34,856 nt of DNA from the IMG/VR virus record IMGVR_UViG_3300022907_000051, positions 1 to 34,856 of that record; one strand, written 5' to 3'. A program made the translations under genes and the position numbers. This DNA comes from a virus. Positions 1-34,856 of the stretch are shown here, one piece after another. The notes below the pieces were generated by a model, which had not been told where the DNA came from, made no database searches, and saw nothing but the letters and a program-made list of their open reading frames with translations. Positions within the stretch are counted from its first letter, which is position 1. The number at the start of each line of letters is the position of its first letter.

Positions 1-1
1 T

Positions 2-640
2 ACAGTAACATTAGATGGGGAACTTTATAATCATGAACTTAAAGATAACTTTCAAAAGATTACAAGTTTAGTAAGAAAAACAGTAAACTTAGGCGCAGAT
101 GAATTAGCAGAAAGTGCTGAATTAGTACAGTATCATGTTTATGATATGTTTGATAGTGCAAATCCAGATATGACTTTTACACAAAGAGCAAAGTGGATAA
201 GTGAAAATGTTTCAGGTAATAACATAGTTTTAGTAAAATATGACGAAGCAAATACATCAGCAGATATAGACAAATTGTATGGTGAATATACAACTGCTGG
301 ATATGAAGGTCAGATGATTAGGCAGGATACTGCTTATGAATTTAAGAGAACTAAAAACTTGCTAAAGAGAAAAGAGTTCATCACAGAAGAATATAAAGTT
401 GTAGAAATACAAGAAGGTAATGGTAATTGGGCAGGGTATGCAAAAAGATTTATACTTGAACTTGCAGACGGTACACAATTTAGTAGTGGAGTTAGAGGTT
501 CACAAGACAAACTTGCACAGTTACTAAATGATAAAGATACTATTAATTGGGCAACATGTAGATACTTTGAACTAAGTAATGACGGCGTTCCTAGATTTCC
601 TGTTGTTATTGATTATGGATCAGGCGAAAGGGACGACTAA
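2..640 (+). CDS. 30: ATP-dependent DNA ligase, C-terminal part (left-edge partial)
   Basis: The frame is open from base 2, so the true start lies outside the window. The visible part carries nucleotidyltransferase-type ligase motifs in order: LDGELY (motif III, just inside the edge), a QYHVYD segment, YEGQMIR (motif IV, near base 300) and NLLKRKEF (motif V, near 355), followed by an OB-fold-like tail. These motifs form the AMP-binding pocket of ATP-dependent ligases, which seal nicks after replication and repair; T4 gp30 is the model. The catalytic KxDG lysine would lie upstream, out of view. The stop TAA overlaps the next ATG (TAATG). An internal ATG at 146 is not the start, because motif III lies before it. 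Confidence 0.85.
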   Translation, partial: TVTLDGELYNHELKDNFQKITSLVRKTVNLGADELAESAELVQYHVYDMFDSANPDMTFTQRAKWISENVSGNNIVLVKYDEANTSADIDKLYGEYTTAGYEGQMIRQDTAYEFKRTKNLLKRKEFITEEYKVVEIQEGNGNWAGYAKRFILELADGTQFSSGVRGSQDKLAQLLNDKDTINWATCRYFELSNDGVPRFPVVIDYGSGERDD

Positions 641-837
641 TGGCACATACATCAGAACTAATGGAAACCCGAGGACATCATTTAGTAGGTGTACAATGGC
701 CTGTAATTGGTAGTAAAGGTGATGAGTACATTGTTACTATGTATGATAGAGGTTGGGAATGTACCTGTCCTGCATGGCGTAAATGTAAACATATAAAAGG
801 TGTTGAGCAAGGTTTAGTAAATGATAAAGGAGAATGA
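640..837 (+). CDS. Small SWIM-type zinc-finger protein
   Basis: A 65-aa protein whose C-terminal half carries CTCPAWRKCKH, fitting the SWIM zinc-finger pattern CxC...CxH. SWIM fingers bind nucleic acid or protein partners and usually sit inside larger proteins; here the finger is nearly the whole protein. The start overlaps the ligase stop by one base (TAATG), implying translational coupling with the ligase and perhaps a role in DNA metabolism. The zinc motif is seen directly; the partner is unknown. Confidence 0.7.
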   Translation: MAHTSELMETRGHHLVGVQWPVIGSKGDEYIVTMYDRGWECTCPAWRKCKHIKGVEQGLVNDKGE

Positions 838-838
838 C

Positions 839-1120
839 ATGTTTAATCCTGATGTAATGAAAGAAACTAAATTTCCCAAAGGAATGTCTGCAAATTATGA
901 ATTTGACAATTATATATTAAGTATAGTCAAAAATGAAATATCATATGGAAACGATAAAGGATTGTATGAGATAAGTGTATTTGATGCAGGAAATCAGATT
1001 GAATTGCCTGGTATCACTGACAAAGGTGACACTGTAAGAGGTTGGTTGACAAAAGACGATGTTAATAGTATTATGAAGAAACTAACAATCATTACAGGCA
1101 CAAATGCAAAACTTTTATGA
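839..1120 (+). CDS. Conserved hypothetical protein
   Basis: A 93-aa protein from the ATG at 839. I prefer this over an in-frame ATG at 821 because an AAAGGAG Shine-Dalgarno sequence (826-832) sits just before it and inside the longer version. It has no membrane segment and no motif I can name; the composition suggests a small soluble alpha/beta protein. It lies in the run of small early-type genes after the ligase, and I do not recognise a function. Confidence 0.6.
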   Translation: MFNPDVMKETKFPKGMSANYEFDNYILSIVKNEISYGNDKGLYEISVFDAGNQIELPGITDKGDTVRGWLTKDDVNSIMKKLTIITGTNAKLL

Positions 1121-1127
1121 GGGAATA

Positions 1128-1307
1128 ATGAACGACATACTACAGGACATACAAGAATTAGAAGGCACAATAACTAGTTTAAAAAATGTAAATAACAAGC
1201 CTGAAGTTATATCTGCAATTAGAAAAATTGATGATATAATTGATCGCAAAAGAGAAGAGTTTAACAGGTTAGAAGAGCAAATACAAAAGGAATACTTTAA
1301 TGGCTAG
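1128..1307 (+). CDS. Small coiled-coil protein
   Basis: A 59-aa protein starting at ATG 1128, chosen over an in-frame ATG at 1104 because TGAGGG lies at 1117-1122, a proper distance upstream. Nearly the whole sequence is charged heptad-like helix (two helices separated near NNKPEV), so it probably forms a coiled-coil dimer. It overlaps the next gene by 8 bases. No function is recognised. Confidence 0.6.
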   Translation: MNDILQDIQELEGTITSLKNVNNKPEVISAIRKIDDIIDRKREEFNRLEEQIQKEYFNG

Positions 1308-2448
1308 TATTACTGCACTAAAAGGTAAAAAATTATCTAAAAAGAAAACTATAACACGTAGGAAAACTACAGGTGCAAAGGCGGCACCTTTGGATGATTA
1401 CAAAAAACATACAGACTATTTCCATTTCAATGTAGATTCTAAAGAATGTGTTACAATAGTCAAGGCACACATAAAGAAAGTTTATGATAAAGAACGAGTT
1501 AGGATAATTCTTAAAAATAAAGAAACTATGTTTGCTAAACAATTTGTAGCATCTTATTGCCACTGGGTAGCAGAAGGCAAAGATGCCCCAGAAGATAGTG
1601 TAAATTGGATGACAGGATACTTTGATCAACTTTATAATAAAGGGCTATCTATTGTAGAAGAAGTAAAAGCAGAAGAGGCTAAAACACCTAAAAACGTTTA
1701 TGTGCCTAGTATACAAGAACGTATAAAAGAAGCAAGTAGCAACATTATTGCAGAAATAGATGAACAAGTAGATAAATTTATTGAAGACCCTAAATCATTT
1801 AAAAAATTTGATAGTGTAAAATTCTTTAGAGCAATGCAAGTTAACCAAGCACATGCAAGACATATTCGTAGTTACTATGAAGGAATATTAGGTGAATATC
1901 TGATGTTGCAAAAACCTGTTAGTGAACAAGACGAACAACTTAGAGAAGGTTACTCACATCTAGATAAAGTAGATGTTAAAAAAGCAGTAGATCTGTTTCA
2001 GGGTATTGTGGGTGCATGTGATTTAATTACTGCAGAAAGCAAAGCAAATAGAAAAACAAGGTCACCTAAACCTAAGAGTGCAGAAAAATTAGTTGCAAAA
2101 ATGAAATACTGTAAGTCAGACGAAAAGTACAAAGTTGCTAGTATAAATCCTGCTGATATTATAGGGTGTAATGAACTGTGGGTCTTTAACACAAAGACAA
2201 GAAAAATAGGCAAGTACATTGCAGAAGAACACCAAACTCTACAAGTTAAAGGTACAACATTGCAATTCTTTAATGAAAAAGAGAGTATAGCAAAAACACT
2301 ACGTAAGCCTGAACAACAACTTGCAGAATTTAATAAAAGTGGTAAAGTACAATTACGTAAATTTTTACCAAATATAAAAGGTGTTGAGACTAAACTTAAT
2401 GGTAGGATTAACAATGATACAGTTATACTTAAGGCAGTCAATAATTAA
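1300..2448 (+). CDS. Conserved hypothetical protein, 382 aa
   Basis: A soluble 382-aa protein with a very basic N-terminus (about residues 8-28, rich in Lys/Arg with a KKKTITRRKTT stretch), a mostly helical centre, and a beta-richer C-terminal third. An AAGGA ribosome-binding site precedes the start. The basic N-terminus and its place between replication genes and the late block hint at nucleic-acid contact, but no catalytic motif is visible. I believe similar proteins occur in marine T4-like phages, but I cannot assign a role. A late promoter box overlaps its end. Confidence 0.6.
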   Translation: MASITALKGKKLSKKKTITRRKTTGAKAAPLDDYKKHTDYFHFNVDSKECVTIVKAHIKKVYDKERVRIILKNKETMFAKQFVASYCHWVAEGKDAPEDSVNWMTGYFDQLYNKGLSIVEEVKAEEAKTPKNVYVPSIQERIKEASSNIIAEIDEQVDKFIEDPKSFKKFDSVKFFRAMQVNQAHARHIRSYYEGILGEYLMLQKPVSEQDEQLREGYSHLDKVDVKKAVDLFQGIVGACDLITAESKANRKTRSPKPKSAEKLVAKMKYCKSDEKYKVASINPADIIGCNELWVFNTKTRKIGKYIAEEHQTLQVKGTTLQFFNEKESIAKTLRKPEQQLAEFNKSGKVQLRKFLPNIKGVETKLNGRINNDTVILKAVNN

Positions 2449-2454
2449 TAAATA
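2447..2454 (+). promoter_or_regulatory. T4-type late promoter box (AATAAATA)
   Basis: AATAAATA, one mismatch from the T4 late consensus TATAAATA, 22 bases before the neck gene. The predicted transcript start is near 2460, leaving a short leader with an AAGGA ribosome-binding site before ATG 2477. Confidence 0.65.
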
Positions 2455-2476
2455 GTGTATATACAAGGATACACTA

Positions 2477-3232
2477 ATGGCGACACTAGCAAGTTTAAGA
2501 GCAGACACAATAGACTACATCCGTTTTCGTTTAGGCGACGGGATGGTAGATGTAGAACTTGATCCAGATCATTATGATAATGTAATAGACAAATCTATAA
2601 AACGTTTCAGACAACGTAGTCAAAATGCATATGAAAGTTCTTATGTATTTTTAAGTGTTGTCAAAGAACAACAAGAATATACATTACCTGATGAGATAGA
2701 GGAAGTACGTCAAGCATTTAGACGTAGTGTAGGAAGTGGCAGTAGTGATACTGGCACACAGTTTGAACCATTTGAGGCTGCATTCCAGAACACTTACTTG
2801 CTGCAAAGTGGTAGAATAGGTGGTATGGCTACATATGAAATGTACTATCAGTACCAAGAATTAAGTGCAAGGTTATTTGGCGGATTTATTAATTTCGAAT
2901 TTAATCCTGTAACTAAAAAGATTACACTACTTCGTAAGTTTAGTGCAGACGGTGAACAAATTGTTCTTTGGACATATAACTTACGTCCAGAAAGTAGACT
3001 ACTTGAAGATAGACATTCAGGTCCTTGGATACAAGACTATGCACTTGCACTAGCAAAATACACACTAGGTGAAGCACGTAGTAAGTTTAGTACTATTGCT
3101 GGACCTCAAGGTGGCACAAGTTTGAATGGTGATGCATTAAAAGCAGAAGCACAAGTTGAACTTGATAAATTGGATGAAGAACTACGTAATTATGTAGATG
3201 GTTCTGATCCACTTTCATTTATAATAGGTTAA
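2477..3232 (+). CDS. 13: Neck protein, gp13-like
   Basis: A 251-aa protein with the N-terminal signature of the T4 gp13 neck family: an opening helix, RLGDGMVDVELDPDH (cf. the LG.P.i.VELT..q pattern of gp13), then a helical segment and the beta-rich YTLPDEIEEV section. gp13 and gp14 form the collar joining the filled head to the tail. T4 gp13 is about 300 aa, so this copy is somewhat short. It starts the late block behind a late promoter. No gp14 is seen beside it. The assignment rests on pattern recognition, not alignment. Confidence 0.65.
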   Translation: MATLASLRADTIDYIRFRLGDGMVDVELDPDHYDNVIDKSIKRFRQRSQNAYESSYVFLSVVKEQQEYTLPDEIEEVRQAFRRSVGSGSSDTGTQFEPFEAAFQNTYLLQSGRIGGMATYEMYYQYQELSARLFGGFINFEFNPVTKKITLLRKFSADGEQIVLWTYNLRPESRLLEDRHSGPWIQDYALALAKYTLGEARSKFSTIAGPQGGTSLNGDALKAEAQVELDKLDEELRNYVDGSDPLSFIIG

Positions 3233-3235
3233 AAA

Positions 3236-4336
3236 TTGATTAAATGCCCATTGCCCTATATGCACCAGTTTATTGGTCAAAATTTCACGAAACCTTGTTG
3301 TAATTTTACAGAAAATAGCAACCTTACACCTACACAATACTGGAATAGTAAAGAACTAGCAACAGTACGCTCAGAACTTGAAAATGGAATATGGCCAAAA
3401 GGATGTAGTAATTGTAAACAACTTGAAGAAAATAATCAATTAAGTTTGCGACAACGCAGCTTACAAGAATATAAAATACCTGTTACTCCAAGTGTAGAAT
3501 ATGTAGATTTAAGGCTGAGTAATAAATGTAATTTTGCATGTAGAAGTTGCGAGCCTATTTTTAGTAGCAGAATTTCAAAAGAAAACAATAAACATAATTT
3601 AAAAGAATATTATGGATATTCTTTAAGTAAGAATTATATTGAGCATACAGAACAAATATCCCAAGATATAAAAAAAATAGTTCCCAAAGTAAAAAAGTTA
3701 ATGTTTACTGGAGGAGAACCAACCTATATTCAGCAATTTTATGAGATTTTAGATACTTGTTCTGCAGAAACAAATTTATTAATTACAACGAATGCAAGTA
3801 TGATAAATGATATCTTTTTAAATTGTATAAAAAAATTTAAAAACCTACATATTACTATTAGTATAGATGCAGTTGGACACCCTGCAGAATATATTAGGTA
3901 TGGTACAAATTGGGATACAATAGATCAAAATATAAAAAAGATATTGTCACTAAAATGTAGTGTTATGTTTAACACTGTATTAAGTGCATATAGTGTGCCT
4001 CATATTGAAAGTTTAGTAGATTACATAATTGAAAATGAACAAGATGCTTATGGTGCAGACATGTATATATGTGATTTCCCACAACATTTACATCCGTGTA
4101 TATTACCAAAAGAATTTCGTAAGCAGTTGACAGATAAAATAAATTGTAGTATTGTAAAGTTAAGTAATAGCAAAAGAGTTGACGATTATGATAATGCAAT
4201 TAAAGTTTTAAAAACACTAGTAATTCAACTTAAGACAGATTATAGAGATAACATAAAGTTTAAGGCATTTACAGATAAACTTGATGTAATACGGAAACAG
4301 AAATATGATTATAGGAATATGTGGACTAATTGGTAG
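3236..4336 (+). CDS. Radical SAM protein with N-terminal twitch-type Fe-S domain (copy A)
   Basis: A 366-aa protein. Residues about 1-80 form a twitch-like auxiliary Fe-S domain (Cys4, Cys21-Cys22, Cys57, Cys60). The radical SAM core follows, with CNFACRSC (Cys98, 102, 105) ligating the catalytic 4Fe-4S cluster and FTGGEP (157-162) binding S-adenosylmethionine. This N-twitch architecture is a known family without, as far as I know, an established substrate; related SPASM/twitch enzymes modify peptides or sugars. The start is TTG, three bases after the neck stop, and the end overlaps the dNMP kinase. It has no promoter of its own and sits between conserved genes like an inserted accessory gene. 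Confidence 0.85.
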   Translation: MIKCPLPYMHQFIGQNFTKPCCNFTENSNLTPTQYWNSKELATVRSELENGIWPKGCSNCKQLEENNQLSLRQRSLQEYKIPVTPSVEYVDLRLSNKCNFACRSCEPIFSSRISKENNKHNLKEYYGYSLSKNYIEHTEQISQDIKKIVPKVKKLMFTGGEPTYIQQFYEILDTCSAETNLLITTNASMINDIFLNCIKKFKNLHITISIDAVGHPAEYIRYGTNWDTIDQNIKKILSLKCSVMFNTVLSAYSVPHIESLVDYIIENEQDAYGADMYICDFPQHLHPCILPKEFRKQLTDKINCSIVKLSNSKRVDDYDNAIKVLKTLVIQLKTDYRDNIKFKAFTDKLDVIRKQKYDYRNMWTNW

Positions 4337-4994
4337 TGGCAAAGGCACAGTTGCAGACATACTTGTAGAACAAGGATACAAAAAAGTTAGTTTTGCAGAT
4401 AAACTAAAAGATGGTGTTGCTACTGTATTTGGTTGGGATAGAGCTATGCTTGAAGGTGATACTGATGAAAGCAGAGCCTGGCGTGAACAACCTGATGAAT
4501 TTTGGACTGCTGAAACAGGCAGAACAATTACTCCAAGAATAGTGCTACAAGAGTTTGGCACAGACTGTATGCGAGATGGTTTCTACGATGGTGTGTGGGT
4601 TAGTTTACTAAAAAAAGAACTTGTAGAAAATCCTGGCGACTATGTCATACCAGATGTAAGATTTTCAAATGAACAAAATATGATACGTGATATCGGTGGC
4701 CAAGTTTGGCAAGTTAGACGTGGTAATGTTCCACTATGGTGGGAAACTGCAATTAATTGTAATGAATCAAATTCAAGTGAAGAGTCGAATAATCCTATGA
4801 AGGTTGTTTTTCCTGAAGTACATGCAAGTGAATGGAAATGGGCAAGACGTGATGAGGAGTTCACAGTTACAATTGATAACAATGGGTCAATGGAAGATCT
4901 TAAACATCAGGTGTTAAGTCACCTCGATTCCAACCAAACTTTATCAACTCCTGATTACAGTTCAGGCATACCGTTTTCAGATTACGGTTGTTAA
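4305..4994 (+). CDS. 1: Deoxynucleoside monophosphate kinase (gp1-like)
   Basis: A 229-aa P-loop kinase with GLIGSGKGT (Walker A, residues 7-15) directly at the N-terminus, followed by FADKLKD, and a region matching the T4 gp1 / phage dNMP kinase family. It would phosphorylate dNMPs to dNDPs, recycling host nucleotides for phage DNA synthesis. The start overlaps the radical SAM gene by 32 bases. The C-terminal 32 codons overlap the convergent zinc-protein gene. The tail after residue about 200 is Ser/Asp-rich and probably not part of the fold. Confidence 0.85.
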   Translation: MIIGICGLIGSGKGTVADILVEQGYKKVSFADKLKDGVATVFGWDRAMLEGDTDESRAWREQPDEFWTAETGRTITPRIVLQEFGTDCMRDGFYDGVWVSLLKKELVENPGDYVIPDVRFSNEQNMIRDIGGQVWQVRRGNVPLWWETAINCNESNSSEESNNPMKVVFPEVHASEWKWARRDEEFTVTIDNNGSMEDLKHQVLSHLDSNQTLSTPDYSSGIPFSDYGC

Positions 4995-5229
4995 CATTTT
5001 TTAAGTTACCGTCTATATAAAAAACAGTAACTTGACTTCTCATACTTGGTTTAAATCCGCAAGCCTCACATTTTCTTTTTACTTTATATCCACTATCTAC
5101 CCACAATGGTTTAACAGGTTTGTGTAATTTTAAACACTGCTCGCATTTCTTTCTATAATACTTTTTATCATTTCTTATATAATTTATAGCTTTAGGACGT
5201 TGCCCGCATTGTTCACAAATAGCTCTCAT
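4900..5229 (-). CDS. Zinc-binding HNH-like protein lacking the catalytic histidines
   Basis: A 109-aa protein with two paired Cys sets: CEQC...CEQC in the N-terminal half and CEAC...CLNC in the second half. The second half reads like an HNH/zinc-finger fold (IDGNLKNVNNRNLKTVCLNC), but the His residues expected just before IDGN are replaced by VFY, so nuclease activity looks doubtful. I believe similar small proteins recur in marine T4-like phages. It runs opposite to its neighbours and overlaps the dNMP kinase end by 95 bases. Its ATG lies 6 nt after a GTAAATA late-type box, with no ribosome-binding site. Confidence 0.7.
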   Translation of the reverse strand: MRAICEQCGQRPKAINYIRNDKKYYRKKCEQCLKLHKPVKPLWVDSGYKVKRKCEACGFKPSMRSQVTVFYIDGNLKNVNNRNLKTVCLNCNQELIKFGWNRGDLTPDV

Positions 5230-5234
5230 GTGTG

Positions 5235-5242
5235 TATTTACC
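5235..5242 (-). promoter_or_regulatory. Variant late promoter box (GGTAAATA), minus strand
   Basis: On the minus strand GGTAAATA ends at 5235, exactly 6 nt before the A of the ATG (5229). It differs from the consensus at two positions, so it is weaker evidence than the others, but the spacing equals that of the other leaderless candidates in this window. Confidence 0.4.
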
Positions 5243-5290
5243 CATACCTTTAAAGGGATTCTGCAAAATAGGTTAATTATAGGGTGTGTG

Positions 5291-5298
5291 GATAAATA
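5291..5298 (+). promoter_or_regulatory. Late promoter box of the tail sheath gene (GATAAATA)
   Basis: GATAAATA with a predicted start near 5304 gives a leader of about 30 nt that holds AAAGGAAAGAG (5321-5331), a good ribosome-binding site before ATG 5335. This is a classic leadered late promoter. The rest of 5230-5334 holds a short CCTTTAAAGG palindrome and nothing else I can name. Confidence 0.7.
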
Positions 5299-5334
5299 AC
5301 AGTATATGAAATACCTTATAAAAGGAAAGAGAAC

Positions 5335-8300
5335 ATGGCACTTATATCACCAGGTGTAGAAGTTACAGTAATAGACGAAAGTAATTACACACCATCAACA
5401 GCAGGCACAGTAGCAGCAATAGTGATTGCAACTGCAGAGAATAAAACAAGTGGAACAGGTACAGGCACTGCAGCAGGAACTACTCCAGCAAATGCAGGCA
5501 AGACTTACTTAATTGGAAGTCAAAGAGAACTTACTGCTACATTTGGAAATCCAACATTTTATAACACAACTGCAGGTACTCCTATAAATGGATACGAGTT
5601 AAATGAATATGGATTAATGGCAGCTTACAGTTTACTAGGCGTAAGCAACAGAGCATACGTAACAAGAGCAGATATAGATCTAGCTCAACTAGCAAGTAGT
5701 ACTAATCGTCCATTAGGAAATCCTACAAATAATACAGTATGGTGGGACGTAAGTGCAGATACACGTTGGGGAATTTTCGAATGGAACCAGAGTACAGGTG
5801 CATTTACAAATAAAATTCCTACAGTAATTACAAGCACAACTGACTTAGATACTGGTGTTCCAAAAACTTCAATTGGTGCTATAGGTGATTATGCACTAGT
5901 TGCTACAAATACAAGTAATCCTGTTTATTATAAAAACAGAAGCAATGCTTGGGTACTAGTAGGAAGTGCAAGTTGGCAAATAGCTCATGCTACTGTTGCA
6001 GGAACAATTGCAAGTCCAAGGTTTACAAACGGTGATAGTATAACAATTAACGGCACAACTGTAACAATGGTTGGTAGCACAGTTGCTGAATTAGCAACAA
6101 GTATAAACAATGCAAGTATTACAGGCGTTACTGCAGCAGTACACAGTAATAAAATTGAAATTTTTGCTAACAGTACTGCAGTAGGTGTAGACAGTGTTGC
6201 AGATGGTAAAATTGTACTAGCAAATGCAAGTGGAACAATTCTTACTGATGCAGGTTTAACTGCAGGAACTTATGCAAGACCATTAATTGCACAAGATCCA
6301 CACTATACAGTTCCAGCATGGAAATCAACAGATACTACCCCACGTCCAACAGGCAGTGTTTGGGTAAAAACTACTTCAAGTAACTTAGGATTTTTAGCAG
6401 ACGTAAGTGCATATAATACTGCAACTGCAGCATTTGTTTCAAGTACTGCACCAGCATATGAAAATGACCAAACTGCACTTAAGAATCTAGATACTACAGG
6501 TGGTAAAGATATTAGTACAGGAAGTTATTATGTACAATATGACGTTACAGAAAACGATACTGTTACATATAAATTGTTTCAAAGATATAGTACAGGCGCA
6601 ACAAGTATTACTGGGTTAGTAAATAGTGCTACTCCATTAACTGCAAGTGAACAGTTTACAATACAGGCTAGTTCAGCAAACAGTACAACACTTAGCACTG
6701 CAGTTACAGTAACATTAAGTGGTACATCATTAGCAGATATGGCAAGTGATATAAATGCCGCAAATGTAAGTAATGTAAGTGCAAGTGTAGACACAGGTGG
6801 ATACTTGGTAATTTCTCACAGTTTAGGCGGAGTGATAATTCTTAAAGATACATCAGGTACTCCTTTAACAGATGCAGGTATTACTACAAGTATTACAACA
6901 GGACAAGTCAGAGCAGGTAATAACAGTGATTTAATAGTAAGTAACTGGATTGCTCCTACATATACTGCAAGTACAAGTGCTCCAAGTGCAAATCCAGATG
7001 CAGATACATATTGGTATGCAGGCGGATTTGAAGCAGACATTATGATACATAATGGAACAACATGGCAAGGATACCAAAATATTACAGATACAAGAGGATT
7101 TGCATTAGGTGATACAGATCCAAACGGTGTAATTTTTAGTACTACTGCTCCTACACTACAAAGTGATGATAGTGTGCTAGTAAATGGTGATTTATGGATT
7201 GACACAAGTGACTTAGAAAATTATCCAGCACTTTACAGACGTCAGACTGTAGACGGTGAAGCAAAATGGGTTGCTATAGATAAGACAGATACTACAACTG
7301 AAAATGGAATAATTTTTGGTGATGCACGTTTTATGGGTGACGGCACAACAGATGTTGTCACTGGCACTATTCCAACCACAAAGACTTTACTGACAAGTGA
7401 CTACTTAGATATTGATAGACCTGACCCTACTGTTTATCCACGTGGGATACTACTATTCAATACAAGACGTAGCACATATGGTGTAAAACAATTTAAATCA
7501 GATTACTTTAGTAGAACAAACTTTAGTAGCACTACATTATATCCTACACTTCCTACTGAAAAGGATGCATGGGTAACAAGTAGCGGAAGTACATTTGGAC
7601 GTAAAGCAGTAAGAACAGTAGTTGTAAATGCAATGAAGAGTGCATTAGATGCTAGTGCAGAATTACGTGAAGATGCAAGAACATTTAATGTAATTGCGGC
7701 TCCTGGATACCCAGAGCTTATAAGCAACATGGTAAGTTTAAATAATGATAGACGTCAAACTGCTTTTGTTGTAGGCGATAGCCCAATGAGATTAGCTGCA
7801 ACAAGTACTGCTATAGAAAACTGGGCAACAAATGCTGCAGCAGCTTCAGATAATAATGAAGATGGATTAGTAACAAGTGATCCATATTTGGCAGTGTTTT
7901 ATCCTAGTGCAACAACAAACGATTTAAATAATAACACAATTGTTGTTCCAGCAAGTCATGCAATATTAAGAACAATTGCAAGAAGTGACGATATTAGTTT
8001 CCCTTGGTTTGCTCCTGCAGGCACAAGGCGTGGACTAGTAGACAATGTTGCAAGTATTGGATATATTAGTGCATCAACAGGTGCATTTATAAACGACAAT
8101 ATTCGTGAAAGTGTAAGAGATACACTATACACAAATAGAGTTAATCCAATAGCATTTTTCCAAGGTAGCGGAATACTAAACTATGGAAATAAAACAAGAG
8201 CTGTATCTACAAGTGCATTAGATCGTATTAACGTATCAAGATTAACAGGATATTTAAGACGACAATTACAGACAATTGCTACAGGCTTTGTATTTGAACC

Positions 8301-8562
8301 AAATGATAAAATAACAAGAGACGAAATAAAGCAACAGATTGAGCAAACACTTAATGATTTAGTTGCAAAGCGTGGTGTTTATGATTATTTGGTTGTATGT
8401 GATGACACAAATAATACATCAGATAGAATTGATCGTAATGAATTATATGTAGACGTTGCTATTGAACCTGTAAAATCAGCAGAGTTTATCTTTATTCCAA
8501 TAAGATTAAAGAATACTGGTGAAATTGCAAGTGGAAACGTAGCAGCTTCAAGCACAGTTTAA
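5335..8562 (+). CDS. 18: Tail sheath protein gp18, enlarged
   Basis: A 1075-aa protein, far longer than the 659-aa T4 gp18. The N-terminus (ISPGVEVTVIDES) and the C-terminal region (ITRDEIKQQIEQTLNDLV, then VVCDDTNNTSDRIDRNELYVDV) are typical of contractile sheath proteins. The sheath polymerises around the tube and contracts to drive it through the host envelope. The middle (about residues 115-690) is a Thr/Ser/Ala-rich insertion containing two related domains at about 230-312 and 440-522, each ending in GT-LTDAG, plus Trp-rich W--DT segments. These probably decorate the outer tail surface. A late promoter precedes it and a strong terminator follows, so it is transcribed as its own unit. Confidence 0.92.
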   Translation: MALISPGVEVTVIDESNYTPSTAGTVAAIVIATAENKTSGTGTGTAAGTTPANAGKTYLIGSQRELTATFGNPTFYNTTAGTPINGYELNEYGLMAAYSLLGVSNRAYVTRADIDLAQLASSTNRPLGNPTNNTVWWDVSADTRWGIFEWNQSTGAFTNKIPTVITSTTDLDTGVPKTSIGAIGDYALVATNTSNPVYYKNRSNAWVLVGSASWQIAHATVAGTIASPRFTNGDSITINGTTVTMVGSTVAELATSINNASITGVTAAVHSNKIEIFANSTAVGVDSVADGKIVLANASGTILTDAGLTAGTYARPLIAQDPHYTVPAWKSTDTTPRPTGSVWVKTTSSNLGFLADVSAYNTATAAFVSSTAPAYENDQTALKNLDTTGGKDISTGSYYVQYDVTENDTVTYKLFQRYSTGATSITGLVNSATPLTASEQFTIQASSANSTTLSTAVTVTLSGTSLADMASDINAANVSNVSASVDTGGYLVISHSLGGVIILKDTSGTPLTDAGITTSITTGQVRAGNNSDLIVSNWIAPTYTASTSAPSANPDADTYWYAGGFEADIMIHNGTTWQGYQNITDTRGFALGDTDPNGVIFSTTAPTLQSDDSVLVNGDLWIDTSDLENYPALYRRQTVDGEAKWVAIDKTDTTTENGIIFGDARFMGDGTTDVVTGTIPTTKTLLTSDYLDIDRPDPTVYPRGILLFNTRRSTYGVKQFKSDYFSRTNFSSTTLYPTLPTEKDAWVTSSGSTFGRKAVRTVVVNAMKSALDASAELREDARTFNVIAAPGYPELISNMVSLNNDRRQTAFVVGDSPMRLAATSTAIENWATNAAAASDNNEDGLVTSDPYLAVFYPSATTNDLNNNTIVVPASHAILRTIARSDDISFPWFAPAGTRRGLVDNVASIGYISASTGAFINDNIRESVRDTLYTNRVNPIAFFQGSGILNYGNKTRAVSTSALDRINVSRLTGYLRRQLQTIATGFVFEPNDKITRDEIKQQIEQTLNDLVAKRGVYDYLVVCDDTNNTSDRIDRNELYVDVAIEPVKSAEFIFIPIRLKNTGEIASGNVAASSTV
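6022..6270 (+). repeat. Sheath insertion domain repeat, copy 1
   Basis: Codes for sheath residues about 230-312. It shares with copy 2 the order: short beta strand, VT(M/L).G(S/T), a helix with (L/M)A..IN.A, (I/V)..V.A.V, a hydrophobic strand, then GTILTDAGLT. The pattern resembles flagellin-hook-IN-like or Ig-like surface modules. It is a diverged protein-level repeat, not a DNA-level one. Confidence 0.6.
6652..6900 (+). repeat. Sheath insertion domain repeat, copy 2
   Basis: Codes for sheath residues about 440-522 and matches copy 1 in order and spacing, ending GTPLTDAGIT. Divergence between the copies is large, so the duplication is old or the domains were acquired separately. Confidence 0.6.
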
Positions 8563-8580
8563 CAAAAATTAAAAAAATAC

Positions 8581-8606
8581 AATGGGGGTTTATACCCCCA
8601 TTTTTT
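8581..8606 (+). terminator. Rho-independent terminator after tail sheath
   Basis: A perfect 9-bp stem (AATGGGGGT / ACCCCCATT) with a 4-nt loop (TTAT), running into a T tract at 8601-8606. It separates the sheath transcript from the tube promoter that follows 14 bases later. Confidence 0.9.
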
Positions 8607-8619
8607 ATGACAAAAAACT

Positions 8620-8627
8620 GATAAATA
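8620..8627 (+). promoter_or_regulatory. Late promoter box of the tail tube gene (GATAAATA)
   Basis: GATAAATA placed right after the sheath terminator. The predicted start is near 8633. The leader contains AGGAG (8644-8648), 9 bases before ATG 8658. Confidence 0.7.
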
Positions 8628-8657
8628 CTTTTATAATTAGATTAGGAGCAGAATGAA

Positions 8658-9275
8658 ATGTCAGTTTCATCATTAACAAAGTTTACAGTACCTATTGACG
8701 GTGACCAGAGTGCGGCAAGCCAAGGCTTGTTAATGCCAAAACTAAAATATCGTTTTAGAGCGAGTTTTGAAAACTTTGGTGTAAGCACACCTAGAACTGA
8801 AATGACAAAACAAATAATGAATATAACTCGTCCTAGTGTTACATTTGAAGAGAACATAATTGATATTTACAACAGTAAAGTATACTTAGTAGGTAAACAT
8901 ACTTGGGAACAAATCACAGTAAACTTACGTGATGATGTAAACGGTTCAGTTTCAAAACTAGTAGGCGAGCAAGTACAGAAGCAATTTGATTTTATGGAAC
9001 AATCAAGTGCAGCTTCAGGTATTGATTATAAGTTTATTACACGTTTTGAAATATTAGATGGTGGTAACGGTGCTAGTACTCCTAACGTTCTTGAAACTTG
9101 GGAACTATATGGTTGTTTTATAGCCAATGTAAACTACAATGATTTAGACTATGCATCACAAGAACCAGCAATGATTACTCTTAGTGTAAGATTTGACAAT
9201 GCAGTTCAAACACCATTAGGTGATGGTATTGGTTCAAGTGTAGCAAGAACAGTTGGACAGGTTGTAACTGGCTAA
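8658..9275 (+). CDS. 19: Tail tube protein gp19
   Basis: A 205-aa protein with the tail tube pattern: KYRFRASFENFGV near the N-terminus, MNITRPSVTFEENIIDIYNSKVY, HTWEQITVNLRDD, and a C-terminal WELYGCFIANVNYNDLDYASQEPAMITLSVRFDNA. This protein stacks in hexameric rings to form the DNA channel inside the sheath. It is somewhat longer than T4 gp19 (163 aa). I chose the ATG at 8658 over one at 8653, which is out of frame. It follows the sheath gene as in T4. Confidence 0.88.
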   Translation: MSVSSLTKFTVPIDGDQSAASQGLLMPKLKYRFRASFENFGVSTPRTEMTKQIMNITRPSVTFEENIIDIYNSKVYLVGKHTWEQITVNLRDDVNGSVSKLVGEQVQKQFDFMEQSSAASGIDYKFITRFEILDGGNGASTPNVLETWELYGCFIANVNYNDLDYASQEPAMITLSVRFDNAVQTPLGDGIGSSVARTVGQVVTG

Positions 9276-9291
9276 TAGGAGTTAGTTATAC

Positions 9292-10581
9292 ATGGCTAGT
9301 GTTAATCCACTTTTAAATGGAATGACCTCTGACAAGACGGTTAGAGATTATAAACACGCATCAAAAACTTTCGTAGACAATAACTATGAGTTACAACCAA
9401 AATACAGTAACTTATTCCATGTTGTATTTGAGTTTACCTCAGATGCTGCTACATTATTTGATACCATACAACAGTTAGAAATTCCAATTCTTGTTAAAAG
9501 TGCAGACTTGCCTTCTTATACACTAGATGTGCAAACCCATAATCAATACAATAGAAAAACACAAAGTCATCATAGTTTTCAATATCAGCCAGTGACAATA
9601 CGATTTCATGATGATGCAAAAGAAAATATAAGAAACTTATGGCACAAATATTACATATATTATAATGCAGATCCTACTTATGATTTAGATGGAAACAGTT
9701 ATACAACTTCAGATAAGTACGCAAACAGAACCCAACAACAATGGGGATTACAAAGAGGTAATAAAAGATTTTTTAAAAACATAAAAATCTATAGTATGCA
9801 CAATCATAAATTTGGTGAGTATACTCTTGTAAATCCTATAATTACTGCTTTTAGTCATGATCAACATGCTTATGCTAACGGCGGGTTAATGGAAAACACA
9901 ATGCAAATAGCATATGAAACGGTTAAGTATGCTACAGGTTTTGTCAATAATATTACGCCACGTGGGTTTGGTGATATACATTATGATGTAGAGGTAAGTG
10001 ATTTAAGTGCAGATAATGCAGCTATTGGAGAAGATAACGCATTTATAGATGGTTCTATTAGAACAACAACAGGTGAACGTCCTAAAGATTTATTTCAGGG
10101 AAATGTAATTGGGACAATTACAGATGCAGATATAATCTTTAATCAATCACGTCTTAATACCCAAAATGTCATACAGGACACTATTGGTATTTTTGCTAAC
10201 AATCTATTAACTGGCAAAAAGCCTAGTAGTAATATATTAGTACCAGTAACTGGTGCAGCAGAAAAACTTGTTAATGACCGTGTGGGGAGAATTGAGAATG
10301 GAATAATAGATTTTTTTAAAGGCGAAAATACAACTAGTACAAGACCTAATAATAGTGATATAGTGCCTACAAATGGTATAGTATTTTCTGAAGGACAAAA
10401 TATTCAAACATATAGAAGTAACATTATAAATTCTAGCACATATGATATAGGTTTTGCAAATCAAGTTCCAAGAGCAGGCACAAAATCCAATGCAGCTAAA
10501 ATTAGTGATATGAGAACTGTAGGTGAAAAAAGTAGTATTGTAAGTAAACCTTTAAGCAAATTAGTAGACGCAGGAACATAA
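9292..10581 (+). CDS. Tail-tube-like structural protein (possible tube initiator or terminator)
   Basis: A 429-aa protein. Residues about 35-220 have the tail-tube fold pattern (LQIEIPILVKSADLPSYTLDV-like core, YQPVTIRFHDDAKENIRNLWHKYY, YTLVNPIITAFSHDQHAY, MENTMQIAYETVKYATG). The rest is a Ser/Asn-rich C-terminal extension. T4 uses tube-fold paralogues (gp48 and gp54 at the baseplate) to start the tube, so this larger paralogue next to gp19 may start or cap it. In T4 the portal gene gp20 lies here, and it is absent. The fold call is from sequence pattern; the exact role is inferred. Confidence 0.6.
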   Translation: MASVNPLLNGMTSDKTVRDYKHASKTFVDNNYELQPKYSNLFHVVFEFTSDAATLFDTIQQLEIPILVKSADLPSYTLDVQTHNQYNRKTQSHHSFQYQPVTIRFHDDAKENIRNLWHKYYIYYNADPTYDLDGNSYTTSDKYANRTQQQWGLQRGNKRFFKNIKIYSMHNHKFGEYTLVNPIITAFSHDQHAYANGGLMENTMQIAYETVKYATGFVNNITPRGFGDIHYDVEVSDLSADNAAIGEDNAFIDGSIRTTTGERPKDLFQGNVIGTITDADIIFNQSRLNTQNVIQDTIGIFANNLLTGKKPSSNILVPVTGAAEKLVNDRVGRIENGIIDFFKGENTTSTRPNNSDIVPTNGIVFSEGQNIQTYRSNIINSSTYDIGFANQVPRAGTKSNAAKISDMRTVGEKSSIVSKPLSKLVDAGT

Positions 10582-10582
10582 T

Positions 10583-10954
10583 ATGGCACAGGATACAAAT
10601 TTACCTCTAGTACAACCTGCAGATAATTTTGACCAAAGAGTACAGGATTATTTTACAAACTATTTTACAAATCAAATTAGTATGACCGATATGGAATATG
10701 AAGCTGCAAAAAGTTTTTTTGTAGCAAGAACTGCAAATACTGACGCTGCAGCAGCACTAACTGCTGCTACAATAGAAGCTGCCAACGAACTTAATGTAAA
10801 CATTTTAGATATTATACAACAATTTGAAGGTGTTGCTGATTTAAAAAGTGCAGTTCCTACCTTTTTAAATTTAAGTAGACGCAGTTCTAGTTTATTAGGT
10901 TACGAACAAAATATTACTCCCAATGAAAACATAGCCAGACAAATAGAGGCTTAA
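10583..10954 (+). CDS. Hypothetical protein in the tail/head block
   Basis: A 123-aa, mainly helical, Ala/Asn-rich protein one base after the preceding gene, with which it is surely cotranscribed. There is no signal peptide, membrane segment or catalytic motif. Position between a tube-like protein and gp4 suggests a virion or assembly role, but I do not recognise the family. Confidence 0.6.
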   Translation: MAQDTNLPLVQPADNFDQRVQDYFTNYFTNQISMTDMEYEAAKSFFVARTANTDAAAALTAATIEAANELNVNILDIIQQFEGVADLKSAVPTFLNLSRRSSSLLGYEQNITPNENIARQIEA

Positions 10955-10955
10955 A

Positions 10956-11396
10956 ATGTTTAGCCGTAATAAATTTGCAAACGGCATATATGAAATGAAA
11001 AATCCACAAAAGTATAGTGGAAATAAATCTCCAAGATACAGAAGTGGATGGGAACATGCATTTATGCGTTTTTGTGATAATCATCCAAGCGTTGTAAATT
11101 GGGCAAGTGAAGCAATACAAATACCTTATCGTAATCCACTAACAGGAAAAGGTACAGTTTATGTACCTGACTTTGTTGTAATGTATCAAGATAAGAATGG
11201 TAAAAAACATGCTGAGCTTATAGAAGTAAAACCTAAATCACAAACAATACTTACAGAAAAAACTCGTAAACAAGAAAAACTTGCAATTGCTATTAACCAT
11301 GCAAAGTGGGAAGCTGCTGCAAAATGGGCAAAGCATAAAGGTCTACGCTTTATAGTTGTAACTGAAGAAGATATTTTTCACAACGGCAAACGTTAG
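10956..11396 (+). CDS. 4: Head completion nuclease-fold protein gp4
   Basis: A 146-aa protein of the T4 gp4 (also called gp50/65) head-completion family. It carries the TnsA-like nuclease core: Glu33 in YRSGWEHAF, PDF at 71-73 and the E90-V-K92 pair in LIEVKPKSQ, i.e. the E...PD...ExK pattern. T4 gp4 acts on filled heads before tail joining, and the fold suggests it trims or protects the packaged DNA end. It starts one base after the preceding stop. All three acidic/Lys motif positions are intact. Confidence 0.85.
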   Translation: MFSRNKFANGIYEMKNPQKYSGNKSPRYRSGWEHAFMRFCDNHPSVVNWASEAIQIPYRNPLTGKGTVYVPDFVVMYQDKNGKKHAELIEVKPKSQTILTEKTRKQEKLAIAINHAKWEAAAKWAKHKGLRFIVVTEEDIFHNGKR

Positions 11397-11402
11397 TAAA
11401 TA
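11395..11402 (+). promoter_or_regulatory. Weak late promoter box before terminase small subunit (AGTAAATA)
   Basis: AGTAAATA overlaps the gp4 stop; the predicted start is near 11408. A TAGGAA ribosome-binding site (11421-11426) precedes ATG 11432. Two mismatches from the consensus make it tentative. Confidence 0.4.
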
Positions 11403-11431
11403 AGTACTAGTATTAATAACTAGGAACCCAC

Positions 11432-11947
11432 ATGACAAAAAAACTAGAAGAACTTTTTAATGTTGAAGTTAGCGAAGAAATGCCTTTGTCTAAAGAAGAA
11501 AGTGAAAAGACTGTAGACACTGTAACTGCAGACGATATTCCTGAATTACAAACTGCTATGGCAAATGTAGATAAAATAGATGCTGCTTTACCTAGTGTAC
11601 GAGAGCTTGACTCTAGTGATAAAGAAATGGATGACATTGCAGACTTAGCAAAAGATACATTTAAGGATCTCATGGACTTGGGTATGAATGTAGAGGCACG
11701 TTTTAGTGGAGAAATATTTAACAATGCAAGTCGTATGTTGGATACTGCATTAAGTGCAAAACAACACAAAGTTAATAAAAAACTGCGTATGGTGGATTTG
11801 CAAATTAAGAAAGCAACATTAGATGCAAAACTTGCTAAACAAGCAAGAGACAATGGTGACGATTTAGAGGATGGACAAGGACATGCAATAGATCGTACAC
11901 AATTATTACAGGAAATATTAGGACGTAATACACACAAAAAGGAATAA
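11432..11947 (+). CDS. 16: Terminase small subunit, gp16-like
   Basis: A 171-aa protein with an acidic N-terminal third, then a long coiled-coil-prone helix pair (about residues 70-140, KDTFKDLMDLGMNVEARFSG...AKQHKVNKKLRMVDLQIKKATLDAKLAKQ) and a charged tail, the arrangement of T4-type gp16. The small subunit forms a ring that recognises phage DNA and stimulates the gp17 motor. Unusually it is about 3.8 kb away from gp17. The assignment rests on helix pattern, size and context. Confidence 0.7.
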   Translation: MTKKLEELFNVEVSEEMPLSKEESEKTVDTVTADDIPELQTAMANVDKIDAALPSVRELDSSDKEMDDIADLAKDTFKDLMDLGMNVEARFSGEIFNNASRMLDTALSAKQHKVNKKLRMVDLQIKKATLDAKLAKQARDNGDDLEDGQGHAIDRTQLLQEILGRNTHKKE

Positions 11948-11950
11948 ATA
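11943..11950 (+). promoter_or_regulatory. Late promoter box (AATAAATA) overlapping the gp16 stop
   Basis: AATAAATA overlaps the gp16 stop codon. The predicted start near 11956 gives a leader with AAAAGGAT (11960-11967) ahead of ATG 11975. Confidence 0.6.
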
Positions 11951-11974
11951 CATACATATAAAAGGATCATAAAG

Positions 11975-12478
11975 ATGAAAAGTTTTAAAAGTTACCTTGT
12001 AGAAAGTGAACAAACTTATAAGTTTCGCATTAAGATGGCCGAAAAAGGCGATGATGAAATAATGAATGCACTTGAAACTGCATTAGAAAAATATGAAGTT
12101 GCAAGTATTAGTAAACCTAAAAAGACACCTATACAAGAACACCCAATGGATTTCCAAACATTAAACAACGCTGAAGTGTTTATAATGGACGCAGAACTTA
12201 AATATCCAGTAACTGCTCATCAACTATATGAATATATTACTCAAACAGTTGGCGTGCCAGCAAGTCACTTAGTTGTTATTAACAGTGATCATCCAGAAGA
12301 GATTGCTCGTGAAGAAGCAATAAAAGAAGAAGGTGACGAGTATAGTGCAAAACTAGATGATCCAGATTACAAAGATGCAAAAGATGTTAAAGCAGAAGAT
12401 AGTTTTGGTGACAAGTATAATGAAAATATGCTAAAAGGATTAGAAACCCGTAAATATGAGTTTGAAAAGGCAAAGTAA
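11975..12478 (+). CDS. Putative internal/prohead protein with capsid-targeting N-terminus
   Basis: A 167-aa protein. The N-terminus MKSFKSYLVESEQ matches the capsid-targeting sequence of T4 internal proteins (MKTYQEFIAEA type), including a gp21 protease site pattern L-x-E before a small residue (LVE|S, after residue 10). The middle (YKFRIKMAEKGDDEIMNALETALEKYEVASISKPKKTP) resembles a conserved protein of cyanophage T4-like genomes; the end is very acidic/charged. I infer it is put into the prohead with its first 10 residues cleaved off. The last base of its stop overlaps the next ATG. Confidence 0.6.
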   Translation: MKSFKSYLVESEQTYKFRIKMAEKGDDEIMNALETALEKYEVASISKPKKTPIQEHPMDFQTLNNAEVFIMDAELKYPVTAHQLYEYITQTVGVPASHLVVINSDHPEEIAREEAIKEEGDEYSAKLDDPDYKDAKDVKAEDSFGDKYNENMLKGLETRKYEFEKAK

Positions 12479-13458
12479 TGAATGACTTATATAAAGCAAT
12501 AGATTCTTTAAAAGATATTATAGCAGAAGAGGAATCTACTGTTAATGAAAAGATTGATTTAGAAACAGGTTATTATACTGGTACAAATATTACACCAACT
12601 AAATTACAGTTAGACCGTTTGAAGAAAAGAGGCCTGGTACCACAAGACTACCAACTTCCTAAAAGAGTTAGTAAAACAAATCCTAGTGCTAGACCGTTCA
12701 TAGACTTTCTTAATAATTTAGGCAACAAAGTTAGTAAAAAAGGTGAAAAAATATTTCCTAAACGTATTGGAAAAGAACCTGATGTTTCACAAGGATCTAC
12801 AATTGCAAAAGCACCAGCGGCTAAAGACAGTGATATTTCACAAGGATCTACTATATCTAAAACGCCAATGAAAAAAGGCAAAGTAAAAGCAACTGCCGCT
12901 AATACAAAAAATTATGACAGAACACTAGCTATACAAAAATATTTAATATCAAAAGGTGCTAAAATAGATGCAGATGGTATAATGGGTCCACAGACAAGAG
13001 CTGCAATGAAACAATTTGGACAACCAGGTGCAACACCAATTGCTAGACCTAAGACAACACCAAAGAGCGGTGGCCCAGATAAAAGATTTGCTACAGGTCC
13101 TGAATTAGATATGCCAGATACAATAGGCAAAGTAAATCCTTCAGCACCTTATAAAGACATTGATAAACTACGTGGACCTGGTAATAAAAATAGATTTACA
13201 GGTTTACCTATGGCACCTAACATGTATAAAAAAGATGCACAGGGCAACTATAGTATGGCTCAAGGCCCAAAGCAACCTGAGAAAAAAGTTGGCGATGATT
13301 TTATAAATCGAATTGCAAATTCTTTTGGAGACATATTTAAAGGCTCAGATAAAAAAGGTAATGCAGATCCACTTAAACTTGCTCAACCAAAAAGTGATAA
13401 TACTACAAAAGTAGCAAATAGAAACATGATTAAACGCATCACTGGTGCAAACACATAA
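12478..13458 (+). CDS. Basic low-complexity protein with peptidoglycan-binding domain
   Basis: A 326-aa lysine- and proline-rich protein. Residues about 146-181 form a compact peptidoglycan-binding (PG_binding_1-like) module: IQKYLISKGAKIDADGIMGP followed by QTRAAMKQF. Upstream are two short repeats, DVSQGSTIAKAP and DISQGSTISKTP (102-113 and 119-130). The N-terminus ...LKDIIAEEES has an I-x-E site that a gp21-like protease might cut. No lytic catalytic domain is visible. It may anchor a virion protein to the cell wall or be an ejected internal protein. Translational coupling (TAATG) to the preceding gene supports shared function. Confidence 0.65.
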   Translation: MNDLYKAIDSLKDIIAEEESTVNEKIDLETGYYTGTNITPTKLQLDRLKKRGLVPQDYQLPKRVSKTNPSARPFIDFLNNLGNKVSKKGEKIFPKRIGKEPDVSQGSTIAKAPAAKDSDISQGSTISKTPMKKGKVKATAANTKNYDRTLAIQKYLISKGAKIDADGIMGPQTRAAMKQFGQPGATPIARPKTTPKSGGPDKRFATGPELDMPDTIGKVNPSAPYKDIDKLRGPGNKNRFTGLPMAPNMYKKDAQGNYSMAQGPKQPEKKVGDDFINRIANSFGDIFKGSDKKGNADPLKLAQPKSDNTTKVANRNMIKRITGANT

Positions 13459-13468
13459 GGAAAGTAAA

Positions 13469-14272
13469 ATGAATATGGACAATATGAGAGAATACTTAGA
13501 TAAAATAATCTCATTGGAGCAAGAGCAACCAGTTGAAGAAGGCGCAGTCAAAGATATGATCCAAGACGTAGAAGAAGGCATGGGTAAAGAAGAGTTTGAG
13601 AAAAAGTATCCAGGTCAAAACTACGATGAGATTAGACAAGAAATTGAAGACAGAATGAATGAAGCAAAAAAAGCACCATTAACATCTGAACTATTACAAA
13701 AGGGATATGATCAAGTATATAATTTTGTAGGCGAATATGGTGATGCTGCTCTTGAGTATCTAGATGATAATGCTCCTACTTTTAATAACTTGTTTACCGA
13801 ATATGATGGTGACTTAGATGTAATTGCAAGCAAGGTAGATATGACCACATTCAATCAAATAATGGATGAATTAAATGATGTTGCTTATGATTTAGAAGGT
13901 GGAGTTTTAGAATCAAAGGTTCAAGAAAATGATATTGAAATGGAAGAAGACTGTGGTTGTGAAGATGATGCAATGGTAAGTGTTCCAGTTCAAGAACTAG
14001 CTGATATACTACAATTAGCAGGTTATGAAAACTATGCAGACAAAATTGAAGAATACGCAAATGAGCCTGAAGAAGAGTACAGTGACACAGAAGATCAGTT
14101 AATTGGACTAAGTGGTGGACTCAACAGACCTAAGAAGCAATATCCTGCAAGTGCACCTGGTGACAACCCAATGGATCAAGAGCCACGTGAAATTGAAGAA
14201 AGCGTAGAGGATAAACTTTACAAAAGTTATAAAGACTTCTTAGAAGCAGAAGAAATTAAATCAGACGACTAA
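13469..14272 (+). CDS. Acidic conserved structural or scaffold-like protein
   Basis: A 267-aa, strongly acidic protein starting at ATG 13469 (TAAGGAAAG upstream; a GTG at 13445 overlapping the previous gene is less likely). Features: an N-terminal acidic helix, a central MEEDCGCEDD stretch, VSVPVQELADILQLAGYENYADKIEEYANEPEEEY, then LSGGLNRPKK...APGDNPM, which I recognise as a conserved stretch in marine T4-like phages. Acidity and helicity suit a scaffold/core or internal protein. It ends convergent with the SGNH gene, overlapping 17 bases. Confidence 0.6.
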   Translation: MNMDNMREYLDKIISLEQEQPVEEGAVKDMIQDVEEGMGKEEFEKKYPGQNYDEIRQEIEDRMNEAKKAPLTSELLQKGYDQVYNFVGEYGDAALEYLDDNAPTFNNLFTEYDGDLDVIASKVDMTTFNQIMDELNDVAYDLEGGVLESKVQENDIEMEEDCGCEDDAMVSVPVQELADILQLAGYENYADKIEEYANEPEEEYSDTEDQLIGLSGGLNRPKKQYPASAPGDNPMDQEPREIEESVEDKLYKSYKDFLEAEEIKSDD

Positions 14273-14807
14273 GTTCGTCTTGTAATAAATTGTATATATA
14301 GCGGTGTCCCTCATCATTAGGATGTAAATGATCCGCTATATATTTTGACTTATTTTCCATTAATATATCAACCATACCTGGCACACAATCCACATGCATA
14401 AAACGTAAATTGTTTAACTTACAAGTAGTTTCAACTATATGTTTAGGATACCAATCGTGTAGTTCCTGTATGTAATTACTGTTTTGATGTAATACATAAT
14501 CTTTTACACTAGCAGTGTTTATACTGCCTGGTTTTTTCTGTTGAATATAATTTAGATGTTCCCATTTATTTTCGTATTTGTTATACCAACTGCTACGATT
14601 AGGATGACTCCAGCCAAATATTACAAAATCTTGTGATGTAATATTACTGTAAGTTTCGCAAAACTTTAGTGCAATGTGTGGGTTACTAGCACTGCTTTCA
14701 CTGTGTTGTATAAATTCATAACCGTATTGTTCTGCTATTAGTTTACCATAACATGTAGTTGCTTCTTCACCTAGACTTACACTACACCCGTATTGATAGA
14801 GTTTCAT
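14256..14807 (-). CDS. SGNH/GDSL-type hydrolase
   Basis: A 183-aa protein with the SGNH hydrolase plan: GCSVSLG near the N-terminus (nucleophile Ser9, GDS-like block), ITSQDFVIFGWSHPNR in the middle, and DHLHPNDEGHRY near the C-terminus supplying the Asp159/His162 pair (DxxHPN). Such enzymes hydrolyse esters, often acetyl groups on polysaccharides or cell-surface glycans. The start overlaps the HNH gene by 26 bases, so the two are translated from one minus-strand message. It might trim host surface glycans or the sugars made by the island further right. Confidence 0.7.
   Translation of the reverse strand: MKLYQYGCSVSLGEEATTCYGKLIAEQYGYEFIQHSESSASNPHIALKFCETYSNITSQDFVIFGWSHPNRSSWYNKYENKWEHLNYIQQKKPGSINTASVKDYVLHQNSNYIQELHDWYPKHIVETTCKLNNLRFMHVDCVPGMVDILMENKSKYIADHLHPNDEGHRYIYNLLQDELSRLI
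14263..14280. terminator. Hairpin at convergent gene ends (weak terminator)
   Basis: AGACGA / TCGTCT form a 6-bp stem with a 6-nt loop exactly where two convergent genes end. No clear T tract follows on either strand, so it is at most a weak terminator or an RNA 3' end stabiliser. Confidence 0.35.
14294..14343. repeat. 11-bp perfect inverted repeat inside the SGNH hydrolase gene
   Basis: ATATATAGCGG (14294-14304) and CCGCTATATAT (14333-14343) are exact inverted complements separated by 28 nt, bracketing the codons of the catalytic DxxHPN motif. It may be coincidence of KYIA and RYIY codons, or an RNA stem in the message. Confidence 0.5.
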
Positions 14808-15327
14808 TGATTACACCATTGTCTATATAATCTAGCCAACTTTTATGTTTCACATAAAATGGCAAACGGCTCCTAAGAGCCGCTAACTGATAACTATTAG
14901 GTTCATGTGGTTTGCGCCTGGGTTTCCATACGCTATCACTCTTTTTTGTATTACACGGCTTACAACATGTTACTATATTTTCCCATGTAGCCTTACCACC
15001 GTGTGATCTAGGCTTTACATGATCCATAGTAAGTTCACTATACTGCTCTTGTGTACCACAATACTGACATTTAAATTCATCACGCAAATGCACATTGAAT
15101 CTACTAAAACTAATTTTACTAGTGCCTTTGTAATATTTTTTAGTCATTATCGTAGCAGGAACTTTCATACTAAAACTAGGACTGCTTATATCCCAGTCTT
15201 CATACCAGTCAAGTACAGTTACTTTTTCTAAAAAATATAACTTGATTGCACGTTTATAATCAATAACACTAACAGGAAAGTTAGTGATTGGTTGACCACT
15301 TGTGTTAAGTAATAGAGTGTCGGACAT
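14782..15327 (-). CDS. HNH endonuclease
   Basis: A 181-aa protein with the N-terminal LLLNTSGQPI pattern common to this HNH family and a complete zinc-HNH core: CQYC (87-90), MDHVKPRSHGG (Asp102-His103), WENIVT (Asn117) and CKPCN (122-126). It would nick or cut DNA with metal help. It can be a free-standing homing-type nuclease or a packaging helper; HNH proteins beside terminase genes assist packaging in HK97-like phages. It separates gp16 from gp17. Its ATG is one end of an 18-bp palindrome that carries its promoter, and no ribosome-binding site fits between. Confidence 0.85.
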   Translation of the reverse strand: MSDTLLLNTSGQPITNFPVSVIDYKRAIKLYFLEKVTVLDWYEDWDISSPSFSMKVPATIMTKKYYKGTSKISFSRFNVHLRDEFKCQYCGTQEQYSELTMDHVKPRSHGGKATWENIVTCCKPCNTKKSDSVWKPRRKPHEPNSYQLAALRSRLPFYVKHKSWLDYIDNGVINETLSIRV

Positions 15328-15342
15328 ATAAATATTTATATG
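15325..15342. promoter_or_regulatory. 18-bp palindrome: bidirectional late promoter ending in two start codons
   Basis: CATATAAATATTTATATG is a perfect palindrome. It contains the full T4 late consensus TATAAATA on both strands (plus: 15327-15334; minus: 15340-15333). Its outer triplets are the start codons of the divergent HNH gene (minus, 15327) and the 141-aa gene (plus, 15340). Each box ends 6 nt before the ATG on its own strand, so each predicted transcript starts at its ATG. Confidence 0.8.
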
Positions 15343-15765
15343 AAATATATTAAGGACGAGTATGTATCGGCTTTTCGTGAATGTTTAATAGAAACTAGCA
15401 GACAAGAAGGTTATACTTTACCAGAAGATATTGAAGCATATGTGGCTATTCTGCTAGGATCGTTTATAGACGAACCTGACTTCCTGCCCAATCCTACATT
15501 TACGGAAGCATATATGAGAGGCACTATGCCTAGCAAAGACTTAGCAGACACGTGTTTATTTGTGCGAGGAGTCTTTCCTAAGTATGGCGATAAAATACAC
15601 ATTACTACTATTGGTAAAAGTAGTTATGGAAATGCAGGTAAGCAATTAAGAATGCGTATGTTTGAAGATATTGCAGACAACTTTGAAATAGTTGTAAAAA
15701 TAATACGCATAAGTACAAGACCCGCAAGAACACATTTTAAGGATGTATCATGGCTAAATCACTAG
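15340..15765 (+). CDS. Conserved hypothetical protein before the terminase large subunit
   Basis: A 141-aa protein with helical N-terminus, then DTCLFVRGVFPKYG and TTIGKSSYGNAGKQL, a pattern I have seen in uncharacterised phage and bacterial proteins. It lacks any ribosome-binding site and starts at the end of the palindromic promoter. Its end overlaps the gp17 start by 16 bases, so it is coupled to the packaging motor. It occupies the position gp16 has in T4 but does not look like gp16. Confidence 0.6.
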   Translation: MKYIKDEYVSAFRECLIETSRQEGYTLPEDIEAYVAILLGSFIDEPDFLPNPTFTEAYMRGTMPSKDLADTCLFVRGVFPKYGDKIHITTIGKSSYGNAGKQLRMRMFEDIADNFEIVVKIIRISTRPARTHFKDVSWLNH

Positions 15766-17315
15766 ACGGCGTACTAACTAAAAAGGCCTATAAAAAAGAG
15801 AAGTACACTGACGAACAACTCACCGAGTTTGCAAAGTGTGCTGATCCTAAGACAGGTGTGTTTTATTTTATGAACAACCATTTTAATATCCAACATCCTA
15901 CACAGGGACGTATGCAATACAAAGCATATGAGTACCAACACAAACTTCTTGATGTATATCATAATTACAGGTTTAACATCAATATGCTACCAAGACAAAC
16001 TGGTAAAAGTACAACTGCAGCTGGTTATTTGTTATGGTATGCAATGTTTGTACCAGATAGTGTTATATTAATTGCTGCACACAAATACGCTGGTGCTCAG
16101 GAAATTATGCAACGTATACGCTACGCATATGAACTATGTCCAGATCATATACGTGCAGGTGTAACAAGTTACAACAAAGGTAGTATTGACTTTGACAATG
16201 GTAGTAGAATTATAGCACAAGCAACCACAGACAACACAGGACGAGGTATGAGTATAACATTACTATACTGCGATGAGTTTGCGTTTGTTAGACCCAGTAT
16301 TGCAAAAGAATTTTGGACAAGTATTTCACCTACACTAGCAACTGGTGGAGCTGCTATTATTACTAGTACACCTAATAGTGACGAAGACCAATTTGCACAG
16401 ATATGGCGTGATGCAAATAAAACATTTGACAGTAATGGTAATGAAACTGACTTGGGTGTAAATGGATTTAAAAGTTATCAAAGTTACTGGTGGGAGCATC
16501 CTGACAGAGATGAAGCATGGAAAGAAGCTGAACTAGGTCGTATAGGTGAAGAACGTTTTAGACGTGAACATGAATGTGAATTTATCATATATGATGAAAC
16601 ACTTATAGATAGTTTAGTACTTACAAATTTACGAGGCAAAGAACCTGCATTTAAACATGGTACAGTTCGTTGGTGGAAAAAGCCTAATCCACAAATGACA
16701 TACTTAGTAGGATTAGACCCTAGTTTAGGAACCGGTGGAGACCCTGCTGCTATACAAATATTTGAAATACCTAGTATGGAACAAATAGGTGAGTGGAGTC
16801 ATAATAAAACACCTATACCACAACAAATACGTATACTGGTAGATATTTGCAAATACTTACTAGACGAAGGCGTTGATAATATGAACATATACTATAGTAT
16901 GGAAAATAATACTATAGGCGAGGCAGCTCTCCAGAGTGTAGCAGAAATAGGTGAAGAGAACATACCTGGTATATTTTTAAGCGAACCAAAAGTTCATGGC
17001 AATAGTAGACTGTATCGTAGAGGATATAATACTACGCATCGTAGTAAGATTAGTATATGTAGTAAATTCAAAACCTTAATAGAAACAGATAAAGTTAAAG
17101 TTAATAGTAAAATGCTAGTAAGCGAAATGAAAAGTTTTATTGCGGCTGGCAATAGTTTTAAAGCCAAAGCAGGTGATACAGATGACTTAGTTATGAGTAC
17201 ACTTCTTGTTATGCGTATGGCGCAGACACTTAAAAACTATCATCCAGAGTTAGAAACTTACATAAGAGATGGAGACGAGTTCGACCAAGAGCCTATGCCT
17301 TTTATTATGATTTAG
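15750..17315 (+). CDS. 17: Terminase large subunit gp17
   Basis: A 521-aa packaging motor. The N-terminal ATPase has an RQTGKST Walker A (residues 82-88), LLYCDE Walker B (171-176) and an STP coupling motif (206-208). The C-terminal nuclease begins with VGLDPSLGTGGD (first Asp323) and carries later acidic residues near AGDTDD. It pumps DNA into the prohead and cuts the concatemer. AAGGAT lies upstream of ATG 15750. All key residues are present, and the length is a little below T4 gp17 (610 aa). Confidence 0.95.
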   Translation: MAKSLDGVLTKKAYKKEKYTDEQLTEFAKCADPKTGVFYFMNNHFNIQHPTQGRMQYKAYEYQHKLLDVYHNYRFNINMLPRQTGKSTTAAGYLLWYAMFVPDSVILIAAHKYAGAQEIMQRIRYAYELCPDHIRAGVTSYNKGSIDFDNGSRIIAQATTDNTGRGMSITLLYCDEFAFVRPSIAKEFWTSISPTLATGGAAIITSTPNSDEDQFAQIWRDANKTFDSNGNETDLGVNGFKSYQSYWWEHPDRDEAWKEAELGRIGEERFRREHECEFIIYDETLIDSLVLTNLRGKEPAFKHGTVRWWKKPNPQMTYLVGLDPSLGTGGDPAAIQIFEIPSMEQIGEWSHNKTPIPQQIRILVDICKYLLDEGVDNMNIYYSMENNTIGEAALQSVAEIGEENIPGIFLSEPKVHGNSRLYRRGYNTTHRSKISICSKFKTLIETDKVKVNSKMLVSEMKSFIAAGNSFKAKAGDTDDLVMSTLLVMRMAQTLKNYHPELETYIRDGDEFDQEPMPFIMI

Positions 17316-17323
17316 GATAAATA
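17316..17323 (+). promoter_or_regulatory. Late promoter box (GATAAATA) 6 nt from the start codon
   Basis: GATAAATA directly follows the gp17 stop and ends at 17323, 6 nt before ATG 17329. An AGGAT sequence overlaps the box and could serve as ribosome-binding site on a gp17 read-through message, whereas the promoter's own transcript would be leaderless. Confidence 0.6.
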
Positions 17324-17328
17324 CGTAC

Positions 17329-19296
17329 ATGAGAAGCATAGATAACATATCAGAAGAACTGTTTGACAAAATACGTAGTAGAGTAGCAAACATTAAGTTG
17401 GGGAACAGTGAAGGTGAAGTAACTACAGATCCAAGTCAAGCAAGATTTTTTGAATTTAACTTTAAACACAGAGACTTGCCAGTGGGTGCAGTCACTATTA
17501 GTATTAACGAAGAAGATAAACTTCAAGTTTATTTTCCAAATAGTATGGTAGAGGATGCAGATAGTAGTACATCAGATGCTTGGTATGGATTCTTAAAAGA
17601 ACTTAGTAAGTTTAGTGCAAGAAATATGTTAAACTATGAAACACATAATGTAACCAAAGAGAGACTTGATAAAAAAGATTATCAATTTTTAACACAACGT
17701 AACCAGGACGAAGTTATGGAAAACAGATTACATGGCACAAGCCAAAAAAGTTTCCTAGAACAAGGAAAAGCAAAACTAATTATTCAGCACAGTAAAACAG
17801 TTGATGAAACTAAACTGGGTGCAAGAAGTAGAAATATAAGTGCTATCTACATTGAGAATAATGAAGGTGAACGCTTTAAATTTGCTAATAACTACTTACC
17901 TGGTGCAAGAGCAATGGCAAGACATGTATCAAACGAAGGACATACTCGTGATGATCGTGGATTACATATTGTTGAAATAATGAATGAAATGCAACAATTA
18001 AAGCAATTTGTCCGTAGTGCAAAGTCAAATAACTATGTAACTGAAGAAGCACAAGAAGTTATTGAAGCAGCTACAGACAGATACTATGGCTTAAAAGATA
18101 CATTGAAAGCAATTAGTAATGCAAAAGGTTATGAAGATTATTTTGAAAACTGGGTACCAAATGTAATAGAGGTTGAAGAGAACGATATAGAAGATTTAAA
18201 AACAAAACTTACACGTCAAGTTTTTGATGATCGTATGGTAGATAGTTTACCAGCAGTAAGTAGAGCTCTAAGGTTGAAAAAGGAAGCAAAAATGGATAAA
18301 GATGCAGAAACACGTAGCGACGATGAATTAGATGCAGTAGTCGCAAGTAGAGCAGGTGATATTATTTCAGCATCAGATAGTCCTGATAATATTGAAGTAT
18401 TTAAGAACGAAACAGACGAAGCAGAACTAAAAAATTACTTTAACGTAATGAAAAACAGTGATATGGATACTAAAGCAAAAAATCGCAATTTAGTAATTAA
18501 TGTTATTGAATACCTTGCAAATAATGTTACCGATGATGCATTGGCAGTTGCTTTGGGAAATATAAATTATGATGACGAAGCTCAATACAAAGCTGCAATA
18601 AAAATTACTAAAAAATATTTACAAGGAAATGTAGATAGAAAAGATCCTGCACCAAAGAAAGATTTATATGGTAAAGCAAAAGAAAGTGTAACTTTTGAAG
18701 CATTTGAAAAAAATATGAATATGATTTCAGAAGGCACATGGGCACTACCAGCAGACTTAGATACTGCAAATGAAGTAATAAGAATTATGCAACAACCTAT
18801 TCCATTAGGAGATGGTGGTGAAGACGCAACTAATGCAATAAGTTTTGCGTTTGGTGATGACGAACTATTTGATGATCTAGGTGATGCAGGAGATGCAAAT
18901 CCAGAAGGTGATGCAAGACCAATTATTAAAAAATGGATTGAATCTGCAAACTTTGATGAACCATATCAAGGAATGCTAGATATAATAAAAAGCGAAATTT
19001 ACGGACCACAAGCAGAGATTCCTACAGAAGAACATACACAAATAGAAGTTGAAGATAGTGTTATTGAAGAAGTAGAAGAAGAGGCACAACCAGAGACACA
19101 AGTTGAACAAGTACAAGAAATTGAAGAAGTAGACGAAGTGGCGGAAAGCATTGCAAAACTTAAGGCAATGGCAGGCGTAGGGTCAAAAGCGAGGAGCAAC
19201 CACGGCATACATGAAGGCGAAGAAGGATATCAACTTACACCAAGAAGTATAGTGGCAAGACAAATGCGTAAACTACAGGACATCGAACAAGGCTAA
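17329..19296 (+). CDS. Large acidic late protein, 655 aa, unknown function
   Basis: A soluble 655-aa protein. Residues 1-120 look alpha/beta. The middle is helical and charged. A Glu/Val-rich low-complexity region (about 565-610) precedes a short conserved-looking C-terminus, SIAKLKAMAGVGSKARSN...GYQLTPRSIVARQMRKLQDIEQG. The last segment resembles short C-terminal tags of phage core or structural proteins. It follows gp17 with its own late promoter and is closed by a terminator, so I expect an abundant late protein, perhaps internal or prohead-associated. No catalytic motif is seen. Confidence 0.6.
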   Translation: MRSIDNISEELFDKIRSRVANIKLGNSEGEVTTDPSQARFFEFNFKHRDLPVGAVTISINEEDKLQVYFPNSMVEDADSSTSDAWYGFLKELSKFSARNMLNYETHNVTKERLDKKDYQFLTQRNQDEVMENRLHGTSQKSFLEQGKAKLIIQHSKTVDETKLGARSRNISAIYIENNEGERFKFANNYLPGARAMARHVSNEGHTRDDRGLHIVEIMNEMQQLKQFVRSAKSNNYVTEEAQEVIEAATDRYYGLKDTLKAISNAKGYEDYFENWVPNVIEVEENDIEDLKTKLTRQVFDDRMVDSLPAVSRALRLKKEAKMDKDAETRSDDELDAVVASRAGDIISASDSPDNIEVFKNETDEAELKNYFNVMKNSDMDTKAKNRNLVINVIEYLANNVTDDALAVALGNINYDDEAQYKAAIKITKKYLQGNVDRKDPAPKKDLYGKAKESVTFEAFEKNMNMISEGTWALPADLDTANEVIRIMQQPIPLGDGGEDATNAISFAFGDDELFDDLGDAGDANPEGDARPIIKKWIESANFDEPYQGMLDIIKSEIYGPQAEIPTEEHTQIEVEDSVIEEVEEEAQPETQVEQVQEIEEVDEVAESIAKLKAMAGVGSKARSNHGIHEGEEGYQLTPRSIVARQMRKLQDIEQG

Positions 19297-19320
19297 TTGG
19301 CACAAAAAATAATTCAAAAG

Positions 19321-19347
19321 AGGCACCAATTTTAGGTGCCTTTTTTT
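19321..19347 (+). terminator. Rho-independent terminator after the 655-aa gene
   Basis: Stem AGGCACC / GGTGCCT (19321-19327 with 19335-19341), 7-nt loop, then T7. An upstream AATTGG (19295-19300) can instead pair with CCAATT (19326-19331), which would disrupt the stem; this may be chance. Confidence 0.9.
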
Positions 19348-19352
19348 ATAGC

Positions 19353-19360
19353 CATAAATA
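19353..19360 (+). promoter_or_regulatory. Late promoter box (CATAAATA) of radical SAM copy B
   Basis: CATAAATA lies just behind the terminator and ends 6 nt before ATG 19366. Because the terminator isolates the gene from upstream transcription, a leaderless message is the simplest reading. Confidence 0.65.
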
Positions 19361-19365
19361 GAAGC

Positions 19366-20397
19366 ATGACTAGCAATAAACATAAAATAGATTATGCAGA
19401 GTTTTATATAACAAATGTTTGTAACTATGCCTGTACTAATTGTCGCTCCTTTAATAATTTAAACCTTAAGGGCTTTCAAAAATGGGCAGATTGTAAAGAT
19501 GAATACAAAAAATTTGCTCAAAGATTAGATATAGAAGACATACAAATTCTAGGCGGTGAGCCATTTTTAAATCCTGATATTTACTATTGGATAGAAGGCA
19601 TATTATCTTTATGGCCTAATGCTAGAGTAAAAGTCACCACTAATGGAAGTAGGCGACAGGATGACAAGTTATACAATCTTTTAATAAAACATAATGGAAG
19701 ATTACAACTTGACGTTTCATGTCATGACGAGAACTATTTTGATAAGTTACATAATAATATTAAAGAGTTTTTAGGTAATTGTGATACAAAGATAATTTCA
19801 AATAAAACATCATGGAACACAGATTACGAAAAATTTAAAGGTGAAGATTGGCCGGATCAACCACCTGATATTAATATTGTAGAAAAGTTACCATGGTTAA
19901 TGAGTGAACTAGATGACCTTGGCATAGATTTATACCGTTACAAACATAAAAATAAACGTATAGAGTATACAGTAAACAATGCTTTATACGCAATCTTAGG
20001 TCAGGCATGGAATTTTTCTAAATCTGCTGTAAAAGTATCACACGATAAATTTTATGTTGATACCAAAAGCGATATAGGTACTGCCCATAAGGCATGTATA
20101 TCGAAATACTGTCATCATTTTATAGATGGAAAATTGTACAAATGTCATTTACCATATACATTAAAGGAAGCAATAACACAAGAACATGTTGCAATAAATG
20201 AAGAAGATTACAAAATTTTAGAAAGATATAAGCCCTTAGTAGCAGATGAATCAGAACATAAATTTGATAAATTCATAAAAAATATAAAAAATCCTATAGA
20301 GCAGTGTAAATTTTGTCCAGAATCTAGTGAGGCAGAAAAAATTTCTATTGTAGATAAAAAGAAAATGGATGCAAAAACTTCTGTACTTTTTACATAA
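19366..20397 (+). CDS. Radical SAM protein with C-terminal SPASM-like Cys cluster (copy B)
   Basis: A 343-aa protein from ATG 19366; a GTG at 19336 lies inside the terminator and is rejected. The core has CNYACTNC (Cys19, 23, 26) binding the catalytic 4Fe-4S cluster, ILGGEP (61-66) and VTTNGS. Unlike the other copies the core is at the very N-terminus, and the auxiliary cysteines are C-terminal (ACISKYC, KCHLPY and CKFCPE), as in SPASM/twitch maturases. Substrate unknown; SPASM enzymes modify peptides or sugars. Its transcription unit is single-gene, between a terminator and the gp32 promoter. Confidence 0.85.
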   Translation: MTSNKHKIDYAEFYITNVCNYACTNCRSFNNLNLKGFQKWADCKDEYKKFAQRLDIEDIQILGGEPFLNPDIYYWIEGILSLWPNARVKVTTNGSRRQDDKLYNLLIKHNGRLQLDVSCHDENYFDKLHNNIKEFLGNCDTKIISNKTSWNTDYEKFKGEDWPDQPPDINIVEKLPWLMSELDDLGIDLYRYKHKNKRIEYTVNNALYAILGQAWNFSKSAVKVSHDKFYVDTKSDIGTAHKACISKYCHHFIDGKLYKCHLPYTLKEAITQEHVAINEEDYKILERYKPLVADESEHKFDKFIKNIKNPIEQCKFCPESSEAEKISIVDKKKMDAKTSVLFT

Positions 20398-20404
20398 AAA
20401 CATC

Positions 20405-20433
20405 TTGACATGATAAATAAAAACGCATATACT
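20405..20433 (+). promoter_or_regulatory. Consensus sigma70-type promoter of gp32
   Basis: TTGACA (20405-20410), a 17-nt spacer, and TATACT (20428-20433): a near-perfect host housekeeping promoter. The spacer contains GATAAATA (20412-20419), a late-type box, so the same site could serve early and late. The predicted start is near 20440, giving a leader of about 60 nt before ATG 20501. Confidence 0.8.
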
Positions 20434-20451
20434 ATGTAAATATAGTATGTG
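20426..20451. promoter_or_regulatory. Dyad symmetry over the gp32 transcription start
   Basis: CATATACTAT, GTAAAT, ATAGTATGTG: a 10-bp imperfect inverted repeat (one mismatch) with a 6-nt centre, spanning the -10 box and predicted start. It could be an operator; only its right half would be in the RNA. Confidence 0.45.
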
Positions 20452-20500
20452 TATAGGCACATACAAGGCTAATGAACAGGCACATTTAAGGAGAAAAATA

Positions 20501-21538
20501 ATGGCAACATCTTTGGCAGAAATTAGAGCAAAACTAAAATCTCAAGAATCACGCAGTGAGCGTACCGGCGGCGGCGACAACGCAATTTACCCACATTGGA
20601 ATATACCAGAAGGATCAACTGCAGCAGTTAGATTTTTACCTGATGGTGATCCTAACAACACATTTTTCTGGGCTGAAAGGCTTATGATTCGTTTACCATT
20701 TACTGGTGTAAAGAATGATATGAATAGCAAGCCTATAGTAGTACAAGTACCATGTGTTGAAATGTTTGGTGAAACTTGTCCAATACTTACAGAAGTGCGT
20801 GGTTGGTTTAAAGATTCAAGTCTTGAGGACATGGGTAGAAAGTATTGGAAGAAACGTAGTTATATCTTTCAAGGGTTTGTAAATGAAAACCCGTTACAAG
20901 AAGATTCACCAGAGAATCCAATACGTAGATTTGCAATCTCACCTAGTATCTTTAACTTAATTAAAGATGCACTTATGGATCCAGATATACAGGAGATGCC
21001 CACAGATTACAATGCTGGCTTAGATTTCCGTATTACTAAAACTACAAAAGGACAGTATGCAGATTACAGTACAAGTAAGTGGGCTCGTAAAGAAACTGCA
21101 CTATCTGAAGCACAGTTAGCAGCTATTAACACCTATGGTCTTAATACACTATCTGATTTTCTTCCTAAAAAACCTACAGAAGTAGAATTGCAGTGCATTA
21201 AAGAAATGTTCGAAGCAAGTGTAGATGGACAACCCTATGATAACGAAAGATGGGGACAATATTATCGTCCATATGGTTTAGATGCTCCAGCAGGTTCCTC
21301 AACCTCAAGTACGTCAACTGCTCCAGCAACTACAACACCAACACCTGCTCCGGCAACTCCAGTTGCAGAAACAGTGGCTCCTGCTCCAGTAGCAACACCA
21401 GAGGAGATGGGTGCAACACCTACTCCTACTCCTGCTCCACAGACAGAAACTGTGGCAGTACCTGAGGCACCAGCAACAGGCGGTGAAAGCAAAAGAGCTG
21501 AAGACATTTTAGCAATGATCCGTAATAGACAATCCTAA
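20501..21538 (+). CDS. 32: Single-stranded DNA-binding protein gp32
   Basis: A 345-aa protein starting at ATG 20501, with AAGGAG upstream (an in-frame ATG at 20447 lies in the leader). The N-terminal basic motif (SLAEIRAKLKSQE) drives cooperative binding. The core has NIPEGSTAAVRFLPDGD, VPCVEMFGETCPILTEVRGWFKD (two of the zinc-site cysteines) and RKYWKKRSYIFQGFV, all typical of gp32. After about residue 265 comes a Pro/Thr/Ala-rich linker of about 60 residues and a conserved short helix (ESKRAEDILAMIRNRQS) instead of the long acidic T4 tail. It coats replication intermediates and recruits UvsY and replisome proteins. Confidence 0.92.
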   Translation: MATSLAEIRAKLKSQESRSERTGGGDNAIYPHWNIPEGSTAAVRFLPDGDPNNTFFWAERLMIRLPFTGVKNDMNSKPIVVQVPCVEMFGETCPILTEVRGWFKDSSLEDMGRKYWKKRSYIFQGFVNENPLQEDSPENPIRRFAISPSIFNLIKDALMDPDIQEMPTDYNAGLDFRITKTTKGQYADYSTSKWARKETALSEAQLAAINTYGLNTLSDFLPKKPTEVELQCIKEMFEASVDGQPYDNERWGQYYRPYGLDAPAGSSTSSTSTAPATTTPTPAPATPVAETVAPAPVATPEEMGATPTPTPAPQTETVAVPEAPATGGESKRAEDILAMIRNRQS

Positions 21539-21554
21539 TACATTTATATTGTAA

Positions 21555-22523
21555 ATGCAACAGATAAAACCACTTTGGAGTGAGTTTGGTGATCCAGACT
21601 CACTCTCAAAAACAATTTATGTAGTAGATCATTTTTATGGCGTAAATCAAAATTATAGAAATGTATTTTTTGATAAATTAAAAGGTCAACACACAGTTAT
21701 TCTAGACACAATTATTCGTGATGAAGTAAAGGCTAATTATCCAAATTTAGACTTTAGATTTAGTGCCGATGGTTGTGATAAACTACTAAATCATCTCAGT
21801 GAATATAGATACAGAGGCACAGGAAATATAAAAAACTTTCTCTGTTCTTTTAATTTATCACCACACATCTCTAGACAACTTTTAGTGGCTCTTTTGTATA
21901 ATTATGGATTCTTTACAAAAGAATATTGTACAAAAAATTGGATTACAGATAATGATACACTAGGCGGCATTGTAATGAATCTTCTTAATAATAACAAAGA
22001 GGAAGAACTGTACAACAAATTTTTTAGATGTGATGAAACGTTTAACAGAAAAAAGTTTGTTTTTGCAGAAAATTTGATAGAGGGACAAGATTTATATTTA
22101 GGACATCATAAAAACTTACAAGCATTTGAATCTAAAATTAGCCAAAGTTTTTTAAACTTAATAGGAGAAACATTAAGTGAAAGTTATAATCCATTTATGT
22201 CTGAAAAGGCGTTTAATAGTATAGTAACACGTGGAATATTTTTAATGTTTGGACAACCTGGTTGGTATAATTTTTATGAAAAAAATCTTGGATTTAAACT
22301 ACATAATGATTTATTTGATTATAGTTTTGATAAAATTGAAAATCCAGTAAAACGACTTATAAAAATATTTGAGACGATTTCAAAATTCAGTATCCTCAAT
22401 ATGAATGATTTACAAGATTTGTATTACACACAAAAAGATATATTAGAATATAACTATAACCATTATTTTAGCAAAGACTACCTAAAACTCATGAAACAGT
22501 TTGACAATATAACAGATATATAG
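21555..22523 (+). CDS. Hypothetical protein, glycosyltransferase-like C-terminus possible
   Basis: A 322-aa Asn/Lys/Phe-rich protein between gp32 and uvsX, without a clear ribosome-binding site. The C-terminal half contains ESYNPFMSEKAFNSIVTRGI followed by FLMFGQPGWYNFYEKNLGFK and LFDYSFDKIENPVKRL. This matches a pattern (EKTF.pi..g.PFi..G.pg.l..lrelGFkTF) found in uncharacterised proteins of marine phages and bacteria, sometimes beside glycan genes. It is an accessory gene by position. I do not assign an enzyme activity. Confidence 0.6.
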   Translation: MQQIKPLWSEFGDPDSLSKTIYVVDHFYGVNQNYRNVFFDKLKGQHTVILDTIIRDEVKANYPNLDFRFSADGCDKLLNHLSEYRYRGTGNIKNFLCSFNLSPHISRQLLVALLYNYGFFTKEYCTKNWITDNDTLGGIVMNLLNNNKEEELYNKFFRCDETFNRKKFVFAENLIEGQDLYLGHHKNLQAFESKISQSFLNLIGETLSESYNPFMSEKAFNSIVTRGIFLMFGQPGWYNFYEKNLGFKLHNDLFDYSFDKIENPVKRLIKIFETISKFSILNMNDLQDLYYTQKDILEYNYNHYFSKDYLKLMKQFDNITDI

Positions 22524-22556
22524 TATAGTAAAAGAATAGGCACACAGGAGATAAAC

Positions 22557-23681
22557 ATGGGCAAACCTTTTGACGTAAGTAAATTTAGAAAAGATATAAC
22601 AAAAAGTATAGATGGACTAAGCATAGGATTTCACGATCCTACAGATTGGATTAGTACAGGAAGCTATGCATTAAATTATTTAGTAAGTGGAGATTTCCAT
22701 AAAGGTGTTCCTATGGGAAAGGTGACTGTATTTGCAGGTGAATCAGGTGCAGGCAAAAGTTACTTTGCAAGTGGAAATATTATAAGGAATGCACAAGAGC
22801 AAGGTATATTTGTTGTATTAATAGATAGTGAAAATGCATTAGACGAAAGTTGGTTACAGGCACTTGGTGTAGATACAGAAGAAAGTAAATTATTAAAACT
22901 TAGTATGAGTATGATTGATGATGTAGCAAAAACACTTAGCACATTTATGAAAGATTATAAAGCAATGCCAGACGAAGAAAGACCTAAGGTATTATTTGTA
23001 ATTGATAGTTTGGGAATGTTACTAACTCCTACAGATGTAGATCAATTTGATGCAGGTAATATGAAAGGTGATATGGGTAGAAAGCCTAAGGCACTTACTG
23101 CACTTGTACGTAATACAGTAAACATGATTGGTAGTTATAATGTAGGTATGGTATGTACTAACCATACATATGCATCGCAAGATATGTTTGACCCTGATGA
23201 TAAGATATCAGGTGGACAAGGGTTTATATATGCAAGTAGTATTGTTATTGCTATGAGAAAATTAAAACTCAAAGAAGATATAGATGGCAATAAAACCACA
23301 ACTGTAAATGGTATAAGAGCAGCTTGTAAAGTTATGAAAACTCGTTATGCAAAACCATTTGAAGGAGTGCAAGTAAAGATTCCATATGAAACAGGCATGG
23401 ATCCTTATAGCGGATTACTAGACTTGTTTGAAGCAAAAGGATTACTTACAAAGCAAGGCAACCGTTTAAAGTATACAACGACTGCAGGTGTAGAAATGTT
23501 AGAGTTTCGTAAAGGTTGGACCGGCGATAAACTAGAAGCAGTTATGCAGGATGTTTCTGCACAAGATGGACTAAGTATAGACGATATATCAGAGGCGAAA
23601 GAATACATAGAAGAAAATACATTATCTACGCCATTATCAGAATATAAAGCAATAGAGGAAGAGAATGGAAGCACCAATTAA
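22557..23681 (+). CDS. uvsX: UvsX, RecA-like recombinase
   Basis: A 374-aa RecA-fold strand-exchange protein: Walker A GESGAGKS (residues 61-68), VVLIDSENALDESWLQALGVD, Walker B VLFVIDSLGM, and the KISGGQGFIYASSIVIAM region near the L2 loop. It pairs ssDNA with duplex DNA for recombination-dependent replication and repair, with UvsY and gp32. CAGGAG lies upstream of ATG 22557. The C-terminus is acidic. The following small gene overlaps its end by 17 bases. Confidence 0.93.
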   Translation: MGKPFDVSKFRKDITKSIDGLSIGFHDPTDWISTGSYALNYLVSGDFHKGVPMGKVTVFAGESGAGKSYFASGNIIRNAQEQGIFVVLIDSENALDESWLQALGVDTEESKLLKLSMSMIDDVAKTLSTFMKDYKAMPDEERPKVLFVIDSLGMLLTPTDVDQFDAGNMKGDMGRKPKALTALVRNTVNMIGSYNVGMVCTNHTYASQDMFDPDDKISGGQGFIYASSIVIAMRKLKLKEDIDGNKTTTVNGIRAACKVMKTRYAKPFEGVQVKIPYETGMDPYSGLLDLFEAKGLLTKQGNRLKYTTTAGVEMLEFRKGWTGDKLEAVMQDVSAQDGLSIDDISEAKEYIEENTLSTPLSEYKAIEEENGSTN

Positions 23682-23883
23682 ATTAGTATATGAAATATTA
23701 AAACAATATATACCTGCTAAAGAAATGCAAAATGCTACTGATCACTTAGTAGATGATTTGCAAGAAATATTAGATGAAGAAGATCTAATCAAATTAGGCG
23801 GGTTAGATGAATATATGAAAAGCAGTGTGGAAGAAATTGTTGGCGAAGTAGAAGAAGATTTTGAGGAAGAGGATTTGTATTGA
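23665..23883 (+). CDS. Small acidic protein between uvsX and uvsY
   Basis: A 72-aa protein, very acidic in its C-terminal half (EEIVGEVEEDFEEEDLY). It overlaps uvsX by 17 bases and the next gene by 4 (TTGA), so it is translated with the recombination genes. It may be an accessory factor or DNA mimic; the function is unknown. Confidence 0.6.
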   Translation: MEAPIKLVYEILKQYIPAKEMQNATDHLVDDLQEILDEEDLIKLGGLDEYMKSSVEEIVGEVEEDFEEEDLY

Positions 23884-24341
23884 GCCAGTGGTACAACAGA
23901 GTTGTAAATAACATTGCCGAAATTCCAGGTTTCATAAATTTTTATGAAAGCGAACTGGAAGAAGCAAAACGTGAATGCAATGTAAAAGGCATTGTAGAAA
24001 AAAATATTACTGCATTGCCCGGTATTACAGAACATAGATTTAATCAATTACAAGAAATAGAAGCAGTACTAAACTACCTTAACATACAGTTACGTAAAAT
24101 ACGACGTAAACATTTCCAAAAATATTTAGAAGGATATGCCCGTGCATTAACAAGCCGTGATGCAGAAAAATACGTTGACGGTGAAGACGAAGTTATTGAC
24201 TTTGAAACTATTATCAACGAAGTTGCATTGCTCAGAAACCGTTGGCTAGGTATAATGAAAGGCTTAGATACTAAACAATGGCAAATGGGCCATGTAGTAA
24301 GACTACGTACTGCAGGTATGGAAGACATAAGAATTGACTAG
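23880..24341 (+). CDS. uvsY: UvsY-like recombination mediator
   Basis: A 153-aa basic, helical protein. The stretch LRKIRRKHFQKYLEGYARAL followed by INEVALLRNRWLGIMKGLD and QWQMGHVVRLRTAGMEDI follows the T4 UvsY pattern (dyysGR..., a helix, then gf.IkhI.d.r.feaG). UvsY loads UvsX on gp32-coated ssDNA as a hexamer. It starts with TTG overlapping the previous stop (TTGA). The position right behind uvsX supports the call, which is from pattern memory. Confidence 0.7.
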   Translation: MSQWYNRVVNNIAEIPGFINFYESELEEAKRECNVKGIVEKNITALPGITEHRFNQLQEIEAVLNYLNIQLRKIRRKHFQKYLEGYARALTSRDAEKYVDGEDEVIDFETIINEVALLRNRWLGIMKGLDTKQWQMGHVVRLRTAGMEDIRID

Positions 24342-25104
24342 AGAAGTTGCCAAATGGGACAATCAAGCAAGTCATAATCATAGTCTTCTTACATTGAATT
24401 TACTAGATCAATTTGATGACTTTAAACTTAGTATTAAGCATATGGCTGACTTTGGGTGCGGCAAAGGATTAGATTTAGAATTCTGGGCAAATATGCACGA
24501 ATGGACCGAAGACGGTGAGCCAGGGCCTAAATTAAATTTTAATTGTGTAGGATTTGATTTAGATGCAGAAAATAATACTCCTAGTAGAAAAAATATAAAA
24601 TATAAAAATCACGACTTTAATAAAGATAATATTATTTGGAGTGTACCGTTTGATGTTGTGTGGTGTCATAATCTTATGCAACACATATACAGTCCAGTAG
24701 AATTTCTAGGGCGTGTCAATCGTGCTATGTCTACAGGCAGTATGTTATATTTGTGTGTGCCTTCAACTGTAAGTGTATATCAAAACAGATTTCAAAATTA
24801 TACACCAGGACAAAATTATAACACATTTACTGCAAGTCAAATATTATATCTACTAGCACTAAATGGTTTTGACGTAAAAGATTTTTACTTACAAAAAGAA
24901 AAGTATACAGACTTAATACAAGTTTTAACTTACAAAGAACGTGAACCTTTGCCTTACAATACGACTTGGTATGAAATGGTAGACATGGACATACTTAACG
25001 AAAATATGAAAGAAGTAATACTTGGTAATGGAATTTTATCTGACCAAGGCTTAGTAACTAAGTGGTTAGACGGTACAGTATATGATTATAGGTGGCACAC
25101 TTGA
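24334..25104 (+). CDS. SAM-dependent methyltransferase
   Basis: A 256-aa class I methyltransferase: motif I MADFGCGKG (residues 37-45), an acidic loop end at VGFDLDAE, and FDVVWCHNLMQHIYSPVEFL followed by LYLCVPS, typical of the type-11 fold. The start is a TTG overlapping the uvsY stop by 8 bases; no ATG lies early enough to keep motif I. It is the first gene of the accessory island and is coupled (TTGA) to the nucleotidyltransferase-cupin gene, suggesting a small-molecule or sugar target rather than DNA. Confidence 0.75.
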   Translation: MTREVAKWDNQASHNHSLLTLNLLDQFDDFKLSIKHMADFGCGKGLDLEFWANMHEWTEDGEPGPKLNFNCVGFDLDAENNTPSRKNIKYKNHDFNKDNIIWSVPFDVVWCHNLMQHIYSPVEFLGRVNRAMSTGSMLYLCVPSTVSVYQNRFQNYTPGQNYNTFTASQILYLLALNGFDVKDFYLQKEKYTDLIQVLTYKEREPLPYNTTWYEMVDMDILNENMKEVILGNGILSDQGLVTKWLDGTVYDYRWHT

Positions 25105-25904
25105 CAACCCTGGTTCTTGTTACAGGAGGTTTCGATCCTCTTCATAGTGGACATATCGCTTATTTCAAAGCTGCAAAACAATTAGCAAGTTACGGAGGCA
25201 AACTAATTGTTGGTGTAAACAGTGATGCTTGGTTACAACGTAAAAAAGGCAAACCTTTTATGCCTTATAAAGAACGTAGTAAAATAGTACAAGAACTTAG
25301 TTGTGTGGATAGATGTATTAGTTTTGATGACAATGACGATACTGCAAATGGTGCAATACTTAATGTAGTCACACAGTTTAACTTTACAAAATTAATATTT
25401 GCAAATGGTGGTGACAGAACACAAGGCAACTGTCCTGAATATGATGCTTGGAAAACGGACAAACGTATTCAGTTTGAATATGGTGTCGGTGGATTCGACA
25501 AAGCAAATAGTAGTAGTTGGATATTAAAAGATTGGTCTGCACCTAAAGTAAACCGTGATTGGGGTTACTATCGTAATTTATATAATGGCGATGGGTTTCG
25601 TGTAAAAGAATTAGTTATAAATCCACACAGTAAGTTGTCTATGCAAAAACATGAACATAGGAGTGAAACTTGGAATTTGGTTTCAGGAACTGCTAAATTG
25701 TATATAAGCAACAGACAGATGCCAGTAGATCCAGCAGTATACACTTTGTCAGTACAAAATCCTATAGACATACCTAGTGGCGTATGGCACCGAGGTGTAA
25801 ATGATTCTGATTATCCTGCACATATTGTAGAAATTTGGAAAGGCCCCAGCGAGTTATTATCCGAGGACGATATACGTCGCTGGGATCCTATCAAGCAAAG
25901 CTAG
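25101..25904 (+). CDS. Nucleotidyltransferase-cupin fusion protein
   Basis: About 267 aa from the TTG at 25101 that overlaps the previous stop (TTGA), with AGGTGG upstream; a GTG at 25092 is an alternative. Residues 1-145 are a cytidylyltransferase-like domain (GGFDPLHSGH, the HxGH nucleotide-binding site, later GGDRTQGNC). Residues about 150-265 are a cupin of the type joined to mannose-6-phosphate isomerase/guanylyltransferase (DWGYYRNLYNGDGFRVKELV, HEHRSETWNLVSGTA, IPSGVWHRGVN, EIWKGPSELLSEDDIRR). Together these suggest activation of a sugar or polyol phosphate to a CDP- or ADP-linked donor plus a related step. Its stop TAG shares CTAG with the convergent peptide gene. Confidence 0.8.
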   Translation: MTTLVLVTGGFDPLHSGHIAYFKAAKQLASYGGKLIVGVNSDAWLQRKKGKPFMPYKERSKIVQELSCVDRCISFDDNDDTANGAILNVVTQFNFTKLIFANGGDRTQGNCPEYDAWKTDKRIQFEYGVGGFDKANSSSWILKDWSAPKVNRDWGYYRNLYNGDGFRVKELVINPHSKLSMQKHEHRSETWNLVSGTAKLYISNRQMPVDPAVYTLSVQNPIDIPSGVWHRGVNDSDYPAHIVEIWKGPSELLSEDDIRRWDPIKQS

Positions 25905-26005
25905 GCAGTACGCATTGATAACATGCGAAAGTTCATGAATTTACGAACTCTAGCACGGTCACGTGCCTTGCAAAACCTTTTCCATGAAAATGGTCTGTAA
26001 GTCAT
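25901..26005 (-). CDS. 34-aa arginine-rich peptide controlled by a glutamine riboswitch
   Basis: A short minus-strand gene with a strong ribosome-binding site (AGGGAGG, 26019-26013) 7 nt before ATG 26005. The peptide begins MTYRPFSWKRFC, continues ARDRARVRKF and ends MNFRMLSMRTA. It has 8 Arg and 3 Lys against a single acidic residue, so it is very basic. It lies 30 nt downstream of a glutamine-riboswitch aptamer, the arrangement known for cyanobacterial small peptides and glutamine-synthetase inactivating factors, which also act through basic residues. Inference: it inhibits or retunes host glutamine synthetase. It ends in the CTAG shared with the convergent gene. A random ORF of this kind with such a leader is unlikely. 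Confidence 0.75.
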   Translation of the reverse strand: MTYRPFSWKRFCKARDRARVRKFMNFRMLSMRTA

Positions 26006-26035
26006 TAGTCACCCTCCCTAGTTAATAGTTAAGGT

Positions 26036-26080
26036 GCGTTCCTTCAGCGATTGCTTACTTCCGCCCTTACGGGTGAACGT
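26036..26080 (-). ncRNA. Glutamine riboswitch aptamer (glnA type)
   Basis: On the minus strand: P1 CGTTC (26079-26075) pairs with GAACG (26041-26037). P2 is CCC/GGG (26073-26071 with 26066-26064) closed by a GTAA tetraloop. P3 is AGC/GCT (26055-26053 with 26048-26046). The conserved joining bases CGGAAGTA (26063-26056) and GAAGGAACGC (26045-26036) match the glnA/Downstream-peptide consensus as I remember it. The usual GUAGG after GGAA reads GTAAG here. Downstream CACC (26036-26033) can pair with GGTG (26013-26010) next to the Shine-Dalgarno sequence, a possible translational switch. Confidence is high for the class; glutamine-I versus the related Downstream-peptide type is less certain. Confidence 0.82.
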
Positions 26081-26085
26081 ATATA

Positions 26086-26093
26086 TATTTATT
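26086..26093 (-). promoter_or_regulatory. Late promoter box (AATAAATA) driving the riboswitch
   Basis: Minus-strand AATAAATA overlaps the stop codon of the upstream radical SAM gene. With the 6-nt spacing seen elsewhere, transcription starts at 26080, one base before the P1 stem, so the RNA would be almost pure aptamer plus peptide gene. Confidence 0.65.
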
Positions 26094-27504
26094 AATTTAC
26101 ATACATAATTTCTGCAATTTTTGGATAGGTACTTGTAAAGTTTTGATTTCTACGACTGTCTATTTCTTTTACTCTATCCCAAAATTCTGTATTAAGATCT
26201 TTATAATGATTTGTAAAAACATTTACTATGTCACGAATCTTTTTATATGGACTTGACTTAAGGTAATCTATAACTTTTTGTCTTTTAGTAATTGGTATAT
26301 TATCTAAACTAAAATATTGAGGAGAGTACACATGGCTATATTCAATATTAAAACCTAAATTTTCAGCGTACTCATGTATAGTGGTTAGATCTAATACATT
26401 AAAAACACTTGTAGTAGTATGAAAGTCAATTGTAAACTTACTTCTATCAAGTTTAGAAAATTTTTCCAAGTTATTTTTTACTATATCCCAATCAACGCCA
26501 TGTCTTTCATACTCAAATTTTTTGTATAAGTTATCTATACTTAATGAAAATTGAACATTATCAAACATAGATAGAAACTTTAAATGGATATCAGGGAAAA
26601 TTGTTCCATTAGTATTGTAATGTATTTTAATATTTGTTCTTTTATCATCTATAAGGGATTGTAAAATTTTTAAATGTTTGGTATCAAGTAAAGGTTCTCC
26701 TCCTTTAAATGTAATATAATTTAAATCATTAAATGTTTTAATTTTTTCTGTCCAGAAGTTATTCTTGATATCTATAGTATAATCTAATTCACGTATATTT
26801 TGAACTGTTTCATATTTTCTATCCTCTGTATACCATAGACTACTATTTTGTCTATTACATATTCTACATTTTAAATTACAACTTATACCAAGTTTTATAT
26901 CTAAGTTTTTTATTTTCGGGCTTTTAAAAATATCTGTAGTACAATAATCTTTACTAAAGTCAATTATACCTCGTTGTCTTAAACTAGGGATATTAACTTT
27001 TTCTTGTTTCCAACAATTATTACAAACACTAGGCATTTTTCCCTGTCTGAAATCTTGTCTTAACCTTTTAAATGGTTTACTATAAAATGCCTGTTCTAAG
27101 GTTGTATTATTAATATTTGGCCATGTATGTAATTTGTTTGGATCCATCATACAACATGGACTTATTGTTCCTGAAGGATCAACTTCTAATTGTGTAAATG
27201 GGTATATACAAAATGTTTCCTCTCTATTAAATTTAGTTATTGGTCCTGTCATAGTAAAATTTATTACATCATCACATAACTCCTCCATATAAGTTTTTAC
27301 TTCTATGTCGTTGCTATAAACATATATAAAAAATGTAGGAATATCTAATTCACTAATAATTTTATAGAAATGTTTCCAAATACTTTTATCTGTTTTTTTA
27401 TTTGCAGTAATAATAATCTTATCGTCGTATTGGTATTCTTCTTTTTTAATAGATAACAGGTCGTTATACATGTCTTGAAACGGTTGATTATAGTAATCAC
27501 TCAT
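26092..27504 (-). CDS. Radical SAM protein with twitch domain and extra N-terminal region (copy C)
   Basis: A 470-aa protein from ATG 27504; a GTG at 27525 would overlap the upstream stop and is second choice. Residues 1-95 are an extra alpha/beta region. The twitch Fe-S domain follows (Cys99, Cys117-118, Cys161, Cys164), then the radical SAM core CNLKCRIC (Cys209, 213, 216) with FKGGEP (266-271) and NTNGT. The C-terminal part is mixed alpha/beta with no more Cys clusters. It forms a minus-strand pair with the glycosyltransferase-like gene. The twitch motif C(P)...PCC...C..C is shared with copies A and D. Confidence 0.85.
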   Translation of the reverse strand: MSDYYNQPFQDMYNDLLSIKKEEYQYDDKIIITANKKTDKSIWKHFYKIISELDIPTFFIYVYSNDIEVKTYMEELCDDVINFTMTGPITKFNREETFCIYPFTQLEVDPSGTISPCCMMDPNKLHTWPNINNTTLEQAFYSKPFKRLRQDFRQGKMPSVCNNCWKQEKVNIPSLRQRGIIDFSKDYCTTDIFKSPKIKNLDIKLGISCNLKCRICNRQNSSLWYTEDRKYETVQNIRELDYTIDIKNNFWTEKIKTFNDLNYITFKGGEPLLDTKHLKILQSLIDDKRTNIKIHYNTNGTIFPDIHLKFLSMFDNVQFSLSIDNLYKKFEYERHGVDWDIVKNNLEKFSKLDRSKFTIDFHTTTSVFNVLDLTTIHEYAENLGFNIEYSHVYSPQYFSLDNIPITKRQKVIDYLKSSPYKKIRDIVNVFTNHYKDLNTEFWDRVKEIDSRRNQNFTSTYPKIAEIMYVN

Positions 27505-27511
27505 TTCTTTC

Positions 27512-28366
27512 TCAAATACGATCACGCAATCTTCTCCATTGGATATCTATTTCGTCAGCAAACCATTCAGTATAACTCATACGATTTAACCAATTATTTC
27601 TGTCAGGTTTACTAAGCCATGTTCCCATTTCAGTCCCTACATCATATGCTAAACTGTGTTTACTAACTACTGCAGGCACTCCTTGTATTACACTACTTAT
27701 TCCTGCATTACTGCTATGGCTGACTGTAAAATATGTATGGTTCAACATATGTTCCAAATCAAAACTGTCGTACGTCTGTTGTATATGTTTTGGTATATTC
27801 CAAGTTACACCTTGTTGTTTATACCATTCTGTATCACATGACCAGTGTAAACTTTCTCTAAAGCGAGGATGACTACGTACAACTATAGGTTTATCTGTAT
27901 ACTTTCTAACTTGTGTTATAGTGTTCTTGTAGTATGTATCCATATCAGGCATGTCAACCCATTGTTGACTATGACCATGTTGTCCACATATTAATACATA
28001 ATCTCCATCTTGCTTCCATGGTTGAAGTATAATGCCAAATTTATGTAATCTATCATCGGGCATATATTCATCTACTGCAAAGTATGCATCTCGGTTTATT
28101 CCATTTATGCCTAACTTCCAAGTCTTATTACGTACAAGACCGCCTACTTCTATTACTATAACAGGTTTATTTTGTGACCTATAATGTTCCCAGACACGTT
28201 TATTACCAGCCATACGTCCATACCATAACACACTCCATATAAGAGCAGCATCAGCATTCATGTCTTGTTCTACAAGTGTATCTGTTTCTTTTATAGCATC
28301 TAGTACTTGAGGGTAAACTTCGTTAGCATTACCAGGAAGATTATTTGGAAAGTAAGATATTTTCAT
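27512..28366 (-). CDS. Glycosyltransferase-like protein (GT-B C-terminal pattern), paralogue 1
   Basis: A 284-aa protein. The second half reads YVLICGQHGHSQQWVD, YYKNTITQVRKYTDKPIVVR SHPR, then VSHSSNAGISSVIQGVPAVVSKHSLA, the pattern of nucleotide-sugar-binding C-terminal halves of capsule-type glycosyltransferases (a K/R-HPR strand and an S/N-rich loop followed by G(I/V)P.V). It aligns by eye with the genes at 33201 and 33946. It would transfer a sugar to a glycan or peptide; substrate unknown. Its start lies 28 nt from the divergent gene's ATG. No ribosome-binding site or minus-strand late box is visible. Confidence 0.6.
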   Translation of the reverse strand: MKISYFPNNLPGNANEVYPQVLDAIKETDTLVEQDMNADAALIWSVLWYGRMAGNKRVWEHYRSQNKPVIVIEVGGLVRNKTWKLGINGINRDAYFAVDEYMPDDRLHKFGIILQPWKQDGDYVLICGQHGHSQQWVDMPDMDTYYKNTITQVRKYTDKPIVVRSHPRFRESLHWSCDTEWYKQQGVTWNIPKHIQQTYDSFDLEHMLNHTYFTVSHSSNAGISSVIQGVPAVVSKHSLAYDVGTEMGTWLSKPDRNNWLNRMSYTEWFADEIDIQWRRLRDRI

Positions 28367-28381
28367 GTTGATTTTTGAAGT

Positions 28382-28389
28382 AATAAATA
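28382..28389 (+). promoter_or_regulatory. Late promoter box (AATAAATA) 6 nt from the start codon
   Basis: AATAAATA ends 6 nt before ATG 28395, with only GTTAT between. The upstream gene is divergent, so this box is probably the promoter of the whole plus-strand run 28395-34856. Confidence 0.7.
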
Positions 28390-28394
28390 GTTAT

Positions 28395-29288
28395 ATGCGT
28401 ACATTATCAGTATTTACCTCTTGGCACCCAACAGGATACAAAAAATATGGCAAGCAATTTATTACAGGGTATAACAATTGTTGGCCAAAAGAAGTTCCTC
28501 TAACAATTTATGCAGAGGATCATAATCCAGACGTTCAAGGCAATCATAACATAAAACTTAATGATCAAAGAACTACACTGCCAGACCTAAAGGCTTGGCA
28601 AGAAAGACACAAAGATAATCCACATGCACATGGTTGGAATAAAGACAAAAGTAAAAAAAGTTTTTTATGGGACGCAAGCCGGTTTGCAAATAAAACTTTT
28701 GCTCTATGGCATTTTGCAAAAACTTGTAATACAGATATTTTTATTTGGTGCGATGGTGATGTAAGAACACATACGCCTATGTCATTAGATTTCTTACACA
28801 GTATAGCTCCTAATGAGAATCAATTAGCAACGTACTTAGGCAGACGCACATGGCCCGAATGTGGTTGGATGATGTTTAATCGTAATCATCCAAAGTTTGA
28901 AGAATTTATAGAACAGTGGAGATGGATATACGAAAGCGATGACATATTCAATCATGTAGAGTACCACGATAGTTTTATATTTGGAGAGCTTATAGAAGAT
29001 TTTAAATCTATAGGAGTAGAAATGAATGACTTAGGTGGTCCGGATAAAGGAGGACACATTTTTATTAACAGTCCGCTAGGTGCATACATGGATCACCTAA
29101 AAGGATTTAGAAAAGAAGTAGGCAAAAGTTTAGCAGGTGATTTAGTAGGTGGGTTCCAACATCACAGTAACCCACACTGGCAAGATTTAAGACAAGTTAC
29201 TAAACAACAAATACGTGCAGAAAAAATGAAAAAACCACATGAATATGATGCGGCACAAGAACAAAAATCTCAAGGAATTAAAAAATGA
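28395..29288 (+). CDS. GT-A-like glycosyltransferase
   Basis: A 297-aa protein. I start it at ATG 28395 because the late box lies between this and an in-frame upstream ATG at 28365. It has a DxD-type metal/nucleotide-sugar motif, FIWCDGDVR (Asp120, Asp122), preceded by FANKTFALWHFA, and a later TYLGRRTWPECGWMMFNRNH segment, the order of GT-A transferases that use sugar-nucleotide donors. The C-terminal 30 residues are Lys/Gln-rich. It overlaps the oxygenase gene by 4 bases (ATGA). Confidence 0.7.
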   Translation: MRTLSVFTSWHPTGYKKYGKQFITGYNNCWPKEVPLTIYAEDHNPDVQGNHNIKLNDQRTTLPDLKAWQERHKDNPHAHGWNKDKSKKSFLWDASRFANKTFALWHFAKTCNTDIFIWCDGDVRTHTPMSLDFLHSIAPNENQLATYLGRRTWPECGWMMFNRNHPKFEEFIEQWRWIYESDDIFNHVEYHDSFIFGELIEDFKSIGVEMNDLGGPDKGGHIFINSPLGAYMDHLKGFRKEVGKSLAGDLVGGFQHHSNPHWQDLRQVTKQQIRAEKMKKPHEYDAAQEQKSQGIKK

Positions 29289-30052
29289 GTAATTTAAGTT
29301 GTATTCAAAATGTAAAAGTAGTAGAAGAAGATCCATATCCCTATGTATGTGTAGAAGAGGCACTACCTGATAACTTGTATAAGGAGTTAGCAGATAGTTT
29401 TCCTGAACAATTGGTATGTAGTACACAACCACACGATGGAGGAATAACCTATAGATACAAAAGTAAAGAAGTTGCTAATGAAGCACCTCCTGCTATTTGG
29501 CAAGACTTTTTTGCATATCATACAAGTCCAGAATACTTTAAAGCATGTATAAAGTTATTTGAGCCTGTGATAATGAAGTCTTACCCACAGTATGAGAACC
29601 TTTTGAATGCTGATAATATTACTACAAGAGATGTGGACAATAGTGGTTCATATGTTACTGATTGTCAATTTGTTGTGCATGAACCTGTTGACCAAACTGG
29701 TACAAGTCGTACACCACATGTAGATAATCCTGTAGAAATATATGCAGGACTATTGTACATGCGTAAACCAAACGATACAAGTGCAGGTGGAAACTTTACT
29801 ATACACGAGCAAACAGGAAACATAGAACAAGTAAATAAAAGTTTAGGTAGACAGGTAGCAGATAATATACATAAACCTGTACGTGAAGTACCATACAAAG
29901 CAAATAGTTTTTGTATGTTCTTAAATGTTATGGGAAGTATTCATAGTGTTACTCCTCGTATACAACCAACAGAACGTAGACGTAGTATTAATATCATTGG
30001 CGAGTTTAATGGCAATGGTAAAATGTGGAAAGTAAAAGAAATAAAAAACTAA
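29285..30052 (+). CDS. 2-oxoglutarate/Fe(II)-dependent oxygenase
   Basis: A 255-aa double-stranded beta-helix oxygenase: iron ligands His145 and Asp147 in TPHVDNP, His220 in GSIHSVTP, and an Arg in RRRSINI for 2-oxoglutarate. Such enzymes hydroxylate proteins, sugars or small molecules; T4-like cyanophages often carry them. It is embedded in a glycan/radical SAM gene run, so the target may be the same product. AAGGA lies upstream of the ATG. The stop overlaps the next ATG (TAATG). Confidence 0.82.
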   Translation: MSNLSCIQNVKVVEEDPYPYVCVEEALPDNLYKELADSFPEQLVCSTQPHDGGITYRYKSKEVANEAPPAIWQDFFAYHTSPEYFKACIKLFEPVIMKSYPQYENLLNADNITTRDVDNSGSYVTDCQFVVHEPVDQTGTSRTPHVDNPVEIYAGLLYMRKPNDTSAGGNFTIHEQTGNIEQVNKSLGRQVADNIHKPVREVPYKANSFCMFLNVMGSIHSVTPRIQPTERRRSINIIGEFNGNGKMWKVKEIKN

Positions 30053-31266
30053 TGAAATACAGTATAGGAAAAACTAGTGGTGTATTCATTGGTGATGAAA
30101 CTGTAGTAAAAATTTTTAACATAAGGAACAAAGCACTTAAACCAAGTAGAGGCACATATCAAGATTGTTGGAATAGAGAAACAACTTGTCTAAACAGACT
30201 TATAGGTGAATTGCATTTCCCACAAATTATTGAAACTTATAATGATATACTAGGTATTAAAATGACAAACACTGGTGAAAGTTTATTTAATACTTGGCAA
30301 GAACACAATCTTATGCTATACTTAGAACAAGCAAATAGGATTGCTGATACATTAGAAAAACATAAAATAAAATACTTTCATGTAGGAATGGATGGAAAAG
30401 CAAAAGTAAACAAACAAAATGTATTTCCTTTAAGTAACTTTTGTATACAAGATGGAGAATTAAGTTTAATAGATTTTGAGATGGCTTGTCCAGTTGATAG
30501 TGAAGCTGAATCTAATATGAGTGATAGGTTCAAAGAATTGTACGCAAAGTATAATCCAGATACATTTAGACAAACATTAATAGATGCACTTAAAAATCCA
30601 AGAGCTTGTTATGAAGCAGAACTAGTAGCAAAGTTGCCTGATAAAGAAAAAATACACGTACTTAAAGACCGTAACCCTAGAGAGGTATATAAATCAATGA
30701 CTACATTTACACAACCTAGCGAAAAGATAGTAAACGAATGGAAAAAGTATCAAAAACGTTTTGGTACTGCTGATGCTATTGATAGAGTAAAACGTATGAA
30801 ACTAAATGAAGTTTGTAAGCCAGAACATAAACTTGTAGACATTGGATGTAATGATGGTTATATAACACAACTAGTAGCACCTATGGTATCAAGTGCGACA
30901 GGTATTGAACCTTTCGTAGAACTACCAGATGATAAACCTGCAAATGTTCAATGGATTAAAAAAACATTTAATGAGTTTTCTGAAACAACAGATCAATATG
31001 ATATTTTACTAAGTCTTGCAGTAAGTATTCAACTACGTGATTTTGGTGGACTTACTGAAGAACAAATAGTGAGTAAGTATTATGATTTAGTTGCACCTGG
31101 TGGTATAGTTGTACATGAAACACAAAAGCTAGAAAACCGTCCCAATAATATAGAACATACAAATGCAATGATAAAAGCATTCAAACAAAAGTTTAAACAG
31201 ATAGATCACGGTCAAGCCAGACCTAGTGGTAAACGTGAATATTATCATTTTCAAAAAGTAGACTAA
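30052..31266 (+). CDS. Kinase-like domain fused to a methyltransferase
   Basis: A 404-aa protein from ATG 30052 (TAATG overlap; a GTG at 30025 is less likely). Residues 1-150 look like a small protein-kinase/phosphotransferase fold: VVKIF (Lys20), a Glu in RETTCLNRL, and LSNFCIQDGELSLIDFEMA with Asn129 and Asp141 (DFE in place of DFG). The usual catalytic HxD is replaced by HVG (110-112), so activity is uncertain. Residues about 225-404 are a class I methyltransferase with LVDIGCNDGY (261-270) and ATGIEP. A two-domain phospho/methyl transferase of this kind suggests a tailor for a glycan or glycolipid. Confidence 0.7.
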   Translation: MKYSIGKTSGVFIGDETVVKIFNIRNKALKPSRGTYQDCWNRETTCLNRLIGELHFPQIIETYNDILGIKMTNTGESLFNTWQEHNLMLYLEQANRIADTLEKHKIKYFHVGMDGKAKVNKQNVFPLSNFCIQDGELSLIDFEMACPVDSEAESNMSDRFKELYAKYNPDTFRQTLIDALKNPRACYEAELVAKLPDKEKIHVLKDRNPREVYKSMTTFTQPSEKIVNEWKKYQKRFGTADAIDRVKRMKLNEVCKPEHKLVDIGCNDGYITQLVAPMVSSATGIEPFVELPDDKPANVQWIKKTFNEFSETTDQYDILLSLAVSIQLRDFGGLTEEQIVSKYYDLVAPGGIVVHETQKLENRPNNIEHTNAMIKAFKQKFKQIDHGQARPSGKREYYHFQKVD

Positions 31267-32399
31267 TGAAACCTCTTTGTCTTGTACCATGGACAAGTAT
31301 AGATATAAGTCCACGTGGATCTATAACACCTTGTTGTAAAATACAATTAAAGCATGAAGATAAACCTAATATTCTAAACCAAAGTATTGCTGAATACACA
31401 ACTAGTGACTTTCTCAAAAATATTAAAGATAAGATGATCAAAGGTGAGTGGCCTATAGAATGTATAAGATGTAAAACTGAAGAAGACAATGGCATAAAGA
31501 GTAAAAGGATACTAGATTATGAAAGATGGAAAACAGATTGGGATACTTATACTGAAGATAGAGGTTACATAGTTGCAAGTATAGCCTTTGGTAATACTTG
31601 TAATCTAAAATGTATTACGTGTAAATCTTCATCTAGTAGTAGATGGCGTAAAGAATATAATGATATATATGGCATAGATATAAAACCAGTAGAAACTATT
31701 AGTGCTGATGCAAACGAAATATATAATGCAATGCCTAATGTAATACATTTTGATATTCCAGGTGGCGAACCATTACTTAGTGAAATTTCAAAACAAAAAA
31801 CACTCTTACAAAAATATGTAGATAGCGGACAAAGTAAAAACATTACTCTTCATTACACAACAAATGCACAACTTTTTCCTAGTGAGGATTGGTGGGAACT
31901 TTGGCAAAACTTTTCTGAGGTAGATATACAACTTAGTGTTGATGGTGTTGGTAGAAAATATGAGTATATAAGATATCCTGCAAAAAATGAACTTCTAGAA
32001 GAATCTATTATAAAGTATAAGGCTCAACAGGACAAAACACCTAACCTTAAAATTAGTGTGAGTCATACTGTTAGTGCCTATAACATTTACTACCTTAGTG
32101 ATTTTTTTGATTGGTGTGCAGCTTACGGATTACCAAAGCCATGGTGTGGAGCAGTACATAATCCAAAACATATGAAACCAACTGTATTCCCAAATCCTAT
32201 AAGAGAAAAAATTGCAAATCATTTAAAAACTAGTAGACATGAAGATGTACGTGTATGGGGTAATTTTGTAGAAAATAACGATAGCAGTCAGTATTACCAA
32301 GAATTTTTAACTAGAAAAGATCAACACGATTTATATCGTAATTTAAATTTTGCTGAAACATTCAGCCAAGTTGAGGAGTTAATCAATGGCTTTCAATAA
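31266..32399 (+). CDS. Radical SAM protein with N-terminal twitch-type Fe-S domain (copy D)
   Basis: A 377-aa protein. The twitch domain begins at once (Cys5, Cys23-Cys24, Cys66, Cys69), then the core CNLKCITC (Cys112, 116, 119), DIPGGEP and HYTTNA. It closely follows the layout of copies A and C but without C's N-terminal extension. It starts in the stop of the kinase-methyltransferase gene (TAATG) and overlaps the next gene by 14 bases, so it belongs to the island operon. The role is probably oxidative or radical modification of a peptide or sugar; the substrate cannot be read from sequence. Confidence 0.85.
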   Translation: MKPLCLVPWTSIDISPRGSITPCCKIQLKHEDKPNILNQSIAEYTTSDFLKNIKDKMIKGEWPIECIRCKTEEDNGIKSKRILDYERWKTDWDTYTEDRGYIVASIAFGNTCNLKCITCKSSSSSRWRKEYNDIYGIDIKPVETISADANEIYNAMPNVIHFDIPGGEPLLSEISKQKTLLQKYVDSGQSKNITLHYTTNAQLFPSEDWWELWQNFSEVDIQLSVDGVGRKYEYIRYPAKNELLEESIIKYKAQQDKTPNLKISVSHTVSAYNIYYLSDFFDWCAAYGLPKPWCGAVHNPKHMKPTVFPNPIREKIANHLKTSRHEDVRVWGNFVENNDSSQYYQEFLTRKDQHDLYRNLNFAETFSQVEELINGFQ

Positions 32400-33201
32400 T
32401 ATTATGCAACTAGCAACTGCAACTCTAACACAACAAGGTGCGTTCAACCCTGGTGCTACTGTAGTTGAATGGGGCAATCAACGTTTTAGGTACAGTGAAG
32501 GATGGATCAATGAATGTGAAAAAAGATCAGGAAAAAAACTTAGACGCCCAACGCAATATGTCTGGGAATACTTTGAGGATCTTGGGTTTAGTGATTACCT
32601 TGCTATTGATATTAATACTGAACTAAGAAGTATTGCAATGGACTTGAATTTTATTTTAAAAGACAAGTACAACTATACACAACAATTTGATTATGTAACA
32701 AACAACGGAACAGGTGAGCATATATTTGACCAACGAACTGTGTTCGAAAATATGCACAACTTATGTCGTGTAGGTGGTACAATGATAAATGTTCTGCCTT
32801 TTGCTCCATGGTTTAATCATTGCTTCTATAGTTTTCATCCAGGATTATTCAGAGACATAGCCGCCGCTAACGGATACGAATGGCGTTTCATGTGGCTTGC
32901 ACAAAACACAGGCAAGTATATAGATTGTCCTACTACAATGGATAGTTGGACACACTATGAACAAAAGAAGCCACGTGCACCACTTAGTGAATTAGAACGT
33001 GCATATGATGAACTACATAACAGAGATGGCAAAGCACATAACGTAAGTATAGTAACTGCATACACAAAAACTAAAGATACACCTTTTCAAATACCGTTTC
33101 AAGGACGTTATGTCAATGATATTGTAGATGAACTAAAAGGCGAGTATAGTGCAGAAAATATAGATGTAAGACAATCAGATCATAAGAGTGCTACTTATTA
33201 A
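32386..33201 (+). CDS. Methyltransferase-like protein
   Basis: A 271-aa protein with a diverged class I methyltransferase layout: VVEWGNQRF at the motif I position (Gly-poor), YLAIDIN after it, FDYVTNNGTGEHIFDQRTVF and then LCRVGGTMINVLPF, like the type-11/12 post-core strand. The glycine-rich loop is weak, so SAM binding is plausible but not proven. GAGGAG lies upstream of ATG 32386. Coupled by overlap to both neighbours. Confidence 0.6.
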   Translation: MAFNNIMQLATATLTQQGAFNPGATVVEWGNQRFRYSEGWINECEKRSGKKLRRPTQYVWEYFEDLGFSDYLAIDINTELRSIAMDLNFILKDKYNYTQQFDYVTNNGTGEHIFDQRTVFENMHNLCRVGGTMINVLPFAPWFNHCFYSFHPGLFRDIAAANGYEWRFMWLAQNTGKYIDCPTTMDSWTHYEQKKPRAPLSELERAYDELHNRDGKAHNVSIVTAYTKTKDTPFQIPFQGRYVNDIVDELKGEYSAENIDVRQSDHKSATY

Positions 33202-33953
33202 TGTTGTATAGACATCCATCGAAACCAGATAGTAAATGTAATTGGGTAATGGATAGTCTAGCAAAGGGTTGGCGAGGGAGTGAACATCACTTTTGGGGTT
33301 TTATAAACAACAACGAATATAAAACTAAACAACTAACTAAACATAGAATAGATTGGTTCTTTTGGGATATGCCTTACTATGGTAGATGGCATAGAGATAT
33401 AAAACAGGATTTTTATTGGAGAGCTAGTAAAAATCATATACACTATAGACATACAAAAAATTATCCTAATGATAGATTTAAACAATGGAATGTAACGCCA
33501 AAAGAATACACTAAAGGTACTAAAATTCTTATATGTCCTAGTAGTGAAACAATGACCAGATATATTACAGGACAAACAGTTCAAGAATGGTTAGACAATA
33601 CAGTTACTACGTTGAAAAAATATACTGATAGACCTATAGAAATAAGATATAAACCAAGAGCAAATGGAACAAGTGGACCTAGTGTTGCAAAGATACCTTT
33701 TAGTGAACAAGCAAAGGATACTCATTGTGTTGTAACAAGTATAAGTTTATGTGCAATAGAAGCACAATTGTTAGGTATACCAACCATTTGTCATACTGAT
33801 AGTTTTGCTAAGGATATAAGTAGTACTAATATAGATGAAATCGAAAATCCTAAACGTGTGGATACTATGCAATGGTTTTATAACCTAGCATATAGTCAGT
33901 TTACACATAGTGAAATAGAATCAGGATTAGCCCAAGAGATACTCAATGCCTAA
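33201..33953 (+). CDS. Glycosyltransferase-like protein, paralogue 2
   Basis: A 250-aa protein. The second half has KILICPSSETMTRYI, WLDNTVTTLKKYTDRPIEIR, then THCVVTSISLCAIEAQLLGIPTICHTDS, matching paralogue 1 (27512) and the gene that follows. The first half is rich in Trp/His. It lacks an obvious N-terminal acceptor domain and may be the C-terminal GT-B half alone. It starts in TAATG overlap with the preceding stop and ends overlapping the next start. Confidence 0.6.
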   Translation: MLYRHPSKPDSKCNWVMDSLAKGWRGSEHHFWGFINNNEYKTKQLTKHRIDWFFWDMPYYGRWHRDIKQDFYWRASKNHIHYRHTKNYPNDRFKQWNVTPKEYTKGTKILICPSSETMTRYITGQTVQEWLDNTVTTLKKYTDRPIEIRYKPRANGTSGPSVAKIPFSEQAKDTHCVVTSISLCAIEAQLLGIPTICHTDSFAKDISSTNIDEIENPKRVDTMQWFYNLAYSQFTHSEIESGLAQEILNA

Positions 33954-34856
33954 ATTATTTGTATATGATACTAATCGTCATAAAACATCAAACATTACTT
34001 TATCCTTTGCAAGAGGTGCAATAAGACACAACAACGAAACTAACGGTGGATGGCAGGTTAAACACATACCAATTACGAGTTATTTAAAAAATGGCCTACC
34101 AGGAGACTTAAACTATGGTGATGCAGTGGCTACACTTGGTATACTGCGTGGCACAGGAAAGATGTTAAAAGATATCAAAACTATATCTGGAGTTGACTAT
34201 TACTATATAGACCACGCATATTTTTGTCCTGGATATGGCGGCAAAGGCTGGATGAGAATTACAAAGAACGCACATACTTGTATTAATTTGAGAGATGTAG
34301 ATAAAGACCGCTGGAACGGATTTCACAAACATCATGGCTATCAATGTTTGCCCTGGAAACAAAACAAAGATAGAGGTCGTAACATTCTTGTTCTACCTCC
34401 AACAGGAGCAGTAGCATGGTTTTTTAATCAAGGTCCTGACGAATGGTTAGACAGTGTGGTTAACAAACTTAAAACCCTTCTACCTGAAAGTGAACATTAT
34501 CGTATACAAGTAAGACGTAAACCAAAAGAACCAGTTGTAGATGGTGATGGAAATTTACTAGAACTTAAAACTTATCCTCAACAGGATCAACCTTTAGAAC
34601 AAGCACTAATGGATGCTCAGTGTGTAGTTGCTTATAATAGTATGGTTGCACTAGAAGCAACAATGAAAGGTATACCTGTAATCACTAGCGAGAACAGTTG
34701 TTGCAATAGAGTAAGTTATAAATTAGATGTTTACAATAATCAACAGGATCCAGAAGAGTTTAACACTGAACCAACCAACAGAGCACCTTTATTATATTGG
34801 TTAGCATATAATCAATGGAAACGTAGAGATATAGAAGACGGTACTGCGTGGCGTAT
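33946..34856 (+). CDS. Glycosyltransferase-like protein, paralogue 3 (right-edge partial)
   Basis: Open from ATG 33946 (8 bases inside the preceding gene) to the window edge, at least 303 codons. It contains NILVLPPTGAVAWFF, WLDSVVNKLKTLLP with YRIQVRRKPK, and DAQCVVAYNSMVALEATMKGIPVITSENS, the same ordered motifs as the genes at 27512 and 33201. Nothing of the C-terminus past residue 303 is seen. It extends the island beyond the window. Confidence 0.65.
   Translation, partial: MPKLFVYDTNRHKTSNITLSFARGAIRHNNETNGGWQVKHIPITSYLKNGLPGDLNYGDAVATLGILRGTGKMLKDIKTISGVDYYYIDHAYFCPGYGGKGWMRITKNAHTCINLRDVDKDRWNGFHKHHGYQCLPWKQNKDRGRNILVLPPTGAVAWFFNQGPDEWLDSVVNKLKTLLPESEHYRIQVRRKPKEPVVDGDGNLLELKTYPQQDQPLEQALMDAQCVVAYNSMVALEATMKGIPVITSENSCCNRVSYKLDVYNNQQDPEEFNTEPTNRAPLLYWLAYNQWKRRDIEDGTAWR

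Follow-up and report, generated by a model that had tools for sequence, protein, structure and literature searches.

On balance, a conserved cytosolic module that lies 3' of uvsX-uvsY, in a syntenic position, is best read as a late-acting pathway that puts together an acidic, methylated glycan on proteins of the virion, probably those of the tail; we infer the glycan from the genes, and likewise what each enzyme does, the donor sugars, the order in which the steps follow one another and the target. The module consists of a methyltransferase, three homologous GT-B proteins, a GT-A-like protein, a 2OG oxygenase, a protein joining a kinase to a methyltransferase, and a second methyltransferase. 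The window, the whole stretch of 34,856 nt analysed, is, judging by its sequence, a fragment of a T4-superfamily myophage related to marine giant phages, and the nearest cultured relatives of its UvsX in sequence comparison are jumbo phages. Ten complete ORFs and one 3'-open ORF (33946) lie where the preliminary description had placed them, the starts of the GT-A (28395) and of the kinase-methyltransferase (30052) having been set from homologues:

24334..25104, plus strand: class I methyltransferase (MT24334; PF13489, 37 bits, over cut-off)
25092..25904, plus strand: fusion of an HldE-C-like nucleotidyltransferase and a ManC-type cupin (NT-cupin; PF01467 52 bits, PF01050 71.6 bits)
26092..27525, minus strand: N-terminal-twitch radical SAM protein, accessory (rSAM_c; NF033640 289 bits, cut-off 170)
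27512..28366, minus strand: core GT-B with a KpsC-like predicted fold (GTB27512; fold model, profile, motifs)
28382..28389, plus strand: T4-type late-promoter-like element AATAAATA, conserved as TATAAATAGTTATATG and variants in relatives
28395..29288, plus strand: core GT-A-like transferase, first gene of the late run (invariant DGD motif; Mosig homologue)
29285..30052, plus strand: core 2OG-Fe(II) oxygenase (invariant HxD...H; PF13640 22.9 bits, cut-off 27)
30052..31266, plus strand: kinase-fold domain plus class I methyltransferase (KinMT; predicted fold, Pfam for the C-terminal methyltransferase)
31266..32399, plus strand: second N-terminal-twitch radical SAM protein, accessory (rSAM_d; NF033640 280 bits, cut-off 170)
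32386..33201, plus strand: core methyltransferase-like protein (MT32386; weak Pfam methyltransferase matches below cut-off)
33201..33953, plus strand: core GT-B paralogue with RxKP for RxHP (GTB33201; homologues in Mosig and Caulobacter phages)
33946..34856, plus strand: core GT-B paralogue with RxKP, truncated by the window end (weak match to the TIGR04326 surface carbohydrate family)

The tight packing described earlier is confirmed: adjacent ORFs overlap by 1-14 nt, except at a 187-nt gap (25905-26091) and a 28-nt divergent gap (28367-28394), and two genes (27512-28366 and 26092-27525) occupy the minus strand. Because each module gene is under purifying selection (dN/dS 0.02-0.29), the genes can be regarded as encoding real proteins. 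A simple hydropathy scan of the island proteins gave no clear membrane segment (highest 19-residue mean 1.61). The run had been taken to end at 34856; in L006, a relative with 99-100% protein identity to the window, it continues past the equivalent position with a fourth GT-B, a methyltransferase, a sulfotransferase and further GT-like genes.

The motif ATAAATA is located at -12 of 28395 and is the most enriched 7-mer 5' of genes in the window (9 of 11 sites), being common to the 28395 run, the head-tail adaptor, tail sheath and tail tube genes and two other virion structural genes. Among relatives it precedes the GT-A gene in 48 of 79, no downstream gene of the run, and uvsX in 0 of 68. A TATAAATA-like element, a feature of T4-type late units, is thus present 5' of the run and common to virion genes; the exact TATAAATA is not enriched across the whole window (2 found, 8.3 expected), and no late motif of its own precedes any of the genes at 24334, 25092, 26092 and 27512. 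The earlier proposal that the plus run from 28395 is one unit under a single late-type promoter is supported at the level of sequence.

The central pair of the module is held in place in 79 related contigs. Every relative examined keeps the core in a fixed place, so the label "accessory", previously given to the whole island, is not supported. Of 77 testable relatives, 49 have MT24334; rSAM_c occurs in 15 of 77 testable loci and rSAM_d in 11 of 43, and the accessory NT-cupin changes slot between relatives. Dispensability is thus confined to the NT-cupin and both radical SAM genes, which is why the pathway should not centre on them. These variable genes lie in hotspots, which in relatives carry porin, sulfotransferase, FkbM, GT61, GT8 and CMP-Kdo synthetase (KdsB) genes; in one relative (L008) a KdsB gene, scoring above cut-offs, adjoins GTB33201. 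In 27 of 77 relatives, the slot flanked by MT24334 and GTB27512 holds porin genes (PF13609), which often stand there in place of rSAM_c.

The gene inventory and domain calls of the preliminary description stand. Pfam cut-offs were exceeded by MT24334, by both parts of the NT-cupin, by rSAM_c and by the C-terminal methyltransferase of KinMT; rSAM_d, the 2OG oxygenase and MT32386 scored below them, and both island radical SAM proteins pass NF033640. The GT-A, the GT-Bs and the kinase half of KinMT matched no Pfam family. The DGD motif of the GT-A is invariant among homologues, as are the iron ligands H145, D147 and H220 of the 2OG oxygenase, and MT32386 is among the best conserved proteins of the module (mean column identity 88%). 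The nucleotidyltransferase fell short of the curated rfaE_dom_II score (61 bits, 181.5 required). PDB sequence searches with alignments of the GT-A, GTB27512 and GTB33201 gave no meaningful match, nor did the phage GT-B families score meaningfully with any Pfam, PHROG or NCBIfam model. A comparison with 50,697 phage records matched neither KinMT nor the 2OG oxygenase, and MT32386 likewise found no phage match. A bacterial source was found neither for KinMT, which gave only partial methyltransferase matches (27-31% identity), nor for the GT-A in 299 genomes, a search run without a positive control.

Structure models were predicted for GTB27512 and KinMT, with moderate pLDDT (67 and 74, respectively). 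The best match of the GTB27512 model was KpsC (Z 11.5, 236 aligned, rmsd 4.3; Foldseek E 1.6e-5), with 8fuw at Z 11.5, 6mgb at Z 11.4, and WbbB and KrkA at about Z 9. An earlier KpsC profile of three sequences had given weak support; a larger profile was then built and matched the GT-B with E 9e-8 and a probability of 94%. By predicted fold and this weak profile match, the GT-Bs appear to resemble the beta-Kdo transferases of capsule and O-antigen synthesis. The retaining enzymes KpsC (GT107), WbbB (GT99) and KrkA (GT140) (PMC10148158, PMC12887879) share with GTB27512 the predicted fold and RxHP, its invariant R164, H166 and P167 forming the (K/R)XHP CMP-binding motif. The window GT-Bs are smaller than these enzymes, and GTB33201 and the GT-B at 33946 carry RxKP, so they lack (K/R)XHP. 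In GTB27512 the invariant Q129xxxS133 has Ser in place of the catalytic Asp of QXXXD, a motif absent from the other two; the lack of this Asp in all window GT-Bs speaks against the virion-glycan reading. The fourth paralogue in L006, beyond the window end, carries QKVND.

KinMT combines a kinase fold (about residues 1-200) with a class I methyltransferase (about 237-404); four related contigs encode the two halves as separate genes. Its Foldseek matches include WbdD. In the kinase half, K20, E43, N129 and D141 are invariant; D114, a candidate for the catalytic HRD Asp, is Asn in one relative (L021). Like KinMT, WbdD, the O-antigen kinase/methyltransferase terminator (PMC3482155), unites both domains in one protein, but in the order methyltransferase, kinase, coiled coil, whereas KinMT runs from kinase to methyltransferase and ends at residue 404. 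KinMT thus resembles, as modelled, a WbdD with reversed domain order.

That the island encodes a glycan-building pathway, as first suggested, is upheld by the domain calls, the KpsC-like GT-B model and the glycan genes in the hotspots. The late operon from 28395 would supply the GT-A, the 2OG oxygenase, the kinase/methyltransferase, a methyltransferase and the KpsC-like GT-Bs, and the divergent GT-B, MT24334 and sometimes the NT-cupin would complete the set. The transferases may add sugars to a phage protein from nucleotide sugars that the host supplies or the phage makes in part; a CMP-ulosonic acid, for example Kdo, is a possible donor. The 2OG oxygenase could hydroxylate an acceptor residue or a sugar, and the methyltransferases together with KinMT may finish or cap the chain, FkbM in a neighbouring slot of relatives being an alternative. 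The glycan would most likely decorate the virion, probably its tail, a target favoured because of the late promoter type and the Caulobacter cassettes beside tail genes; since the plus run and the tail genes share a promoter type, the phage probably coats its own particles with an unusual acidic glycan.

The main rival, a possible though clearly less probable one, is that during infection the module remodels LPS, capsule or outer-membrane glycans of the host, blocking superinfection or changing the receptor. This reading stays alive because of the hotspot porins, which point to the outer membrane and weigh against a virion target; in addition, KpsC/WbbB-like and WbdD-like folds stem from capsule and O-antigen pathways, and comparable cyanophage clusters have been interpreted in this way (PMC7824862). 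However, the main run has a late-type promoter, homologous cassettes adjoin tail and lysis genes, many relatives lack porins, and no lipid-carrier flippase (Wzx) family was found in seven long relatives, all fragments.

Glycosylated DNA is known from phages, and the pathways behind it can include 2OG oxygenases and GTs (see also PMC12619734). Sugar hypermodification of the phage DNA against restriction is accordingly conceivable, but it is unlikely here: the seven long relatives, again all fragments, yielded no thymidylate synthase/dCMP hydroxymethylase family, the promoter is late-type rather than early, the GT-Bs resemble capsule enzymes, and the oxygenase matches, below cut-off, the P4H-like PF13640. 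Equally improbable is a modified peptide or small molecule made by radical SAM maturases, oxygenase and methyltransferases without any glycan, for although the window has four radical SAM genes, two of them encoding N-twitch enzymes of the run, most relatives lack radical SAM genes and retain the GT core, the two outside the island (3236, NF033640 261 bits, and 19363) stand singly beside virion genes, and the hotspots hold sulfotransferases, GTs and CMP-Kdo synthetase.

Glycan genes of phages are commonly assigned to host LPS or DNA modification, and most genes of this module are annotated as hypothetical. With a syntenic core, a late-type promoter and cultured phages that carry homologues next to their tail genes, virion glycosylation becomes directly testable. 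If it is confirmed, large marine phages would commonly bear glycan coats as a trait independent of the host, one that affects adsorption and antigenicity. It is a more speculative and rather doubtful proposal that marine jumbo myophages, the pelagimyophage Mosig and the Caulobacter jumbo phages share a hitherto unrecognised family of short KpsC-like GTs, expressed from a late operon, that places a capsule-like acidic sugar on virion proteins, here with a WbdD-like phosphate/methyl cap.

Related cassettes are known from other phages. Mycobacteriophages are reported to glycosylate their capsid and tail proteins with GTs of their own (Freeman 2023, via PMC12619734); there, as here, the GTs are phage-encoded, and the window module has far more putative modification enzymes. 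In cyanophages, clusters with a HIGH nucleotidyltransferase, cupin, several GTs, 2OG enzymes and methyltransferases, similar in these respects to the window module, have been read as capsule/LPS modification, with superinfection exclusion inferred (PMC7824862); the window run differs in its late-type promoter, and no cyanophage match was obtained for the GT-A, GT-Bs, 2OG oxygenase, KinMT or MT32386 of the window. Homologues of the GT-A and GT-B adjoin terminase in an uncultured podovirus. Pelagibacter phage Mosig EXVC030M (00191-00183) has a homologous GT-A, two GT-Bs, a GT8-like protein, a sulfotransferase, FkbM methyltransferases and GT243 in one run, which adjoins ruvC and ribonucleotide reductase genes and lacks the 2OG oxygenase, kinase-methyltransferase and radical SAM genes. 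The Caulobacter jumbo phages CcrSC (gp516-511) and CcrColossus (gp126-131), long-tailed Dolichocephalovirinae, lack the GT-A, 2OG and kinase-methyltransferase genes and share a homologous order of MptE-like, GT-B, GT-B, GT8-like and methyltransferase genes, largely annotated as hypothetical; their cassette sits between tail genes and endolysin, an association of position, not of function.

The sequence is a virus fragment of 34,856 bases with T4-type genes, and its UvsX is most similar (65-68% identity) to those of jumbo phages infecting Sinorhizobium and Agrobacterium. Every gene listed in the preliminary description is present in the window, and dN/dS values of 0.02-0.29 indicate purifying selection on all genes. 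The landmark genes and those of the putative glycan island are as follows.

Landmark and island genes of the window (start or range, strand where relevant, product)
2477, head-tail adaptor
5335, tail sheath
8658, tail tube
15750, terminase
20492, ssDNA-binding protein
22557, UvsX
23880, UvsY
24334, methyltransferase (MT24334)
25092-25904, nucleotidyltransferase-cupin fusion (NT-cupin)
26092-27525 (-), radical SAM enzyme (rSAM_c)
27512, GT-B protein (GTB27512)
28395-29288 (+), GT-A-like transferase (GT-A)
29285-30052 (+), 2OG oxygenase
30052-31266 (+), kinase-fold/methyltransferase fusion (KinMT)
31266-32399 (+), radical SAM enzyme (rSAM_d)
32386, methyltransferase (MT32386)
33201, GT-B protein (GTB33201)
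33946, GT-B protein (GTB33946)

Marine origin is supported indirectly, by the many radical SAM genes reported from ocean T4-like environmental genomes (PMC5332604) and by a GT-A homologue in a Pelagibacter phage. The window has four radical SAM genes (3236-4336, 19336-20397, 26092, and 31266). The first two sit among virion or replication genes and look like freely inserted single genes; one is of the N-twitch type (NF033640, 261 bits), the other scoring under the NF033640 cut-off. rSAM_c consists of a pair of ORFs, 382 and 98 aa long, in contig L008 (5323-6754) and also in L034-L036. An unknown 322-aa protein without a family match lies between ssb and uvsX (21555-22523) and occurs in some relatives only; the same interval carries, repeatedly in several relatives, a cassette of sulfotransferase-like, rSAM_g, SDR-like, and rSAM_f genes (L013 403-4638, L021 1433-4581).

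The island proved to be a fixed core with variable slots. Relatives were 79 contigs found by GT-A alignment search, so that all locus counts are conditional on GT-A, and GTB27512 adjoins GT-A in 79/79. In the 43 contigs reaching from GT-A to MT32386, the 2OG oxygenase was always present (43/43), KinMT was found in 33 and rSAM_d in 11. The interval between UvsY and GTB27512 held MT24334 in 49 of 77 loci; a porin was found there at 27 loci, rSAM_c at 15, and NT-cupin at 10. The interval between MT32386 and GTB33201 (32 loci) carried sulfotransferase, GT202, B12 radical SAM, MptE-like or KdsB genes in relatives. The porin is phage-encoded and of the Gram-negative type (PF13609), and its start resembles a signal peptide (L013 6468-7304 and equivalents); it occupies the slot that in the window holds rSAM_c and NT-cupin. 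Some relatives also have, within the glycan run, a cassette of B12-binding radical SAM, GT-B, and SPASM radical SAM genes (L013 12785-16274, L017 12080-15560).

A second sample was chosen by UvsX rather than by GT-A. Of its loci that extend far enough past UvsY, most also carried glycan-type genes (NT-cupin, GT8-like, GT-B, and GT-A), at lower identity and in different orders. Across a broad lineage, therefore, the site that follows uvsX-uvsY regularly serves as a glycan locus.

The island genes very probably form a glycan pathway. The DGD motif is retained in GT-A, as is HxD...H in the 2OG oxygenase. KinMT is predicted to fold into a kinase-like domain and a NodS-like methyltransferase (Z 13.3), with WbdD among its Foldseek matches, and its domains are two separate genes in four related contigs. 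An FkbM slot neighbours KinMT, and FkbM mostly excludes it (FkbM only in 9 loci, KinMT only in 30, both in 3).

The three GT-B proteins are mutually homologous (profile E 9e-15 to 4e-36). The best match of the predicted GTB27512 model (pLDDT 67) was KpsC (Foldseek E 1.6e-5; Z 11.5 over 236 residues at 4.3 A), with WbbB and KrkA next among the top matches listed, and a broad profile of its family matched KpsC/KpsS (E 9e-8, probability 94%). By the published definitions of the RxHP and QXXXD motifs (PMC10148158; PMC12887879), RxHP is invariant in GTB27512, and Ser stands in place of the QXXXD nucleophile Asp. Because of this replacement the window copies are not classed with the beta-Kdo transferases. 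In contig L006, which is 99-100% identical in protein, a fourth paralogue just past the window end has QKVND, and the relative L008 has a CMP-Kdo synthetase gene, above curated cut-offs, directly upstream of GTB33201.

The window contains 11 copies of the heptamer ATAAATA (both strands). Of these, 9 fall in the 60 nt preceding a same-strand gene start; such upstream stretches account for 3.3% of strand positions, and the runner-up anagram had 5 of 36 copies there. Besides GT-A, the genes so preceded comprise those for the head-tail adaptor, the sheath and the tube, two more virion structural genes, the gene at 15340, the HNH gene, and rSAM_b. Upstream of GT-A, TATAAATAGTTATATG and variants are conserved in relatives while the flanks have diverged. 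In relatives the motif was never found at the 2OG oxygenase, KinMT, MT32386, GTB33201 or GTB33946, nor before uvsX (0/68). This distribution supports the earlier proposal that the plus-strand run shares one late promoter: a single late-type unit quite probably begins at 28395, and it leaves out 24334-28366.

As for the target, the virion is slightly favoured. CcrSC and CcrColossus, which infect Caulobacter, have a homologous run that is directly flanked by tail proteins on one side and endolysin/spanin genes on the other, the uncultured podovirus MW202713 has one GT-A and one GT-B homologue ahead of the terminase, and the Pelagibacter phage Mosig has a homologous run of eight genes; together with the late motif, these favour virion glycosylation over a change of the host surface by the glycan module. 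The latter is how similar cyanophage clusters are usually read (PMC7824862), and the chief observation against a virion target is the presence of porins in the hotspot. Modification of DNA by the island enzymes is disfavoured by the late motif and by the failure to find thymidylate synthase/dCMP hydroxymethylase families in seven long relatives, all of them fragments. Glycan cassettes are already known in phages, and the island described here is a variant of such a cassette.

Follow-up and report, generated by a model that had tools for sequence, protein, structure and literature searches.

A glutamine-I riboswitch aptamer and its basic micro-gene in a T4-like phage, with homologues in SAR116-order bacteria

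Described glutamine riboswitches and the phage locus

A 2018 review described glutamine riboswitches as restricted to cyanobacteria (PMC6316151), and a survey of pelagimyophages reported no riboswitches at all. Phage examples have been published, so far as scattered curiosities of unclear target. One of them, in the Methylophilales phage Melnitz, was assigned to ssrA, i.e. to tmRNA (PMC9004378), and in the cyanophage S-CREM1 a glnA RNA stands ahead of a short ORF (PMC9964418).

Here we analyze the virus record IMGVR_UViG_3300022907_000051 of IMG/VR over positions 1 to 34,856, hereafter the window, whose minus strand carries a new member of this known class. The features of the locus and of its flanks are the following:

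26092 to 27525, minus strand: radical SAM/SPASM protein gene, upstream flank, outside the cassette (Pfam)
26086 to 26093, minus strand: predicted late promoter element of T4 type, AATAAATA, which shares bases with the radical-SAM stop codon (motif counts and placement)
26033 to 26081, minus strand: glutamine-I riboswitch aptamer, RF01739 (56.6 bits, E 4.6e-10; covariation in P2)
26031 to 26036, minus strand: 5' strand of the helix that sequesters the Shine-Dalgarno sequence, CACCUU, directly adjoining P1 (covariation, with pairing in 97% of cells)
26012 to 26019, minus strand: Shine-Dalgarno sequence AGGGAGGG (sequence)
26010 to 26015, minus strand: 3' strand of this helix, AGGGUG, which overlaps with the Shine-Dalgarno region (covariation)
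25901 to 26005, minus strand: micro-gene, 34 aa, net charge +10, MTYRPFSWKRFCKARDRARVRKFMNFRMLSMRTA, with a predicted single helix at residues 8-32 (ORF, purifying selection, AlphaFold2, homologues)
25092 to 25904, plus strand: cytidylyltransferase-like and cupin gene, convergent flank (Pfam, ORF list)

Several described systems share part of this layout. The cyanobacterial gifB (IF17) riboswitch, like the window, combines an RF01739 aptamer, a helix directly 3' of P1 that overlaps the Shine-Dalgarno sequence and a small, basic downstream protein, which in the window is also arginine-rich. However, gifB is under NtcA control whereas the window cassette has a putative phage late promoter instead, and the window protein shows neither DUF4278 nor a detectable IF domain. 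The RF01704 (glutamine-II / Downstream-peptide) RNAs that precede PMM1846-type micro-proteins in picocyanobacteria also place a short ORF after a glutamine aptamer, but they differ in aptamer class: the window scores 11.1 bits (E 2.9) with this model, below its cut-off of 33 bits, and its aptamer is therefore of class I and not of class II. Membership in RF01704, which the first-pass annotation had suggested checking, was rejected on these values. In S-CREM1, unlike the window, the ORF encodes 48 aa with a YRG (DUF4278-like) N-terminus and the host is a cyanobacterium; its locus (L001, 2011-2109) also holds a second GUUC...GAAC hairpin nested in the glnA element, with the look of an aptamer within an aptamer.

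Melnitz resembles the window in that a class-I aptamer in a T4-like marine phage is followed at its 3' side by a micro-ORF, here of 32 aa. In the Melnitz locus (L344) the tmRNA is annotated at 486-938, and the aptamer starts at about position 901, in the 3' end of that tmRNA. The aptamer is directly followed, in sense direction, by an unannotated micro-ORF (972-1070 of the locus, about 46470-46568 (+) of MZ577097.1) with the sequence MTLYQQWCYLKAQKEYRRRQKILMYFRIRLKG and its own Shine-Dalgarno sequence and sequestor, at a site where the record annotates an antisense ORF of 33 aa. At 65% identity (E 3e-17), its product matches a phage micro-protein from the aptamer-linked class. While the Melnitz switch was published as controlling ssrA, a tmRNA was not found in the window, whose micro-protein belongs to a different family.

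In the open-access papers that were searched we did not find described, as a rule, a cassette of late promoter, aptamer, sequestor and micro-gene, nor the window family, its SAR116-order homologues or the Melnitz micro-ORF; priority is uncertain. Late expression, sequestration of the Shine-Dalgarno sequence and the connection of the micro-gene to a host are additions to the first-pass annotation, the interpretation of which is supported overall.

Aptamer, expression platform and micro-gene

When the whole window was compared with Rfam by cmscan, RF01739 (Glutamine) was the sole match above gathering (26081-26033, minus strand; 56.6 bits against a gathering threshold of 35, E 4.6e-10), with model positions 1-53 all covered. 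The glnA-type aptamer that had been read from the letters of the minus strand thus clearly passes the covariance search, and its elements, P1 CGUUC/GAACG, P2 CCC-GUAA-GGG and the joining bases CGGAAGUA and GAAGGAACGC, are correct as first written. The element is a glutamine-I riboswitch aptamer, and sensing of glutamine by the phage is strongly implied.

For covariation, 57 leaders were picked by a pattern fixing P1 and the joining bases, the invariance of which is by construction, so that only P2 and the sequestor are informative in this set. P2 is paired in 100% of the leaders with up to four pair types (UA29/CG13/AU10/GC5). The sequestor alone is 97.2% paired, its fourth pair (columns 57-82) being CG32/UA18/UG5, and the combined aptamer and sequestor structure is 98.9% paired. 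Over the whole structure, 67 cells show double changes against 17.9 in shuffles, with 0 of 500 shuffles as high, and slid registers come nowhere near the covariation of the true register. Additionally, swapping helix partners between loci lowered the mean helix from 4.71 to 4.23 +/- 0.06 in viral loci and from 5.63 to 4.97 +/- 0.10 in genome loci. We regard control of micro-gene translation by the Shine-Dalgarno helix as highly probable. A pairing between a P2 strand and the Shine-Dalgarno region (UCACCC/GGGUGA), also present in the window, was considered as the switch and judged a coincidence, as P2 varies freely in other families, the Shine-Dalgarno helix does not track it and the predicted probability of the pairing is 0.

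Free-energy folding leaves the Shine-Dalgarno sequence paired whether or not the aptamer is forced to form, the free fold favoring the sequestor and leaving P1 open; the switching direction is therefore not readable from energies and rests on analogy. In this regard, cyanobacterial leaders have the same P1-adjacent layout (GCCUC...GAGGC), and glutamine activates both gifB and PMM1846 in cyanobacteria (PMC6316151), by comparison with which an ON switch, with translation at high glutamine, seems the likelier polarity. The same architecture could work as an OFF switch, with glutamine-bound P1 stacking on the sequestor and locking the Shine-Dalgarno sequence, in which case the protein would be made when glutamine is scarce and would promote rather than brake nitrogen assimilation. 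The sequestor does sit directly on P1 and is predicted to be stable with the aptamer formed, the sequence itself leaves the direction unfixed, and the glnA and amtB copies of marine bacteria, expected to be OFF, carry the same aptamer. However, those glnA and amtB leaders have a different, longer 3' region lacking the short sequestor, and it is the glutamine-activated gifB type that shares the layout adjoining P1, so that we consider an OFF switch rather improbable.

Upstream, AATAAATA starts 14 nt before the aptamer and places the aptamer start at about +1; with this placement, the RNA should begin at around the base that opens P1. Late promoters of the T4 type resemble TATAAATA, and the authors of the Melnitz study searched for TATAAAT (PMC9004378). 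The motif ATAAATA is under-represented in the window (11 copies against 24.8 expected from shuffles), and many of its copies lie directly ahead of late or structural genes. Among viral aptamers, NATAAATA, the late-promoter motif of marine T4-like phages, occurs within 30 nt upstream in 72 of 150, against 6.4 expected by letter shuffling, mostly (nearly all) at -21 to -14, and in only 4 within the adjacent next-upstream 30 nt. Bacterial aptamers do not share this placement, with the motif upstream in 6 of 64 cases against 3.4 expected. On motif and placement, AATAAATA is quite probably a T4-type late promoter.

The ORF of 34 codons begins 30 nt behind the aptamer core at 25901-26005 (minus strand), and both this gene and the AGGGAGG ribosome-binding site are present as first annotated. 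In 25 distinct homologous cores of 27 codons, the reading frame of the gene has a pN/pS of 0.31, whereas the two alternative frames give 1.21 and 1.06, and entropy is concentrated in third codon positions; the ORF is a real coding gene under purifying selection. The family consensus is MTYRPFSWKRFCxARDRARVHKILNYR, and the AlphaFold2 model of the 34-mer consists of one confident helix (residues 8-32, mean pLDDT 84). The protein has no match in PHROGs, in PDB sequences or in Pfam, in the latter not even at E 10, so that the DUF4278 (YRG, PF14105) match is also absent at that level. A likeness to IF7/IF17 perceived by eye (R-x-x-x-[IM]-L-x-R) was rejected as homology, since profile comparison stayed at the shuffled level (hhalign score 7.4, equal to the shuffled-column mean; E 0.35). 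We hypothesize that the micro-protein may work like an IF, and do not accept that it is one.

Viral cassettes and bacterial homologues

A pattern scan of viral contigs returned at least 120 stretches, or 48 with a narrower pattern. In the tally of 154 viral aptamers, which excludes those at contig ends, 149 have a Shine-Dalgarno sequence, an ATG and an ORF of 15-100 aa within 75 nt, compared with 5.1% of random positions in the same contigs, and the median net charge of the encoded products is +7. Several families can be told apart among the micro-ORFs, including the window family itself, the WxxYC/WCF and YRG/DUF4278 types and one type with GTSGYxVK. The WxxYC and WCF types are related to one another (hhalign 94%), and a weak link of the window family to them is suggestive only (hhalign 16.3 against a shuffled maximum of 11.1). 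The window family occurs in more than 30 contigs. Their neighboring genes form three or more groups that share little or nothing, namely the lineage of the window, a large number of further T4-like phages (with a DnaB helicase closest to that of 'Phage C48C1') and singletons. The cassette thus seems to be mobile among phages of different lineages.

A profile search of 101 genomes from the order of a SAR116 single cell gave five strong matches to the window family (E 9e-17 to 4e-12). Four of them are genes of 38 aa, e.g. MTYIPYQWKKFVQARNRAIVHKILAFRRPKSCTCKLAS, each preceded by two clean glutamine aptamers in tandem, with a Shine-Dalgarno sequestor of the same type and ordinary bacterial neighbors (CBS, MerR, GNAT, tautomerase), two of these loci being on contigs of 73-75 kb. 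The fifth match (genome G212) has a stop inside it and a weaker aptamer. One phage locus (L114), in which the aptamers are likewise in tandem and the C-terminal tail is host-like, is an intermediate form between phage and host loci. Homologues numbered 0 in a class-wide sample of 385 genomes which, together with the 5 in 101 within the order, indicates that the bacterial gene is narrow in range. Common ancestry of the window micro-gene and the SAR116-order gene is very likely in view of these similarities.

Regarding the host, the TerL and UvsX proteins of the window phage are closest to those of the jumbo phages PA5oct, Atu_ph07 and Phosso, which agrees with its earlier description as T4-like and led us to reject a cyanophage origin. 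Rather than to cyanobacteria, the best lead to a host points to the alphaproteobacterial SAR116 order, which stands as a candidate only. Pelagibacteraceae were rejected as the source of the window family, because 99 of their genomes gave only short, sub-threshold matches to it in a profile search. What the Pelagibacteraceae do encode are homologues of a different phage family, the GTSGYxVK family, found in 95 of 147 of their genomes, two of them with RF01739 upstream. The SAR11 protein of this type (loci L238/L300 and L301-L314) has 63-75 aa, contains ..NGTSGYxVKxGxNxGKVLxH.. and often adjoins an rlmN-like gene. On two proteobacterial contigs (L194, L167), phage-type micro-genes stand behind tandem aptamers beside bacterial genes. 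Together with the GTSGYxVK family, these contigs suggest that modules have been shared between phages and hosts more than once.

Within the SAR116 order, glutamine aptamers also stand ahead of amtB in three genomes and of gltB in one; those of other marine proteobacteria precede glnA and amtB. Nine loci of marine Alpha- and Gammaproteobacteria, outside cyanobacteria, have aptamers, often in tandem, before glnA, amtB or gltB (L134, L176, L232, L231, L142, L148, L177, L188, L337). Considering these neighbors in regulation, the micro-protein would belong, by guilt of association, to a glutamine-controlled nitrogen-assimilation set. GlnE is the classical adenylyltransferase of glutamine synthetase (GS). 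It is full-length in 0 of 9 riboswitch-bearing genomes, being half-length in 6 and missing from 3, and in 51 of the 92 remaining genomes. This contrast (9 of 9 without the full-length protein against 41 of 92) has a Fisher p of 0.0012, uncorrected for ancestry; when the test is confined to genomes with the micro-gene, 5 of 5 lack the full-length protein, which is weak (p 0.027, phylogeny uncorrected). About a third of the SAR116-order genomes (order of G006, PF03710 search) encode a half-length GlnE of ~500 aa with one adenylyltransferase-type domain.

Role and genomic setting of the cassette

We propose that the locus is a monocistronic phage cassette of late promoter, glutamine-I aptamer, Shine-Dalgarno-sequestering helix and micro-gene. 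The late transcription apparatus of the phage would transcribe it in the late phase of infection, from about the first aptamer base onward, and free glutamine would then gate translation in vivo through the helix that joins the bases 3' of P1 to the Shine-Dalgarno region, most likely switching it ON at high glutamine as in gifB. The product, a basic helix of 34 aa, would be a version of the microprotein that some SAR116-order bacteria make from tandem glutamine riboswitches, transfer having presumably run from host to phage. This microprotein most likely would bind and damp a component of host nitrogen assimilation, with GS as the first candidate. After the shutdown of host gene expression or the loss of host mRNA, the phage might benefit by keeping, or over-applying, the glutamine brake of its host, so that ammonium assimilation would be damped when glutamine is plentiful through the phage copy of a glutamine-gated microprotein. 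Taken as a whole, this reading of a captured host module, transcribed late, gated by glutamine and damping host nitrogen assimilation with a basic helix, appears somewhat more probable to us than its negation. As for its parts, action on nitrogen assimilation is an even call, and GS as the direct target is a tentative suggestion, the role of a direct GS inhibitor being an analogy given that homology to IF7/IF17 was not detected.

The switch may also operate as described while the micro-protein acts elsewhere, as a basic helix on nucleic acid, the ribosome or the phage or host polymerase late in infection, with glutamine serving as a signal of the metabolic state of the host. Such a role would fit a protein of only 34 residues that has a net charge of +10 and is predicted to fold as a lone helix, and so would the occurrence of phage micro-proteins in several families without common sequence, which suits loose electrostatic partners. 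We find it on the unlikely side, however, because the bacterial riboswitch targets of known function are all nitrogen-assimilation genes, a set that includes the micro-gene. Far less probable is that the short ORF merely encodes a leader peptide, or is a by-product, and that the riboswitch controls something else nearby, as the published assignment of the Melnitz switch to ssrA (PMC9004378) would suggest. In Melnitz, the aptamer at the tmRNA 3' end is itself followed by the sense micro-ORF related to a phage micro-protein; in the window, conservation is at the amino-acid level, the micro-gene strand has no directly following gene and the micro-gene stop overlaps that of the convergent gene, which makes a leader-peptide role unlikely. 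We rejected that role on selection (pN/pS 0.31) and gene order.

Returning to the captured nitrogen brake, it may be, though we would not count on it, that T4-like marine phages, with hosts from several groups, have on repeated occasions taken over the glutamine-riboswitch microprotein modules of their hosts and rewired them to a late promoter, so as to run a host-mimicking brake on nitrogen according to glutamine level, for example by a non-cyanobacterial glutamine synthetase inactivator. If true, this would amount to a general, mostly unannotated viral control layer over marine nitrogen metabolism. The link to SAR116 suggests that such viruses borrow the nitrogen-control switches of their hosts and run them late in infection. 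In this analysis the target of phage glutamine riboswitches is nearly always an adjacent, usually unannotated micro-gene, about half of the time with the late-promoter motif, and the micro-gene of the window family is common to the phage and the chromosome of its candidate hosts. Whether, and for what purpose, phages read host glutamine thereby becomes directly testable, including in the cultured Melnitz and H5P1. The results also point to control of amtB, gltB and glnA by glutamine riboswitches in SAR116, SAR86 and related heterotrophs.

Regarding the surroundings, the window has further radical-SAM-like genes (3236-4336, 19336-20397 and 31266-32399, besides 26092-27525). The genes at 26092 and 31266 have SPASM domains, and near the radical-SAM-like genes lie methyltransferases as well as a 2OG oxygenase, possibly as a peptide or sugar modification island. 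Another T4-like marine viral contig with the cassette (L262) encodes a RuBisCO-large-like protein at 8492-9596 on the minus strand (PF00016, E 5e-24).
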